Under the pieces are notes generated by a model. That model was given only the letters and a program-made list of their open reading frames with translations. It did not search any database and was not told the origin of the DNA. This document shows positions 1 to 57,128 of a stretch of DNA of 57,128 nt, one piece after another; positions within the stretch are counted from its first letter, which is position 1; each line of letters starts with the position of its first letter. This DNA is from a bacterium (GTDB taxonomy: Bacteria > Verrucomicrobiota > Verrucomicrobiia > Limisphaerales > UBA8199). The DNA lies in assembly GCA_021784555.1 (NCBI GenBank), contig JAJYHY010000006.1, positions 1 to 57,128 of the forward strand, given 5' to 3'. The position numbers were made by a program, and so were the translations under genes.

Positions 1-1
1 C

Positions 2-433
2 CGCTGCTCGGGCGACCCGACTTTCGAGGATGCTCTGCTAAAAGGCTACAGGTTCTTCGTGGAAACCTTTTTCGCGCCGGACGGCACCCCGAGGTATTAC
101 GACCGAAAGATGCGGCCTCTCGACATCCAGTGCTCCTCCCAGGGCATTCAGACACTGGTCAATTTGCGGGAACTCCATCCGCAGAGTCTCGAACTGGCCC
201 TCAAAGTCGCCCACTGGACCATTGCCAACATGCAGGACGAGACGGGATATTTCTATTATCGCAAAGATCCGCACATCACCAACAAGACGCCTACGCTGCA
301 TTGGGGCCAGGCGACGATGTTTGCGGCCCTGGCTTTGCTGGACCAACATCTTTCGGATAATGGCTCTGACAAGGCTGGTCCGCCCATCCCGGATTTCCAA
401 ACCGAACCCGCCAGCGCTGCGGCTGCCAAATAG
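2..433 (+). CDS. C-terminal part of an exopolysaccharide-locus protein (5' end outside window)
   Basis: The reading frame is open from the window edge to a TAG at 431-433, so only the last ~143 residues are seen. The sequence is rich in aromatic residues and hydrophobic helices (KVAHWTIANMQ, GYFYYRKDP, HWGQATMFAALALLDQHL). I infer an alpha/alpha-barrel or C5-epimerase/glycosidase-like fold, as found in proteins of capsule loci; the catalytic part is not visible. The last ~20 residues are Ala/Pro-rich and probably disordered. It precedes the + strand polysaccharide genes and may be part of that operon. A decayed second copy of its 3' part follows at about 600-900. Family assignment is weak; that it is a real coding end is supported by the conserved-looking reading frame. 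Confidence 0.55.
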   Translation, partial: RCSGDPTFEDALLKGYRFFVETFFAPDGTPRYYDRKMRPLDIQCSSQGIQTLVNLRELHPQSLELALKVAHWTIANMQDETGYFYYRKDPHITNKTPTLHWGQATMFAALALLDQHLSDNGSDKAGPPIPDFQTEPASAAAAK

Positions 434-599
434 CAGCCCGTGAGCAAACTGGGCGCCGGTGAGGATATCGAGCACAATACAGCAGCGTGGAGCGTATGTC
501 GGGGGCCTGCCGGTTGTTCCGCCGGGAATGCTTCGAGGCCATCGGAGGCGACGAGATCGAATTCATTGCGACATAAAACCGTGATTCTGGCGATGCCGC

Positions 600-905
600 G
601 CTGTATCAAGCCTTCGGCGAGGCTCTTATCCCTTCGGGCAAACCTTTTCGGTACCGGGCGGAACTCGGCGCGGCAACGAGTGCAAAATGCGGCCTCTGGA
701 CATTCAGCGCGCCCTCCAAGGCATTCAAACGCTGGTCAACTTGCGGGAACTACATCCGCGGGCATTGACTTGGCCGTCAAAGTGGCGCATTGGACCGTCG
801 CCAACGTGCAGGGCCCAACCGGCCATTTTTTGTTACGACAAGTATCCGTTCATAACCAACAAGACGCCGCCCCGCAATGGGGCCAGGCCACGATGTTTAC
901 CAATG
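600..905 (+). pseudogene. Decayed tandem copy of the 3' part of the preceding gene
   Basis: Bases 687-898 align with 110-322 at roughly three-quarters identity by eye, at an offset of 577 bases. Shared stretches include the segments around 'MRPLDIQ', 'GIQTLVNLRELHP', 'ITNKTP' and 'WGQA.TMF'. In this copy those segments fall in different frames (for example 'MRPLDIQRALQGIQTLVNLRELHPRA' in one frame and 'KVAHWTVANVQGP' in another), so several small indels have destroyed it. The region 434-600 before it shows no convincing coding signal. I read it as a paralogue or duplication now decaying just upstream of the oxidoreductase gene. Confidence 0.7.
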
Positions 906-958
906 ATTTCGATGGTCGCTCTTGAAGGGGATGGCCATTCCATCCCCCCGTTAGGCGC

Positions 959-3088
959 ATGAAACAGGTCTTAATACGGAACGGGGAAGTGGAAATCGCG
1001 GATGTGCCTGCCCCCCAAGTCGGTGTCAGAAGCATCCTGGTGCGGGTGTGCCATTCCTGTATCAGCGTCGGCACTGAGGTGGCTGGAGTTAAGCACTCGG
1101 TGAATCCAGTGTATAAGCGTCTTCTTCAGAAACCTGAGAATCTGAAAAGGGCCTTTCAATTCCTTCATGACGAGGGCATCGCCCGCGGATGGAAATTAGC
1201 CTTGGGCAAACTCGATCCATCTCAAGCAACTGGATATTCAGCAGCGGGCGAGATAATCGAAATCGGCTCTGATGTAGCAACTTTCAAGGTTGGCGACGCT
1301 GTGGCGTGCGCAGGCGCAGGCGTCGCAAATCACGCCGAGGTTATAGATGTGCCCGTAAACCTTGCTGTCAAAATCCCGCAAAACCTGTCAATGCGGCTCG
1401 CCTCTACGGTTACGTTGGGGGCAATCGCCCTGCAAGGTATCCGGAGGTGCAAGCCAACGTTGGGTGAGACTATCGTCGTATTTGGTCTCGGCATCATTGG
1501 CCAGATCACAGCCCAGTTGCTCCTGGCGAACGGCTGCCGTGTCATTGGTACAGACATTGACTCTGATCGGATCACATCTGCTCTGAACCAAGGTCTCACA
1601 TGCTCCGTTGATCCGAATTCCGAGAATGTCCTCGAACGAATACGAATTCTGACTGCTGGTTTCGGCGCAGACGCAGCCATTATCACTGCTTCGACTGCCA
1701 GCCATGAGGTGGTAAGCCAGGCCATGAATGTATGTCGTAAGAAGGGCCGTGTTGTTGTAGTGGGCAACGTGGGCCTTAACCTTAACCGGCGGGACTTCTA
1801 TGCCAAAGAGCTGGATTTCTTGATCTCTTGCTCCTATGGACCTGGCAGGTACGATCCCACTTATGAAGAAGGCGGGCAGGATTATCCGCTTCCTTATGTT
1901 CGCTGGACGGAGAATAGAAACATGGAGGCTTACCTGGATCTCTTGGCATCTGCCAAGATCAATCTGGACAACTTACCCACACAGATATACGAGGTAGAGG
2001 AAGCAAATAATGCGTTCCGGGCTCTTTGCGCGCCGGAGGGTAAGCCGCTTCTGGTTTTTCTCGAATACCCTAATCGCCACAGCGTTGGTTCTCCCGTGCG
2101 CAAGGTTGTCCTTCGGGCGCCGTGCGGCAAGGCGGATCGTGTCCGTGTTGCCCTAATCGGTGCAGGCAGCTTTGCCAAAGGCGTCCATCTGCCAAATCTT
2201 GCGAAATTGCGGGATTTTTATGAGTTGCGGGCAGTCGTCAGCCGAACTGGGACTAGCGCTGTGAACACAGCGCGCCGGTTTGAGGCCGGTTACGCAACCA
2301 CGGAGGTTCAGCAGGTGTTGGAAGATAAAGAAGTGGATTTGGTCATCATTTGCACCCGGCATCATTTACACGCGCAAATGGCGTTGCAGGCTTTGCGCGC
2401 TGGCAAACATGTTTTGGTAGAGAAACCGCTTTGCCTTAAGAGGGACGAATTACGCGAAATCGAGACTTTCTTCAGTGGCGACGGTCGGCAACAGGTCCTG
2501 TTGACCGGTTTTAACCGGCGATTTTCGCCTCCCGTTGACTTAGCGCTCCACTGGCTCGGTGAAAGGACCGGTCCATTGATACTCAATTATCGGATGAATG
2601 CCGGCTTCATTCCCTTGGACCATTGGGTGCATAGTGAGGAGGGAGGTGGCCGCAACCTTGGAGAGGCGTGCCACATTTACGACCTGTTCAACGCTTTCAC
2701 CTCTTCAAAACCCAAGTCCGTGCATGCCGCCAGCGTCCGGGCTGCATCCACGCAGTGGAATCAAAAAGACAATTTCGTGGCCACCGTGGGCTATGCCGAC
2801 GGTTCGGTCTGCACCCTCACCTATACTGCATTCGGCCCCAAAAGCTACCCGAAGGAGCGCACGGAACTGTTCTTCGACGGCAAGGTCATCTCCATTGACA
2901 ACTTTCAATCCATCAAGATAGATGGAGCTGCTGGTGCGCGCTGGCACTCGGCATCGCCTCAGAAGGGTCAGCTCGAGGAATTGCAGGCATTAGCAAGATG
3001 TCTGCGCTCGGGCGGAGAATGGCCCATACCTCTTGATCAGCAAACGGCGGCAATGCAGATCTGCTTTGAGGTCGAAGAACAACTCTGA
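959..3088 (+). CDS. Bi-domain oxidoreductase: zinc-type alcohol dehydrogenase fused to Gfo/Idh/MocA dehydrogenase
   Basis: The protein has 709 residues. Residues 1-370 resemble medium-chain alcohol dehydrogenases, with a Rossmann motif GLGIIG near 176-181. Residues from about 395 are a Gfo/Idh/MocA domain, with GAGSFAKG near 401 and the family's EKP lysine motif at 488-490. Fusions of this type occur in polysaccharide loci and presumably oxidise and rearrange a nucleotide sugar or a sugar in a lipid-linked intermediate; the substrate is unknown. Typical structural-zinc cysteines of the first domain are not obvious, so it may be zinc-poor or inactive. The ATG at 959 follows the pseudogene closely and fits the expected domain start. 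It is first in the run of intact EPS genes. Confidence 0.85.
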   Translation: MKQVLIRNGEVEIADVPAPQVGVRSILVRVCHSCISVGTEVAGVKHSVNPVYKRLLQKPENLKRAFQFLHDEGIARGWKLALGKLDPSQATGYSAAGEIIEIGSDVATFKVGDAVACAGAGVANHAEVIDVPVNLAVKIPQNLSMRLASTVTLGAIALQGIRRCKPTLGETIVVFGLGIIGQITAQLLLANGCRVIGTDIDSDRITSALNQGLTCSVDPNSENVLERIRILTAGFGADAAIITASTASHEVVSQAMNVCRKKGRVVVVGNVGLNLNRRDFYAKELDFLISCSYGPGRYDPTYEEGGQDYPLPYVRWTENRNMEAYLDLLASAKINLDNLPTQIYEVEEANNAFRALCAPEGKPLLVFLEYPNRHSVGSPVRKVVLRAPCGKADRVRVALIGAGSFAKGVHLPNLAKLRDFYELRAVVSRTGTSAVNTARRFEAGYATTEVQQVLEDKEVDLVIICTRHHLHAQMALQALRAGKHVLVEKPLCLKRDELREIETFFSGDGRQQVLLTGFNRRFSPPVDLALHWLGERTGPLILNYRMNAGFIPLDHWVHSEEGGGRNLGEACHIYDLFNAFTSSKPKSVHAASVRAASTQWNQKDNFVATVGYADGSVCTLTYTAFGPKSYPKERTELFFDGKVISIDNFQSIKIDGAAGARWHSASPQKGQLEELQALARCLRSGGEWPIPLDQQTAAMQICFEVEEQL

Positions 3089-3159
3089 GCACAACCATCA
3101 GGTCGGAACCACGGATTTCAGGAGAATGTGCCCAATTTGGGCGCGCCTAGACGCTACAT

Positions 3160-4674
3160 ATGCCGCCCTCATTTTCTCAGACCCAAGCTGATCTCGATTC
3201 GGACGTCTTAGTTGAGACTCCTGAAGAGTCACTCCTGGACGCCGCTTCCGAGGGCAAATTGCTGCGTTTAGCGGTTCAAAGCTTGCTATTCGTTCTTGTT
3301 TGCGTATTCATCAAGCTGCCGCTGATCCCACTGGTCGTCTTGGGCTACTTTTTGTTGATCAAGGTCCGGTACCAGCTTCAGGCTTCGGACTTGTTGGTGC
3401 TTTGGCTCGTGGCGGTTCCATTCCTCGGGCCGTACATCACCATACATGTTGGGGGAGGCATTCCTGACATAACCTTCAGACGGTTATTTGTTTTACTGCT
3501 CCTGTTTACCGCCTTTTCAGGATGGGAAGGACGGGGGATTCGACTCTTATCAAATGGTCTCGATTATGCGTTGGTGTTATTCGTCGGGGCGGGCTTCCTG
3601 TCGATGTTTGGCTCAATCATGATACGCACACCATTGCGTGTGTTTCTGGACGCCTTGTTGATTCCCTGCGCATATTATTTCACAGGCAAGAGGTGTGCAA
3701 GTCGTCCTGGTTTTATGCCAAAGCTCTTTGTTGCCGGAGTTCTGGCGCTGCTTGCTCTCGGAGCGATCGGGACGTACGAGGGCATCAGCGGCCATGATGT
3801 GCTCCACTGGGAAGGTGCCAATACACATATGGCTGGCACTAGTGACTGGCGAGTGAATGGTCCTTGGGCCACTGCTGAAGCATACGGCACAGTCATGGTT
3901 ATGCTGCTCTTGTTCGTCAGCTTGCACAAAGATGTGTACAAAACCCAGCTTCTCCGAAAGCGATACGTTCGCCTCGCCATTCTGGCGGGCGTGGTAGCCG
4001 TCGCCTGCACACTCACACGCGGGATTTGGCTTGCGCTGCTCGCGGGGTGGTTGGTCTTCTACCTGCGCCGCAGTCCTAAATTGACCCTGAGTATTGCCGG
4101 GTTTACTGTGGTCCTTTGGCTGGTTCTACAGCAGGGAATACTCCCTCAGCTTTTCGGCGGTCTCTGGCATCAACGCATTGATCAGACAAAGACCATTTAT
4201 TCACGATTGGCGACGTACAAGTCGGCACTGGCAATGTTTGAAGACTATCCGGTTACGGGCGTCGGTTTTGACACATTTTCGGAAATGTGGGATCGTTTTC
4301 CTCGATACCGGTTTGAATATAATGGCGAGAGATCCGTTGACACACCTCACAATTTATTCCTGAGCATTCTGGCTGAAACGGGACTGGTCGGCTTCGGTGC
4401 CTTCCTGCTGCTTCAAATTCAGGTCTTTGCAAAGGCGTCTCGTGTAATCCGGTCCGCGCGCGAGAGCCTGGCGGCCCATAATGCTGAAGTGATGGTCGCC
4501 ATTGCCGTTGCTTTTCTCGTAGTAAGCCTTGACTTGGACTTCGCCTATAATGCGGACCTTGTCAACAAACTTTATTACCTTTTCTTGGGCGTTCTCTCTG
4601 GGCTGGCCGACAAGCCAAGGTGGGAAGCTCCCATTCAACAGTCGGACAATCGACGTGAAATTACAATTGCGTAA
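3160..4674 (+). CDS. O-antigen polymerase/ligase family membrane protein (Wzy/WaaL-like)
   Basis: 504 residues, mostly hydrophobic helices, with a large loop in the C-terminal half. After that loop comes the hallmark 'TPHNLFLSILAETGLVGF' near residue 395, the conserved Wzy_C/O-antigen ligase signature. A short acidic N-terminus (about 45 residues) precedes the first helix. Such proteins polymerise repeat units or transfer glycan from undecaprenyl carrier at the periplasmic face of the inner membrane. It lies between the sugar oxidoreductase and an adenylate-forming enzyme, and the flippase follows at 6.3 kb, as expected for a Wzx/Wzy-type pathway. Sequence alone does not separate polymerase from ligase. 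No clear ribosome site is seen before the ATG at 3160. Confidence 0.85.
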   Translation: MPPSFSQTQADLDSDVLVETPEESLLDAASEGKLLRLAVQSLLFVLVCVFIKLPLIPLVVLGYFLLIKVRYQLQASDLLVLWLVAVPFLGPYITIHVGGGIPDITFRRLFVLLLLFTAFSGWEGRGIRLLSNGLDYALVLFVGAGFLSMFGSIMIRTPLRVFLDALLIPCAYYFTGKRCASRPGFMPKLFVAGVLALLALGAIGTYEGISGHDVLHWEGANTHMAGTSDWRVNGPWATAEAYGTVMVMLLLFVSLHKDVYKTQLLRKRYVRLAILAGVVAVACTLTRGIWLALLAGWLVFYLRRSPKLTLSIAGFTVVLWLVLQQGILPQLFGGLWHQRIDQTKTIYSRLATYKSALAMFEDYPVTGVGFDTFSEMWDRFPRYRFEYNGERSVDTPHNLFLSILAETGLVGFGAFLLLQIQVFAKASRVIRSARESLAAHNAEVMVAIAVAFLVVSLDLDFAYNADLVNKLYYLFLGVLSGLADKPRWEAPIQQSDNRREITIA

Positions 4675-4677
4675 ACA

Positions 4678-4797
4678 AATTAGTGAATAGGCCTATGCGG
4701 TTGACTCTTGCTCATGCAGAAAACGTGATGCCCAACGCCCGAAAATCCGACCAAATCCAAACCTTACAAGAGTAAACCGCATAGGCCAATTAGTGAA
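4678..4797. repeat. Long hairpin flanked by 10-bp direct repeats (MITE-like)
   Basis: Arms at 4690-4710 and 4767-4787 are inverted copies (20 of 21 bases match), separated by 56 bases. The unit is flanked by the direct repeat AATTAGTGAA at 4678-4687 and 4788-4797, which resembles a target-site duplication. It occupies the gap between the polymerase and the next ligase gene, so its hairpin could also act as an RNA processing site or attenuator inside the operon. Confidence 0.75.
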
Positions 4798-4824
4798 AAC
4801 ATATGGGTATTACAAACGGCTGAC

Positions 4825-6219
4825 ATGAACCTTCTTAAGCGAGCGGCGAAGCGCGTCTTCTATAGGATCCCGATTCAATACCGGCACGGGCGGCGCTTCA
4901 GAAAAAGCTACCGTTTCGTGATGCAATCTCAATGGTGGAGCAATGCGGAACTCAGGGAATACCAAATGCGACAATTGTCTAGCCTGCTCCAGCACGCTTA
5001 CCAGCACGTCCCTTTCTACCAGCGCACGTTTGACGAGCACGGGATCAAGCCGCGGGATATTCATGATTTTGAGAGCTTCCAGAGAGTGCCGTTCCTCACC
5101 AAAGAAGACATTCGCCTGCACGCAGCCGAATTGAGCGCATCCAACATCCCGCGAGATCGCATGGAATGGGAGACCACCGGTGGCTCTACCGCTGAGCCGC
5201 TGGGTTTGTTTGTTGAACGGGGGAGTGGCGCGCTCCGGTTGGCACTCGAGTCAAGGCAATGGAACTGGATGAGGTTCGCATTTGGCGACCGGTATGTGGT
5301 CCTCCGCGGCGCCATTGTTGATGGTTGCGGATGGAGGAAGGAGAAAAGGTGGCAATTGGACCCGAAGCGCAACTGTCTTCTGCTGTCGACCTTTGATATG
5401 ACGCAGGACAATATTGCCGATTACGCCGCGATGATTGAGGAGTTCAGGCCAGCCATGATCCGAGGCTATCCATCGGCGCTCGAACTCTTCGCGAAATATC
5501 TTCGCGAAGTCGGCGGCACCATCAATCGAACTGGAGTGATTCGCAGCATCTCAAGCTCATCGGAAACGCTGTTTCCGATCCAGAGAAGGTTAATTGAAGA
5601 GACGTTTGGGTGTCCGGTGTTTGATTTGTACGGCAACGGGGAACTCGCGGGTAAGATGGGTGAGTGCGAGCGGCATGAAGGCTTCCACGATTTCATGGAG
5701 TTCGGCTATACGGAGATCCTTCATCGGAATGGGCTTGCCGTAAGTGAGGAAGGCGAAGTCGGCGAGATGGTGGTTACGGGATTCACTAACTACGCATTCC
5801 CCATCATCCGCTATAAGATCGGCGATTTGTGCCGATATACCTCCAAGACCTGCAGTTGCGGTCGTGGGCTGTCCCTGATTGGCGGCGTCCAAGGTCGCGT
5901 CCAGGAACTGGTCGTCGCCGAAGACGGCGGGCTGATTCCGCTGGGACCAGTGATCTTCGGTATCCATGACCCCGGCTGGCAGCGGGTCAGGCAGTTGCGC
6001 TTCGTGCAGGAGGTCGCGGGACGCTTGCGAATCGAGGTAGTAAAATCAGGCGGCCAAACCGATGGGGAGATGATTCATTACGTTCACCGACTTTTTGCTG
6101 AGCGGTTCAAGAGGCGGGTCCACTTGGACGTCCACGTCGTCAACAACATCGAGACGAGTGGTGCCGGGAAGCACAAATATCTGATCCAGAAATTGGCTGT
6201 CCCGCAGGTAGAGAATTAG
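4825..6219 (+). CDS. PaaK/CapK-like adenylate-forming enzyme (first copy)
   Basis: 464 residues related to phenylacetate-CoA ligases and CapK. It has the P-loop-like adenylation motif 'TTGGSTAEPLG' near 114-124, the 'YGNGE' adenine-site motif near 272, and a C-terminal 'GAGKHKY' catalytic-lysine region near 450. A pair of cysteines in 'CSCGRG' (near 350) is shared with the second copy at 22774. These proteins are frequent in capsule loci. The family chemistry is acyl-adenylate formation; here the acid and acceptor are unknown, perhaps an acyl or amino-acid decoration of the glycan. The ATG at 4825 follows the hairpin element. Confidence 0.85.
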   Translation: MNLLKRAAKRVFYRIPIQYRHGRRFRKSYRFVMQSQWWSNAELREYQMRQLSSLLQHAYQHVPFYQRTFDEHGIKPRDIHDFESFQRVPFLTKEDIRLHAAELSASNIPRDRMEWETTGGSTAEPLGLFVERGSGALRLALESRQWNWMRFAFGDRYVVLRGAIVDGCGWRKEKRWQLDPKRNCLLLSTFDMTQDNIADYAAMIEEFRPAMIRGYPSALELFAKYLREVGGTINRTGVIRSISSSSETLFPIQRRLIEETFGCPVFDLYGNGELAGKMGECERHEGFHDFMEFGYTEILHRNGLAVSEEGEVGEMVVTGFTNYAFPIIRYKIGDLCRYTSKTCSCGRGLSLIGGVQGRVQELVVAEDGGLIPLGPVIFGIHDPGWQRVRQLRFVQEVAGRLRIEVVKSGGQTDGEMIHYVHRLFAERFKRRVHLDVHVVNNIETSGAGKHKYLIQKLAVPQVEN

Positions 6220-6298
6220 ACTTCACCGGTCCTCGATTACAACCTTTCCGCTGCTGTGCTGGTCAAAGAAGATCGCGGCGCACGGAACCTGCGGCAGA

Positions 6299-7579
6299 AT
6301 GATTAGCGAAAACAGCACCTTCGCCCGAGGCACATGGGTTCTGGCGCAGCATTTCAGGAAATCGCGAGCCGCTCGGCAGACTTCCTACCTATATGCCGGA
6401 CAAATCATCGGGCTGGGCGTGGGTTTCGCGCTGAATCTCGTGAATACGCGGTGGCTGGGGCCTGCTGGATACGGCTTGTACGCCGCCACTTTCGCCGCGA
6501 GCGACTTTGTTACGATGTTCCTGAACTTCGGGTTTCTGCCCTCTGGCGCGCGGTTGTTGGCCTTAAAACAGGGAGCACCGGAGGAGCAGCGGCGCATGAC
6601 TGGCGCCCTCATCGTGGTCACGATCGGGTTGGTGATAGGGGCGGCGCTGGGCCTGTGGGGTGTCAGCTTTTTCGCAGAGCAACTGATTAATGCCAGAATT
6701 GGCCACCTGCTACGCTGGTTCTCGCTGCTCCTGGCGTTGCTGGTACTACAGACCCTGGTTGAATCCGCCTGCCGGGGAACGGGCCGCATCGAAGCGTTAT
6801 CGTTCTTCAATCTTTCATCGAAAGGGGTGGGTGTAGCCTTCGTAGGTTTGGCCATCGTCACAGGAACCTACAGTCTTCCGGTGGCAATCGGTGCCAGCCT
6901 CGCAGGTTCCCTGCTCGCCTCGGTGCATGTCCTTAACCTCTTGAATCCCCGTTTTGACAAATTGTCAGCCAGCGTCCATGAACTGTGGTTGGATGTGAAG
7001 CATTATGGATTCAAGGCCTACACGGGAGACATAGCTTCCTCTGCCGGGGCGCGGACCTACAGCTTGATTCTCGCACACTACGGAAATGTCACCGCTTTGG
7101 GTTATTACACCCTGGCAGGGCTGATCGTGACTCCAATGACGACGTTTTCGCGTTCGCTTGCAATGACCTTCTTCAGCCGGTTTGCAGTAATCAGGCGAAT
7201 TGCTTCGAAGGTGTGGACCGTTAACCTGGTTTGGCTCATCTCTTGTTTCGCGGGCGTGCTGCTCCTGGGAAGTCTTTTTGTTCACGTGATGTTCGGAGCG
7301 AAGTACAGTCCTGCGGCAGGGCTTCTGCCACTAGTCGCCTTTGCTGGCATCTTCAGTGGTTTGGCGGCCCCCATGAATAAGTTTTTGGCCGCGCATGGCG
7401 AAGGTGTGTATTTGCGGACTATCGCTCTGACGCTTTCCCTAATCAGCGTGGCTGCGGCTTTTGGCCTGATCCCTCGCTTCGGGGCGCTTGGGGCCTGTTA
7501 TGCGGCTGTAGTCAGCGCGCTCGCGAACTTCCTATTGCACCTACTATACTACCGCAAAACGGTGGAGGCTCTCCAATGA
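6299..7579 (+). CDS. Polysaccharide flippase, Wzx/MATE-like
   Basis: 426 residues with about a dozen hydrophobic helices and few charged loops, typical of the polysaccharide_synt/oligosaccharide flippase superfamily (MOP exporters). The N-terminal region 'TSYLYAGQIIGLGVGFALNLVNTRWLGPAGYG' starts near residue 27 and matches the family's first helix and the conserved 'RxLGPxxYG' turn. It would move lipid-linked repeat units across the inner membrane to the Wzy-like protein encoded at 3160. The stop overlaps the start of the next gene (ATGA at 7576), implying coupled translation. Confidence 0.88.
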   Translation: MISENSTFARGTWVLAQHFRKSRAARQTSYLYAGQIIGLGVGFALNLVNTRWLGPAGYGLYAATFAASDFVTMFLNFGFLPSGARLLALKQGAPEEQRRMTGALIVVTIGLVIGAALGLWGVSFFAEQLINARIGHLLRWFSLLLALLVLQTLVESACRGTGRIEALSFFNLSSKGVGVAFVGLAIVTGTYSLPVAIGASLAGSLLASVHVLNLLNPRFDKLSASVHELWLDVKHYGFKAYTGDIASSAGARTYSLILAHYGNVTALGYYTLAGLIVTPMTTFSRSLAMTFFSRFAVIRRIASKVWTVNLVWLISCFAGVLLLGSLFVHVMFGAKYSPAAGLLPLVAFAGIFSGLAAPMNKFLAAHGEGVYLRTIALTLSLISVAAAFGLIPRFGALGACYAAVVSALANFLLHLLYYRKTVEALQ

Positions 7580-9225
7580 TCTTGCTGATCGATGTTTCAG
7601 GCGATGCCCGCCGGGCTGCGGCGGCCTTGGCGGCGCGTGGGACACTACCGTCGCAAATTCTCGAGAGGAGAGACCTTAGATTGCAGGGCCTGCTGAGGCT
7701 TCTGAGAAAAATGCGGACGGCCCGACCGGTGGAATGTTATATCTTTTGCAGGCAGGTTGGAACTCAGTTTAATCGCTTTCCTTTGGTGTTGTTGGCCTCG
7801 CTAACCAAGGCTCGGAGAATCGCGTTTTGCGACGAAACCGAGGTCCAGCGTTTCGAATCTCCGACTGCCGCTGTGATAATCGGTACCCCGCTGTACTTGT
7901 GGCATTGGCTTTATGGGGCGTTGGCTATTATCGCTTTCTGGGTCGCTTTGGCGGCGGCCTGGTTATGGCTTAGGGTTATTCGGCACTCTGCGCCAACGTC
8001 TTCGTCCACCAGGCGACTTTGTTATATTAAGACTGATTTTTGGGGCGACTTGAGAGCCGGTGGATCGGTGACCCATACGCGCGAGTTCATCAACGCTGGC
8101 TGCGATATAGGATATGACATCAGCGTTTTTGCTTGCGACCCTCTCCGCCACTACCAACTCAAGACTGGCGTTCAGGTCATCCGGCCGGCACCGGGCCTAT
8201 ACGACCTGCCAATCTTCATTTCTCAAATGGAATATAATCTGCGCTTTCCAATAGCGGTATGGCGGAAATTGCGCCACACGCCGGTTGGCGGAGTTTATCA
8301 GCGCCACTCCAGGAATAACTTTAGTGGGGTTGTCTTGTCCATGCTGTTGAAAGTTCCGTTTCTCCTCGAACACAACAGCTCATCATCATGGATCGCGAAG
8401 AATTGGTCTGGGCAAAGAACCTCGTTTATTTCAAGCCTTTGCGAAAAGCTGAATTTCTTGGGAGCTTACAGGATTACTGTCGTCTCTGAAACGCTTAGAA
8501 AGGATCTGTTGTCGCGGCGGGTGGACCCTGCGAAGGTGATTGTGAACCCAAATGGCGTGGACCCGGTTCGCTTCGGGCCTCATGTGGATACTTCGGCAGT
8601 TCGTAATCATCTTCCCCAAGGCAAACTCTTGGTGGGGTTCATCGGGGTATTCGGCCAGTGGCACGGCGTGTTGACCCTGATGCGTTGCGTTAAATACGTT
8701 GTCAAAGGTTGTGACAATGCACACTTCGTCATCATAGGAGATGGTGCCCTGAAGCAGGAGATGATACGTATTCTCCAGCAGGATGACGTGCTTGAGCAGG
8801 TTACCTTTGCCGGCTTGGTCAAGCATGAGTTGGCGCCAGCTTATCTCAACGCTTGCGATGTGCTGGTTTCGCCGCATGAGGATATGGCGGATGGCTCTAC
8901 ATTCTTTGGCTCGCCAACCAAGATTTTCGAGTACATGGCCACGGGCAAGGGCATAGTTGCTTCCGACGTCGGTCAGCTCGAAGAGCTGCTGGACGATAGA
9001 CAGGATGCCCTGCTGGTCAGACAAAAAGACGAGGTCCAGCTCGCCGAGGCAATCGTCCGCCTGCTGCGCGATTCGGCTTTGCGCGAACGGTTGGGTTTCG
9101 CGGCTCGTCGAAAGGCAATGGCGGCCTTCACTTGGAGGCAGAATTATTGTCGTGCCCTCGGCCTGCCTCAGGAAAGCATTTCCAGCGACGTAGCGCTCTG
9201 TCTCGAGCAAGACAATCTCCGATGA
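7576..9225 (+). CDS. Family 4 glycosyltransferase with N-terminal membrane anchor
   Basis: 549 residues. A ~130-residue N-terminal extension with a membrane helix around 105-135 precedes a GT-B fold. The C-terminal half carries 'VGFIGVFGQWHG' (donor domain start), 'VIIGDG', and a late motif 'SPTKIFEYMATGKGIVASD' followed by Glu-Glu, matching the E-x7-E region of GT4 enzymes. It probably adds a sugar to the lipid-linked repeat unit at the cytoplasmic membrane face; donor and acceptor cannot be read from sequence. It overlaps the flippase upstream and the heparinase-like gene downstream by 4 bases each. Confidence 0.87.
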   Translation: MILLIDVSGDARRAAAALAARGTLPSQILERRDLRLQGLLRLLRKMRTARPVECYIFCRQVGTQFNRFPLVLLASLTKARRIAFCDETEVQRFESPTAAVIIGTPLYLWHWLYGALAIIAFWVALAAAWLWLRVIRHSAPTSSSTRRLCYIKTDFWGDLRAGGSVTHTREFINAGCDIGYDISVFACDPLRHYQLKTGVQVIRPAPGLYDLPIFISQMEYNLRFPIAVWRKLRHTPVGGVYQRHSRNNFSGVVLSMLLKVPFLLEHNSSSSWIAKNWSGQRTSFISSLCEKLNFLGAYRITVVSETLRKDLLSRRVDPAKVIVNPNGVDPVRFGPHVDTSAVRNHLPQGKLLVGFIGVFGQWHGVLTLMRCVKYVVKGCDNAHFVIIGDGALKQEMIRILQQDDVLEQVTFAGLVKHELAPAYLNACDVLVSPHEDMADGSTFFGSPTKIFEYMATGKGIVASDVGQLEELLDDRQDALLVRQKDEVQLAEAIVRLLRDSALRERLGFAARRKAMAAFTWRQNYCRALGLPQESISSDVALCLEQDNLR

Positions 9226-11363
9226 TTCGGACCGCCTTCCATCGCATTGGCAAGCTAGGCGGACTCTCTGCGAGAGACCTAGTCCAGGTGCTTCGACATA
9301 AAGGGGGCAGGACTCTGCGCTCTTTACACCAGGATCTCCGAGTGTGTGTTGTCAGAAAGCTATGGCCAAACGCTGGCGCACAAAATGTCGCCGGGTTGAG
9401 GGAGGACAGACAGTTCTTTGCGCTGCAGGATTGGCGAGACCGAAAAGGTGAGTTGCGAAGACTTTTGTCGCAGGAGCTTAAAATGCCCGCCGATCACATT
9501 AGAGCTTCTGGAGAGAAGTGCTGCCGCCATGTTTTTGATTTGCTTGGCTCAGGTCCGGTCAATTTGGGCGAAAGCATTGATTGGCACCGCGACTTCAAAT
9601 CAGGCGTTCGTTGGGATCCTGTGTACTTCAAGCGCATCAAAGAGGTCGAGTTGAAAGATGCCTCGGATATCAAAGTCCCATGGGAATTGAGCCGCTGCTA
9701 TCAGTTCGTTCCATTGGGGATAGCGTATTGCCTTACCGACGACGAGAAGTACGCGCGCGAGTTCGTTACCCAATGCGTGGATTGGATTGATCAGAATCCG
9801 CCTTACCAGGGAGTGAACTGGCATTGCGCGATGGAGGTGGCCATCCGCGCAATCAACTGGATCTGGGGCTATCATCTTTTTCGGAAATCGCCATGTCTCG
9901 ACGCCAAAGCGCGAAGCCGGGTTGCCTGTTCGCTGTTGGTTCATGGAGAGTACATCTGGAACAATCTCGAGTTTGACAAAAGAGTTTTGAGGGGGCGTTA
10001 CATTCGTCATAATGGCAACCACTATATTGCCGACCTGGTGGGGTTGATTTATCTCGGGCTGGTCTTGCCTGGCCGCCAGCCAAACCGTTGGTTGCATTGG
10101 GCATTGGAGGAACTGGATCGAGAGATACGAGTGCAGGTTCTGCCGGATGGCGCACATTGGGAGTTGTCCCCGTCCTACCACCGCCTCGTACTCGAGCTGG
10201 TTCTCCCCGCGATGGTTTTGTGTGAACAGAACCGCATTTCAGTGCCGAAGACACTACGGCGGGCATGCGAAGCGATGGCCGGGTACACCATGCATTATTT
10301 GAAACCTGATGGGCGCTGTCCGTTAGTAAGAGACGCTGACGATGGCCGCGTCTGCCTCCTTGGCGACACCGATTATAGAGACCATCGGCACCTTCTGGCA
10401 CTGGCGGGCGTGTATTTCGAAAGGCCGGACTTTCTTTCTTGCGCAGGGCAGCTTTCGGAGGAGGTTGTTTGGATGCTTGGCCGCTCCGGGGTCGAAAAGG
10501 CCCGGAGCATGTCTGCGACGCGGCCTCGGCTCGGGTCGAAAGCATTTCCCGATGCTGGGTTTTATGTGCTCCGTGATGAGGGCCGGATGCACGTCTTCGT
10601 CTGCTGCGCCGACATCGGCATGAAAGGGACCTACGGCGGGCATGCCCATAACGATTGCTTGAGTTTCGAGTTGCATTATGGTGGCACAACCCTCATAAGC
10701 GACTGTGGAACGTTCATCTATTCGGGAGACCCCGCCGCGAGGAACCAATTCCGCGCGACGGCCAGCCACAATACGGCCCGCATTGACGGGCAAGAAATCA
10801 ATCGTTTTGCAGAAACCGAACTGTTCGGCATGACGAATGACGCCAGGCCCCAGGTCCTGGAATGGCGCAGCGGTCCGGAGACCGACTCCTTGCAAGCCGA
10901 ACATTACGGTTATACCCGTCTCGAATCGCCGGTGGTGCATCGAAGGAGCTTTTGGTTGGACCGGCTCACGAACACCCTGCTTATCAAGGACAGTTTTCAA
11001 GGATGCGGCGAGCACCTGTTCGAGTTGTTTTTTCATTTCTTCCCGGGAGTTCTGGTTGAACAGGTCGGCGGTCTGGCGTTTCGCGCGAGCACGACGGAGT
11101 CGGCAATCCTTTTGAGTTTTTCTGGAGGCCCAAGTTGGAGCGCCAGCATTGGACCGAGCTGGGTCTCGGAGCGATATGGGCGCAAAGAGAAGGCGTGGAA
11201 GCTCGTGCTTGCCGCGCGCCAGACCGCGCCCGCGGCGCTTGACACGGCTATCGAGCTCTTACCGCGTAAGAAGTTTACAGCGAACGCGGAAGGCAGAAAT
11301 CAAAACGACATCTTTACAACTGACCCGCAGTGCGCCACGGAGGCGGACAGCGAAACGTTTTGA
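9222..11363 (+). CDS. Heparinase II/III-like polysaccharide lyase
   Basis: 713 residues from the ATG at 9222, which overlaps the preceding stop (ATGA); an in-frame start 90 bases upstream lies inside the glycosyltransferase gene and is less likely. The N-terminal half is an alpha/alpha toroid with 'NWHCAMEVAIRAINWIWGY' and 'GNHYIADLVGLIYLG'. The C-terminal half is the beta-sandwich with 'GGHAHNDCLSFELHYGG' and 'ASHNTARIDG', hallmarks of heparinase II/III family lyases. Such enzymes cut uronic-acid-containing glycans by beta-elimination. Inside an EPS locus it likely trims or releases the locus's own polymer. No clear signal peptide is visible, so its compartment is uncertain. Confidence 0.87.
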   Translation: MIRTAFHRIGKLGGLSARDLVQVLRHKGGRTLRSLHQDLRVCVVRKLWPNAGAQNVAGLREDRQFFALQDWRDRKGELRRLLSQELKMPADHIRASGEKCCRHVFDLLGSGPVNLGESIDWHRDFKSGVRWDPVYFKRIKEVELKDASDIKVPWELSRCYQFVPLGIAYCLTDDEKYAREFVTQCVDWIDQNPPYQGVNWHCAMEVAIRAINWIWGYHLFRKSPCLDAKARSRVACSLLVHGEYIWNNLEFDKRVLRGRYIRHNGNHYIADLVGLIYLGLVLPGRQPNRWLHWALEELDREIRVQVLPDGAHWELSPSYHRLVLELVLPAMVLCEQNRISVPKTLRRACEAMAGYTMHYLKPDGRCPLVRDADDGRVCLLGDTDYRDHRHLLALAGVYFERPDFLSCAGQLSEEVVWMLGRSGVEKARSMSATRPRLGSKAFPDAGFYVLRDEGRMHVFVCCADIGMKGTYGGHAHNDCLSFELHYGGTTLISDCGTFIYSGDPAARNQFRATASHNTARIDGQEINRFAETELFGMTNDARPQVLEWRSGPETDSLQAEHYGYTRLESPVVHRRSFWLDRLTNTLLIKDSFQGCGEHLFELFFHFFPGVLVEQVGGLAFRASTTESAILLSFSGGPSWSASIGPSWVSERYGRKEKAWKLVLAARQTAPAALDTAIELLPRKKFTANAEGRNQNDIFTTDPQCATEADSETF

Positions 11364-11382
11364 CAGCCATAGATTTGCACTT

Positions 11383-12363
11383 ATGCAATACACAAACACA
11401 GTTCCGGCTCCCACACCCGTTGATCAATTTCGCCAGTTGACACGGCACCACGTTGGACCTCTTTATCAAGGGGAAGGTCAACTAATCTCAGAAGCCATCG
11501 AAAAGTTCGAGCAACTTTCTTTTGCTGAATTGGTGGCGTTAATCGACCAAAATCGTGCCAAGCTCACAGTGCCTTGGGAATTGCGGCGAATCTGGAGATT
11601 GACGAACTTGTCGGAATCTGAAAAGGAAAAGTACTACGCCGATTACGCGATCAAGAGGTTCGAGGCTGGCCAGAAGGATGTAACGTTGCTGCGTTCGGTG
11701 TTGGAACAAACTGGATTCAGGACAGGTGGGCAACAGGTGCGGCTTCTGGACCTCGGCACGGGGAGGGGAAGCTTCCTTGTGGCTGCACAGAAGGAGCGGG
11801 CGTTCTCGGGTTGGCAATTTGATGGCACAGATATGGATATGGCTTCCTTGCTTGTCAATTTGAAGCTAAATGACGAGTTCCATAACGATAATTACAGACT
11901 TACTTGCGCCTACGGGGAACGTCTTCCTTACGAAACAGGCACCTTCAATATTGTTGCGTCATTTCAGACCCTCGAGCACGTTGGAAATTGTGATCGTCAG
12001 GTTGCGTTCATAGCGGAGGCCTGCCGCTGTCTGGCGCCGGGCGGGGCTGCTATACTCACTTTTCCGAATCGGCTCGATGTTCTCCGTCCAGAACCTCACG
12101 TTTATATCCGGTTCATGGGTTTCGTGCCACAACGATTCAAGGACCGACTTTCGCTTGCAATGAGGGGTGTGCCGAGCAGTGATATTTATCCCCCCGACGC
12201 TTTTACCCTTATGCGTGGCTTGAGGAGAATTAAGGGTGTCACGTTTTATCGGCGCTCCACCAGCGAATTCTCGACACAGGGATGGAAGTACATAATCGCC
12301 CGCTCCACCTTGTACAGAACGTTCTGCCCTTGGAATGTACTCGTGGCCAAAAAGGAATACTGA
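11383..12363 (+). CDS. Class I SAM-dependent methyltransferase
   Basis: 326 residues from the ATG at 11383. SAM-binding motif I 'VRLLDLGTGRGSFLVAA' lies near residues 115-131, motif II-like 'DGTDMDMASLLVN' near 148, and 'FNIVASFQTLEHVGNCDRQ' (Methyltransf_11/25 motif IV) near 187. It probably methylates a sugar or the growing glycan. An in-frame extension upstream to 11149 overlaps the lyase gene and contains no domain, so the later start is preferred. A 117-base gap follows before the next gene. Confidence 0.85.
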   Translation: MQYTNTVPAPTPVDQFRQLTRHHVGPLYQGEGQLISEAIEKFEQLSFAELVALIDQNRAKLTVPWELRRIWRLTNLSESEKEKYYADYAIKRFEAGQKDVTLLRSVLEQTGFRTGGQQVRLLDLGTGRGSFLVAAQKERAFSGWQFDGTDMDMASLLVNLKLNDEFHNDNYRLTCAYGERLPYETGTFNIVASFQTLEHVGNCDRQVAFIAEACRCLAPGGAAILTFPNRLDVLRPEPHVYIRFMGFVPQRFKDRLSLAMRGVPSSDIYPPDAFTLMRGLRRIKGVTFYRRSTSEFSTQGWKYIIARSTLYRTFCPWNVLVAKKEY

Positions 12364-12480
12364 AGAACGCTAGCTGTGTTCCCAGGATAGGGGACACCTA
12401 AAAGCTTCTCTTCCGATTCAGGTTCCTGTTCAGGTGAGTGTATATGCGTTCCCTCCTAAGAGCTGACCCAAGCTTTCTGC

Positions 12481-15288
12481 ATGCTTCAAGAGATTAAAGC
12501 ACGCGTTCCTGCCTGGCTCAAGGTTCTAGTGACTCAATTCGGCGCTTGCGCAGTGGCGGTCGCTACTGCGTTGCTTGTGGCTTGCGCCGCCATGCTGCTG
12601 TTGACTGCGGTGCTGCTGCCGTTATGGGCGGGTTGGTTCATTAGCGGCACGATTCTTGTTTTCGAGGTTTGGATAGGTTGGCGATTGAGATCCTTTCGAT
12701 TGATTGGCGAGAGCCTTTGTGCCTGCGGCCGCGTCCGAGAGAATCGTTCTCAACGCTGTGCTGCCAAGAATCGGTTTAAAGCCGCGCTGAGGTTCATGGC
12801 GGACAGGCAAAAGGCGTATGAAGGGCTTTTTCGGATTGCCGATTCCGAGGGCGAGTTCCGAGAGTTGGCTAAAATCATTTCGTCCAATGAGCAACCCCTT
12901 TCTGCTCAATTCGCACTTTTGGCCGGCCGGAGCTTGCTCAAGGCGGGCGACCTGGCCGGTGCCGTGCCCTATTTTGAACTGGCCGACAAACTCTCTTCCT
13001 CAGACACAGCGAGGCTCGAGTTGGCCGGGCTGCATATGGAACTTGGCGCTGCCGAAAAATGCCTGCAGGTTCTCCACGGGCTGGCCCGGCCTGACGGCTG
13101 TGGTCACTCATTTTTTCTTCGTGCCGCGGCGCTGCGGATGCTTGGGAAGCATTCGGAGGCGCTGGCATGGGCCAACCGCGCCACCCAACGCCGTCCCTGC
13201 AACCCGACTTATCAGTTGGAGAAAGGAAAAATCCTTGAATGTCTCGGTCGGCACAAAGCGGCGCGCAAACAATACGACAAGTCAATTCGGTTACATCCAC
13301 GGAATCCCGATGCCTTGTTTCAGCGTGCGCTGCTCAGTTCGCTCGAAGGCGATTGGGAATCAGTAGTCAGTGATTCGGAACAGTGCTATTATTACGAGAA
13401 CCTGCACGTGGGAGCTTACCTGTTGGCCCACAGGGCAAGGAGTCGCCCTGGTAATAACAGGCTGCCGGACAATAGCGTGCAGAAAGAATACCCATCCTGG
13501 CTTCGGGCGGAGCCTCTGACCACTGAATTACTCAAAGGCGAGACCGCTTCGGTGAAGGTTTTTGTCTGCCCTGAAACGGCTGCAGACGAGTGCCGATTGG
13601 CTGCGCTGGAGCCGTTTGGATCTGGTTTGGAGGTGCAGCCGCGAGAAATTAACATTGGACGGCTTGCAGGTAGCCAAATGCATGAAGTGGAGTTTCGGGT
13701 CAAGGCCAAACGCCCAAACGAGGTGAATTTGGGCAAGGCTTGGACACTAAACTTTGCACTGACAAGCAACTGTGGTTGGGCCAGCTGCTCCGTTCGTTAC
13801 AACATTCGCGATACGGAAAGCGGGCGCGCCTTTCTAATACTAACCAACGACCATGAACCGCGGCCCCGTGCCGGCGACCGCCTGGATGGGTCGAAATTCG
13901 GGATAAGACCTGCTGCGTTCGAGCGGCAACTTGTCCAAAACCTCGTGGTCGCTGATCGTCTGGCTGAAAACCATGGGTTTCGGTGGACGCACCTGCTCGA
14001 TGCCGCTGGTGCAATAGCCTTGCCACAATGGGCTTCCACGAGAGACGATCTGTGGGGGGAGGTCTGGAACAGGGCTAAAGGCGAGTACCGAGCTGCCGTA
14101 TTACGAGGCCACGATATCCAAGCGCACCTTCACCTTAATGCAATGCCTGAATCCGCTTTCTTTTGCTATGGACATGATCCAGCCGAAAAAATCATATTTT
14201 TCGACCAAGGCAGACGTGATCAGCTTGCACATCGAGAAAAGATCAAATCCTGGGCAAACGTGACTCCCCACTACGGGAAACCATCGAATGTCAACAGCAG
14301 AGCGGGGAGCTTGGCTCGCGCAAAGCAGCTTGTCGGGAGTATTTTGGAGACACCGTCCGAGGGTTATCACCCGGTCCTTTTCCGAGCAGGTCAATGGGAC
14401 TTAGGAGCCAACTTAGTAGAACAAGAAAAATCCATTTTCGCAATAAAGGAAAACAGGTTTCTGGCAGACAGCAGTGTGACGAATCGGGACCACTATGGCG
14501 CCGAAGGTCCTGACTTTGGAAAACCTCCGCAGAAATGCTGTTACTTTACGCAGTCTAATAACCCCACAATCCCGGCCAAACGGTTGCGGGATGCAGGCAT
14601 CCTCGAGGTCGTTCCGATTATCCAATCGCAGGGTCGCCAACCCATATCCCCTAGATCTAATCCGAAGTCTGTCGTCCAGGCTTTCCAGAGACTTGTTCGA
14701 AAAGGTCAAATGAAGCCCGGCCGACACTTGTTTATGGAAATTGAACACCTCTCCACGATTGAGGTCCTACAGCAAGCGGGAATTGAGGGCAAGGAAACTC
14801 AAACGGGGGAGTGGAAACAAATGGATAAACACCTTGCCGCTCTGCGTCGTGAGTGTTCCAGCTTGGAAGGTGTTGGAGCCCGCGAAGCCATTGCCGCTTG
14901 GCTCGATTACTATTCCCCTGAGATCGTCGTCCGAGTGGAAACGCCGGGCACGGAAACCGGTGCAGGTGACAGCGGGCGGTCAAATCTTCGGTTTCGGCTT
15001 CGGTTTCTGGGGCAGGGGATTCTCACGGCGGACAAGAGGTCTTATAAGCTCCTCGTGCCGATTCCCACATCCACTGCAACGAGGAGTCGGATTTTCCGTG
15101 TTTTGGAAAACAGCAGAGTGGTGTGGGAGGGCTTGGACGTCGGGACAGAGGTGCTTTCCCTCAATCTGTCACTGTCCTATAGCAACCAAAATGACTTCAC
15201 CTTTGAGGCCGCAACGGCGTCCAACTGCTCTCATCTCCTGAAAGTCAAGGCGGCAGCGTCACCGCTACATGATTTGACACATTCCTGA
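12481..15288 (+). CDS. Membrane TPR protein fused to a divergent polysaccharide-deacetylase-like domain
   Basis: 935 residues. Two adjacent membrane helices lie at about 18-67. Residues ~100-310 are TPR-like helix pairs with many Ala/Leu and 'A.W.A' patterns. A beta-rich linker follows (~340-440). From ~450 the chain resembles the deacetylase encoded at 17166: TNDHEP (D457, E459) matches SVDWEP there, AHLHL (H549, H551) matches GLHIH, and FRAGQW (R635, G637) matches FRSG, followed by a shared 'DSS'. The C-terminus (~850-935) is another beta-rich region. TPRs suggest docking to the EPS machinery. Activity as a deacetylase is inferred from these metal-site-like residues. No standard family name covers the full architecture. 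Confidence 0.72.
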   Translation: MLQEIKARVPAWLKVLVTQFGACAVAVATALLVACAAMLLLTAVLLPLWAGWFISGTILVFEVWIGWRLRSFRLIGESLCACGRVRENRSQRCAAKNRFKAALRFMADRQKAYEGLFRIADSEGEFRELAKIISSNEQPLSAQFALLAGRSLLKAGDLAGAVPYFELADKLSSSDTARLELAGLHMELGAAEKCLQVLHGLARPDGCGHSFFLRAAALRMLGKHSEALAWANRATQRRPCNPTYQLEKGKILECLGRHKAARKQYDKSIRLHPRNPDALFQRALLSSLEGDWESVVSDSEQCYYYENLHVGAYLLAHRARSRPGNNRLPDNSVQKEYPSWLRAEPLTTELLKGETASVKVFVCPETAADECRLAALEPFGSGLEVQPREINIGRLAGSQMHEVEFRVKAKRPNEVNLGKAWTLNFALTSNCGWASCSVRYNIRDTESGRAFLILTNDHEPRPRAGDRLDGSKFGIRPAAFERQLVQNLVVADRLAENHGFRWTHLLDAAGAIALPQWASTRDDLWGEVWNRAKGEYRAAVLRGHDIQAHLHLNAMPESAFFCYGHDPAEKIIFFDQGRRDQLAHREKIKSWANVTPHYGKPSNVNSRAGSLARAKQLVGSILETPSEGYHPVLFRAGQWDLGANLVEQEKSIFAIKENRFLADSSVTNRDHYGAEGPDFGKPPQKCCYFTQSNNPTIPAKRLRDAGILEVVPIIQSQGRQPISPRSNPKSVVQAFQRLVRKGQMKPGRHLFMEIEHLSTIEVLQQAGIEGKETQTGEWKQMDKHLAALRRECSSLEGVGAREAIAAWLDYYSPEIVVRVETPGTETGAGDSGRSNLRFRLRFLGQGILTADKRSYKLLVPIPTSTATRSRIFRVLENSRVVWEGLDVGTEVLSLNLSLSYSNQNDFTFEAATASNCSHLLKVKAAASPLHDLTHS

Positions 15289-15352
15289 TTGCGCCGTGGC
15301 ATCATTCGTGCTAAACGAACAGGCCAGTGATAGAGCAAACAAAGGTTTGAGC

Positions 15353-16933
15353 ATGATGTCTGAAAGAGATTGCGGTGTGGATTTGGTTGATAGAGACCGG
15401 GTTGGGATGGCGGTAGCGTTGCAACGGCTGGCGATGGCAATCGTCTTGGCCGCCCTGCCAGCACGAGCGACCGTCTATTATGTGGACAACGTGGGCGGCA
15501 GCGATACCAACAATGGCACCTCCACTACTACGGCGTGGCAGCATTGTCCCGGCGACCCAGCGGCCACTGGGACCGCTGCCAGCACAACTATCGGTGCCGA
15601 CACGATTTATTTCAAAGGCGGCGTTACTTACTTGTTGAGCAGTTCCAAAGGAATCCAAGTCTCCTATCCTCCTTACACACACGGTTCCATTGGAGCTTCT
15701 TTCTCTTCTGGAGACAAGATTGGATGGGGAGCCGGAATGGCCGTAATTGATGGCAACGGTATTGCCACGCACTGGTTTCAGGTCTCAGGCGAAACAAACG
15801 TCACCTTTGTCGGGTTGGATCTGCAGAATACGGTCAACCAAGATGGCAATGCTGCTCTATATTTCTGGAACAGCTCGTCCAACTTGGTTACCGGATGCTG
15901 GATTCATGATGCAGGCACCAATGTCACAAGCTCTCCGGGAGTGGATTGCGTAGAATTTTCCGGGCCAAATGGTGCGGGGTACAACGTAATCACGAATTGC
16001 ATTCTTTGGCGCAGCGGGCAGAAACTTATTGAGACTACCGGCGGTTGCAATAACAACATTGTCGTCAACAATGTCTGCCACGATTCGGATGACCACGCAA
16101 TTTGCATTAGTACCGCCGGAAACATCGTCTGCGGCAACATCATAACAAACGTGGCTATTGGTCACATCATGGTGGCCCCTTTCCGCGACCCGGTTTATGG
16201 CATCAAACTTTCATCGGACAGTGCCGTCTCCCCGAATTGCAGCTCCAACTTGGTCTACAACAACCTGATCGCACATTGCATGGCGGGCATTAACATTGAG
16301 GACGTAGGTTCCAATAACATGGTCGCCAACTACATCTTCAACAACACCGTGGCGGATTGCGGCTACAACACCGTGAATCCAGACGGTTTGTTAATCTTTA
16401 ACGTGACAGCTTCAGGCACGCACATTGACGACCTGGTGATGAACAACATTTTCTGTGGAGAGCAGAGCGACGGCGGATGGGGGTATCCACTTATCCGCTT
16501 GACATCCGGAGTTGCAGCGAACGGCCTTGGCAGAGACAATATCATAGCTTACAACTTTTGGGGAACTCCAACCGCTAATGCCACGGCGATGGTCTATGTC
16601 AGCGCAACCCAAACGCCGTCTTTTGTCAGCTTCGCTGACAGCGGATCTACTTCTCCGGATTTCCGTTTTGCCAATCCGGTGTTTGGAAGCGGGAATTCTT
16701 TTGTGACTAACAGCCAAATATTCAATATTGACCCTCAGTTTGTTTCTTATCCATCTGATCTTACGCTGGCATCAGGTTCTCCGTGTGCGGGCACCGGCAC
16801 CAATCTGTCTGCCTATTTCACGACGGACATTCGCGGCACAACGCGCACCATTTGGTCAATGGGGGCGTATGAAACTCCTTCCTCAGCAGCACTAGCTCCG
16901 CCCTCCGCGTTGCGTGTTGTCGGCGCTAACTGA
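15353..16933 (+). CDS. Secreted right-handed beta-helix (pectate-lyase-like) protein
   Basis: 526 residues from the ATG at 15353; a GTG at 15296 and an ATG at 15407 are in frame and possible. The stretch beginning 'MAVALQRLAMAIVLAALPARA' (from 15407) is a good signal peptide ending in an A-x-A site, followed by 'TVYYVDNVGGSDTNNGTS', a common start of secreted beta-helix proteins. Many Asn-rich turns ('NNIVVNNVCHDSDDH', 'SNLVYNNLIAHC') give the ladder pattern of parallel beta-helices in pectate lyases and epimerases. The end 'PPSALRVVGAN' stops abruptly after a linker-like segment, so a further C-terminal domain may be lost. Likely acts on a polysaccharide outside the cell; residues for catalysis cannot be assigned. 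Confidence 0.8.
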   Translation: MMSERDCGVDLVDRDRVGMAVALQRLAMAIVLAALPARATVYYVDNVGGSDTNNGTSTTTAWQHCPGDPAATGTAASTTIGADTIYFKGGVTYLLSSSKGIQVSYPPYTHGSIGASFSSGDKIGWGAGMAVIDGNGIATHWFQVSGETNVTFVGLDLQNTVNQDGNAALYFWNSSSNLVTGCWIHDAGTNVTSSPGVDCVEFSGPNGAGYNVITNCILWRSGQKLIETTGGCNNNIVVNNVCHDSDDHAICISTAGNIVCGNIITNVAIGHIMVAPFRDPVYGIKLSSDSAVSPNCSSNLVYNNLIAHCMAGINIEDVGSNNMVANYIFNNTVADCGYNTVNPDGLLIFNVTASGTHIDDLVMNNIFCGEQSDGGWGYPLIRLTSGVAANGLGRDNIIAYNFWGTPTANATAMVYVSATQTPSFVSFADSGSTSPDFRFANPVFGSGNSFVTNSQIFNIDPQFVSYPSDLTLASGSPCAGTGTNLSAYFTTDIRGTTRTIWSMGAYETPSSAALAPPSALRVVGAN

Positions 16934-17165
16934 AAGAGACGCGCCGGTTCTTCGGCGTTGGTTTCTTTTAGCGGGACATTGAACAAGCTCTGCTCGTTTG
17001 AACGAGAACGGAAACGCGGGGTCGAAATGACACCCGCGGAAGACCTCAGCTCCAACCAGACTTTCTGCCGGTTGTCAATCTCAACGCCTGCGCGCCCGCC
17101 GATCATCCACTGCGGGGGGAGATCGAAGGCATTTAACGGAAACAATTCGCCATTATTCGCCCGAC
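16934..17165. other. Non-coding gap in the EPS locus
   Basis: No convincing gene on either strand. A small hairpin CTCGTT-TG-AACGAG lies at about 16997-17010. A minus-strand frame crossing this gap and its neighbours lacks any family signature and is treated as a shadow. Confidence 0.4.
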
Positions 17166-18119
17166 ATGCAAAGCCCAGTTGTGATCCTTTCGGTGGATTG
17201 GGAACCGGACAAGGGCCCGTGGAAATGGCGGGGGATAGAGATGGACTACGGCGGGATCCTGTGTGGAACACCCGCGTTCTGTGCCCTGCTGGACGAGTTG
17301 CGGATTCCCTGCACGTGGTTCGTTGAAACGAGCTCTGACCCGAGCCGAAACCTGCCCACTCGCTTTGCAGACGTGGTCCGCCAGTTGGCCCGGCGGGACC
17401 AGGATGAAATCGGCCTTCACATTCACTGGCGCAGGAGGATGGAAGACCACAGCTTCGTTTACGAGACAATAGACCCGGCGTGGGTGGGTGCGCAACTCGA
17501 ACATGGCGTGCAGCAACTCAACTCTCTTGACCTCCGCCCCAGGGCGTTCCGCAGTGGTGCCCTGCTGCACATTCCACATCTGCCAAGGATGCTCGACGAG
17601 AACGGATTCACCGTTGATTCCTCGACTCTATGGGGCCGGGCAAACCGTCTCCAATCCGACAAAAAGCGGCTCCAACCGAAGCGTCTCTTGTCTCGGGTGG
17701 CCACGTTGACGCACCGTTTGGTCGGTGGCGTCCCGGATGCCTACTTTCCCATGGATTCCGACGTGGAGCAACCCGGCGGTGCGGCAACGGTGGAGTTCCC
17801 GATAACTTACAGCTTGTTTGATTCCAGTACATTCCGACGCGGGCTGCTTTGCCATTACGTGAAGCTTAAGGCGCTCATGGCCAAAAAAACGCGATACCTG
17901 ACCCTCTTTTTCCACATTGATGAAGTGACAAGAATCGGCACAGGGCCGGACGAAAAGGCGGAAGCTGACATGGCCATAGTCGATCATTTCCGAACGCATC
18001 TGGAGGGCTTGAAGAGAACCGGAGCACGGTTCCTTACGTGCTCAGAGGCGCGGGAGCACTGGCTCCGCCACTCAGCTCGCGCATCACAACGTCACCTTTC
18101 CTCCTCAACCACACAGTGA
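17166..18119 (+). CDS. Polysaccharide deacetylase family protein
   Basis: 317 residues. 'VVILSVDWEPD' near the start supplies D11 and E13 of the metal-site motif, 'DEIGLHIHW' gives H85 and H87, and 'AFRSG' (R129, G131) corresponds to motif 3 of NodB-like deacetylases. There is no signal peptide, so a cytoplasmic or membrane-face role in N-deacetylating a lipid-linked sugar is plausible. It shares all these motifs with the C-terminal half of the protein encoded at 12481, so the locus holds two divergent members. Its stop overlaps the next gene's GTG (GTGA at 18116). Confidence 0.8.
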   Translation: MQSPVVILSVDWEPDKGPWKWRGIEMDYGGILCGTPAFCALLDELRIPCTWFVETSSDPSRNLPTRFADVVRQLARRDQDEIGLHIHWRRRMEDHSFVYETIDPAWVGAQLEHGVQQLNSLDLRPRAFRSGALLHIPHLPRMLDENGFTVDSSTLWGRANRLQSDKKRLQPKRLLSRVATLTHRLVGGVPDAYFPMDSDVEQPGGAATVEFPITYSLFDSSTFRRGLLCHYVKLKALMAKKTRYLTLFFHIDEVTRIGTGPDEKAEADMAIVDHFRTHLEGLKRTGARFLTCSEAREHWLRHSARASQRHLSSSTTQ

Positions 18120-19300
18120 ACGTTCTGTACGTCAACGCAAATCAGCGAAACAAGCTTTCAGATGCCGCGGGTTACGCCACACACATGGCCAAAACCATAA
18201 AAGGCCTCGAAGGCGCAGGGCATTGTGTGGTGAAGTTTCTTGCGGGCGAGAATCAAGAAGCACAGGAGGCCAAGCGAGCATACCGCACAATGCGCAACTA
18301 CATCCCGCGGGGTGCCGCCCGTGTCGTGCGGGATGTTTATGAGGTGTTTTATGATCGGAGACTATATCGCAGGTGGCTCCCACTGGCCGCCCGGCATCGC
18401 ATTCGGTTCGTTTATGAGAGAATGAATCAATTGCACACCGTCGGGCTGAGGTTGGCCAGGCAGCTAGGCATCCCCTTTGTGATCGAGATCAACGATCCAA
18501 TGCGTGAAACCGTGACGGTGGACCTCTCAGGTTTGATGAAGCGCTACGCGATTTTCCTCGAAGACCGGCTTGTGCGCGAATCGGATTTTGTGGTCCTGGG
18601 TTCCGAGGAGCTAAAGAAATCCTATGTCCGCAGGGGATCTCCCTCCGATCGTTTTCTCGTCCTTTACCCTACTGCCGACTTGGACTTGTTTAAACTTGGG
18701 AACGGGCGGCCCGCTACAAGACAGCAATACGACCTTGATGGGAAAGTGGTCGTTGGCCTTGTGGCCGGCAACCTATCAGCCCGGTGGCGCCGGCTTGACC
18801 TCCTGCTCGATGCTCTGCCTCTTATCGCGCGCCAGCAGCCCCGTTTTGCCGCCCTAATCGTCGGTGAGGGAAAACTCGGATTGCCGGGACCCGCGGCCGC
18901 ATCCGCTGATCCGGGACCGAGGGTCGCTGTCACGGGCAAAGTAGCCTACAACGAGGTTCCGAAATATCTTGACTCAATGGATATCTGCCTCATCCCCCAC
19001 GCAACCTGGTACGGTTCACCCACGAAGCTGTTTGAGTATGGCGCCATGGCCAAGCCCGTGGTTGCCCCCAGGCTGCCCCCAATCGAGGAGGTCATTGAGG
19101 ACGGGGTCACTGGCCTTCTCTTCGAGCCGGAGAATCAGGCCGACATGGTCCGGCAAATCCTGACGCTCTTGGACAACGCATCCTTGAGGGCCCAACTCGG
19201 ACACAACCTAAGGCAAAAGATCACCTCCCAGTTTACCTGGGAGAAAAACACGAGTGCCCTGATCAATGCGATTGCCGGTTGCGCCCCAACTCGGGCGTGA
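18116..19300 (+). CDS. Family 4 glycosyltransferase
   Basis: 394 residues from the GTG at 18116, which overlaps the preceding stop by 4 bases and starts just before 'VNVLYVNANQRNKLSDAAGYATHM', a typical GT-B opening strand and glycine-poor acceptor loop. An ATG at 18038 lies inside the previous gene and adds no domain sequence. The donor half carries 'VVGLVAGNLSARWRRLDLLLDAL', 'ALIVGEG' and 'SPTKLFEYGAMAKPVVAP' followed by a Glu pair, the E-x7-E region. Likely transfers one sugar of the repeat unit; specificity unknown. Confidence 0.85.
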   Translation: MNVLYVNANQRNKLSDAAGYATHMAKTIKGLEGAGHCVVKFLAGENQEAQEAKRAYRTMRNYIPRGAARVVRDVYEVFYDRRLYRRWLPLAARHRIRFVYERMNQLHTVGLRLARQLGIPFVIEINDPMRETVTVDLSGLMKRYAIFLEDRLVRESDFVVLGSEELKKSYVRRGSPSDRFLVLYPTADLDLFKLGNGRPATRQQYDLDGKVVVGLVAGNLSARWRRLDLLLDALPLIARQQPRFAALIVGEGKLGLPGPAAASADPGPRVAVTGKVAYNEVPKYLDSMDICLIPHATWYGSPTKLFEYGAMAKPVVAPRLPPIEEVIEDGVTGLLFEPENQADMVRQILTLLDNASLRAQLGHNLRQKITSQFTWEKNTSALINAIAGCAPTRA

Positions 19301-19309
19301 ACCCAAAAC

Positions 19310-20410
19310 GTGGAAAAGCAACCTGTTTTTTTGATTGGCACCTCCACGACCACCCACGGCGGTGTTGGTTACGTGATCGCGGCTTATCTGAACTCCGACC
19401 TCCAGTCGCAATTTCGCCTGGTCCATATCGTTACTCATCGCGACGGCTCTGGCTTGACTAAAGGCTGGACCTACGCCAAAGCACTCGTTCGGTTTGTCTT
19501 CCTGAGATTACGGCTCGGAGGGCGGTTGGTGCATATCCACTCATCCATTGGTATCAGCTTTTGGCGCAAGTCGCTGCTTCTCTGCCTGGCCAAGCTATTG
19601 GGCTGCAGGGTCATCTTCCAAATACATAGTGGTGAATTCTTGGAATTCTACCACGCACGGGATGGTACTAGGCGGAGGCTCATTTGGCACGTATTGAACG
19701 CTGCTGATCAGATCGTCGTTTTAACAAGTTCCTGGAAAGAAAAAATCGGCGGCATTCCGGGCAACTCTTCAAAAATCACGGTCATCGGCAATCCAGTTGA
19801 CACCATCAAATACAAACCTCGCCGAAGTGTTGAAAATCAGGGCCAGCATATAGAATTGCTCTTCCTCGGGGTGTTGATAAGAGCGAAGGGTGTTTACGAC
19901 ATTATCGAATGCATGTGTCTTCTTAAGGAACAGGGTCTCCCAGTCCGCGCAACCCTCGCGGGTGACCGCGAAATCGATCAGGTCAGATCGGCCAGCAAAA
20001 ATGCTGGAGTGGAGGAACTGATTCGCTTGCCCGGCTGGGTTTCCGAAAAGCAGAAAATCGAACTGCTGAACGCGTCTGACGTGCTTTTATTGCCTTCCTA
20101 CGCAGAGGGGTTGCCATTGAGTGTTCTGGAGGCGATGGCGTTCGGACTGCCAATAATCTGCACAAATGTTGGTGGGTTGACCGATTTGGTCACCGACGGG
20201 GAAAATGGCTTTGTTTCTGCCCCGGGGGATGTTCAGGCCCTTGCTCGTTCTGTTGCGAAACTCGCAAACGACTCGTACCTCCGACGCCAGATGGGCTTGC
20301 GAAATCTACAGAAGATTCAGAATGAATTCAGTCTCAAGACAATAGCGCAGCGGATGGGAGGTCTTTACCGGACAGCCCGCCCGATAAAGGAAACGAAAAT
20401 CATTACTTGA
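19310..20410 (+). CDS. Family 4 glycosyltransferase
   Basis: 366 residues starting at the GTG at 19310, nine bases after the previous stop. The N-terminus 'VFLIGTSTTTHGGVGYV' is a GT4 acceptor-domain strand plus glycine loop. The donor domain shows 'LLFLGVLIRAKGVYDIIECM', 'ATLAGDR' and 'EGLPLSVLEAMAFGLPIICTNVGG', a textbook E-x7-E motif. Placed in series with the glycosyltransferases at 18116 and 20496, it would add a successive sugar to the lipid-linked unit. Confidence 0.87.
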   Translation: MEKQPVFLIGTSTTTHGGVGYVIAAYLNSDLQSQFRLVHIVTHRDGSGLTKGWTYAKALVRFVFLRLRLGGRLVHIHSSIGISFWRKSLLLCLAKLLGCRVIFQIHSGEFLEFYHARDGTRRRLIWHVLNAADQIVVLTSSWKEKIGGIPGNSSKITVIGNPVDTIKYKPRRSVENQGQHIELLFLGVLIRAKGVYDIIECMCLLKEQGLPVRATLAGDREIDQVRSASKNAGVEELIRLPGWVSEKQKIELLNASDVLLLPSYAEGLPLSVLEAMAFGLPIICTNVGGLTDLVTDGENGFVSAPGDVQALARSVAKLANDSYLRRQMGLRNLQKIQNEFSLKTIAQRMGGLYRTARPIKETKIIT

Positions 20411-20495
20411 ATTTATTCTGGGATAGCATTTCGGCTGAATGGAACCATGACTGCGTTAACCTCCGTTCGTTGCGGGACGCGGTCGGTTTCGCCCG

Positions 20496-21581
20496 ATGCG
20501 AAAGGACTCCCTAGCTAGCCAGCCACGGCATTCCTTGCGAGTTCTGTTTGTCGGTCCGTTGCGGAGTGGCGGAGTGGCGAGCGCGAATCTCGAGGTCCAA
20601 AAGCTGGCAGCGACTCTCGGAGGCATCGAGTGCCGCATTTTTGAGAACACAGCCTATATGTTGACTGGGACTTCTCGCAAGGTGATCACGTATCTTGGTC
20701 ACTATACAGCGTTGGCTTTTGCCATTGTGCGCTCTCGACCGAACGTTGTAATGGTGCAAGCCTCGCAACGGGGCTATTTCCATCAGAGCCTGTTCGCGTT
20801 TATTGCCAAGATGTTCTGCAAAGCGACGATTATCCATTTTCACGCGAAGCCGGATGTACCTGCTCGTGAGGGGTGCTGGTCGCGTCGCGCGATTTGTTGG
20901 AGCCAGCACTTTGTCGATAAACTTGTGGTTCTAACGGCCGGCTCGAAGGAGAGTTTGATCCGTCACGGGTGGAAAAGGCCGATTACGGTGCTGCCCAACT
21001 TTATTCATTTGGAAGACTACCCATCCGAACTCCCTGATGTCGCGACGCGACCAGTGGATGTGGTTTACATCGGCAGGATGGTTCGGGAAAAGGGAATCTT
21101 CGCGGTCTTGCAAGTGGCACGCATTTTGCCGAGGCGCGATTTTTTGTTTATTGGCGATTTCGCAGACGAGAGCACGAAGGTGGACTTTGAGCGCGAGATT
21201 ACCAGCCTTAACAATGTGCGTTGGCTTGGGCCTATCTACGGCCAGGCGAAAATCAACTATCTGGCACGAGCCAAACTGTTGCTAATGCCCACCCACACCG
21301 AAGTCTTCCCGTTGGTTCTGTTGGAATGCGCGGCGTGCGGTGTTGTGCCGCTAGTCACACTTGTCGGTGCGATACCGGAATTTATTCGTGACGGTTTCAA
21401 TGGCTTCGCCATTGATCGGAATGATCCTACTGCCATGGCGCGCCGGATAGAGTCGCTGTTGAGCCAGCCTGCATTGCTTCGGCGACTATCCGCGAACGCA
21501 AGGCAAGCACTTTGCGAGAGATACACGAGCGACAGTGTGCGTGGACTCTTTACTCAAATTCTCGCTGATTGGAGCGAATGA
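20496..21581 (+). CDS. Family 4 glycosyltransferase
   Basis: 361 residues. 'LRVLFVGPLRSGGVASANLEVQKL' begins the GT-B fold. The donor domain has 'VVYIGRMVREKGIFAVLQVARIL' and 'EVFPLVLLECAACGVVPLVT', with E-x7-E spacing intact. The ATG at 20496 follows an 85-base gap without other features. It is the fourth GT4 in the locus, consistent with a repeat unit of several sugars. Confidence 0.86.
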   Translation: MRKDSLASQPRHSLRVLFVGPLRSGGVASANLEVQKLAATLGGIECRIFENTAYMLTGTSRKVITYLGHYTALAFAIVRSRPNVVMVQASQRGYFHQSLFAFIAKMFCKATIIHFHAKPDVPAREGCWSRRAICWSQHFVDKLVVLTAGSKESLIRHGWKRPITVLPNFIHLEDYPSELPDVATRPVDVVYIGRMVREKGIFAVLQVARILPRRDFLFIGDFADESTKVDFEREITSLNNVRWLGPIYGQAKINYLARAKLLLMPTHTEVFPLVLLECAACGVVPLVTLVGAIPEFIRDGFNGFAIDRNDPTAMARRIESLLSQPALLRRLSANARQALCERYTSDSVRGLFTQILADWSE

Positions 21582-21585
21582 GATT

Positions 21586-22677
21586 ATGCATTCAATCGCA
21601 ATCAATTTTGTAGGGGATGTCATGCTGGGTGAGGTCTTCGAGAATTACAAACGGGGTGTGTTGAGCAAAGTGAAGAAAGAAGGATTCGATCCCTTTGCGC
21701 ACTGCCGTTCGGATTTTCAGTCGGGAAATGCGACCATCGCCAACTTGGAGTGCGTGCTTTCTGATAAGACCGATCAATCCGCCCCATTTTCTGAGCTCCT
21801 CAGAGCCCCCGCCAACTGCGTTAAGTTGCTGAAAGCAGGCGGTATTTCCGCGGTCAGTCTGGCCAACAATCACACCCACGACCACGGCGAAGAGGCCTTT
21901 CAGGATATGATTGACACGCTGAATCAGAATGGAATATGCACGTTTGGGAGTGATTTGAAAGGCGTGTCGCAGGACGTTCCGGTCTCCTTGGACGTAGGGT
22001 ACTTCAGGTTAGGTCTGCTCGCCTATAATCTGGCCAACCTATCTTTGGGAGGGATGGAAGCTTTGGTTGGTCGCGTTTGCCAGTCAACACGTCGCCACCG
22101 CGAACGGTTTCACCTTCTCGTCGTTTCGATGCATTGGGGTCTGGAGTACGTCGATTTCCCGCCGCCTTGGGTTGTGCAACAAGGAAAGCGCCTTATTGAT
22201 AATGGAGTCGATGTGGTTTATGGCCACCACTCCCATCGAGTCCAGGGTGTGGCGCGGTATCGTCACGGAGTCATCGCCCCCAGCCTTGGGAATTTTGTTT
22301 TCGACAGCAGGCTCTATGACAATAGGATAACCGGTATATTGCGTCTCACTCTTAATGGCTCACGAGCCGAAATGGGTTCTGAACTTCTACCCTATGTTAT
22401 CAACCGATCGTTCCAACCCGTTCCTGCTCCACAATTGGCCGGGGAGCTGCGTCGCCGGACCCGCATATTGGAAAACCTCCTCAAGGCGGATGACCGGCAG
22501 TGCCGCCTCTGGACCAAACGAGCCGTTTGGAACAGCGGTCGAGGTCACCTGTACAATCGAATTCAAATGCGCGTCGTGTTCCTTCTCCGGATTCTTCGCT
22601 ATCGTCCACACCTCTGGAAGATTCTGACCCGCAAGATTACTCGAGGCAGCCTGTTCGGCAAACCCACGTTACAATGA
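21586..22677 (+). CDS. CapA-like metallophosphatase (poly-gamma-glutamate/capsule family)
   Basis: 363 residues from the ATG at 21586; an earlier in-frame start (21535) overlaps the glycosyltransferase gene. Motifs of the PGA_cap calcineurin-like family are complete: 'NFVGDVMLG' (GD), 'ANLECVL', 'SLANNHTHDHG', 'VVSMHWGLEY', 'VVYGHHSH' and 'APSLGNFVFD'. Members are two-metal phosphoesterase-fold proteins found in capsule loci, where they affect polymer synthesis or anchoring. No signal peptide is visible, unlike many CapA proteins. The role here in capsule assembly is inferred from context. Confidence 0.87.
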   Translation: MHSIAINFVGDVMLGEVFENYKRGVLSKVKKEGFDPFAHCRSDFQSGNATIANLECVLSDKTDQSAPFSELLRAPANCVKLLKAGGISAVSLANNHTHDHGEEAFQDMIDTLNQNGICTFGSDLKGVSQDVPVSLDVGYFRLGLLAYNLANLSLGGMEALVGRVCQSTRRHRERFHLLVVSMHWGLEYVDFPPPWVVQQGKRLIDNGVDVVYGHHSHRVQGVARYRHGVIAPSLGNFVFDSRLYDNRITGILRLTLNGSRAEMGSELLPYVINRSFQPVPAPQLAGELRRRTRILENLLKADDRQCRLWTKRAVWNSGRGHLYNRIQMRVVFLLRILRYRPHLWKILTRKITRGSLFGKPTLQ

Positions 22678-22773
22678 GAGTTCGGTTGCCGTGCGGTATG
22701 CGAAAAGCTCCCGTCAGACAGACCATCTTTTCACGTAGGACCCCTGAGACGTGCCGTGAAAGTGGTATGCTAC

Positions 22774-24195
22774 ATGAAACACGCCCTTATCAGTATTTAT
22801 GAGAAAATGCCTTATGGGCTTCAAAACGTGGCTTCTAGCGCTGCTGGCCTGAGAAAGCGCATCATCGAAAGAAACCGTCAGTTCTTTGCGTTTCGAGAAT
22901 CCTTGCTCGAAAGCCAGCACTTGCCAACCGTTCGTCTGCAGGAGCTCCAAGCCCACAAGTTGCGCCAACTGGTGGCGCATGCGTACAAGAACGTACCCTA
23001 CTACGCGCAGCTCTTCAAAGAGCGTGGTTTGGCTCCAGAGGACATCTCGTCCACAGCCGATCTTCAAAAGCTGCCACTCCTTGATAAAAGCACTGTCACG
23101 AACCGGATGCGGGAGTTCTTGGCGAGAAACACTGACCGTTCCAAGCTGATCTGGAATCATACGAGCGGGACGACGGGCCGCCCGTTCGGACTGTTCGTTG
23201 ACCGAAGGGTTGAAGACATGTGGAACGCCCTGCTTTTCAGACACCGCAGTTGGGGTGGTTATCAGTACGACCGCCTCCGGATCACCTTTGGGGGACGCGT
23301 GATTGTGCCATTCGAAACCAAACGCCCGCCATTCTGGCGTTATAATTTGCCCGGACGCCAGGTTCATTTCTCGAGCTTTCACCTCTCTGAAGAGAATCTG
23401 CCTCATTACGTCAAGCGTCTGCGGACCCTGGGCGCCGAGGTCATGGACGGCTATCCATCCGCCATTCATATCCTTGCCAGATATATGGCCCAGCACGGCC
23501 TGCAAGTCCCGCTAAAAGCAGTCTTTGTGGCCTCCGAGCCCCTCTACGACTACCAGCGGGCGGCAATGGAAGCGGCCTTCACGTGCGAAGTATTCAATAT
23601 CTATGGCTTGGCCGAGCGGTGTGCCTCGAGCGGCGAGTGTGAAAAGCATGAAGGAAATCATCACCACATGGAAGAGTCCATCGTGGAAATCCTCGATTCA
23701 GAGGGCAACAGCGTGCCAGATGGACAGTGCGGCGAAATAGTCGGTACAAGTCTCGTCAATTACACCATGCCGCTCCTTCGTTTCCGTACTGGCGACCTCT
23801 GCGCATATCAAACCAAGCCCTGCTCATGCGGCAGGGGGCTGCGGCTAATGACCCCTGTAGACACGAAGAAGGAGGACGTTATTCTTACGCCAGACGGTCG
23901 TTATATCTCACCGTCCGTCTTGACGCATCCCCTCAAACCCCTCCATGGAATCGAAAAAACACAGATTGTTCAGGAGGACAGATGCCACTTTGTCGTTAAA
24001 CTCGTCCAGGGCGATGGCAGGGTCTCGAAGCACGACTTGGGCGAGTTGGTTAATGCCCTGCAAAGTCTTCTCGGAAAAGAAGCCAAAATCGAGGTTGACT
24101 TTGTTGACGACATTCCACGGACAGCGGCGGGCAAGTTCCGCTTCGTGATTTCCAAAGTGCCGCAAGACCATGTATCTTCGTCAATTGTGAAGTAA
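22774..24195 (+). CDS. PaaK/CapK-like adenylate-forming enzyme (second copy)
   Basis: 473 residues from the ATG at 22774; a GTG at 22756 is in frame and possible. It shows 'NHTSGTTGRPFGLF' (adenylation P-loop), 'YGLAERCASSGECE' (adenine site) and the C-terminal 'RTAAGKFRFV' lysine region. Like the first copy at 4825 it has a 'CSCGRG' cysteine pair. The two proteins are clearly homologous but far diverged, so they may use different acids or acceptors. It would add a non-sugar decoration to the polymer, or activate a precursor; this is inference. Confidence 0.86.
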   Translation: MKHALISIYEKMPYGLQNVASSAAGLRKRIIERNRQFFAFRESLLESQHLPTVRLQELQAHKLRQLVAHAYKNVPYYAQLFKERGLAPEDISSTADLQKLPLLDKSTVTNRMREFLARNTDRSKLIWNHTSGTTGRPFGLFVDRRVEDMWNALLFRHRSWGGYQYDRLRITFGGRVIVPFETKRPPFWRYNLPGRQVHFSSFHLSEENLPHYVKRLRTLGAEVMDGYPSAIHILARYMAQHGLQVPLKAVFVASEPLYDYQRAAMEAAFTCEVFNIYGLAERCASSGECEKHEGNHHHMEESIVEILDSEGNSVPDGQCGEIVGTSLVNYTMPLLRFRTGDLCAYQTKPCSCGRGLRLMTPVDTKKEDVILTPDGRYISPSVLTHPLKPLHGIEKTQIVQEDRCHFVVKLVQGDGRVSKHDLGELVNALQSLLGKEAKIEVDFVDDIPRTAAGKFRFVISKVPQDHVSSSIVK

Positions 24196-24464
24196 CGATG
24201 GTGGGTGAGCGGTCATGGGTCCGTACCGTCCTGAGTGAATCGCTGGCCTGTTTCTATGCGCGCTGCATTTTCCCATTCTGCCGAAGGATAGTAGTGCAGT
24301 GGCAATGCAGATTCCGACCGCTCAGACTCCGCAATCCGAGCACGCCCCTGGTTTTCGTGAATTGCGACTCGTCAAGACCTTACACATTCTGAACTGCCAG
24401 AAACCACGGCATCATACGTTGGCGCAAGGAATTAACAATATCGTGCAAGACACCAAATCTCGTC
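24196..24464. other. Gap before wecB
   Basis: Short frames here overlap each other and have no signature; no gene is called. It may hold the promoter of wecB, but no clear -35/-10 pair stands out. Confidence 0.35.
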
Positions 24465-25640
24465 ATGAGGATCACACATATCGTAGGAGCCAGGCCTAAT
24501 TTTATGAAAGCGGCCCCGGTGATTGAAGCGCTAAATCTGGAACCGGAGATCGAGCAGACCCTCATTCACACCGGCCAGCATTACGACGCGAACATGTCAC
24601 AGGTGTTCTTCGATCAACTGGGCATGCCACGCCCCGACTACAACTTGGAAGTCGGCTCGGGTACCCATGCCCGGCAGACCGCCGAAATCATGACGCGCTT
24701 CGAGGAAATCATCCAGCGCGAGAAGCCGGACGTGCTGGTGGTCTATGGGGATGTCAATTCCACCATAGCGACGGCTTTGGTAGCAGTGAAGCTGGGCATC
24801 CGTATCGCCCACGTCGAAGCCGGGCTTCGCTCCGGCGACCGTACCATGCCGGAGGAAATCAATCGTCTGCTTACCGACGCCATCGCGGATATACTTTTTG
24901 TCACCGAACCCAGCGGCGAAGCCAACTTGCTTAGGGAGGGTGTGGCCCATGAGAGGATACGCTATGTCGGGAACTCGATGATCGACACCCTGCTAAAGCA
25001 TCGAAAGAAGGCGGAAGAGACCGCTGTGCTCGACCGTTTGGGCTTGCTGCAGAAAGATGCCAGCAAAGGCAGTGGCAGCGGCATCTTCTCCCAGGGCAAA
25101 GCGATCGAATTCATCCTGCTCACCCTGCATCGGCCATCCAATGTGGATTCACGCGAAGGTTTCCTGCCTATACTCGAAGCGGTTCAGGGCATTCGCGGCC
25201 AACGGCCGGTGCTGTTTCCTTGCCACCCAAGAACCCGTCAGCGCATCAAGGAGTTTGCCTTGGAACAGCATTTCGTCTTCTCCGAAAATGGCGGGCAGCA
25301 ACGCCCGAAGGGTTCAAGGATATTTTGCACGGCGCCGTTAGGTTACCTCGATTTTGTGCATTTGATGGCCAAGGCGGATCTTGTACTAACGGATTCAGGT
25401 GGCGTACAGGAGGAGACAACGACTTTAGCCGTTCCATGCCTGACCTTAAGGAACAATACTGAACGGCCGATTACACTGACACACGGTACGAATATCTTGG
25501 CAGGCTGCACCCGGGAAAGCATCATGGACGCCCATGACAGACTCATGGCTTCCACGCGAACACCGTCCCGTCCGCCGCTCTGGGATGGCATGGCGGGCCA
25601 GCGGATCGCAAAGATTCTTACCGCACTCCGGATGCGGTGA
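24465..25640 (+). CDS. wecB: UDP-N-acetylglucosamine 2-epimerase (non-hydrolysing)
   Basis: 391 residues. The start 'ITHIVGARPNFMKAAP' is the conserved WecB/MnaA opening. Catalytic-region motifs 'VVYGDVNSTIATAL', 'HVEAGLRSGDRTMPEEINR' and 'VLTDSGGVQEE' are all present, and 'GQHYD' lies near residue 37. The enzyme interconverts UDP-GlcNAc and UDP-ManNAc in the cytoplasm, so the polymer probably contains ManNAc or a derivative such as ManNAcA. It closes the EPS run. The loop between residues 190 and 215 is long and Ser/Gly/Lys-rich. Confidence 0.93.
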   Translation: MRITHIVGARPNFMKAAPVIEALNLEPEIEQTLIHTGQHYDANMSQVFFDQLGMPRPDYNLEVGSGTHARQTAEIMTRFEEIIQREKPDVLVVYGDVNSTIATALVAVKLGIRIAHVEAGLRSGDRTMPEEINRLLTDAIADILFVTEPSGEANLLREGVAHERIRYVGNSMIDTLLKHRKKAEETAVLDRLGLLQKDASKGSGSGIFSQGKAIEFILLTLHRPSNVDSREGFLPILEAVQGIRGQRPVLFPCHPRTRQRIKEFALEQHFVFSENGGQQRPKGSRIFCTAPLGYLDFVHLMAKADLVLTDSGGVQEETTTLAVPCLTLRNNTERPITLTHGTNILAGCTRESIMDAHDRLMASTRTPSRPPLWDGMAGQRIAKILTALRMR

Positions 25641-25803
25641 TCCTGGCTTAGGGAACACTGACGCCAGCGTTGGGGACCGACCGTCTGAAAAAAGGCTGGA
25701 CTTCCCGGCAAGTGTGTTCAAATGGTGCCCTCCCATGTCTGGAACTGGTGGTCTCGGCTTTTTCTGTGTCGCACCCGCCGCGCTCCTGATATACATTTGG
25801 GCC

Positions 25804-26274
25804 ATGAGCACTGAAACGATTGACAAACCGCTCACCTACGAAGAGGAAAGGGGCAAGCCGACGCCGAGCCTGAACCATGGGATCGTCCAAATGAACCTCG
25901 GCGCGGAATTCATGCGCAACCGTGAATTCCGAGTGGTCAGCGAACTGACCCTGGACATCCAAGGCAAGTCTTACACTCCCGACCTGAGTGTTTATCGGCG
26001 CGCGCCGGTGAACTGGCGCCGGGATGTGCCCCGCAGCCCCGAGCCGCCGCTGCTGGTCGTTGAGATTTTTTCTCCGCAGCAAGGGACGCAGGAGGTCATG
26101 GACAAGGTGGAGGCTTATTTCGCTTTTGGCGTCAAGAGCTGCTGGGTGGTGTCGCCGCCCATGCACAGCATTCAAATCCTTACCGCCGACAACCAGGAGA
26201 TCGTCCTCCACAGCGGCACCGCCACCGACCCCGCAACGGGCTTAACGGCGGATTTGGCGGCGGTCTTTTCGTGA
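25804..26274 (+). CDS. Uma2-family (DUF820) putative endonuclease
   Basis: 156 residues from the ATG at 25804. Motifs 'YTPDLSVY' (PD), 'LLVVEIFSPQQ' (E-x-K-like core) and 'KVEAYFAFGVKSCWVVSPP' match the Uma2/DUF820 family, whose PD-(D/E)xK-like fold suggests nuclease activity. Function in bacteria is unproven and members are often multicopy. It stands alone between the EPS locus and the exosortase module. Confidence 0.8.
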   Translation: MSTETIDKPLTYEEERGKPTPSLNHGIVQMNLGAEFMRNREFRVVSELTLDIQGKSYTPDLSVYRRAPVNWRRDVPRSPEPPLLVVEIFSPQQGTQEVMDKVEAYFAFGVKSCWVVSPPMHSIQILTADNQEIVLHSGTATDPATGLTADLAAVFS

Positions 26275-26278
26275 CTAG

Positions 26279-26479
26279 CCGGCTTGCGAACCGGAGAATC
26301 GGCTTCGTTGCGAGGCTAACCTGCTCCGCCTGGCCGCCGACCTGGCCGTCCTCTATCATCGCAAGACCACACGGGCGCTAACGATTCAGGAGTTGTGCCA
26401 GATCATGGGCGAGCCCTGCCACGAATACCGGCGCGCTCAATGGCGCCTGCGGCAATCCCGTTTCAATCGTCCTCGGTAA
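26279..26479 (+). pseudogene. Possible remnant of an unknown gene
   Basis: A frame without an ATG, from a stop at 26276 to TAA at 26477-26479, encodes a plausible amphipathic segment ('ANLLRLAADLAVLYHRKT', 'IQELCQIMGEPCHEYRR'). Composition is protein-like and one of the three frames is clearly better than the others. It may be the end of a lost gene; no family is recognised. Confidence 0.25.
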
Positions 26480-26534
26480 CGGTTCGTTCAACAACCAATC
26501 CGATGGGCGTTCTGTTTTCTGCTTTCTGCTCTTG

Positions 26535-27518
26535 ATGAGTGATTCCGCGTCATTGTCCGCAACTCCGCGCCCGACCGAGGAAGGGCCGCCGCCACACGGT
26601 TTCATGCCGATTGGCGGCCCGGCTCAGTGGCGGCGCTTTGCACTGGCCGCCGGCATCCTCGTGCTTTGCTTTGCCGTTCCCCTGTGGAAGTTGGCCCGCT
26701 TCGCGCACGCCACCGAGTTTCGTTCCTACATCCTGCTGGTTCCCTTCATCAGCGGGTACCTGCTCTGGCTGAAACGGGGGAGCTTGAGGTTTTCCTCCCG
26801 GCCCGCGCGGCGGGCGGGGGGCGTGCTTCTACTGGCCGGCCTGGTCGTGGGTGCGGTTTGCCAGTTCGGCCTGCGCTCCCGCCTGCGTCTGACCGAAGAC
26901 GATTATCTGGGAATAATGGTGCTGGCGTTTCTGCTCTGCCTTTGCGGCGTTTGCTGCCTGTTTTGGGGCAAAGAAACTCTGCGCGCCGCCGCTTTTCCCT
27001 TGGCAATGCTCATTTTCATGGCGCCCATCCCCGCGTTTGCCATGCCCCTGATTGATGCCTTCCTGCAACGGGGTTCGGCCGAGGCGGCGGCGTGGTTTTT
27101 CCAACTGTGGGGCGCTCCGTTTTTGCGCAACAACGTGTCCTTTCAACTCCCCGGCTTCAGCCTTCGCATCGCCCCGGAATGCAGCGGCATCCAATCCACC
27201 ATGGCGCTGTTCATTGCCAGCCTGGTGGCCGGGCATCTGTTCCTGCGGGGGCCGTGGAAGCGGGTGGCATTGGCGCTGTCTGTCATTCCGCTGGCCCTGC
27301 TGCGCAACGGCTTCCGCGTGTTCGTCGTGGGCGAGCTGTGCGTGAACATTGGTCCCGACATGATCAACTCCCCGATTCACCGCAAAGGCGGGCCGCTCTT
27401 TTTTGTCCTCTTCTTGATTCCGTTCTTTGCGCTGCTGCTGCTGCTGCGCTGGTCCGAGCGCAAAGCAGGAAGCAGAAAGCGGAAAGCGGAAGCTGGCCGC
27501 GCTCCTGTCACCACCTGA
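26535..27518 (+). CDS. Exosortase (EpsH/Xrt family)
   Basis: 327 residues with about eight membrane helices. The catalytic set is intact: Cys216 in 'IAPECSGIQS', Arg in 'LLRNGFRVFVV' (R257/R261) and His282 in 'INSPIHRKGG'. Exosortases cut and probably transfer PEP-CTERM-type proteins at the membrane, usually alongside EPS genes. The true ATG is at 26535, directly after a TTG. The final residues and stop codon (TGA at 27516-27518) lie inside a dispersed repeat (27499-27526). The C-terminal tail (KAGSRKRKAEAGR) comes from a purine-rich repeat. No EpsI-type extension is present. The TPR lipoprotein follows 19 bases later. Confidence 0.92.
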   Translation: MSDSASLSATPRPTEEGPPPHGFMPIGGPAQWRRFALAAGILVLCFAVPLWKLARFAHATEFRSYILLVPFISGYLLWLKRGSLRFSSRPARRAGGVLLLAGLVVGAVCQFGLRSRLRLTEDDYLGIMVLAFLLCLCGVCCLFWGKETLRAAAFPLAMLIFMAPIPAFAMPLIDAFLQRGSAEAAAWFFQLWGAPFLRNNVSFQLPGFSLRIAPECSGIQSTMALFIASLVAGHLFLRGPWKRVALALSVIPLALLRNGFRVFVVGELCVNIGPDMINSPIHRKGGPLFFVLFLIPFFALLLLLRWSERKAGSRKRKAEAGRAPVTT

Positions 27519-27526
27519 GCAGTTAC
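27499..27526. repeat. Partial copy of the GC-rich palindromic repeat, overlapping the exosortase stop
   Basis: 26 of 28 bases match 41113-41140, the right part of the larger palindrome at 41019-41141. The exosortase stop codon lies inside it. Confidence 0.8.
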
Positions 27527-27537
27527 AGACGCACGTT

Positions 27538-30500
27538 ATGATCCATTCCAAATACCTTTCGTTACTGCTGGCGCTGGCGCTGGCGCCCTTGGGCGCCGGT
27601 TGCACCAAACAACTGAAGGCCTCCCGCCACATGGCTCGGGGCAACAAAGATTTCCGGGCGGAGCGCTACGACCGGGCGGAGATCGAGTATCTCAACGTGC
27701 TCAAGAACGAGCCGAGGTCGCCGGAGGGCATCAGGCAACTGGGCCTCACTTACTATGCGGAGGGGAAGCTTCCGCAGGCCCTTGCGTACTTGCGAGAGTC
27801 TCTCAAGCAAGCGCCGGGGAACACCAAGGCCCGGCTCAAGCTGGGGCTGGCCTGCATGTCATTGCGCCTGTTCAAGGAGGCCCACGAGGCGGCGACGGAG
27901 GTCGTGCGGAAAGAGCCCACGAGCGAGGAGGCGTTGGCGCTGCTGGCCGAATCGGCCGCAGGCACCAACGTCGTGCAGGAGACCTGGCGGCAGCTTGAGG
28001 CCCTGCCAGCCCCGGCCAAGGCCACCGCCGCGTATCACGTGGCCCGCGGGACCCTCTATGTCCGCGAGCAGGAGCTGGCCAAAGCGGAGGCGGAGTTCAA
28101 GCAGGCGCTGGCCCGGGACCCCAAGTCCAGCATGGCCGATTTGGCCCTGGGCACCCTCTACCTCATGCGCAACGACCCCAAGCGGGCCGGGCCCGCCCTC
28201 AAAGCCGCCGCTGAGTTGGCGCCCCTGCGTTCGCCCGCCAGGCTCAGATATGCCGACTTCGAGTTGCGCACCGGCGCCGCGCAGCAGGCCAAAGAGAGCG
28301 TCGAAGAGATTACCCGCAAGGCGCCCGATTACATCCCGGCCTGGTTGTTCCTGGCGAACACGGCATTCGCCGAGCGCAAAACCGAAGACTGCTCAGCGCT
28401 GCTCAAGCGGCTCTTGGACCGCGATCCCATGAACTACGACGGCCTCATGCTGAGCGGCAAGTTGTCAATGGTCGAAGGCCGGGCAACCAACGCCATCGCC
28501 CAGTTCGACCACGCCGCCGCGATCTATCCCGGAGCGCATCCGGACCTCGATTATCAACTGGCCGTGGCGCACCTGGTCAACAAAGACCCGGTCAAGGCCG
28601 TAGCCTGCCTGCAGCGGGCGATTGCCGCCGCCCCCAATTATCCCGCCGCCATCCTCCTGCTGGCCAGTCTCAACATTAACCAGGGCGACTCCGCCTCAGC
28701 CATTGCCTCGCTCACGCGGTTAATCAAGCAGCAGCCGCTGCTCCCCCAGGCCCAATTGGGTCTGGCCGGGGCCTACCTGGCGCAGAGCGACCCGGACGAC
28801 GCGGTGGCCGTGTATCGCCGGATGATGGTGTCCTTTCCCACCAACTATGATGTCCCCTTCCTGATGGGCATGGTCTTGGCCCAGCAAGACAAAACGACCG
28901 AGGCCCGGCAAGCCTTCACCAAGACGCTGGAACTGGCCCCGGATTATTTCCCGGCGCTGGAGAAGCTGGTGGACCTGGACCTCCAGGCAAAGCAATATGC
29001 GGTGGCGGCCGACCGCGTGGCCAAGGCGATTGCCGCGCACCCCAAGGCCCCCGATCCGTGGCTGATCTCAGCCAAAATCCACGTGGCCCAGGCCATGAAC
29101 TACGTTTCCAAGACATCTGGCAAAAACCCTGGCGCGGCCCGTCCAAAGCTCGGCCAGGTCCCCGCCGCCCAGCCCGACGTGAAGCAAGCCGAGGCCGCTC
29201 TCCACAAAGCCATCCAACTGGACCCCAATAGCCGAGTCGCTTACCTGTTGCTCGCCCAGCTCTATGCGGACTGCGGCCAGCAACAGCAGGCCGTGGACCA
29301 ACTCAACGGCTACCTGGCCAAGACCAACGACGTGACCGCGCTGCTGCTCCTGGGGATGATGCAAGGCCAATCCAAGAACTATCCCGCCGCGCGCCAGGCC
29401 TACGAACGGTTGCTCCAGGTCAGCCCCAACTCCGTCGCCGCACTCAATAATCTGGCTTATCTCGATTACGCCCACTTTGGCGAACTGGACAAAGGCTGCC
29501 AACTGGCCCAACGAGCTTACGCGCTGCTGCCCTCCGACCCCGCCGTCGCCGACACGCTCGGCTGGGCCCTCTACCTGAAAGGCCAATACAGCCGCTCCCT
29601 GGGATTGCTCCAGAACAGCGCCGCCCAACGGCCCTCGGACCCCGAAATCCAGTTTCACCTGGGCATGATCCACTACATGATGGGCGAGGAAGGCCCCGCC
29701 CGCCAGGCCCTTGAACGGGCGGTTCAACTGAGCAAGGATTTCCCGGACCAGGCCGAGGCCTCGCGCCGCCTGGCGCTGCTGGCCATCGACCCGAAGACCG
29801 CCACTGCCGCCGCAGGGGCCGGGCTGGAACAGTGGCTGGAAAGACATCCCAACGACCCCATCGCCCTGAGCCGCCTGGGCGCCATCCAGGCGCGGGACGG
29901 CGCGTTTGCCAAGGCCGTCCAGACCTATCAAACGGCCCTCAAATGCACGCCGGACAGCGTCCCGGTCATGCTCGGCCTCGCCCGGATTTACGCCGGCCAC
30001 ACGAAAGACCTGCCGCAAGCCCTCCAACTCATGAAGGACGCGCACCAGCATGCTCCGGATGATGCGCGCGTCTCTCACCTGCTTGGCCGGCTGGTCTTCC
30101 AGCAGGGCGATTATCAGTGGGCCTCCAGCCTGCTCGAGCAGAGCGCCCTCGCGCTGCCCAATGACCCCGAGGTGGCCTACGACCTGGCCTGGTCCCGATA
30201 TAGCCTAGGGCACGTCGCCCAGGCCCAGGCCGCGATGGCCCTCGCCTCCAAGGGCGGCCCCGCTTTGCCCCAGGCCCGCGACGCCCAACGCTTCCTGTTC
30301 CTGACTGCCGCCGCCAAAACCCCGGCCCTGGCCAGCCGGGCTTTGGCCCGGGCGCAGCAGGTCCTCGCCACCGAGCCAGGCTATGTCCCCGCCCTGATGG
30401 TCTGCGCCTTGGCCCAGGAGCGCCAGGGCAACTACGCCACGGCTGCCCAGTTCTACGACCGCATCCTGGCCCGCTACCCCGACTTTGCCCCAGCCTCCAA

Positions 30501-30840
30501 GAATCTGGCCCTGCTCTGCTTCACCCACTTGGGCGATGAGCAGCGGGCTTACTCCCTGGCCAACAAGGCCTTCCAGGCCCTCCCGGGCGATACGGACCTG
30601 GCCAAGCTGCTGGGCGTGCTGGCCTATCGCCGTGGCGATTACGCCCGCGCCGCTACGCTGTTCCAGCAAACCACCCTCACACAAACCACCAACGCCGAGG
30701 TCTATTACTACTTGGGCATGGCCAATTACCGCCTTAACCAGCCCGCGGACGCCAAGGCCGCCCTCCAACGCGCGCTGGCCTTGAACCTCCAGCCCAAACT
30801 CGCTCAGCAGGCCAAACGAGTTCTGGCGCAATCGAAATAG
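27538..30840 (+). CDS. prsT: PrsT-like TPR-repeat lipoprotein of the exosortase system
   Basis: 1100 residues from the ATG at 27538. The signal peptide ends in the lipobox LGAG-C with Cys22, predicting an outer- or inner-membrane lipoprotein. The rest is a long array of TPR units, with repeated 'A...Y...L...P.....A...L' patterns and 'WALYLKGQYSRSLGLLQ'-type helices. Length and architecture match the TPR lipoprotein (PrsT) of PEP-CTERM/exosortase systems linked to EPS export. A linker with 'KTSGKNPGAARPKLGQVPAAQ' near 525-545 splits the array. It follows the exosortase by 19 bases. The Pro/Ala-rich, high G+C codon use matches its neighbours to 35.5 kb and differs from the EPS genes. Confidence 0.88.
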   Translation: MIHSKYLSLLLALALAPLGAGCTKQLKASRHMARGNKDFRAERYDRAEIEYLNVLKNEPRSPEGIRQLGLTYYAEGKLPQALAYLRESLKQAPGNTKARLKLGLACMSLRLFKEAHEAATEVVRKEPTSEEALALLAESAAGTNVVQETWRQLEALPAPAKATAAYHVARGTLYVREQELAKAEAEFKQALARDPKSSMADLALGTLYLMRNDPKRAGPALKAAAELAPLRSPARLRYADFELRTGAAQQAKESVEEITRKAPDYIPAWLFLANTAFAERKTEDCSALLKRLLDRDPMNYDGLMLSGKLSMVEGRATNAIAQFDHAAAIYPGAHPDLDYQLAVAHLVNKDPVKAVACLQRAIAAAPNYPAAILLLASLNINQGDSASAIASLTRLIKQQPLLPQAQLGLAGAYLAQSDPDDAVAVYRRMMVSFPTNYDVPFLMGMVLAQQDKTTEARQAFTKTLELAPDYFPALEKLVDLDLQAKQYAVAADRVAKAIAAHPKAPDPWLISAKIHVAQAMNYVSKTSGKNPGAARPKLGQVPAAQPDVKQAEAALHKAIQLDPNSRVAYLLLAQLYADCGQQQQAVDQLNGYLAKTNDVTALLLLGMMQGQSKNYPAARQAYERLLQVSPNSVAALNNLAYLDYAHFGELDKGCQLAQRAYALLPSDPAVADTLGWALYLKGQYSRSLGLLQNSAAQRPSDPEIQFHLGMIHYMMGEEGPARQALERAVQLSKDFPDQAEASRRLALLAIDPKTATAAAGAGLEQWLERHPNDPIALSRLGAIQARDGAFAKAVQTYQTALKCTPDSVPVMLGLARIYAGHTKDLPQALQLMKDAHQHAPDDARVSHLLGRLVFQQGDYQWASSLLEQSALALPNDPEVAYDLAWSRYSLGHVAQAQAAMALASKGGPALPQARDAQRFLFLTAAAKTPALASRALARAQQVLATEPGYVPALMVCALAQERQGNYATAAQFYDRILARYPDFAPASKNLALLCFTHLGDEQRAYSLANKAFQALPGDTDLAKLLGVLAYRRGDYARAATLFQQTTLTQTTNAEVYYYLGMANYRLNQPADAKAALQRALALNLQPKLAQQAKRVLAQSK

Positions 30841-31310
30841 CCCCCACCCCGCACTGCGCGTACCCCGTCGGTACCCCCACATGCTGCTGAATAAACTCGA
30901 AATCCCAAACTCGGAATTCGAAACAATCTCATAAGCGGCAAGAGCAAATGTTCAAAGCTGGCCGTTTAACGGAGAGGACCACGAAACATGCGAAATACAC
31001 GAAAGAAGACATTAGAGCCAGGCTGTGGGGTGGATGCCATCTGTAAACGGCTCCCCGCGCTTGGTTTTGGTTTCTCCCTCCTTTCGCGTATTTCGAGTAT
31101 TTCGTGGTCCGCAAGCCGGTTTTGGTCATTATTGCTTTGGGATTTCGGATTTGTTTCCGATTTCGGATTTCGGATTTCGGATTCGCCAGGAATTGGGGGT
31201 CCTGCCGGGATGCGTCCCTGCGCGGTCAGCTTTCCGCATTCTGCCTTTTAGGTCTGAGCCATTAGCCCTTAGCCTTTGGAATCATTTCAGCTTTCAACTT
31301 TCTATTCTTA
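30841..31310. repeat. 470-base gap filled with inverted and tandem repeats
   Basis: Inverted arms at 30976-31005 and 31081-31110 match at 26 of 30 bases and carry the GGACCACGAAA/CGAAATAC pattern. At 31141-31186 a short tandem of GGATTTC-type 8-9mers follows. No gene is supported. The repeats could separate prsT and prsK transcription, but no clear promoter is visible. Confidence 0.7.
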
Positions 31311-33413
31311 ATGGATTCCTCCGCCCTCCTTGCCTACGCCAGCGCCCTCCTGGCCGGCGTTATGGCCTTGGGCGTCGCCTTTTATGAGTGGCGCCCCCTG
31401 GCCAGCCGGCTCTTTGTGGCCGGCATGGGGCTTTTGGCGCTCGAAGCCCTCTTCTCGGGCCTGGCCGCCGACGCCTTGACGCCGGAGGACGTTGTCTATT
31501 GGGAGAACTGGGCGTTTCTGGGCAAGTCCCTGCTGCCCGGGCTGTGGCTGCTTTTCAGCCTGAGTTACGCGCGGGGCGAGGCGCGCGCGTTTTTGAGAAA
31601 GTGGCGGTGGGGCATCGCGGCTACGTTCCTCCTGCCGGTCGGTTTGGCCATTGCCGGCTGGCAGCGCCTGATCGTGTCCGTCGGGCAAACCCAAGCCAGG
31701 CACCAATGGGTGGTGAGCCTGGCGACCGGCGGGGTGGCCTTGCACCTCCTGATCCTGCTTGGCTCGCTGCTAGTGATGATGAACCTCGAGCGGACCTTCC
31801 GGGCGGCGGTCGGCACCATGCGCTGGCGCATCAAGTTCATGGTCCTGGGCGTGGGGGTGTTGTTCGCCGTGCGGGCCTACACGGCCACCCAGGCGCTCTT
31901 CTTCCACGCCGCCTACCCCCCGCTCCAACCCGTCAACTCCATGGCGCTGCTTTTGGCCTGCCTGCTCATCCTGCGCTCGCTCCTGCGCACCGGCCATTTC
32001 GAGGTCGGCGTCTATCCCTCGCCCGCCGTGCTCCACAGCTCGGTCACCATCCTGCTGGCGGGTATCTACCTGGTCCTGGCGGGCGGCCTTGCCAAGCTGG
32101 CCAGCTTCCTGGGGGGCGATGCCTCGTTCCAGCTCAAGACCCTCGTCATCCTGGCCGCCCTGGTCTTGCTGGCCATGCTGCTGCTCTCGGACAACATCCG
32201 GCTGCGCCTGAAAGGTTTTGTCAGCCGCCATTTTCAGAGGCCCTTGTACGACTATCGCTCGGTGTGGCGGACGTTCTCCGAGGCCACCGCTCGCCGGCTC
32301 GAGTCGGCCGAACTGTGCGCCGCGCTCGTCAAGCTGGTCTCCGATGTGTTTCAGGCCCTTTCGGTCTCGATCTGGCTGGTCGATGACCGCCGGGAAAACC
32401 TGCTGTTCGCCGCCTCGACCTCCCTTTCCCCGGCCCATGCCGCCCAACTCAGGCTCAGCCTGGAAGACGCCTCCCAGGTCATTGGCGCCTTGAGCGGACG
32501 CCCCCAGCCCATCGACCTCGATGCCTCGAGGGAAATCTGGGCCTCCGCCCTCAGACGCTCTCACCCGGAGGAGTTCCACCGCGGCGGCAACCGCGTTTGT
32601 GTGCCTCTGGCTGCCGGCGGGGAACTCTTGGGCGCAATGCTGGTCGGCGACCGCGTGGGCGGCGTGCCGTTTTCGCCGCAAGCTTTTGACCTGCTTCAAG
32701 CGGTGGGCGACCAGGCGGGCGCCAGCCTCCTTAACATCCGGCTATCCCAAAGGCTCGCGCAGTCAAAGCAAATGGAGGCCTTCCAGGCCATGTCCGCCTT
32801 TTTCGTTCACGACCTCAAAAACACCGCCTACACCCTCTCCCTGATGCTCAAGAACCTGCCCGTGTACTACCAGGACCCGGAGTTCCGCGAGGACGCCTTG
32901 CGCGACGTTTCCAAGAGCGTCACCCACATCAACGACCTCATCGCCCGCCTGGGCCTCTTGCGCCAGGACCTTGCCATCCACCCGGTCGAATCCGATTTGA
33001 ACCAAATCGTTTCTCAAGCGCTCAAGGAGTGGCCTCGCCTGCCCGGGGTGGAACTCGTCACGGAGCTTCGTCCGCTGCCCCAAGTCCTTGCCGACCCGGC
33101 CCAGGTGCAAAAGGTTGTTACCAACCTCCTGCTCAACGCCGGCGATGCCCTGGGCGCCTCGGGCCGCATCTGCGTCGAGACCAGCCGGCGCAACGGCTGG
33201 GTGGCCGTGGCCGTGGCGGATAGCGGCTGCGGCATGACGGCGGAGTTCATCGAGCGCTCCCTCTTTCGCCCGTTTCAAACCACCAAGAAAAACGGCCTCG
33301 GCATCGGCATGTTCCATTGCAAAACCATCGTCGAGGCCCACCGCGGCAGAATCGAGGTCCAAAGCGATCCCGGCAAAGGCACCACCTTCCGCGTGCTGCT
33401 GCCCGCCGCGTAA
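31311..33413 (+). CDS. prsK: PrsK-like sensor histidine kinase of the exosortase system
   Basis: 700 residues. The N-terminal third holds about eight or nine membrane helices, followed by a GAF domain (~310-470) and a kinase core. His500 lies in 'FFVHDLKN', a PrsK-type H box with Lys-Asn after the His-Asp. The ATPase domain has 'NLLLNAGDAL' (N box), 'VADSGCGM' (G1) and 'GLGIGMFHCKTIVEAHRG' (G2). The multi-helix plus GAF order matches PrsK, partner of PrsR in PEP-CTERM systems. A toxin-antitoxin remnant separates it from prsR, which in such systems usually lies close by. The sensed signal is unknown. Confidence 0.9.
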   Translation: MDSSALLAYASALLAGVMALGVAFYEWRPLASRLFVAGMGLLALEALFSGLAADALTPEDVVYWENWAFLGKSLLPGLWLLFSLSYARGEARAFLRKWRWGIAATFLLPVGLAIAGWQRLIVSVGQTQARHQWVVSLATGGVALHLLILLGSLLVMMNLERTFRAAVGTMRWRIKFMVLGVGVLFAVRAYTATQALFFHAAYPPLQPVNSMALLLACLLILRSLLRTGHFEVGVYPSPAVLHSSVTILLAGIYLVLAGGLAKLASFLGGDASFQLKTLVILAALVLLAMLLLSDNIRLRLKGFVSRHFQRPLYDYRSVWRTFSEATARRLESAELCAALVKLVSDVFQALSVSIWLVDDRRENLLFAASTSLSPAHAAQLRLSLEDASQVIGALSGRPQPIDLDASREIWASALRRSHPEEFHRGGNRVCVPLAAGGELLGAMLVGDRVGGVPFSPQAFDLLQAVGDQAGASLLNIRLSQRLAQSKQMEAFQAMSAFFVHDLKNTAYTLSLMLKNLPVYYQDPEFREDALRDVSKSVTHINDLIARLGLLRQDLAIHPVESDLNQIVSQALKEWPRLPGVELVTELRPLPQVLADPAQVQKVVTNLLLNAGDALGASGRICVETSRRNGWVAVAVADSGCGMTAEFIERSLFRPFQTTKKNGLGIGMFHCKTIVEAHRGRIEVQSDPGKGTTFRVLLPAA

Positions 33414-33791
33414 CCGGAGCGTCCACCGTTCCCCGCTCCTGCTCTTGCTCTTGCTCTGCCTGTTCCTAACTTTCGCTTGATGTCCGATATGGCACCGACT
33501 CCTCTCCGAGCCGATCTGGAGAAATCCTCCGGATCAGGCCGAAACGGAATGCCGCGCTGATACGCGACGAGCCTCTCACGGTCAAAACAGGCCGCTGTGG
33601 TGTTTGTATGCATAGGCGGCATGTTGCCGTGGGAGCAAGAGCAAGAGGAGGAGCGGGAGCAAGAACGGGCGGGAGCGGATCGTTGCGGTGGAAACCCGCC
33701 GAAGCCCGAATGTCGAAATTCGATCCGCCTCACCACGCGGGCAGAAAAGATCGGAGATGCAAGTTGCTGGTTTCTAGAGTAGTCTTCGGCC
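33414..33791. repeat. Gap with long-spaced inverted simple repeats
   Basis: The CTCTTG-rich run at about 33438-33465 is mirrored by GAGCAAGAGCAAGAGG near 33630-33680. A similar CTCTTG run occurs before purL (56565-56590). No gene is supported in the gap. Confidence 0.55.
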
Positions 33792-34022
33792 ATGAATAGC
33801 GGGACGACCGTTTTTAGTAACCGGGTTCCGGCGCGGCGGCTGCGTTGGGCCAAGAGAATTCTGGGCCAACTTGGCATCAGCCCCGAAGAAGCGGTGAGGA
33901 TGCTGCTCGCACAGATTGAGTTACGCAACGGACTGCCCTTCGACGTGCGTTTGGCGCCTGGGTCGTTGCTCAGTCCTGACGAGCAAGCGGCCGCCTGGAC
34001 GGAGGCGCTCGGTGCGTACTGA
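33792..34022 (+). CDS. RelB/DinJ-like antitoxin
   Basis: 76 residues. 'RVPARRLRWAKRILGQLGISPEEAVRMLLAQIELRNGLPFDV' is the ribbon-helix-helix pattern and LPFD tail of DinJ/RelB-type antitoxins. Its stop overlaps the GTG of the following toxin-like fragment by 11 bases, the usual coupled layout. It is inserted between prsK and prsR. As the toxin is truncated, it may be an orphan antitoxin or on the way to decay. Confidence 0.72.
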   Translation: MNSGTTVFSNRVPARRLRWAKRILGQLGISPEEAVRMLLAQIELRNGLPFDVRLAPGSLLSPDEQAAAWTEALGAY

Positions 34023-34140
34023 GCCGCAACCCGGCGAGGTCTGGTTCGCTGACCTGGGCCTTGCCGAGAAAAGTCGGCCGGTGCTGGTGCTCGCCCGTCC
34101 GCAAGCCCAGTCAGGCTTGCGCGAACTACTCAACCTTTGA
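34012..34140 (+). pseudogene. Truncated PemK/MazF-like toxin
   Basis: 42 residues from the GTG at 34012. 'PQPGEVWFADLGLAEKSRPVLVLAR' matches the first two beta strands of PemK/MazF mRNA interferases. The remaining ~70 residues of the family are absent; the frame ends at a TGA that overlaps the TTG start of prsR. A MazF-like toxin after a RelB/DinJ-like antitoxin would be an unusual pairing. The fragment cannot be an active toxin as it stands. Confidence 0.68.
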
Positions 34141-35507
34141 AACCCAAGCTCCTCATCGTGGATGACGACGACGCCATCCGCACCCAACTCAAGTGGGCCC
34201 TCCACCAGGATTATGAGGTGTTCCTGGCCGAGAACCGGGCGGGCGCCCTCGAGACCTTCCGCGACCAGCGGCCCCCGGTCGTCTTGCTGGACCTGGGCTT
34301 GCCTCCCCAGCCCAACGGCCCCGCCGAGGGCCTGGCCGCCCTGTCCGAATTGCTCGCCTGCGACAGCCGCGCCAAGGTCATCGTCGCCACCGGCCAGGCC
34401 GCAAAGCAAAACGCCCTCGAAGCCGTCGCCGCCGGCGCGCATGACTTTTTCTCGAAGCCCGTGGCCGTCGAGGAGTTGCAGATCATCCTCAAGCGCACGT
34501 TCCAACTTGCCAGCCTGGAACGGGAATACTACGAGCTGCAGCACCGGTTGGACGCACAGGGCTTCGAAGGCATGGTCGGCGCCAGCGTCCCCATGCAGGC
34601 CGTCTTCAGCTCCATCCGCAAAGTTGCGACCACCGATGTCCCCGTGCTCATTCTGGGCGAGAGCGGCACCGGCAAAGAGATAGTTGCCACGGCCGTCCAC
34701 CGCCGCGGCGCACGCCAGGCCGGCCCCTTCATCCCCATCAACTGCGGCGCCATCCCCGAAAACCTCCTCGAAAGCGAATTGTTCGGCCATGAAAAAGGCT
34801 CCTTCACCGGCGCCCACGCCCAGCGCAAAGGCCGCATCGAAAGCGCCGCGGGCGGCACCCTGTTCTTGGACGAGATCGGCGAGCTTTCCCCCGCCTTGCA
34901 GGTCAAGCTCTTGCGTTTTCTCCAGGAAGGGACCTTCGAGCGCGTCGGCGGCCGCCAGCCAATCCAGGTCGATGCCCGCCTCATCGCCGCCACCAACGCC
35001 GACCTCAAAAAAGCCATGGCCGAGGGCAAGTTCCGCGAAGACCTCTTTTACCGGCTGGCCGTCGTCGTCATCCAGTTGCCCGCGCTGCGCGAGCGGGGAG
35101 ACGACGCCTGCCTCCTGGCCAAAGATTTCCTCCGCCGCTACGCCGCCCAGAACGGCAAGGACGGTCTGGCCTTTGACGATGAGGCCCTCCGCGCCATCGC
35201 CTGCCACCCATGGCCGGGCAACGTCCGCGAGCTTCAAAACCGCATCAAACGGGCCCTCATCATGGCCCCCCGCAAACGCCTGACCGTCCGCGACCTCGAG
35301 CTGGACGCCTCTTCGCCCGCCCCCCCACCTCGCGGCCTCCGAGAAGCCCGCGAAGCCCTCGAACGCGAGATGGTCCAGCAGGCCCTTCGCAAACACGGCG
35401 GCAAAATCACCGCCGCCGCCGCCGAATTGAAAATCAGCCGCCCAACCCTCTATGAACTGATGGACAAGCTGGCCATCTCCCGGCCCGAAAGGGAGGAGAA
35501 GGAGTAG
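34137..35507 (+). CDS. prsR: PrsR-like sigma54-dependent response regulator
   Basis: 456 residues with a TTG start at 34137 that overlaps the toxin remnant's stop. The receiver domain 'KPKLLIVDDDDAIR' has phospho-acceptor Asp52 in 'VVLLDLGLP'. The AAA+ domain has Walker A 'GESGTGKE' (~174), the sigma54-contact loop 'GSFTGAHAQRKG' and Walker B 'GGTLFLDEIGEL'. The Fis-type helix-turn-helix 'ITAAAAELKISRPTLYELMDKL' ends the protein. It would activate sigma54 promoters of exosortase-target genes after phosphorylation by PrsK. No ribosome site is obvious before the TTG, so translation may depend on upstream coupling. Confidence 0.92.
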   Translation: MKPKLLIVDDDDAIRTQLKWALHQDYEVFLAENRAGALETFRDQRPPVVLLDLGLPPQPNGPAEGLAALSELLACDSRAKVIVATGQAAKQNALEAVAAGAHDFFSKPVAVEELQIILKRTFQLASLEREYYELQHRLDAQGFEGMVGASVPMQAVFSSIRKVATTDVPVLILGESGTGKEIVATAVHRRGARQAGPFIPINCGAIPENLLESELFGHEKGSFTGAHAQRKGRIESAAGGTLFLDEIGELSPALQVKLLRFLQEGTFERVGGRQPIQVDARLIAATNADLKKAMAEGKFREDLFYRLAVVVIQLPALRERGDDACLLAKDFLRRYAAQNGKDGLAFDDEALRAIACHPWPGNVRELQNRIKRALIMAPRKRLTVRDLELDASSPAPPPRGLREAREALEREMVQQALRKHGGKITAAAAELKISRPTLYELMDKLAISRPEREEKE

Positions 35508-35632
35508 CCCACCGGGGCCGGGGGATCAATTGAGAATCGGGAATTGAGAATTGTAAATCGTAAATTGACGGCGGACGGGAAGGGCGGCGTAAGACAAAAT
35601 CCTTCGGAAACCGAATTTTCCGTTCTTTTTTG

Positions 35633-35660
35633 TTGCCTGGTATAGATATACATATATATT
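35633..35660 (+). promoter_or_regulatory. Putative sigma70 promoter of the IS-derived relic
   Basis: TTGCCT (35633-35638) and TATATT (35655-35660) with 16-base spacing lie in an unusually A+T-rich stretch just before the ATG at 35667. This is a pattern match only. Confidence 0.3.
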
Positions 35661-35666
35661 TACCCC

Positions 35667-36140
35667 ATGAACAGTCCTATCACTCCTCAAGACTTTCTGG
35701 AACAAGTCCTCCAAATCCAACGCATGGAGCACGGCTCCCTCTCCGTCATCCGACAAGGCCCCAACGGCCCTTATTACAACCTCAACTCCTGGGAAGAGGG
35801 GGCCAACCAATGCCGCTACATCCCTCAGGATAAGCTCCCTGAGGTCCAGCAGGCCATTGAGGGCTACCAGAAATTTCACCAACTTACTCAGGCCTACGCC
35901 CAAGGAGTGGTCGAGCAAACCCGCGCCGAGTTAGGGATCGGCGTTAAGAAAAAGCCCCGCTCCCACAAGAACAGGCGCCCCAAGGGCGGCAAGACCCCGG
36001 CCTTGGCCCGGTTGGTCTGTTTGGAAGAAGCCGATCAAGACAGTTATCAACAGGCCGAGGAACATTTGAACGCCATCGCGCCTGCCCGCTTGCGCCCACC
36101 GGGCCGCGTTTCACGTCGGCAAAGCTTACGTCACGCTTAA
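35667..36140 (+). CDS. DUF6788-like protein, likely an IS relic
   Basis: 157 residues. 'MEHGSLSVIRQGPNGPYYNL', 'EEGANQCRYIPQDKLPEVQQAIEGYQKFHQL' and a basic 'KKKPRSHKNRRPK' region resemble DUF6788, the N-terminal domain of certain transposases found as multicopy genes. After residue ~110 the match fades and the frame ends in low-complexity sequence ('RPPGRVSRRQSLRHA'), so the transposase part is lost or frameshifted. An A+T-rich promoter-like stretch precedes it. Function as a stand-alone protein is doubtful. Confidence 0.5.
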   Translation: MNSPITPQDFLEQVLQIQRMEHGSLSVIRQGPNGPYYNLNSWEEGANQCRYIPQDKLPEVQQAIEGYQKFHQLTQAYAQGVVEQTRAELGIGVKKKPRSHKNRRPKGGKTPALARLVCLEEADQDSYQQAEEHLNAIAPARLRPPGRVSRRQSLRHA

Positions 36141-36468
36141 GGCGCCGCCGAAGCGCCCAAGCGGCTATTAGCCAACAAGTTACGACTGCGTGCCAGTCCC
36201 GCCTTGCCTGCGGCACTGTCGGAAAAGTTTGCGAAATTGATTGTAGGCGGTCGCAACCGATTTGGTCTTCTGGAATCACATCTCCTTGATGGACAGGCGT
36301 TAGCGTCATCATCGACGTTGCCCGGCACACGACCTGCTGCTTCGCCCTCGAGGCCGGATTTTTTGATGTCGCTATCGGCGCCGCAGGTTCAGTATTGACA
36401 CCACACTTGCGCCGGTTTTAGACGCCGGCGTTTCTGAACGCGGCATGGCGTGGCGTGCCGAATTGCGC
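36141..36468. other. Gap after the IS relic
   Basis: Short frames on both strands lack family signatures. It may hold decayed transposase sequence and the promoter of the FN3 protein gene; nothing more can be supported. Confidence 0.3.
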
Positions 36469-37755
36469 ATGAGCTTGGTGTTGAAGCGCGGAGCAGGCGG
36501 TTTGAGCTGCCTTCTGGCCTGCATGATAGCATGGCCGGCGGGAGCGGCCACGCATAGTGTCACGCTGGGGTGGCGCCCGAGCAGCGATCCGAAGGCGGCG
36601 GGTTCAGCCATCTATTGCGGGACGAGCAGCGGGGCTTATTCGACCCGCGTCGATGTTGGCACGAACACCGAAGTGACCATTTTCGGTCTGCAAGAGGGGA
36701 CGACCTACTACTTCGCCGCCACCGCCTACGACACCAATGGAGTGGAGGGCAGGTTGTCGAACGAGATTTCGTATCAAGTGCCCGTCTCCGGCGCCCAGAA
36801 CCTGCTGGTCAACGGCGGCTTCGAGCAGGGCTATTCGGGCTGGTTTGCCATGGGCAGCCAGACGCTCACCGGCCAGGGCAGCGACGGAACCAACGCGGTG
36901 CGGTTCAATCCGGGCTGGCCCAACGGCTTCCTGTCCCAGACCTTCGCCACCGCCAGCGGTCAGGCCTACGTGCTCTCGTGCGATATTGGCGCCGACTGGG
37001 GCGGCCCCGCCATTTCCGGGCCCGGTTTGGGGCATGGTGCGAGAATAGCCTTAGATATTGGTGCCGAGGGCAGCCCCGCCGTTGCCCTGAGCCTCCAGAT
37101 CACTGTCATCGGCGCCAACCCCCTTCTTTCCACGACTGTCAAGGTCTATGGCACCGGCAGCGGTGATTCTCTCTACATCTCGACCAACTTTACCTTCACC
37201 GCCGACGGTTCCACCGCCACTGTGGCCTTCCAGGATATCTCCGTGTCCTCCCTGAACGCTGGTCTGCTGCTGGATAACGTGTGCGTGTCCCCGCAAACCG
37301 CTCCGTCAGTCCCCTCCGCCCCGGCAAACACCAACCAGTTCCGGAGCGTCTCCGCCTCTCAGGCTCCAGTCAAAGGCAGCTCCGAGCACGGCTATTCGAG
37401 CTGGATCCAGGCGGGCAATCAGATAATCGCCAGCCATGTCTCCGCGGCCGGGCCGAGCGCCGACCCGCCGCTGAATAATGCGAGCATCACCCCGCAAATG
37501 AGGGGGCCTCCGAAGTTGAGAGCGGTCACGCGCCCTTCAGAACCGCCGGCAGGGGTGTTCTCAATCGCCCGCTCGCCCGAAGGCTTCAGGATTGAAGTCC
37601 GCGTGGAGGAAAAGGGGATTTATGAGGTTCAACGTTCCAGCGATCTCAGGTTGTGGCATCGGCTCGGCAGCGTGGCGGTGTCTAAACCCCAAACACTCGA
37701 GTTCCTGGATTGCGCTGCGCCCGCGAAGGCGCGGTTCTACAGGATTGTTCGGTAG
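36469..37755 (+). CDS. Secreted FN3 / carbohydrate-binding-like protein
   Basis: 428 residues from the ATG at 36469 (an ATG at 36445 is also in frame). A signal peptide ends at 'AWPAGA-A'. Residues ~30-110 are a fibronectin type III domain ('VTLGWRPSSDPKAAGSAIYCG', 'TYYFAATAYDTNGVEG', 'SNEISYQVP'). Residues ~112-275 form a jelly-roll carbohydrate-binding-like domain opening with 'NLLVNGGFEQGYSGW'. A broken second copy of that opening follows ('GSSEHGYSSWIQAGNQ'). The C-terminal 'GIYEVQRSSDLRLWHRLG...ARFYRIVR' is a tail seen in many verrucomicrobial secreted proteins. No PEP-CTERM helix is present, so it is not an obvious exosortase substrate. Confidence 0.8.
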   Translation: MSLVLKRGAGGLSCLLACMIAWPAGAATHSVTLGWRPSSDPKAAGSAIYCGTSSGAYSTRVDVGTNTEVTIFGLQEGTTYYFAATAYDTNGVEGRLSNEISYQVPVSGAQNLLVNGGFEQGYSGWFAMGSQTLTGQGSDGTNAVRFNPGWPNGFLSQTFATASGQAYVLSCDIGADWGGPAISGPGLGHGARIALDIGAEGSPAVALSLQITVIGANPLLSTTVKVYGTGSGDSLYISTNFTFTADGSTATVAFQDISVSSLNAGLLLDNVCVSPQTAPSVPSAPANTNQFRSVSASQAPVKGSSEHGYSSWIQAGNQIIASHVSAAGPSADPPLNNASITPQMRGPPKLRAVTRPSEPPAGVFSIARSPEGFRIEVRVEEKGIYEVQRSSDLRLWHRLGSVAVSKPQTLEFLDCAAPAKARFYRIVR

Positions 37756-37776
37756 CGAGCCAGCCTTACCCAGTTT

Positions 37777-37830
37777 GACACGAATTGCACGAATTACCGC
37801 GAATTCGTGTCAATTCGTGAAATTCGTGTC
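37777..37830. repeat. CACGAATT-type inverted repeat
   Basis: Arms 37777-37795 and 37812-37830 match at 18 of 19 bases around a short loop. Same motif style as the element at 30976-31110. It could serve as a terminator-like hairpin for the FN3 gene, but there is no T-run. Confidence 0.8.
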
Positions 37831-37840
37831 TTCCCAAGAA

Positions 37841-37890
37841 CTTGACCTGTTTTACAACGTGTTTTGAACTTCCAGGACTCTAGCCGAAGC
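37841..37890. repeat. Dispersed TTGACCTGT...CAACGTGTTTTG repeat, copy 1
   Basis: Resembles 47254-47304, sharing TTGACCTGT, CAACGTGTTTTG and a CTAG..CCGAA end in the same order. It sits just before the CDP-sugar genes. TTGACC could mimic a -35 box, but no -10 follows at the right distance. Confidence 0.6.
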
Positions 37891-37950
37891 TTCTTCTGGA
37901 CAAACTCGACGCTGTTCTGAGACATTGAAACTGCAACTAACAAGACGCGC

Positions 37951-39123
37951 ATGAAATCCAGCTTCTGGCAGGACAAGTCGGTGTTCCTCACCGGTCACAC
38001 CGGCTTCAAAGGGAGTTGGCTCAGTCTCTGGCTCCGGTTGATGGGAGCCAAACTCACCGGATATGCCCAGGCGCCGCCAACCTCACCTAGCCTTTTTGAC
38101 GTGGCGGGTGTTTCCAACGGCATGACCTCCGTGGAGGGCGACATCAGGGATTTGGCCCAGCTTCAGCGGGCCATGCAGGCCGCCAAGCCGGAAATCGTCA
38201 TTCACATGGCGGCGCAGGCCCTCGTGCGCGAATCCTTTGCGGACCCGGTTGGCACTTACGGCGCCAACGTGTTGGGAACGGTCAACCTGCTGGAGTCCGT
38301 CCGGCGGACCAAGGGCATCAAGGCGGTCGTGGTAGTCACCTCGGACAAGTGCTACAAGAATTACGAATGGCTCTGGTCCTATCGGGAACAGTCCCCGCTC
38401 GGAGGCGATGACCCTTACAGCAGCAGCAAGGCCTGCGCCGAGTTGGTCGTTCATTCCTTCCGCCAGTCCTTTTTCAATCCCACCCGCTTCGACGAACACC
38501 GAGTCGCCGTCGCCTCCGCCCGCGCCGGCAACGTCATTGGCGGCGGCGACTGGGCCAGGGACCGCCTCGTGCCGGACGCCATGCGCGCCTTGCTGAGTGG
38601 CAGCGTTATCTCGATCCGCAACCCCCGGTTTACGCGGCCGTGGCAGCATGTGTTGGACCCCCTCAACGGCTACCTGACGCTGGCCGAGGGTCTCTATAAG
38701 GATGGCGCGCGTTGCGCCGGTTCGTGGAATTTCGGGCCCTATGACTTCGATGAAAAGACGGTGGGCTGCATCGCGGAGCGGCTCCACGCCCTGTGGGGCA
38801 AACCCTTTGAGTGGGAACGGGATGAGAAACCCAGCCCGCACGAGTACGCGACGCTCAAGCTGGATTCGTCCAAGGCGCGCGCGCTGCTGGGCTGGGGGCC
38901 CAAGCTGGACCTGCCCACCACCCTTCGTTGGATCGTGGAGTGGTATAAGGCTTATCAGGCAAAGGGCGATATGCGCGGCATCACGGAAGGGCAGATCCGC
39001 GCCTTTATGAAACGCAGCGCGCTTGCTCCCAGCGGGGATAGCTCACCCAGCCCGGACCGGCACGCGACGGCTCCCTTGCCCGAGAACGTCGGAACCTGCA
39101 CGGCGGAGGCCATCCTCGACTGA
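37951..39123 (+). CDS. rfbG: CDP-glucose 4,6-dehydratase
   Basis: 390 residues of the SDR superfamily. 'VFLTGHTGFKGSWLSLWL' is the signature NAD-binding start of RfbG. The catalytic Tyr-Lys lies in 'DDPYSSSKACAEL', preceded by 'YEWLWSYREQSPLGG'; 'TSDKCYKN' and 'RAGNVIGGGDWARDRLVPD' are also typical. It makes CDP-4-keto-6-deoxyglucose, the entry to CDP-linked 6-deoxy and dideoxy sugars. The last ~35 residues are poorly conserved. The partner glucose-1-phosphate cytidylyltransferase (rfbF) is not in the window. The methyltransferase gene follows within 25 bases. Confidence 0.92.
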   Translation: MKSSFWQDKSVFLTGHTGFKGSWLSLWLRLMGAKLTGYAQAPPTSPSLFDVAGVSNGMTSVEGDIRDLAQLQRAMQAAKPEIVIHMAAQALVRESFADPVGTYGANVLGTVNLLESVRRTKGIKAVVVVTSDKCYKNYEWLWSYREQSPLGGDDPYSSSKACAELVVHSFRQSFFNPTRFDEHRVAVASARAGNVIGGGDWARDRLVPDAMRALLSGSVISIRNPRFTRPWQHVLDPLNGYLTLAEGLYKDGARCAGSWNFGPYDFDEKTVGCIAERLHALWGKPFEWERDEKPSPHEYATLKLDSSKARALLGWGPKLDLPTTLRWIVEWYKAYQAKGDMRGITEGQIRAFMKRSALAPSGDSSPSPDRHATAPLPENVGTCTAEAILD

Positions 39124-39147
39124 TCGTTGTTGGCGCTCGCTAGAAAT

Positions 39148-40446
39148 ATGCCGGCCACCATTGCATCCGTCGCGGCTGCGCCGCCGCCAACTCGCGACGG
39201 CCAAACACAGCCGCGTCCCTGCCGGTTCTGCGGCGCGGAGTTGCGCACCGTGATGTGCGACCTGGGCATGTCGCCGCTCTCCAACTCCTACGTCCCTTTT
39301 GCCAGGGTCAATGACGCCGAGAAGTTCTATCCCTTGAAAGTGTGGGTCTGCGACAGGTGCTTCCTCGCCCAACTCGACGAGTTCGAGACACCCGACGCTC
39401 TGTTCAGCAGTTACCTCTATTTCTCCAGCTTCTCAACAAGCTGGGTCGAGCACGCCCGCAGGTACTGCGAAATGATGATCGCCCGCTTCGGCCTCGGCGC
39501 CAAGAGCCACGTCGTGGAAATCGCCAGCAACGACGGCTACCTGCTCCAGCACTTCAAGGCGCGCGGCATCCCGGTGCTGGGGATTGAACCGGCCGCAAAC
39601 ATTGCCAAGGCCGCCTGGGAACAGAAGCAGATCCCCTCGCTGGTGAAGTTTTTCGGCGTGGCCACCGCCAGGGAACTGGTTGCGGAGGGCAAGAGCGCCG
39701 ACCTGCTGCTCGGCAACAATGTGCTGGCTCATGTGCCCAACCTTGAGGATTTCGTGGGCGGTCTGAAGATCGCCCTGAAGCCGGACGGGGTGATGACTCT
39801 TGAATTCCCCCACCTCCTGCGGCTCATTGAGGAAAACCAGTTCGACACGATTTACCACGAGCATTTTTCTTACCTGTCGTTTATCGCCGTTCTGAAGATA
39901 TTCGCGCGGCACGGCCTGACTCTGTTCGACGTGGAACAAATTCCCACCCACGGGGGCTCCTTGCGCATTTTTGGCCGGCACACCGAGAGCGGCTCGCCCT
40001 CGATGGTTGTCTCCGAGAGAGTCGAGGCGTTGCGTCAGAAGGAGATCGATTTCGGCCTAACGCGCATGGAGACTTACGAGGCTTTTGGCGCGAAGGTCAG
40101 GGCCACCAAGCGCAAACTGCTGCGCTTCCTGATCGACGCCAACGAACAAGGCAAGTCCGTGGTGTGCTACGGGGCCGCCGCCAAAGGGGTGACGCTGGTC
40201 AATTATTGCGGCGTGCGAGATGACCTCGTGGACTACGTCGTGGATAAAAGCCCCTACAAACAGAACCATTTCATGCCCGGAGTGCGCCTTCCCATTTACG
40301 GTCCGGAACGGATCTTCGAGACCCGCCCCGACTACGTTCTGATCCTGCCGTGGAACTTGAAGGCCGAGATCAGCGGGCAGTTGGCCGCGATACGAGAGTG
40401 GGGCGGACAATTCGTGGTGCCGATTCCAGAGGTGAAGGTGCTTTGA
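39148..40446 (+). CDS. Sugar C-methyltransferase (NDP-hexose type)
   Basis: 432 residues from the ATG at 39148; a TTG at 39127 is possible. The zinc-binding N-terminus uses the cysteine pairs of 'CRFCGAEL' and 'VCDRCFLAQ' together with 'DLGMSPLSNSY'. The SAM domain has 'VVEIASNDGYLLQHF' and 'GIEPAANIA', followed by the EFPHL and YHEHFSY motifs of the family. The C-terminal half carries 'GAAAKGVTLVNYCGV'. These are the three parts of NDP-4-keto-hexose C-3 methyltransferases. Next to rfbG it should methylate a CDP-4-keto-6-deoxyhexose and give a branched sugar; stereochemistry and final product are unknown. Confidence 0.88.
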   Translation: MPATIASVAAAPPPTRDGQTQPRPCRFCGAELRTVMCDLGMSPLSNSYVPFARVNDAEKFYPLKVWVCDRCFLAQLDEFETPDALFSSYLYFSSFSTSWVEHARRYCEMMIARFGLGAKSHVVEIASNDGYLLQHFKARGIPVLGIEPAANIAKAAWEQKQIPSLVKFFGVATARELVAEGKSADLLLGNNVLAHVPNLEDFVGGLKIALKPDGVMTLEFPHLLRLIEENQFDTIYHEHFSYLSFIAVLKIFARHGLTLFDVEQIPTHGGSLRIFGRHTESGSPSMVVSERVEALRQKEIDFGLTRMETYEAFGAKVRATKRKLLRFLIDANEQGKSVVCYGAAAKGVTLVNYCGVRDDLVDYVVDKSPYKQNHFMPGVRLPIYGPERIFETRPDYVLILPWNLKAEISGQLAAIREWGGQFVVPIPEVKVL

Positions 40447-40486
40447 CCCGGCGGGACAGGGCGGGTGCGCCCGGGGCGACGCCAAT

Positions 40487-41014
40487 ATGGAATTTACTGA
40501 GACCAAACTTGCCGGGGCGTTTATCCTCGACGTGGAGCGCCAGGAAGACCCTCGCGGTTTCTTTGCCCGGGTGTTTTGCGTCCACGAGCTCGAGGCGAAG
40601 GGGCTGAATGCCCGGGTCGTCCAATGCAGTATCAGCTTCAGCCGACGCAAGGGAACGATTCGCGGGATGCATTGGCAAGAGCCGCCAATGGCCGAGGTGA
40701 AAGTCATCCGCTGCACTCGAGGCGCGCTCCTTGATGTCATTGTGGATTTGCGTCCCGGTTCCCCGACGCGTCTGCAACATATTTCCGTTGAGTTGAGCGA
40801 GAACAACGGACGCATGCTTTACATCCCGGAGGGTTTCGCGCACGGATTTCAGACGCTGGCCGATGAAACGGAGGCCCTTTACCAAATGACACAGTTTTTT
40901 GCGCCGGAGTGCGCCAGGGGCGCCCGTTGGAATGACCCCGGCTTTGGCATCCACTGGCCCTTGCCCGAGCCCATTCTCAATGAGCGCGACCGCTCCTGGC
41001 CCGATTTCCATTAA
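40487..41014 (+). CDS. dTDP-4-dehydrorhamnose 3,5-epimerase family protein
   Basis: 175 residues, the usual RmlC length. 'DPRGFFARVF', 'TIRGMHWQ' (catalytic His) and 'IPEGFAHGFQTL' are the RmlC signatures. In this cluster it probably epimerises the C-methylated CDP-4-keto sugar rather than dTDP-rhamnose precursors, since no dTDP-glucose genes are near. No ketoreductase follows directly, so the final reduction step must come from elsewhere. Confidence 0.88.
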   Translation: MEFTETKLAGAFILDVERQEDPRGFFARVFCVHELEAKGLNARVVQCSISFSRRKGTIRGMHWQEPPMAEVKVIRCTRGALLDVIVDLRPGSPTRLQHISVELSENNGRMLYIPEGFAHGFQTLADETEALYQMTQFFAPECARGARWNDPGFGIHWPLPEPILNERDRSWPDFH

Positions 41015-41018
41015 CTAT

Positions 41019-41141
41019 AACCGCTCAGGCGAGCCGCCAGGCGCACGTGACAGGAGCGCGGACGTTCTCGTCCGCGTCCCCCGGAAGCCCGCAGTCGCGG
41101 ACGAGGGCGTCCGCGCTCCTATCAGCACCTGAGCAGTTACA
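41019..41141. repeat. GC-rich nested palindromic element
   Basis: Inner arms 41051-41076 and 41096-41121 are inverted copies of the GGAGCGCGGACG..CTCGTCCGCG motif (about 23-24 of 26 bases). Outer ends near 41019-41033 and 41126-41140 are also inverted (CGCCTGAGCGGTTAT versus CACCTGAGCAGTTAC). The right part recurs at 27499-27526. A strong hairpin at the end of the CDP-sugar genes; it may end their transcript. Confidence 0.8.
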
Positions 41142-41172
41142 TTCCGAGTTCCTCGATTTCCCCGATGCCGGG

Positions 41173-41721
41173 TTAGGTTTGAGCCGTCAGGGCGCGGGTT
41201 GCCGTTTCAGAACCGGTGATTAATAGACCGGCGCCGAAAACCAGGAGGCCAACCAGGATGAGAACCGGGGCCACGAGGCCAACGACCGCGAGAATGCCCA
41301 GGACAACCCCGGCCAACCCGATGAAGAGTCGTCCGCTCAAGAGCACGGCGGCGCCCAAGGCAATGACGGCCGCTGCCAGCAAGACGGTCGAGGCTACTCC
41401 GAGCAACGACAGAATACCCAGCACGACCGCGGCTAGTCCGCCCAGAAAATCCGCATCAACCGACCCCTGAGAGAACTGGATTTCCGTGCGCTGGTAAGGT
41501 TGGTTCGTACTGGCCGTCTGGAAGGGCCTCATGCCCCAGACACCGCCTTCCATGAGGATCGCGGCGCCGACAACTATCGTTGCCACTGCGGCCAGAATAG
41601 CCGGCCATATACCGGCCAATCCCACGATGGCCAAGGCAATCGTCGCGAAAGCCCCGAATGCCTCCATGATGGAACTGCCGGCGATGGTTTTGGATTTGGT
41701 TTCCGTTGCTGAAGATTGCAT
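41173..41721 (-). CDS. Small multi-helix membrane protein (unknown)
   Basis: 182 residues from the ATG at 41721; a longer frame to 41856 runs through an inverted repeat and is unlikely. Two blocks of two to three hydrophobic helices, rich in Ala/Gly/Val/Leu, flank a polar loop ('YQRTEIQFSQGSVDADF'). The halves resemble each other ('LAAVVLGILSLLGVAS' and 'LAGVVLGILAVVGLVAP'), suggesting internal duplication. No family is recognised. It is divergent from the UPF0104 gene. Confidence 0.6.
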   Translation of the reverse strand: MQSSATETKSKTIAGSSIMEAFGAFATIALAIVGLAGIWPAILAAVATIVVGAAILMEGGVWGMRPFQTASTNQPYQRTEIQFSQGSVDADFLGGLAAVVLGILSLLGVASTVLLAAAVIALGAAVLLSGRLFIGLAGVVLGILAVVGLVAPVLILVGLLVFGAGLLITGSETATRALTAQT

Positions 41722-41795
41722 TGTAGCTGCGTGTGTTTGTGTGCCATTCAAGCTCAAGACAGGGGTCCACCTACTACTGGCGTGAAACGTAAAAT

Positions 41796-41853
41796 GTGAA
41801 ACGTGAGGCGCCCTTGGCGGGATGGGGCTCGGGAGGTAGGACTCACGTTTCAC
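41796..41853. repeat. 12-bp perfect inverted repeat between divergent genes
   Basis: GTGAAACGTGAG (41796-41807) and CTCACGTTTCAC (41842-41853). It lies in the 285-base divergent region and could bind a regulator or form a hairpin. A degenerate GTGAAACGT copy also lies at 41782. Confidence 0.6.
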
Positions 41854-42006
41854 CATTTCCTTGCTATGGCGCTAGCGCTCGCGGACATAAATGACGCCGG
41901 AAGAATTATCGGAGAGGCTGTGGAGTAGAGATCCTCGCCCAATCAGTCTCCATCGCGGAATCCGATCGGCGTCCGAGCCATTCTGATCCGGCCAGGAGCC
42001 GCCCCA

Positions 42007-43062
42007 ATGACAAATGATCAATGCCCAATGCCCAATGAGAAACCCCGCTCAGCGGCCAGGCAATGGCTATGGGTGGTCTTGAGCTACGGCATAGCTGCCG
42101 GCTGCCTGTACTGGGTCTTTCACGGCATTCCTCTTCGTTCATTGCTTCATTCATTTGAGGGGGTGGAGTGGGAATGGATTGCGCCGGCGGTGGGGCTGGA
42201 TTTGGCGGTCTATTTCCTGGCGGGATGGGAATGGCAGTTGCTGTTGCGCTCGGTCGGGCGCCTGAGGCTGGTCCAGACCATCCAAGCGATCTTTGCAGGC
42301 CGTTTTGCGAATGACCTGCTGCCGGTGCATGTCGGCTACGTGATTCGGCTCTACCTGGCCTCGCGTTGGACGAACCGGAGCGTCGCCTCGGTAGTGCCTT
42401 CGTTGCTGGTCGAACGGTTCTTCGATTCGTTATGGCTGGCGCTGGGTATCGGCCTGACCGTCCTTTTCTTTCCGCTACCGGCGCGCTTTGTCCGGACGGG
42501 AGAGGGCCTTGGAGTTGGTATCGTATTAGGCGTCCTGGCGGTGACGGGGATAGTGCTGCGCCGCAAGAACCGTGCTGACGGTTCATGCCGTCCGATCTTG
42601 GGGCGTTGGAAGGTGTCGCGGAAGATTGGGGAGTTTGTGGGCAAGGTGGCTGACGGGATGCGGGGCATTGGGCGGCCAGATATGGTTTTGGCGGCGGCGG
42701 GGATTTCGGTGCTGAAGCTGATCGCCTTTGTGCTGGCATTTCTGATGCTCGTTTGGGCGTACGGATTTCAGTTTTCCGTCCGGACATTTCTGGCGGTTTT
42801 CGTCGTAGCTTATACTGGCCTCTCCATCCCGAGCACCCCCGCCAGCGTCGGGGTGTTTCAGTTGTTCTGTGTGGCCGGACTGAGGTTTTTCGGCGTTTCG
42901 AGGTCGGAGGCCGGCAGCTTTGCGCTGCTGGCCTTTGTCGTGCTCAACGCCCCACTATCGGTCGGTGGATTTGTGGCTCTGGCCCAAAGCGGCCTTTCGT
43001 GGCGGCAGATTCGCCAGCGGCTCCGCTCCTCTCACGACCTGAGGCCGCGCGCAGATTCCTGA
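42007..43062 (+). CDS. UPF0104/LPG-synthase-like membrane protein
   Basis: 351 residues with about eight membrane helices. 'IFAGRFANDLLPVHVGYVIRLYLASRW' and 'VPSLLVERFFDSLWLALG' are the conserved core of the lysylphosphatidylglycerol synthase transmembrane/AglD family, and 'IPSTPASVGVFQ' is its late signature. Such proteins act in lipid flipping or glycan transfer; the role here is open. The first ~12 residues (MTNDQCPMPNEK) are encoded by a piece of the ATGCCCAATG repeat. The 3' end overlaps the convergent gene at 42944 by 119 bases. Confidence 0.8.
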   Translation: MTNDQCPMPNEKPRSAARQWLWVVLSYGIAAGCLYWVFHGIPLRSLLHSFEGVEWEWIAPAVGLDLAVYFLAGWEWQLLLRSVGRLRLVQTIQAIFAGRFANDLLPVHVGYVIRLYLASRWTNRSVASVVPSLLVERFFDSLWLALGIGLTVLFFPLPARFVRTGEGLGVGIVLGVLAVTGIVLRRKNRADGSCRPILGRWKVSRKIGEFVGKVADGMRGIGRPDMVLAAAGISVLKLIAFVLAFLMLVWAYGFQFSVRTFLAVFVVAYTGLSIPSTPASVGVFQLFCVAGLRFFGVSRSEAGSFALLAFVVLNAPLSVGGFVALAQSGLSWRQIRQRLRSSHDLRPRADS

Positions 43063-44383
43063 TGATTTCTTCGTAGGCCCTTTGATCAAAGGCAAGATGG
43101 GCAGGGTCACAGTTTAGTTGTCCCTCGAAATTCGTAATCGTGCTGGTGGGAAGCACCACAATGGGCCAGGACACCTTCTCTTGGCCGCCCAGAATGACCG
43201 AGAGGCGCAGGCGGACGTGTTCGTCCCGGAATCGGGGTTCAAGGCTGGCGAGGTCGAATTTCGGCAGCCTGACTCGTCGAGAGGTCTTGATGAGGCGCGT
43301 GAAGCATTCGGTTTCCTGAAGCACACGGTCGCCGAGCAGGATGCGCCCGGTGTACTTGAAGAGCGTATTGGGAGCGGGAATCCCGCTCTCAATGCGGACG
43401 GAGGGCCAAAAGGCGGCGTGCTTGTCCCAGCGCAGGGCCCCAATCTGGCGCTCCACCCGGCCATCAAGGGTCTCTCCATACACTTCCACGGCGCCGGCTC
43501 TGACCTGCCCCAGCCATGCCCTCTGGGTAATGACCCGAAAGTTGAAGGTGGCGACGGTTCGTCCGCCGAGTGAGGCGGTGAGGCGGTACGAACCGGGGTG
43601 GGAACTCAATCCGAGGCTCTTGAGGGCAACAGGCGGTCCTTTGATACGGGTGGCGCCCCGGCCAAGTGTCGCCGGTCGCGGCTCCAGCGCCCGCCGCCGC
43701 TTGCCGGTCTCCAAAGTGAGCTTAAGGGTGGTGTCAAGGGGAGGCAGCACGGCGCTCAACTCGGTCGCGGGCACGGTGAATTCGGGAATAACGAAATCGC
43801 TCGTTTCGACCGCCACGTCGCTGAGACGCCAGTGGCCCCCGCTCTGAACCCACGTCCGCCGGTTCTCGGCCCGCGCGCTTTCCAGGCGCAACCTCTGAGC
43901 CGTCCCTTCATCGACGGCCTTGAGGGAGAGCCGCTTGAGCACCTGTCCCTTCTCTTTGTCGCGAATCTGAAACTCGACATTGCCTCGTCGGGCCAGAAGC
44001 CATTGCGGCAAGCGCACTCGAACGTGCGTGGTCCATCCGGTGGAGAACTGTTGGAGGCGACACCCCCCCTCTTCATGCGGCGGCGGGGTTTGGAATGGGA
44101 GGCTCCGGATGGGGATGGGCAAACTCCAGTGAAAACCACCGGACTGGCTAGAAAGGCCAAGTTCAAGACCTCCGCCCTCCCTGGTATGAGCCGCGAGGAT
44201 CGGCCAGCGCACGGTAAAGGCTATCTCCGTCTTGCCCGCCAGGTTCAAAAAGGCCCCCGGCAAGGCGAGTGAGCGATTCGCCCCCACCGAGACGCAATGG
44301 ATGTCCTCGATCTGCGTTTGGAAGAGCCGCCGCACCCAGCGTCCCGCTCGGCTCGCTACTCGGCTCAGAGCACCGGGCTTCAT
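42944..44383 (-). CDS. Unknown 479-residue protein coupled to the E1-like gene
   Basis: No family recognised. The ATG at 44383 overlaps the E1-like gene's stop (ATGA), so the two are translated together. No signal peptide and no membrane helix; an Arg-rich start (SRVASRAGRWVRRLF) precedes a largely beta-strand chain with alternating hydrophobics ('WTTHVRVRLPQWLLARRGNVEFQIRD', 'GSYRLTASLGGRTVATFNFRVI'), suggesting Ig-like or jelly-roll domains in tandem. The last ~35 residues (RAASGRERSGAAGES...) are low-complexity and overlap the convergent gene by 119 bases, so the original stop may be lost. Its position suggests a target, adaptor or effector of the conjugation system; this is inference. Confidence 0.7.
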   Translation of the reverse strand: MKPGALSRVASRAGRWVRRLFQTQIEDIHCVSVGANRSLALPGAFLNLAGKTEIAFTVRWPILAAHTREGGGLELGLSSQSGGFHWSLPIPIRSLPFQTPPPHEEGGCRLQQFSTGWTTHVRVRLPQWLLARRGNVEFQIRDKEKGQVLKRLSLKAVDEGTAQRLRLESARAENRRTWVQSGGHWRLSDVAVETSDFVIPEFTVPATELSAVLPPLDTTLKLTLETGKRRRALEPRPATLGRGATRIKGPPVALKSLGLSSHPGSYRLTASLGGRTVATFNFRVITQRAWLGQVRAGAVEVYGETLDGRVERQIGALRWDKHAAFWPSVRIESGIPAPNTLFKYTGRILLGDRVLQETECFTRLIKTSRRVRLPKFDLASLEPRFRDEHVRLRLSVILGGQEKVSWPIVVLPTSTITNFEGQLNCDPAHLAFDQRAYEEIIRNLRAASGRERSGAAGESAATKGRFGPEPQIHRPIVGR

Positions 44384-45279
44384 GGGGCTGAACGGGAGAT
44401 TACCGCGGGAGATTTCAAGCCGCGCAGGATTCGCTCCGCCTCCGCTTCAACTTGGGCCGGGGCCTCGCCGCATTCCAGGCAATCCGCCCGCTTGGACACA
44501 CTGAAGAACTCGCAATGCAGTGGCCGGGCAAAGGTCCCCGGCACGACGCGGTTGGCGAAAACGCACAGGTTCACCTCGGGCGGCAGACGGAGCAAGCTGT
44601 GCTCCTGGCCGAGGAGCAGATCCAGCGCCATCCGGCATTGAAGAAGGGCAATCTGCTCGATATCCAGGCTCAGAGCGCAAGTTGCCTGCCCCTCCTCGAC
44701 GCTTGGATTGCTGTAGTTCTGAGCCTGCCTCGAGTCGCGAGGCTGGTAACGAAGCTGAAGTTGCGCCGCAATGCACCCATAGCACGCCTTGCCGGGAGAG
44801 GCGCGGTAAACCTCTCCGCCGATTCCGCCGTCATACACCGCGGCGCCAATTTGCGGCAGGCGCAGGCGCAACGCCAGTTGGTTGATGGCATGTTTGCTGG
44901 GCTCGTTGTCGGTGCAGACGGCGATGAGGTCCGGACGCCGCTCCTCGAGGAGGCGGCCCAGGCGTCTTCCTTGCTCGACGGCATCCAGGGGCCAGGCGAT
45001 CACTCGCGCGCCAGGGTTCAGGTTCTGAATGTAGGCGGCCATCTCGGTCAGCTTGGGCTTTCCCAATGAACGGTAGCCCAAAAGATGGCGCACAATATTG
45101 TGTTCTTCGAGCAACTCGCCCGGTCGTTCGACCAGCAGTAACTGGATGCCTAACCGGCCCAGTTCAGCCGCCACGCGGCTGCCGCCTGAGCCCAAGCCGA
45201 TCACGGCCACGGTCTTTGATTCAAGGCCGCAGGTGTCGAGCAGATCGGCGATCCGCCGATAAAACTCATCCCTGTTCAT
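44380..45279 (-). CDS. ThiF/E1-like ubiquitin-activating family enzyme
   Basis: 299 residues from the ATG at 45279, with a GGAG upstream; a longer frame to 45414 runs through a palindromic repeat and is rejected. Residues 24-33 'VAVIGLGSGG' form the ATP loop. 'EEHNIVRHLLGYRSLGKPKLTEM' (58-80) holds the Asn/Arg and Lys76 region. Asp124 is in 'CTDN'. Zinc pairs lie at C166/C169 ('CYGC') and C267/C270 ('CLEC'). Cys201 ('ATCALS') is a candidate thioester cysteine. It would adenylate the C-terminus of a small modifier and pass it to the E2 domain encoded at 45843. There is no fused E2 or rhodanese domain. Confidence 0.87.
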   Translation of the reverse strand: MNRDEFYRRIADLLDTCGLESKTVAVIGLGSGGSRVAAELGRLGIQLLLVERPGELLEEHNIVRHLLGYRSLGKPKLTEMAAYIQNLNPGARVIAWPLDAVEQGRRLGRLLEERRPDLIAVCTDNEPSKHAINQLALRLRLPQIGAAVYDGGIGGEVYRASPGKACYGCIAAQLQLRYQPRDSRQAQNYSNPSVEEGQATCALSLDIEQIALLQCRMALDLLLGQEHSLLRLPPEVNLCVFANRVVPGTFARPLHCEFFSVSKRADCLECGEAPAQVEAEAERILRGLKSPAVISRSAP

Positions 45280-45321
45280 GAATCCGGTCTCCGCGAGGCC
45301 GAACCTCGGACGGTTTTCCCA

Positions 45322-45400
45322 TCTCATTGAGCATTGGGCATTACGCATTTGGCATTGCCAATGAATAATGGTAAATGCCCAATGCCTAATGGGAAATGCT
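45322..45400. repeat. Palindromic TTGGGCATT repeat, copy 1 (upstream of E1-like gene)
   Basis: The core 45352-45391 matches 47151-47190 at 39 of 40 bases in the same orientation, with a shared TCTCATTGAGCATT lead. The unit is itself an imperfect palindrome of ATTGGGCATT/AATGCCCAAT words. The remaining gap to 45571 is G+C-rich and shows no gene. Confidence 0.85.
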
Positions 45401-45571
45401 GCTGGATGCGCCACCGACGGCCTCGTTTTATGCGGCTTGCGATGTAGGACACGCCCCGCCTCACCTCACACGCCGCGCGGCGCGCGCCCAGGCTGCAAAG
45501 CGGCTGCGCGCGCTTGATGCACTCTGCCGCCGCCCTGGTCTCTCGCGCTGCCCTGTCTAGCCGCGCGGGGA

Positions 45572-45796
45572 TTAACTCCTTGCCGCTCCTGGCCGGTAGT
45601 GGCGCTGATAGCGCACCAGGCCGTTGGTGTTTTCGTTTGGAGAGATCAGGTCTTCGGGTTCGGGGCTGGTGATTCCCTCTTCATCCGGGTCGATAAACAC
45701 CGGTTGTTTTGCCTGCCCGGCAGTGTTGATGATCTCCTCCAACTCTGTCGCTCGCTCGAGATCCAAGGGCGCGAATTCGGGACATTCTGTTCTCAT
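45572..45796 (-). CDS. 74-residue protein; candidate modifier of the conjugation operon
   Basis: Preceded by a strong ribosome site (AGAAAGGAAAT before ATG at 45796), so translation is likely. The chain is acidic and Pro-rich with a single Lys (K30), and ends 'GLVRYQRHYRPGAARS'. It lies 46 bases after the JAB-E2 gene and before the E1-like gene, where a ubiquitin-like modifier gene is often found. A beta-grasp fold is not evident; the composition is closer to a disordered Pup-like protein, though no GG or GGE/Q end is present. Gly70 followed by a four-residue tail could be a JAB processing site. It may instead be an unrelated small protein. Confidence 0.6.
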   Translation of the reverse strand: MRTECPEFAPLDLERATELEEIINTAGQAKQPVFIDPDEEGITSPEPEDLISPNENTNGLVRYQRHYRPGAARS

Positions 45797-45842
45797 ATTT
45801 CCTTTCTATGTTGAGATTACGATCTGGTGAGATTGGTTTGGT

Positions 45843-46904
45843 TCATACTGGATAAAGCGGCTCCTCGTCGGCCTGATCGGGCCACTTGCCCAGGGTGAGA
45901 TAGACCAGCAAACAGGCAAACCACCGATGCGCGGCGGTAATGCAGACGGCCGCGGTATCTCTGGCCGGGTTCCACTCGCATTTTCCCAGGCGATTGGTCC
46001 AGCACAGCTCGTTGTCCTGCATCTGGTGCGGGGAACAGGGTAACGGCAGGAGACTGACAATGCGCGGCGGTTCCAGCGGATAGCGCCGCGGATAGCGCAC
46101 CTGGATCGGGAAGTGGCGTCCGCTCTCGACCACGACATATTCCCAGTAAAGATTATTGCCCTCCAGCCGGAGCGCCGCCCTGCCTCCATAGCGCTCCTCC
46201 ATGGCGCGCACCTCGGCTACCAGCCGCCTCTTGTCGTTGAGCAACCGGGGGCCCCAGGCCCAGTGCCGCTGTTCGCCCGTGGCGGTCACCGGGGAAAATG
46301 CCCCGCGCGGCTCGCCCGTTGTATGAATCAGGCCGATGTCCTTAACAACGGGCCGCACTGGCAGGTATTGATAGGCGGTCTCCTGGCCGAGAACGAAGAA
46401 ATCGAACTTGAAATTCTGGTAGGTGACGCTGAAGGGGCTGGGGCGCGGGTTGTCGATGGTGACAATGGCAAAGACCAGCGCCTTGGTGTCGGACGCGCTT
46501 ACCGCCTCCACGTCGGCCAGCCAATCGCCCTGGCTGCAAACGTCCATCTGGTCTGGGTGAACGTGAATGCACCCCATATTCCCGGCATTGGGATTGTCCC
46601 GGCGAATCAGGCCAAGGGTGCGCGCCTGGTAGTCCGCGTCAAAGAGCACACTCTCGGGCGAACAATCCGCGTTTGGCCCCGCTTCAATCAGGCCGCGGAT
46701 GCTAAAGACGGAGGCGCCATTCGCCTGGGCAAATTCCCCCACCAGCATGCCCCCGGTTTCGGTTTCCCTCCCGCGGGCCTCAAACACGCGGTTGGCATAA
46801 TCATAGAAGACCGCCGGCAGGTCCTTGGCCACGATGACCCCCGGATGAGCTGCCACGTCCCTTGCCGGCTCCGCGGCCATGCCTGTGCTCTGCTCCTCCC
46901 TCAT
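45843..46904 (-). CDS. JAB/JAMM peptidase fused to an E2-like (UBC) domain
   Basis: 353 residues from the ATG at 46904 (GTG at 46907 and an ATG at 46880, with GGAGGAG upstream, are alternatives). Residues ~20-170 are a JAB domain: E49 in 'ETGGMLVGEF', then H114-x-H116-x7-S124-x2-D127 in 'IHVHPDQMDVCSQGDW', a complete JAMM zinc site. Residues ~215-340 are E2-like: 'YPLEPPRI', then 'SPHQMQDNELCW' with His293 and the candidate catalytic Cys301, and 'WNP' (311-313) as in UBC folds. One polypeptide thus has both the deconjugase/processing and conjugation activities, unlike systems with separate proteins. The E1-like enzyme is two genes downstream. Confidence 0.86.
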   Translation of the reverse strand: MREEQSTGMAAEPARDVAAHPGVIVAKDLPAVFYDYANRVFEARGRETETGGMLVGEFAQANGASVFSIRGLIEAGPNADCSPESVLFDADYQARTLGLIRRDNPNAGNMGCIHVHPDQMDVCSQGDWLADVEAVSASDTKALVFAIVTIDNPRPSPFSVTYQNFKFDFFVLGQETAYQYLPVRPVVKDIGLIHTTGEPRGAFSPVTATGEQRHWAWGPRLLNDKRRLVAEVRAMEERYGGRAALRLEGNNLYWEYVVVESGRHFPIQVRYPRRYPLEPPRIVSLLPLPCSPHQMQDNELCWTNRLGKCEWNPARDTAAVCITAAHRWFACLLVYLTLGKWPDQADEEPLYPV

Positions 46905-47290
46905 CACAAGAGACTCTGGCTTGCGCGGTGCGCGCTGTATATTGGGGTGTTAACCCGAAACACCGCCCAGGTTGAAGCTACGCGGAGCGGTGCGAAACCG
47001 CTCAAGTCGAGCCCCGTCGGCACGGCGGGTGTCGCGGCGGCTTTTCGCGTCCGTGCCGGGAGCGTGAGGCCACTACCTCAGCTAGCGAGGGAGACCTCAG
47101 ACCGCTCTTCCCGTCTCATTGAGCATTTCTCATTAGGCATTGGGCATTTCGCATTGCCAATGAATAATGGCAAATGCCCAATGCCTAATGAAAAATGCCG
47201 CTCCGCGCGACTGAGGTGCAAATCGGTCCGCCCTCGCCGCAGATGCCGCAAAAGTTGACCTGTCCGCAACGTGTTTTGGAATTCAAGAGA
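46905..47290. repeat. Upstream region of the conjugation operon with palindromic repeats
   Basis: Copy 2 of the TTGGGCATT palindrome lies at about 47114-47200, and the TTGACCTGT repeat begins at 47254. Bases 46905-47110 should hold the operon promoter; no confident -35/-10 was identified. No gene is supported. Confidence 0.6.
47114..47200. repeat. Palindromic TTGGGCATT repeat, copy 2
   Basis: Same orientation and nearly identical core as 45322-45400. The two copies lie either side of the JAB-E2 gene and the 74-residue gene. A shorter related piece is at 42005-42036. Confidence 0.85.
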
Positions 47291-47304
47291 CTAGCGCCGA
47301 AAGC
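47254..47304. repeat. Dispersed TTGACCTGT...CAACGTGTTTTG repeat, copy 2
   Basis: Related to 37841-37890. It overlaps the 3' end of the membrane protein gene at 47291, so its last codons come from repeat sequence. Confidence 0.6.
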
Positions 47305-49009
47305 GCCCGGAGCCTTTGGAAGGCCATACCCAATCCCCCTTCGAAATGTCGATGTGCGGGCTGGAGCCTTGCCCCATCACGATTGCGCCCCCATCGTCCG
47401 TCTCGTCCCAGCCGATCGAATAGAGGGCGAATTGGCCGTCGGCGGTGCGCCGGTACTTTAAGGGTTGACCGGTCGTAACATCATGCGGCACTTCGTCCAG
47501 GAAGGCCGGCGCCAAGGCTTCCAGAATTTCCGGGTATTGGCCATGAGCCAGACGATACCGTTCCAGGGCGCAGGCTACGCGGGCCAGGTCCACGCCCGCC
47601 TGACCATAAGCGAATCGCATCACGACCTTGGCCAGTGCGGGCAGCAGAAGCCGCTCGAAAAAGTTGTAAATGCCCCGGTGACTGATTTCCGCCCGCAGAG
47701 CGGCTTCCGCGCGACCGGCCGCCGCAGGTGAAACCGTGTGGTCTTGCACGTCAGCCAGTGGAAGATACCACCTAGTTTCAAACCGAGCGCAAGTCAGCTC
47801 GTTCTCGTAGAACCATCCGCTGGGGATGATGCGGGCGGCCAGAGGCCGCGTCCTGCGGACGTAACCGATATTCATGACGGCGCACGCACGCTCGCCATAC
47901 ATTCCGGTTCGGCAGTCGGCAAGGAGATCCACCGGTTTGAATTCCTTTTCAAGCACGCTGAGCTGCTCCTCGGTCCATTTGTGTTCTGTCAGTCCTTCCC
48001 ACACCGGCTGGATGGCAACCTCGACCATCGCCATCCGCACCAGCTGCGAAATCAGGAATGGTTCTCCACTCAGCGAGTCTGCCAGGCGGAGCGTCAGTCG
48101 GACATCTTCCAGCGCCTTTTGGGACTGGCCAGCCTCCAGCTCCGCGACTGCCCGCAATTGTAATGTCTGGGCGCAGCTCTTCAATGGCGCCAGGTGCGGC
48201 AGCAGGATGGCCGACGGCCAGCCCTCTGGCTTATACGCCAGAGGGAACCGCGAATAGGGGCGCTTAGCGGCCTCTCTTAGCTCCGCAATGGCCGAATCGT
48301 ACCGGCTCAACGCCAACAGAACATCGGCGGCCGGCGCCCCCGGCCTGGCCGGAGCCGGGAACGGGTTTGTATGCGCATCAGCCTTCCGGAAATACGCCTG
48401 CCACGCTCGCATGTCCGTTGGCTTCCCTTCGCGCCAATCACCGTGAGGCGGCGGTTCCACTCCCAACACTCCTCCGAGCATCTGCAGGCGGTCCACGACA
48501 TTAGTGTCTTGCTTTTGGAGTGGCTCGCCATTCTTATCGATAATCCCTCTGAAACTGCTGGCGACGATGGGCGCCATGGCGAAATTCTCATTATCCGGGA
48601 CCATTGGCGGCGCGAGGCTGGCGAGATCGAAATGCTCTCCTTTGGCTTCGCAGGCTCTCTTGAATTTCTCCCAGCCCCATTTGCCCCTTAGATCTTCCTC
48701 GGCGTGGATGAGCGCGACCAAGGTGACCAGCACCGCCGAGCCAAACAGCACGCGCCGCAAATTGCGCCAATGGCGCACCCAAAGGAAGAATTGAAGTGCC
48801 AGCACTCCGCCCACGGAAAGGACAAGGGCTATGACGAGAGCGAGAGTCGCCTTGTCGGCGATCGCGTTGGCTGGACCGAAGAACAGTTCCAGGATGAAGA
48901 CGACGGCAAACGCGCCCGCCGCGAGCGCCGCCGTCCACGCGAGCGTTCCACCACGCCCCCTCCACGGTCTTGACCATACGGCACTAAGTGATCGGTTCTC
49001 TTGGTTCAT
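47291..49009 (-). CDS. Large membrane protein of a sigma-factor operon (unknown)
   Basis: 572 residues. Three membrane helices lie at about 20-105, followed by a ~450-residue domain with Trp/Pro-rich segments. The C-terminal 'LARVACALERYRLAHGQYPEILEALAP...GQPLKYRRTADGQFALYSIGWDETDDGG' resembles the pseudopilin G-like ending seen in a group of verrucomicrobial proteins often encoded after ECF sigma genes. No enzyme motif is recognised. It lies 40 bases after the anti-sigma-like gene on the same strand and is probably the output or sensor of that operon. Confidence 0.68.
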   Translation of the reverse strand: MNQENRSLSAVWSRPWRGRGGTLAWTAALAAGAFAVVFILELFFGPANAIADKATLALVIALVLSVGGVLALQFFLWVRHWRNLRRVLFGSAVLVTLVALIHAEEDLRGKWGWEKFKRACEAKGEHFDLASLAPPMVPDNENFAMAPIVASSFRGIIDKNGEPLQKQDTNVVDRLQMLGGVLGVEPPPHGDWREGKPTDMRAWQAYFRKADAHTNPFPAPARPGAPAADVLLALSRYDSAIAELREAAKRPYSRFPLAYKPEGWPSAILLPHLAPLKSCAQTLQLRAVAELEAGQSQKALEDVRLTLRLADSLSGEPFLISQLVRMAMVEVAIQPVWEGLTEHKWTEEQLSVLEKEFKPVDLLADCRTGMYGERACAVMNIGYVRRTRPLAARIIPSGWFYENELTCARFETRWYLPLADVQDHTVSPAAAGRAEAALRAEISHRGIYNFFERLLLPALAKVVMRFAYGQAGVDLARVACALERYRLAHGQYPEILEALAPAFLDEVPHDVTTGQPLKYRRTADGQFALYSIGWDETDDGGAIVMGQGSSPHIDISKGDWVWPSKGSGRFRR

Positions 49010-49049
49010 AACTGCCTTTCAGCTCAAAATTCAGCTCTGATTGCTCGGC

Positions 49050-49484
49050 TTAAGCGACCATCAGGCCGGGCCAGACTTCGCCGCGCGGCGGTCGGGGCGA
49101 AGGTTTGGGCCGCTCGACCTTGGCGGGCGACGGCGCGCCGATCAATTCAACCAATAGCTCATGCTGCTGTTTCAAGGCCTGCTGCACTTCGGCCGAAGCT
49201 GAAGAGACCTTCGCAACCGGGCCAGCGTGACGGTCGCGGACGGCAAATTGGACGGATAACACCACCACCCAAGCCGCCGCCAAACCCGCCCAGGCCTTTG
49301 GAGAAGGCCAGAAAATGGCCGAAAGCCGCGAATTCAGCGTCTCCAGCCAGGTCGGAGGCAGGCGCGCGGTCAAAACACGGGCGCACTTGCTGGAAGTGGC
49401 CTCCAGGATTTCCTGACGCCATTCAGGCGGGAGTTGGCGCAGCGTTTGCCGGCGAAGAAGTTCTTCAAAATCGTCAGTATTCAC
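49050..49484 (-). CDS. Putative anti-sigma factor (single-helix membrane protein)
   Basis: 144 residues. The cytoplasmic N-terminus 'MNTDDFEELLRRQTLRQLPPEWRQEIL' is helical and could bind the sigma factor; one membrane helix spans about 73-92 ('AWAGLAAAWVVVLSVQFAV'). The periplasmic part is short and Pro-rich. Its ATG overlaps the sigma gene's stop (ATGA), the standard coupling for sigma/anti-sigma pairs. There is no zinc (H-x3-C-x2-C) motif, so the anti-sigma role is inferred from context. Confidence 0.6.
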   Translation of the reverse strand: MNTDDFEELLRRQTLRQLPPEWRQEILEATSSKCARVLTARLPPTWLETLNSRLSAIFWPSPKAWAGLAAAWVVVLSVQFAVRDRHAGPVAKVSSASAEVQQALKQQHELLVELIGAPSPAKVERPKPSPRPPRGEVWPGLMVA

Positions 49485-49993
49485 TTGATTTCGTCATAAA
49501 GAGGACGCAGCCGCTGGCGCAATTTGTTTAATCCGTAGCGGTAGCGGCTGGCGGCCGTATTGGGAGAAATGCCCAGCGCCTGGCCGATCTGCTCGAAGGT
49601 GAGTTCTTCCCAGAGCTTGAGCTGCACCACGGGGCGTTGCTCGATGGGCAACTCGGCAAGGGCTTCGGTCAAGGCGGCGCGGAAGGCGGCCTCATCCGGG
49701 TCTGGACTGGGAGCGAACAGAGGCACCGGCTTGGCGGCCCATTGCTCCTGATGCTTTTCACGAACGCCGCGGCGGCGCATCAGGTCGATGGCGGCATTAT
49801 GGGCCAGCCGGAAAAGAAATGCCCGTTCGTCCCGAACGTTGCGCAGCAGATCCGGCTGCCGTGCCAGCTTGATGAACACCTCCTGCAGCAGGTCGCGCGT
49901 GTCGGCCTCATTGCGAGTAAAATTCAGGAGGAAGACGAACAAGGGCTGGGCGTATTCGTCGTACAACCGTTCAAGCTCAGTTTGAGCCGGCAT
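49481..49993 (-). CDS. ECF-type RNA polymerase sigma factor
   Basis: 170 residues. Region 2 'YDEYAQPLFVFLLNFTRNEADTRDLLQEVFIKLAR' and 'RAFLFRLAHNAAIDLMRRRG' are followed by a short linker. Region 4 'ALAELPIEQRPVVQLKLWEELTFEQIGQALGISPNTAASRYRYGLNKLRQRL' is a clear helix-turn-helix. Length fits ECF sigmas (sigma24-like). It begins an operon with an anti-sigma-like and a large membrane protein. The target regulon is unknown. Confidence 0.92.
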   Translation of the reverse strand: MPAQTELERLYDEYAQPLFVFLLNFTRNEADTRDLLQEVFIKLARQPDLLRNVRDERAFLFRLAHNAAIDLMRRRGVREKHQEQWAAKPVPLFAPSPDPDEAAFRAALTEALAELPIEQRPVVQLKLWEELTFEQIGQALGISPNTAASRYRYGLNKLRQRLRPLYDEIK

Positions 49994-50187
49994 CGTTCTA
50001 CCAATAAGACGCGTGAGGGGCGAAGATTTGTTTAGGATTCAGCAGCCGGGGGCAGAAGGAGCGGCTTTTGGCTGGTCACCTTCATCGCACTGGCTTCGGC
50101 CAGGTGACAGGTGAGGATGCCGTCGGAGAGGCTGTGGATTAAAGCGCGGAGACGCAAAAGAGGCGGAGAAGCCGATCTGGTTGCCCT

Positions 50188-50943
50188 TTAAATCTTACCG
50201 CCACGTTGGAGACCGCAGTTCGGCCGGGGACTTACCGGCTGCGCCTCCTGGTCAAAGCAATCTCTCGCTGTACCTGGAAAGCCGTAAAACGTTTCACCCT
50301 CCGTATAACCCTCAATCAGCATCTGGCGCATGACCGTATCGTCCTCAAATACTCGCATCCAGATGCTGAAGAAGCCGGTTGCCTGGGCCGTTTTCACGAT
50401 TTGGCGGCGCATGACGACGGTGGGAGAAAAGGCCGAATCTCCTCTGGTGCTTTCGGCCATGAGCCAGACCTCCATTCGCTGGGCATACCGGTCAATAGCA
50501 ACAATCTTCCCATTTTCGTCTGCGATTTGGGCGGGCCCCTTGTCCAACCCTGTGAGGGCCAGCGTGTTCTCGGCCGTCTTCCTTGCCACACAGGCGTGGT
50601 CCAGGCCTTTGGAAGGAACAACTCTCCCGTCGGGCCGGTAATCGAAAGCCGCAGCAGTATTGTCACGGTCCGGGAGGAAAAAGGCCTCCAGCCGAACATC
50701 TTTGTCTTTCTTAGTGGAGTTGCAGTTAACGCAGGCGAGGAGAAAATTGTCCCACCTGTCCATGAGTCCGGGATAGCGGTTCTCATCTTTGGGCTGGATG
50801 TGTTCGACGGCGAGCTGCGTTGCGATGCGGCGCTCGCAGAAGGAGCAGGATGGTTCCAACCGGGCGACAAGGTCCGGAAAGGCGTCACGGTAGTCGGCGA
50901 AATCCTGCTGCTGCGGGCTTGGGCCACGGGTGATTGGGCGCAT
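50188..50943 (-). CDS. ptuB: PtuB-like HNH endonuclease (Septu system)
   Basis: 251 residues. 'MRPITRGPSP' opens like TIGR02646/PtuB proteins. The zinc-bound HNH core has C33-x2-C36, 'VEHIQPK' with His48, Asn66 in 'WDNFLLACVNC', and C71-x2-C74 followed by NSTKK. In Septu this nuclease works with the PtuA ATPase to degrade nucleic acid during phage infection. The ATG lies two bases after the ptuA stop, implying co-translation. No reverse transcriptase is near, so it is not part of a retron. Confidence 0.85.
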   Translation of the reverse strand: MRPITRGPSPQQQDFADYRDAFPDLVARLEPSCSFCERRIATQLAVEHIQPKDENRYPGLMDRWDNFLLACVNCNSTKKDKDVRLEAFFLPDRDNTAAAFDYRPDGRVVPSKGLDHACVARKTAENTLALTGLDKGPAQIADENGKIVAIDRYAQRMEVWLMAESTRGDSAFSPTVVMRRQIVKTAQATGFFSIWMRVFEDDTVMRQMLIEGYTEGETFYGFPGTARDCFDQEAQPVSPRPNCGLQRGGKI

Positions 50944-50945
50944 GG

Positions 50946-52340
50946 TCAGGCTTGCTGCGTAAGTTGGCCACCCGACGCTTGCTCCCCGTCTCTGCGGCTG
51001 CGGCGCCCCAGGACTGCCTGGCGTTTGATTTCCAGGAATGCCTGGAACGCCAGATTATCGGCATAGGGGGCCACTCCCGCAGCGAGCCTCTCCTCGTACT
51101 CCCGCAGCTTGTCCTCTGGCGCTTTCGCCGCCTCGTCCAAGGTCTCGAGATATTCCTTGGCGGCTGCGACCATGTTCTGGTATCGGTGGCCTACCTCGGG
51201 CCGCTGAACACCCATGAGTCCCCCGGCGATTTCTTCTATACCAAGATTGTCTAAATTCGGCACCGGCTGGCCCTCAAGCATGACCAACTCGCCTGGACGT
51301 AACGACTGGACAACGAAGGGCGAGTGAGTCGTGGCAACGAACTGAATGTTGGGGAAAGTACGTCGCAGGTCCTCAACCACACGGCGTTGCCATCTTGGAT
51401 GCAAGTGGACGTCAAGTTCGTCTATCAGGACAACGCCGGGAGAGAGCATTAGCACCTGAGAGGGGTCATTCGCGCCAGGATGACCGGGGCCAAGTAGATA
51501 GGAATTCAGAGTGATCGCCTTGATGGCGATGTCTGCGACCAGCGCCAACATCATGCGTTGGCCGGCGCTGAGATTGTAAAAGGGCTGCTGGGCTCCGGAG
51601 ATCGAGAGAACGATCTCCTTCAAGTCGCTGTCGTATCGGATGCCGTCCGCCCCTGGGATGCAATCCAGGACGGCTCGCTGGACCGCCCGGAAGCCTGGCC
51701 TTTGCGTACCCCTCTCCAGCGCAGCAGCGGTTTCGAACAGAAACCATTCGTTTGTGTCCCGGTCGCGGATCCGTGTGTCGAGGCAGTTCCTGTAGGCGTC
51801 GAACTGCTGTGCCCTGCGTCGGGCAGTTGGGCTGGGAGGTCTTTTGTTTGTGGGCAGCCAGACGCGGCCCGCTCCATAGTACGCGAGTACCGGCAGGGGC
51901 GCTCGATGCGCTTCGGCTTCCGCCAGCAGATGAAAGATTGCGGCTTCGGCTTCCCGCGCTTCCGCGTTCGTTGTGCGTGTTCCGCCCCTGCGAATCATCC
52001 GGGTCCAGCTCAGGCCGTCTGTGTCTCCAATGCGGCCCTGGGCGGTGATCCTTACTGGCAGGGCGGGTTTCCAGAAAGTGCGATCTCCCGCGTTGACTGG
52101 ATTAAGCCTGGCTTCCTCCTTCAAAATGTTGCGCCATCCGCTCCCGGGGGCACCCTTGTGCCAAAGCGCCACCGCCACCGCCAGGGCGTCCAAGGCGCTC
52201 GTTTTCCCCGATCCGTTGTCCCCGATCAGCAAGTGAAATGAACCTCGTTGGTTCGGCGGCGCGTCCCGGTTGCGGGGAAATTCAAGCTCGCGAGAGGCGA
52301 ATCCCTTAAAGTTCTCGATCGTTAGCCTATCTATTCTCAT
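50946..52340 (-). CDS. ptuA: PtuA-like AAA/ABC-type ATPase (Septu system)
   Basis: 464 residues from the ATG at 52340, just before 'RIDRLTIENFKGF', the usual opening of RecF/SMC-like ATPases; the longer frame to 52397 adds no domain. Walker A is 'GDNGSGKT' (40-47), the ABC signature is 'YNLSAGQRMMLAL' (~265), Walker B is 'GVVLIDELDVHLHP' and the switch His is in 'ATTHSPFVVQS'. The C-terminal ~100 residues are helical and charged. PtuA-type ATPases control the partner HNH nuclease. A stand-alone OLD-like or RloC-like ATPase is the alternative, but the HNH neighbour favours Septu. Confidence 0.83.
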   Translation of the reverse strand: MRIDRLTIENFKGFASRELEFPRNRDAPPNQRGSFHLLIGDNGSGKTSALDALAVAVALWHKGAPGSGWRNILKEEARLNPVNAGDRTFWKPALPVRITAQGRIGDTDGLSWTRMIRRGGTRTTNAEAREAEAAIFHLLAEAEAHRAPLPVLAYYGAGRVWLPTNKRPPSPTARRRAQQFDAYRNCLDTRIRDRDTNEWFLFETAAALERGTQRPGFRAVQRAVLDCIPGADGIRYDSDLKEIVLSISGAQQPFYNLSAGQRMMLALVADIAIKAITLNSYLLGPGHPGANDPSQVLMLSPGVVLIDELDVHLHPRWQRRVVEDLRRTFPNIQFVATTHSPFVVQSLRPGELVMLEGQPVPNLDNLGIEEIAGGLMGVQRPEVGHRYQNMVAAAKEYLETLDEAAKAPEDKLREYEERLAAGVAPYADNLAFQAFLEIKRQAVLGRRSRRDGEQASGGQLTQQA

Positions 52341-52491
52341 CGCATTCTGAGTGTAGTCCGACAGTGCCGCATTGTATCTACGAAAATGCCCGATCAAAAA
52401 CGCCGGTCAGTGGTGCGCGGCGAAGGGTGAACGCGCCAGAGGACTGCTGCGGTCCAGGCCGGGCGGACTCACCTCCGTGCCAGACCGTGGA

Positions 52492-53949
52492 TTACAGCAG
52501 CTTGATCTGGGCGTTTTCCTTGGCGAGCGCCTCGCTGAAACTGGCGTGGCGGCCATTCCGGCGTTCGATGCAAAGCTTGTCCACTCCGGGGTCGTAGGGA
52601 ACGGGGTAATCCCCGTCGTAACAGGCCATGCAGAAGGAGTTTCTGGGAAGGCCGGTCGCCCGGACCATCCCCTCCTGAGAGAGGTAATGCACTGAATCCG
52701 CGTTGACGTACCGGCGAATCTGTTCAAGCGAGTATTTGGCGGCCATCAACTTGCTGCGGTCGGGGAAGTCGATGCCATAGACGCATGGGTTCATGTGCGG
52801 CGGGCAGCTTACCAGCACGTGGACTTCCTTGGCCCCGGCTTCCTTGAGATTATTGACCCGCGCCTTACAAGTGGTGCCGCGCACGATCGAGTCATCGACC
52901 ACAATGACGCGCTTGTCCTTCACCAGTTCCTCGATCAGGTTGAGCTTCACCCGGACGTTGAAGTCGCGAATTAGTTGGGAGGGCTGGAGAAAGCTGCGGC
53001 CAATGTAGTGATTCCGGACGAACGCCATCTCGAAAGGGATCCCCGACTCCAGGGAATAGCCCAGCGCGGCGCAGTTGCCGCTGTCAGGAACCGGCACCAC
53101 GATGTCGGCGTCGATGGGATATTCGCGGGCGAGTTCTTTGCCCAATTCGACTCGGACCTTATAGACGCTGCGGTCGGCAATGGTGCTATCAGGCCGGGCG
53201 AAATAGATGTATTCGAAGATGCAGAAGGCCCGGCGTTCCTGTTCGGGAAAGGCCTGCGTGCTGTTCACCCCTTGCTCGCTGATGGCCACGATTTCGCCCG
53301 GCTTCACCTCCCGCACGAATTTGGCATGAATCAGGTCCAAGGCGCACGTCTCGCTGGCCAGCACCCACGCCCCGTCCAGCTTGCCCAGGCACAGCGGACG
53401 AAATCCATGCGGGTCACGAACCCCGATGAGCTCCTTCTCGGTCATGATGACCAGGGAATAGGCGCCTTCGATGCGGCGGATGCTTTGAATGAGGTTGCTG
53501 CCATTGCCGTTCTGGCTCGGCTGGGCCATGAGATGCAGGATGATCTCGCTATCGACGGTAGTCTGGAAGATGGAGCCTTTGGCCTCCAACTCATCGCGCA
53601 ACCGGCCGGCGTTGGTCAGGTTGCCGTTATGGGCGATGGCGATTTGACCGCGCGCGCAGTTGACCGTCAAGGGTTGGGCGTTGATGGCGTGGGAAGAGCC
53701 GGTGGTCGAGTAGCGGGTATGGCCCACCGCCATGTTGCCGGGCAACCGATTCAGGATTTCTCCGTCGAAAACCTGCGAGACTAAGCCCATCCCCTTGTGG
53801 GTGCGAAACTCCCCGTTCTTGCAGGCCACGATTCCCGCGCTCTCCTGCCCCCGGTGCTGCAAGGCGTAGAGTCCGTAATAGGTCAGCAGGGCGGCATTCG
53901 GATGACCGAAAACGCCAAAGACGCCGCAATAATGTTTGGGGTAGTGCAT
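52492..53949 (-). CDS. purF: Amidophosphoribosyltransferase
   Basis: 485 residues from the ATG at 53949 (a TTG precedes it). 'MHYPKHYCGVFGVFGH' gives an N-terminal propeptide ending before Cys8, the glutaminase nucleophile; 'GHTRYSTTGSS' and the 'GNLTN' oxyanion region follow. The PRPP loop is 'VIVVDDSIVRGTTC'. Cysteines in 'FCIFEYIYFARPDS', 'SCPPHMNPCVYGID' and 'CMACYDGDYP' fit the iron-sulfur type of B. subtilis PurF. It catalyses the first committed step of purine synthesis. It is 119 bases downstream of purL on the same strand. Confidence 0.95.
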   Translation of the reverse strand: MHYPKHYCGVFGVFGHPNAALLTYYGLYALQHRGQESAGIVACKNGEFRTHKGMGLVSQVFDGEILNRLPGNMAVGHTRYSTTGSSHAINAQPLTVNCARGQIAIAHNGNLTNAGRLRDELEAKGSIFQTTVDSEIILHLMAQPSQNGNGSNLIQSIRRIEGAYSLVIMTEKELIGVRDPHGFRPLCLGKLDGAWVLASETCALDLIHAKFVREVKPGEIVAISEQGVNSTQAFPEQERRAFCIFEYIYFARPDSTIADRSVYKVRVELGKELAREYPIDADIVVPVPDSGNCAALGYSLESGIPFEMAFVRNHYIGRSFLQPSQLIRDFNVRVKLNLIEELVKDKRVIVVDDSIVRGTTCKARVNNLKEAGAKEVHVLVSCPPHMNPCVYGIDFPDRSKLMAAKYSLEQIRRYVNADSVHYLSQEGMVRATGLPRNSFCMACYDGDYPVPYDPGVDKLCIERRNGRHASFSEALAKENAQIKLL

Positions 53950-54068
53950 CAAATCAGGCCACAGCCCGTACGAGACAGTCTTGCTGGAGTCTCTGAACCC
54001 AGCCCGCCAAATCTAATCTGACGGAGCCGGGGAGGCAATCTATTTACCCGGCAATTCTCTTTGTCCGC

Positions 54069-56540
54069 TTACTGCATCGTGCGGGCGATGGAATTCCACC
54101 AAAGGTCGTGCAACTCATCGACCTTGCACTCCGAAACGCCGCCTCCAGCCCGGATCTGCAAGGTGTGACCGCCTGCCGTCCCAAGTCGCATCGCGCTGAC
54201 TCCCAAGAGCTTAGCTTGGGCCAGCACCTTTACGGCGCTGAGCGGGGCGACCGAAATGATGATGCGTCCCTGGGTTTCGCCAAAAAGCAGGGCATCCAAC
54301 CGCAGGCGAGGCCGGGGCTGGGCCGCAGCTTCCGAGCCGGTGGTCTGGCGTTCGAGCGATTTGAGCGCGGCGTCCAGGTCGATCTGGGCTCCCACCAGGC
54401 GCGGGGTCTCACGCGCAACTTGATGCGAGATGCAGCTTTCCGCCAAGGCCACCGCCAGTCCACCCTCGCTGCAATCGTGGGCGCTTTTGACGACGCCGGA
54501 AAAGATCAAGGCGCGCAGGGCCAGATGAACGTCCTTTTCCTTCTCAAGACTGCACCGAGGCGGCCGGCCGTTCTTTAGCCCATGAATCCGTTGCAAATAG
54601 GCCGAGCCACCCAGCCCCTGCAAGGGGTCGGCCCAATCGACAATATCGCCCAGCAGCAGGATGGCGTCCCCTTCGTCCTTGAACCATTGGGTCGTGATGT
54701 GCTCCGGCTTCTCTACCAGACCGACCATCGCCACTGTCGGTGATGGGTTAATGGGGCCGTTTGGACTCTGGTTGTAAAGACTAACATTACCCCCGGTTAC
54801 CGGCGCATTAAAGGCGCGGCATGCGTCCGCTACGCCGCGAACCGCCTCACGCAACTCCCAGAAAATCTCCGGATTGTGCGGATTGCCAAAATTCAAATTG
54901 TCTGTTGTCCCCAAGGGAACCGCGCCTGCGCAGGCCAGGTTCCGGGCCGCCTCAGCCACGGCGATCCTGCCTCCTTCATAAGGGTCCAGATAGACGTAGC
55001 GCGAGTTTCCATCCACCGTCAGGGCGATGTATTTCTCAACCAGGCGCCCAGTGGGAGCGGTGCCGGAACTCGCATCGGGAGTCGGTGCCAAGGAGTCGGA
55101 GCGAATCCGGAGCACGGCGGCGTCTGAGCCTGGAGAAACGATAGTGGCGTCGCGCACGAGGTGGTCGTATTGGCGATAGACCCAGTTTTTGGAGGCAATC
55201 GAGGGCCATTCAAGCAGGAGTTTCAGCGCGCACGCCGCCTCCTGCGTATCGGCAACGTTCGACAACGTGAAAGCGCCCAGCGCCGCAAACCGCTCCGGTT
55301 CCCGCGCCTCGCGTTCGTACACCGGCGCCTCATCCGCCAGTTTTTTCGCCGGGATAGCCGCCACGGTCTCCGCCCCGTTGCGCACCACCATCCGCCCAGT
55401 GTCAGTGACGCGGCCGATTTCCGCCCAGGGTAAATCCCATTTGTCAAAGATGCGTTTGACCTCGTCCTCGCGGCCTTTATGGACGATGATGAGCATCCGC
55501 TCCTGAGATTCGCTGAGCATGATCTCGTAGGGTGTCATGTTCGGGGCCCGTTGCGGGACCTTGGCCAAGTCAATCTCTATTCCGGTCTGTGCCCGCGCGG
55601 CAGTTTCGCAGGTCGAACAGGTCAATCCCGCGGCGCCCATGTCCTGGATGCCGGCCACCGCCCCCGTGGCAAGTAACTCAAGGCAGGCCTCACAGACCAG
55701 CTTCTCCATGAACGGGTCTCCCACCTGCACCGCCCCGCGCTGTTGCTCAGCCGATTCCTCGGTCAGGTCCTGCGAGGCAAATGCCGCCCCGGCCAATCCG
55801 TCTCGCCCTGTAGCCGGGCCGACATAAAAGACCGGGTTACCCACCCCCCGGGCGGCGCCACGGACAATCTGGTCATGCCTCAAGACTCCAAGGCAGAAGG
55901 CGTTCACCAGCGGATTGCCCTCGTAACACTTATCGAAATAGACCTCGCCTCCAACGGTTGGGATGCCGAAACAGTTGCCGTAATGCGCGATGCCCGCCAC
56001 CACACCGCTGAACAGGCGCCGATTATTTTCCACCTGGGCCGCCCCATTCCGCTGCCCGGCACCCGCGTGACCCGCTGGCTGACCTCCGGCCTCCGAGCTC
56101 TGACCTCCGGCGATGCCGGCGGTTTCCTCCGAGATCGGCCCGAATCTCAGCGAATTCAGCGAACAGATTGGTCGCGCGCCCATGGTGAAGATGTCGCGTA
56201 TGATGCCGCCCACTCCGGTGGCCGCGCCTTGGAACGGTTCGACCGCGCTGGGATGATTGTGGGACTCGATCTTGAAGGCCACCGCCAGCCCGTCCCCGAT
56301 GTCGATAATGCCGGCGTTCTCTTCCCCGGCCCCTACCAGCACCCGCGGCGATTTCGTGGGAAATGTCCGAAGCAGGGGACGGCTGTTTTTGTAGGAACAA
56401 TGTTCGCTCCACATCACCGAGAAAATGCCCAGTTCGGTGTAGGTCGGCTCGCGCCCGAGAATTGCCTTGAGCTTTTCGTATTCCTCGGGTGTGAGGTTGT
56501 GCTGGCGGACTAATTCGGGTGTAATGGGAGGGTTTGTCAT
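54069..56540 (-). CDS. purL: Phosphoribosylformylglycinamidine synthase, large subunit
   Basis: 823 residues from the ATG at 56540, before '[23 protein letters not shown]'; a frame extending to 56714 is low-complexity and overlaps hicB-like sequence. '[22 protein letters not shown]', '[24 protein letters not shown]' and '[13 protein letters not shown]' are PurL motifs, with '[10 protein letters not shown]'-like '[10 protein letters not shown]' near the end. It is longer than the usual ~740-residue small PurL, mainly through a ~35-residue Gly/Ala/Gln-rich insert after '[12 protein letters not shown]'. It acts with PurQ (and normally PurS) to make FGAM. A 20-bp duplication covers its start codon. 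Confidence 0.95.
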
Positions 56541-56610
56541 CAGAGATTCTTGGGAAAGGCTAAGGCTCTTGCTCTTGTTCTTGTTCTGGCGTTTGTCATC
56601 AGAGATTCTT
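56532..56610. repeat. 20-bp direct repeat duplicating the purL start region
   Basis: GTTTGTCATCAGAGATTCTT occurs at 56532-56551 and 56591-56610. The first holds the purL start codon. The bases between are CTCTTG/TTGTTC simple repeats. Confidence 0.9.
56540..56599 (-). CDS. Possible 19-residue leader peptide upstream of purL
   Basis: The duplicated start (ATG at 56599) opens a short frame, [19 protein letters not shown], ending at a TGA (56540-56542) that overlaps the purL ATG by one base (TGATG). No strong ribosome site is visible. It could couple to or tune purL translation, or be a chance product of the duplication. Confidence 0.3.
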
Positions 56611-56682
56611 CTTGGCGAATGGCGAGGGCATGTTCCGAAAAGCGCGCTGTGCCGATATGGGCTTGTTTCCCCTGAGCCGAGG

Positions 56683-56892
56683 TTAAGCAGCCACCTCGAC
56701 CTCGAATACCTCACTCGGTGGCGGGATTGGCTCGCCGCGTTCTCGCATATCTTGGATGTGTATCCGGAGCGCCTCTTTCATCAAGCCGATGGTCTCTGAC
56801 TCCGTCTCTCCAGCCGCAACACAGCCGGGAAAATCCGCGGCGTATGCACTGAAATTCTTCTCGCCTCGTTCAAGAATGATGGTGTATCGCAT
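56683..56892 (-). CDS. HicB-family protein (orphan antitoxin-like)
   Basis: 69 residues. '[59 protein letters not shown]' matches the HicB fold (partially degraded RNase H) including '[11 protein letters not shown]'. No HicA toxin gene is adjacent and there is no C-terminal DNA-binding domain. It overlaps the end of purQ by 23 bases and precedes purL, so it is co-transcribed with purine genes. Confidence 0.8.
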
Positions 56893-57128
56893 AACGGTTC
56901 TCCAGCGCGTGAATCACACTCTCAAAAATGAGCATCCCATCCGCGCTGCCCAGCAGCGGTTCGCAGGCGTCCTCCGGGTGGGGCATTAAGCCGGCCACAT
57001 TGCGGGCCTCATTGCAAACCCCGGCGATATTCTCCAGTGAACCGTTAGGGTTGGCGGCTTCGATCGGTTCGCCTTGGGCATTCACATAGCGCCAAAGGAC
57101 CTGGTCGTTGGCCTTGAGCCTGGCTAGA
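56870..57128 (-). CDS. purQ: Phosphoribosylformylglycinamidine synthase, glutaminase subunit, C-terminal part
   Basis: The 5' end lies outside the window; about 85 C-terminal residues are seen. '[62 protein letters not shown]' is the PurQ C-terminus, with the catalytic His and Glu in 'MPHPED'. It supplies ammonia to PurL. The stop lies 23 bases inside the HicB-like gene. Confidence 0.93.

What the first reader, a model, noticed from the sequence alone, without database searches (positions are those of the whole stretch)
42944..46904. Ubiquitin-like conjugation operon with a JAB-E2 fusion
One operon-like run encodes a JAMM peptidase fused to an E2-like domain, a small protein, a ThiF/E1-like enzyme with two zinc cysteine pairs, and an unknown 479-residue protein. 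Key residues are intact (H114/H116/S124/D127; C301; GLGSGG, K76, D124). Bil, Bub-type and CBASS Cap2/Cap3 systems use other domain arrangements; I cannot tell whether this exact set has been described. It may be an anti-phage or protein-modification system.
Basis: partly seen in the sequence, partly recalled or inferred. Interest (0 to 1): 0.92.

Follow-up and report, generated by a model that had tools for sequence, protein, structure and literature searches.

The report
Bacterial ubiquitin-like protein-tagging gene cluster
A rare bacterial gene cluster carries what look like the enzymes of a ubiquitin-type protein-tagging system, with the attaching and removing enzymes joined in one protein and a tiny protein of unusual shape as the likely tag; nothing has been tested in the laboratory.

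Summary
Four minus-strand genes encode a JAMM/JAB peptidase fused to an E2 (UBC) domain, a 74-residue protein, a single-domain ThiF/E1 enzyme and a 479-residue repeat protein; the named residues are present. The same gene order occurs in two other verrucomicrobial genomes (L009, L017). In L017, JAB and E2 are adjacent separate genes, so the fusion is not the defining trait. L009 and L017 also share six further genes (CHAT protease, HerA-like ATPase and others) that the window lacks. The small gene is under purifying selection, is modelled at low confidence as helix, short hairpin and disordered tail rather than beta-grasp, and ends in RYxRHY plus a Gly with 3-5 residues after it. Best reading: JAB trims it to the Gly, E1 adenylates it, E2 conjugates it and JAB reverses this, probably in defence (a Septu pair lies 3.3 kb away). 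All biochemistry is inferred. By tested features it is not Bil or CBASS. New variant of a known kind; the bold reading, a ubiquitin-type cascade with a Pup-like non-beta-grasp tag, is not excluded.

The parts
45843..46907 (-). JAB-E2 fusion gene (353-354 aa)
   Evidence: ORF and translation; relatives P0005, P0009, P0010
46317..46838 (-). JAB/JAMM peptidase domain, motif E...H-x-H-x7-S-x2-D intact
   Evidence: Invariant in 3 of 3; PADLOC JAB 0.0014; best solved matches of a 3-row profile are RPN11/PSMD14 at E 0.06, weak; Foldseek MPN matches to a low-confidence model
45867..46244 (-).
45572..45796 (-). 74-aa small protein, candidate modifier: helix, short hairpin, disordered tail ending RYQRHYRPG-AARS
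   Evidence: Conserved in 3 of 3 loci with 22 invariant columns; pN 0.37-0.43, pS 0.86-0.95; AlphaFold2 model, mean pLDDT 56; ribosome-binding-like AAAGGAAAT just upstream
44380..45279 (-). E1-like adenylating enzyme, single ThiF domain, two CxxC pairs (most likely start 45279)
   Evidence: Pfam ThiF 6.9e-20; 3-row profile vs UBA5 structures 2.1e-14; 49% identity to both relatives
42944..44383 (-). 479-aa repeat protein; its start overlaps the E1 stop
   Evidence: No Pfam, NCBIfam or PADLOC match at E<=1 and no solved structure; homologues P0008 and P0013; internal repeats of about 134-137 aa in the long homologues
45332..45400 (.). Short interspersed repeat inside the operon, between small gene and E1
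   Evidence: 91.7% identity over 60 b to the copy at 47071-47200
47071..47200 (.). Copy of the same interspersed repeat upstream of JAB-E2
50188..50943 (-). PtuB-like HNH nuclease of a Septu defence pair (context)
   Evidence: PADLOC PtuB 6e-71
50946..52397 (-). PtuA-like ATPase of the same Septu pair (context)
   Evidence: PADLOC PtuA 2.7e-108

Best explanation
The four genes are a compact ubiquitin-type conjugation module. Inferred steps: (1) the JAB domain clips the short tail of the 74-aa protein after the Gly that follows RYxRHY; (2) the E1 adenylates the exposed C-terminus; (3) the acyl group passes to the E2 cysteine of the JAB-E2 protein, directly or through a cysteine of E1; (4) E2 attaches the small protein to a target, perhaps the repeat protein encoded beside it or a foreign protein; (5) the JAB domain in the same polypeptide removes it, so writer and eraser are one molecule. 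In the full 11-gene version (L009, L017) JAB has a predicted N-terminal membrane helix and the module is coupled to a HerA-like ATPase, a nuclease-like protein (by eye) and a CHAT protease, which fits a defence system with a proteolytic effector. Shown: gene content, order, conservation, intact motifs, selection on the small gene. Inferred: every biochemical step and the biological role.
For: Homology of JAB, E2 and E1 with key residues invariant in 3 of 3. Same order JAB, E2, small, E1, repeat protein in three genomes. No further shared gene was seen between the core genes in ORF lists of at least 60, 70 and 45 aa, so the small protein is the only short candidate modifier there. The small gene is under purifying selection. 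A Gly with 3-5 residues after it ends the small protein in 3 of 3; background: 52 of 207 stop-to-stop frames have Gly at -4 to -6, so this alone is weak. Precedents, read as passages: CBASS Cap2 conjugates a non-beta-grasp protein by its C-terminal Gly or Ala, and Cap3 cleaves there (PMC10097602); BilC trims BilA to its Gly (PMC11354881). Defence context: Septu pair in the window; CHAT, HerA-like and recombinase genes at relatives.
Against: No biochemistry. The encoded small proteins end in Arg or Ser, and changing the terminal Gly of cGAS to either abolished its conjugation in CBASS, so trimming is required and untested. Only the four CxxC cysteines are invariant in E1; a further Cys at P0003 position 246 is present in 2 of 3, so an E1 thioester is doubtful. 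Structure models are of low confidence. JAB matches to curated profiles are weak. The window lacks the six extra genes, and no homologue of two of them (ATPase, CHAT) was found in its genome, which is 87% complete. The system is rare, so conservation rests on three loci.
Confidence: 0.5

Rival explanations
1. It is a ubiquitin-type conjugation system, but the tag is another protein: the repeat protein's own C-terminus (as cGAS in CBASS) or a beta-grasp Ubl encoded elsewhere in the genome. The small protein is an adaptor or cofactor of E1/E2.
For: CBASS shows that a non-beta-grasp operon protein with the right C-terminus can be the modifier (PMC10097602 passages). The repeat proteins share a conserved stretch that ends the L009 and L017 proteins. 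An E2-like protein of a distant locus (L028) has a helix plus VxVxPxGxI stretch before its E2-like part, vaguely like the small protein, by eye only. I did not search the genome for beta-grasp proteins.
Against: The repeat proteins end in Leu in L009 and L017 and in Arg, 35 residues further on, in the window, with no terminal Gly or Ala. The conserved Arg-rich, Gly-containing tail is on the small protein.
Confidence: 0.22
2. The window copy is a decaying remnant of the 11-gene system and no longer works, although the ORFs are still open.
For: Six of the 11 genes of L017 have no counterpart in the window; the ATPase and CHAT genes were not found in the genome as held; a repeat element sits between small gene and E1, and the last gene runs into the convergent gene; a truncated copy of the repeat-protein gene lies on another contig.
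Against: The catalytic residues are kept and the small gene keeps its invariant residues at 45-47% identity.
Confidence: 0.15
3. A peptide-maturation (MccB-like) pathway: E1 adenylates the small peptide to make a small-molecule or peptide product, not a protein conjugate.
For: E1 profile also matches MccB at 2.2e-6; the substrate is a short peptide.
Against: MccB pathways need no E2 or JAB (recalled); UBA5 is the better match (2.1e-14).
Confidence: 0.06

Closest known systems
CBASS Cap2/Cap3 (Iyer row 6b)
   Same: E1, E2 and JAB; one PADLOC E1-E2 profile (PDLC00855) is the best PADLOC match for both the E1 (1.5e-25) and the E2; precedent for a non-beta-grasp modifier
   Different: E1 is a separate gene and E2 is fused or adjacent to JAB; no CD-NTase in the operon
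6A-MBL cap2_3 (NCBIfam NF058523)
   Same: E1 part matches at 3.1e-8, 32.6 bits
   Different: Far below the curated cut-off of 320 bits; Iyer row 6a describes an E2-E1-JAB fusion, and that NF058523 is that protein is my inference from its name
Mesorhizobium plasmid locus L018 (NZ_CP080523.1)
   Same: Only plasmid record matched by JAB-E2 (JAB part, 3e-5); best outside JAB and E2 matches among the 21 outside proteins that I compared; a 57-aa protein ending LGGEY precedes E2
   Different: Two E2-like genes, separate JAB, an MBL-like gene (by eye; no Pfam match) and a patatin gene; its small protein has no match to ours at 0.05; the L017 E2 as plasmid query found only a Sphingobium E2/E1-associated protein at 0.04, not L018
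BilABCD
   Same: Four-gene set with E1, E2, JAMM and a modifier
   Different: BilA has two beta-grasp domains, BilD two adenylation domains plus a Cys domain, BilB a CEHH motif (PMC11354881 passages); none seen here
Bub (BubCD structures 9ea4 and others)
   Same: E1 profile matches BubCD at 0.0009
   Different: Recalled, not tested: Bub uses beta-grasp Ubls and oxyester intermediates with an unrelated protease; here JAMM and an E2 Cys are conserved
FtsH-ternary Ubl systems (Kaur 2020)
   Same: JAB, E1 and E2 in operons with a caspase-like protease effector (PMC7159879 passages); that CHAT is caspase-like is recalled
   Different: They have a Ubl-E2 fusion, a RING E3 and vWA-MoxR/FtsH parts; none was identified in the proteins scanned here
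Pup
   Same: Short, helical, largely disordered modifier (recalled)
   Different: No sequence match; activation here would be E1/E2-type, not PafA-type

Membership tests
Prokaryotic E1/E2/JAB conjugation systems (broad kind, Iyer 2006) | E1-like, E2-like and JAB proteins encoded together with intact catalytic residues | tested here: met
A listed row 6a-6e of Iyer 2006 | Fusion pattern and parts of one of the listed rows | tested here: not met
   Table rows read as passages; here JAB-E2 fusion or separate JAB and E2, separate E1, no Ubl found
CBASS type II | E2-E1 fusion (Cap2) | tested here: not met
   Separate E1 in 3 of 3 loci
CBASS type II | CD-NTase in the operon | tested here: not met
   No such match among the four window proteins, five flanking window proteins or the L017 proteins scanned; other window genes were not scanned
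BilABCD | Two adenylation domains plus Cys domain in E1 | tested here: not met
   One ThiF stretch in about 300 aa
BilABCD | CEHH motif in E2 (C-x5-E-x-H-x4-H) | tested here: not met
   Residues after the Cys read from the alignment do not fit; motif
BilABCD / Ubl systems | beta-grasp modifier | tested here: inconclusive
   No meaningful Pfam or solved-structure match; model is helix first, two short strands, low confidence
Bub | Oxyester chemistry and non-JAMM protease (recalled) | not testable with these tools
   JAMM motif and E2 Cys are present, which argues against
Pup system | Pup homologue with PafA-type ligase | not tested
   No PafA search was run; the small proteins scanned have no Pfam match at 0.1 or below (P0002, P0011; P0006 not scanned)
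Anti-phage defence | Protection from phage | not testable with these tools
   Context only

The most novel reading that the evidence does not exclude
A ubiquitin-type E1-E2-JAMM cascade whose modifier is not a beta-grasp protein but a short, helix-plus-disordered, Pup-like protein that is trimmed to a Gly and attached and removed by one bifunctional JAB-E2 enzyme; in its complete 11-gene form it is a mobile defence system with a HerA-like ATPase and a CHAT protease effector.
Probability: 0.38. Interest if true: 0.82.

Novelty: new variant of a known kind. Interest (0 to 1): 0.63.

Why it matters
It would show that the E1/E2/JAMM machinery does not need a ubiquitin fold outside CBASS too, that writer and eraser can be one polypeptide, and that such a cascade can be wired to a CHAT protease and a HerA-like ATPase. 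This bears directly on how ubiquitin signalling arose from bacterial conflict systems, and the modifier question can be settled with one co-expression experiment.

Tried and rejected
Weak phylum hits of the JAB-E2 query (G286, G289) were read out; they lie in or across genes of other kinds, with no E1 or JAB recognised by eye beside them, and I rejected them as chance. Three distant E1 hits (G277, G193, G171) belong to differently built JAB/E1 loci, by eye and weak BLAST, and were not counted as members. Scans of viral contigs with JAB-E2 and E1, each limited to two peptide patterns, found nothing; the first genome-contig scan with the single protein found nothing. A profile of the small protein found no further copy at E<=0.1 in the loci held and nothing meaningful among solved structures. 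L010, the second copy of the repeat protein, is a C-terminal fragment without the other genes. The idea that the JAB-E2 fusion defines the system was dropped because L017 has the two as separate genes. Relatedness between our small protein and the Mesorhizobium one was not supported (no match at 0.05). Plasmid searches with the Mesorhizobium small protein and JAB found only that plasmid.

Literature: no held paper contains any of six hyphenated names for a JAB/JAMM fused to E2 or UBC (0 papers). Burroughs 2011, the likeliest place for an earlier description, is not held, so I cannot say that the set is unpublished.
Full report
Observation. The window encodes, on the minus strand, JAB-E2 (45843-46907), a 74-aa protein (45572-45796), an E1-like enzyme (44380-45279) and a 479-aa protein (42944-44383). 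The gap between JAB-E2 and the small gene is 46 bases, and the start of the 479-aa gene overlaps the E1 stop codon by four bases. Between the small gene and E1 are 292 bases that hold a short interspersed repeat, also present at 47071-47200 (91.7% over 60 bases) and partly at 42020-42042.

Family evidence. E1: Pfam ThiF 6.9e-20, PADLOC E1-E2 1.5e-25, solved UBA5 chains 2.1e-14 for a 3-row profile. E2: PADLOC E1-E2 3.2e-5 for the window copy and 3.2e-7 for the stand-alone L017 copy; solved UBC chains at best 0.0021; Pfam UQ_con 0.009, below its cut-off; the L017 copy has no Pfam match at 0.1. JAB: PADLOC JAB 0.0014; Prok-JAB 0.029 for L017, below cut-off; the solved-structure profile matches RPN11/PSMD14 only at 0.06. 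So the JAB call rests mainly on the invariant JAMM motif (3 of 3). An AlphaFold2 model of JAB-E2 is poor (mean pLDDT 48), yet its 50 listed Foldseek matches of 748 sort, by title and chain length and partly by recall, into 32 MPN/JAMM, 15 E2 and 3 others; none reaches E 0.001.

Relatives. JAB-E2 as query: 2 of 146 relatives' genomes had a match, one of them the window's own; 3 of 387 phylum genomes, the own one and two weak hits that I rejected. Repeat protein: 2 of 58 relatives' genomes, own and G005. Small-protein profile: 2 of 320 genomes of the order, own and G005. JAB-E2 profile: 2 of 365 genomes of the class, own and G718. E1 profile: 1 of 11 genomes of G718's order at 1e-30 and 4 of 387 phylum genomes at 1e-20, of which three are distant. 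The samples overlap. The second scan of genome contigs, limited to two peptide patterns, gave one locus of 49 candidate stretches, contig DIXK01000101.1 of Verrucomicrobia subdivision 3 bacterium UBA6082; its length, 30493, equals that of G005:C66, so I take the two as the same. The system is therefore rare. Outside the phylum only pattern-limited scans and plasmid searches were made, so its true spread is not known.

Locus comparison. L009 (G005) has TM-JAB-E2, small, E1 and an 814-aa repeat protein in that order. L017 (G718) has TM-JAB and E2 as two genes in the same reading frame, one stop codon and 15 further bases apart, then small, E1 and an 822-aa repeat protein. The membrane helices are hydropathy predictions; the window's JAB has none at its N-terminus. 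Identities to the window, L009 then L017: JAB 47% and 39%, E2 57% and 64%, E1 49% and 49%; repeat protein 28% and 26% over about 300 residues. All 11 L017 genes tested have a tblastn match in L009 at 3.4e-9 or better; 5 of 11 match the window. The six extra genes are a CHAT protease (Pfam CHAT 8.1e-37; PADLOC BovA 1e-11), a HerA-like ATPase (PADLOC mad8 1.4e-9; Pfam DUF87 0.027, below cut-off), a 161-aa protein that I read by eye as nuclease-like (no Pfam or PADLOC match), a Cys-rich protein, a 391-aa protein (DUF4384 0.0041, below cut-off) and a 73-aa membrane protein. A serine recombinase lies next to the L017 set. The window's genome gave no homologue of the ATPase or the CHAT protein at 0.001. 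In a further class sample, 1 of 295 genomes had the CHAT protein at 1e-60, G718 itself.

The small protein. It shows 22 invariant columns in 3 of 3 (the L009 copy was entered without its first Met). Codon counts give pS 0.86-0.95, saturated, and pN 0.37-0.43 in the three pairs, so it is a real, selected protein. The model is a helix (13-29, block pLDDT 73-80), a short hairpin and a disordered tail; mean pLDDT is 56. A helix that comes first, followed by two short strands, is not the beta-grasp order, but the confidence is low. All three end in RYxRHY and then a Gly with 3, 4 or 5 residues after it. A Gly at -4 to -6 occurs in 52 of 207 stop-to-stop frames of 150 aa or more in four loci, so three of three is suggestive only.

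E1 detail. Only the four CxxC cysteines are invariant. A further Cys at P0003 position 246 is present in 2 of 3; I recall that the UBA5 catalytic Cys lies in a similar place, which no call tested.

The repeat protein. In the alignment of the two long homologues, 3 of 28 pairs of segments match above 60% hhalign probability (best 92%, E 6e-7), at offsets of 134, 137 and 268 residues, so repeats of about 134-137 residues. The window protein has no family match at E 1 and the 3-row profile no solved structure; the L017 homologue has DUF6941 at 0.0011 over 41 residues, below cut-off. I treat it as a beta-rich scaffold or target; that is inference from sequence by eye. A truncated relative (154 aa, 69% identity) lies on another contig of the same genome.

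Context. A Septu pair (PtuA 2.7e-108, PtuB 6e-71) lies 3.3 kb upstream of JAB-E2. This and the CHAT, HerA-like and recombinase neighbours of the relatives make a defence role the likeliest, but no assay supports it.

Comparison. By tested features it is not CBASS (no E2-E1 fusion, no CD-NTase in the operon), not Bil (single adenylation domain, no CEHH, no beta-grasp domain found) and not one of Iyer's rows 6a-6e (fusion pattern; passages). Bub was not tested. It works like these systems. Among the 21 outside proteins compared, the nearest to our JAB and E2 are in a Mesorhizobium plasmid operon with its own 57-aa small protein ending GGEY, though the E2 alone did not find that plasmid in the plasmid search. 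Short non-Ubl modifiers may be a wider theme; that is a lead, not a result.

Verdict. A real, conserved and unusual conjugation module: new variant of a known kind, with one bold and testable reading about its modifier.

Noticed in passing
window 50188-52397: Septu pair (PtuB-like HNH and PtuA-like ATPase).
   Followed up: partly
window 47071-47200, 45332-45400, 42020-42042: Short interspersed repeat with self-complementary parts, inside and around the operon.
   Followed up: partly
window 42944-43062: The 3' end of the 479-aa gene overlaps the convergent LPG_synthase_TM gene; both relatives' proteins end before this stretch.
   Followed up: partly
L010 13457-13918: Truncated second copy of the repeat-protein gene on another contig of the window's genome, 69% identity over 154 aa; no significant E1, E2 or JAB match in the 20 kb fetched.
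   Followed up: yes
L018 3964-8870 (NZ_CP080523.1): Mesorhizobium plasmid operon: 57-aa protein ending GGEY, two E2-like proteins (one with a Phd/YefM-like start), ThiF, JAB, an MBL-like protein (by eye) and a patatin.
   Followed up: partly
L028 1971-4631: JAB, E1 and an E2-like protein (by eye) that carries a helix plus VxVxPxGxI stretch near its start.
   Followed up: no
L029 5968-16645: 58-aa ORF, JAB, E2 and E1 (by eye) and a run of further large proteins on one strand; may be another large conjugation-linked system.
   Followed up: no
L017 12352-17948 and L009 342-8237: Shared HerA-like ATPase, Cys-rich protein, nuclease-like protein and CHAT protease block linked to the conjugation genes.
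   Followed up: partly
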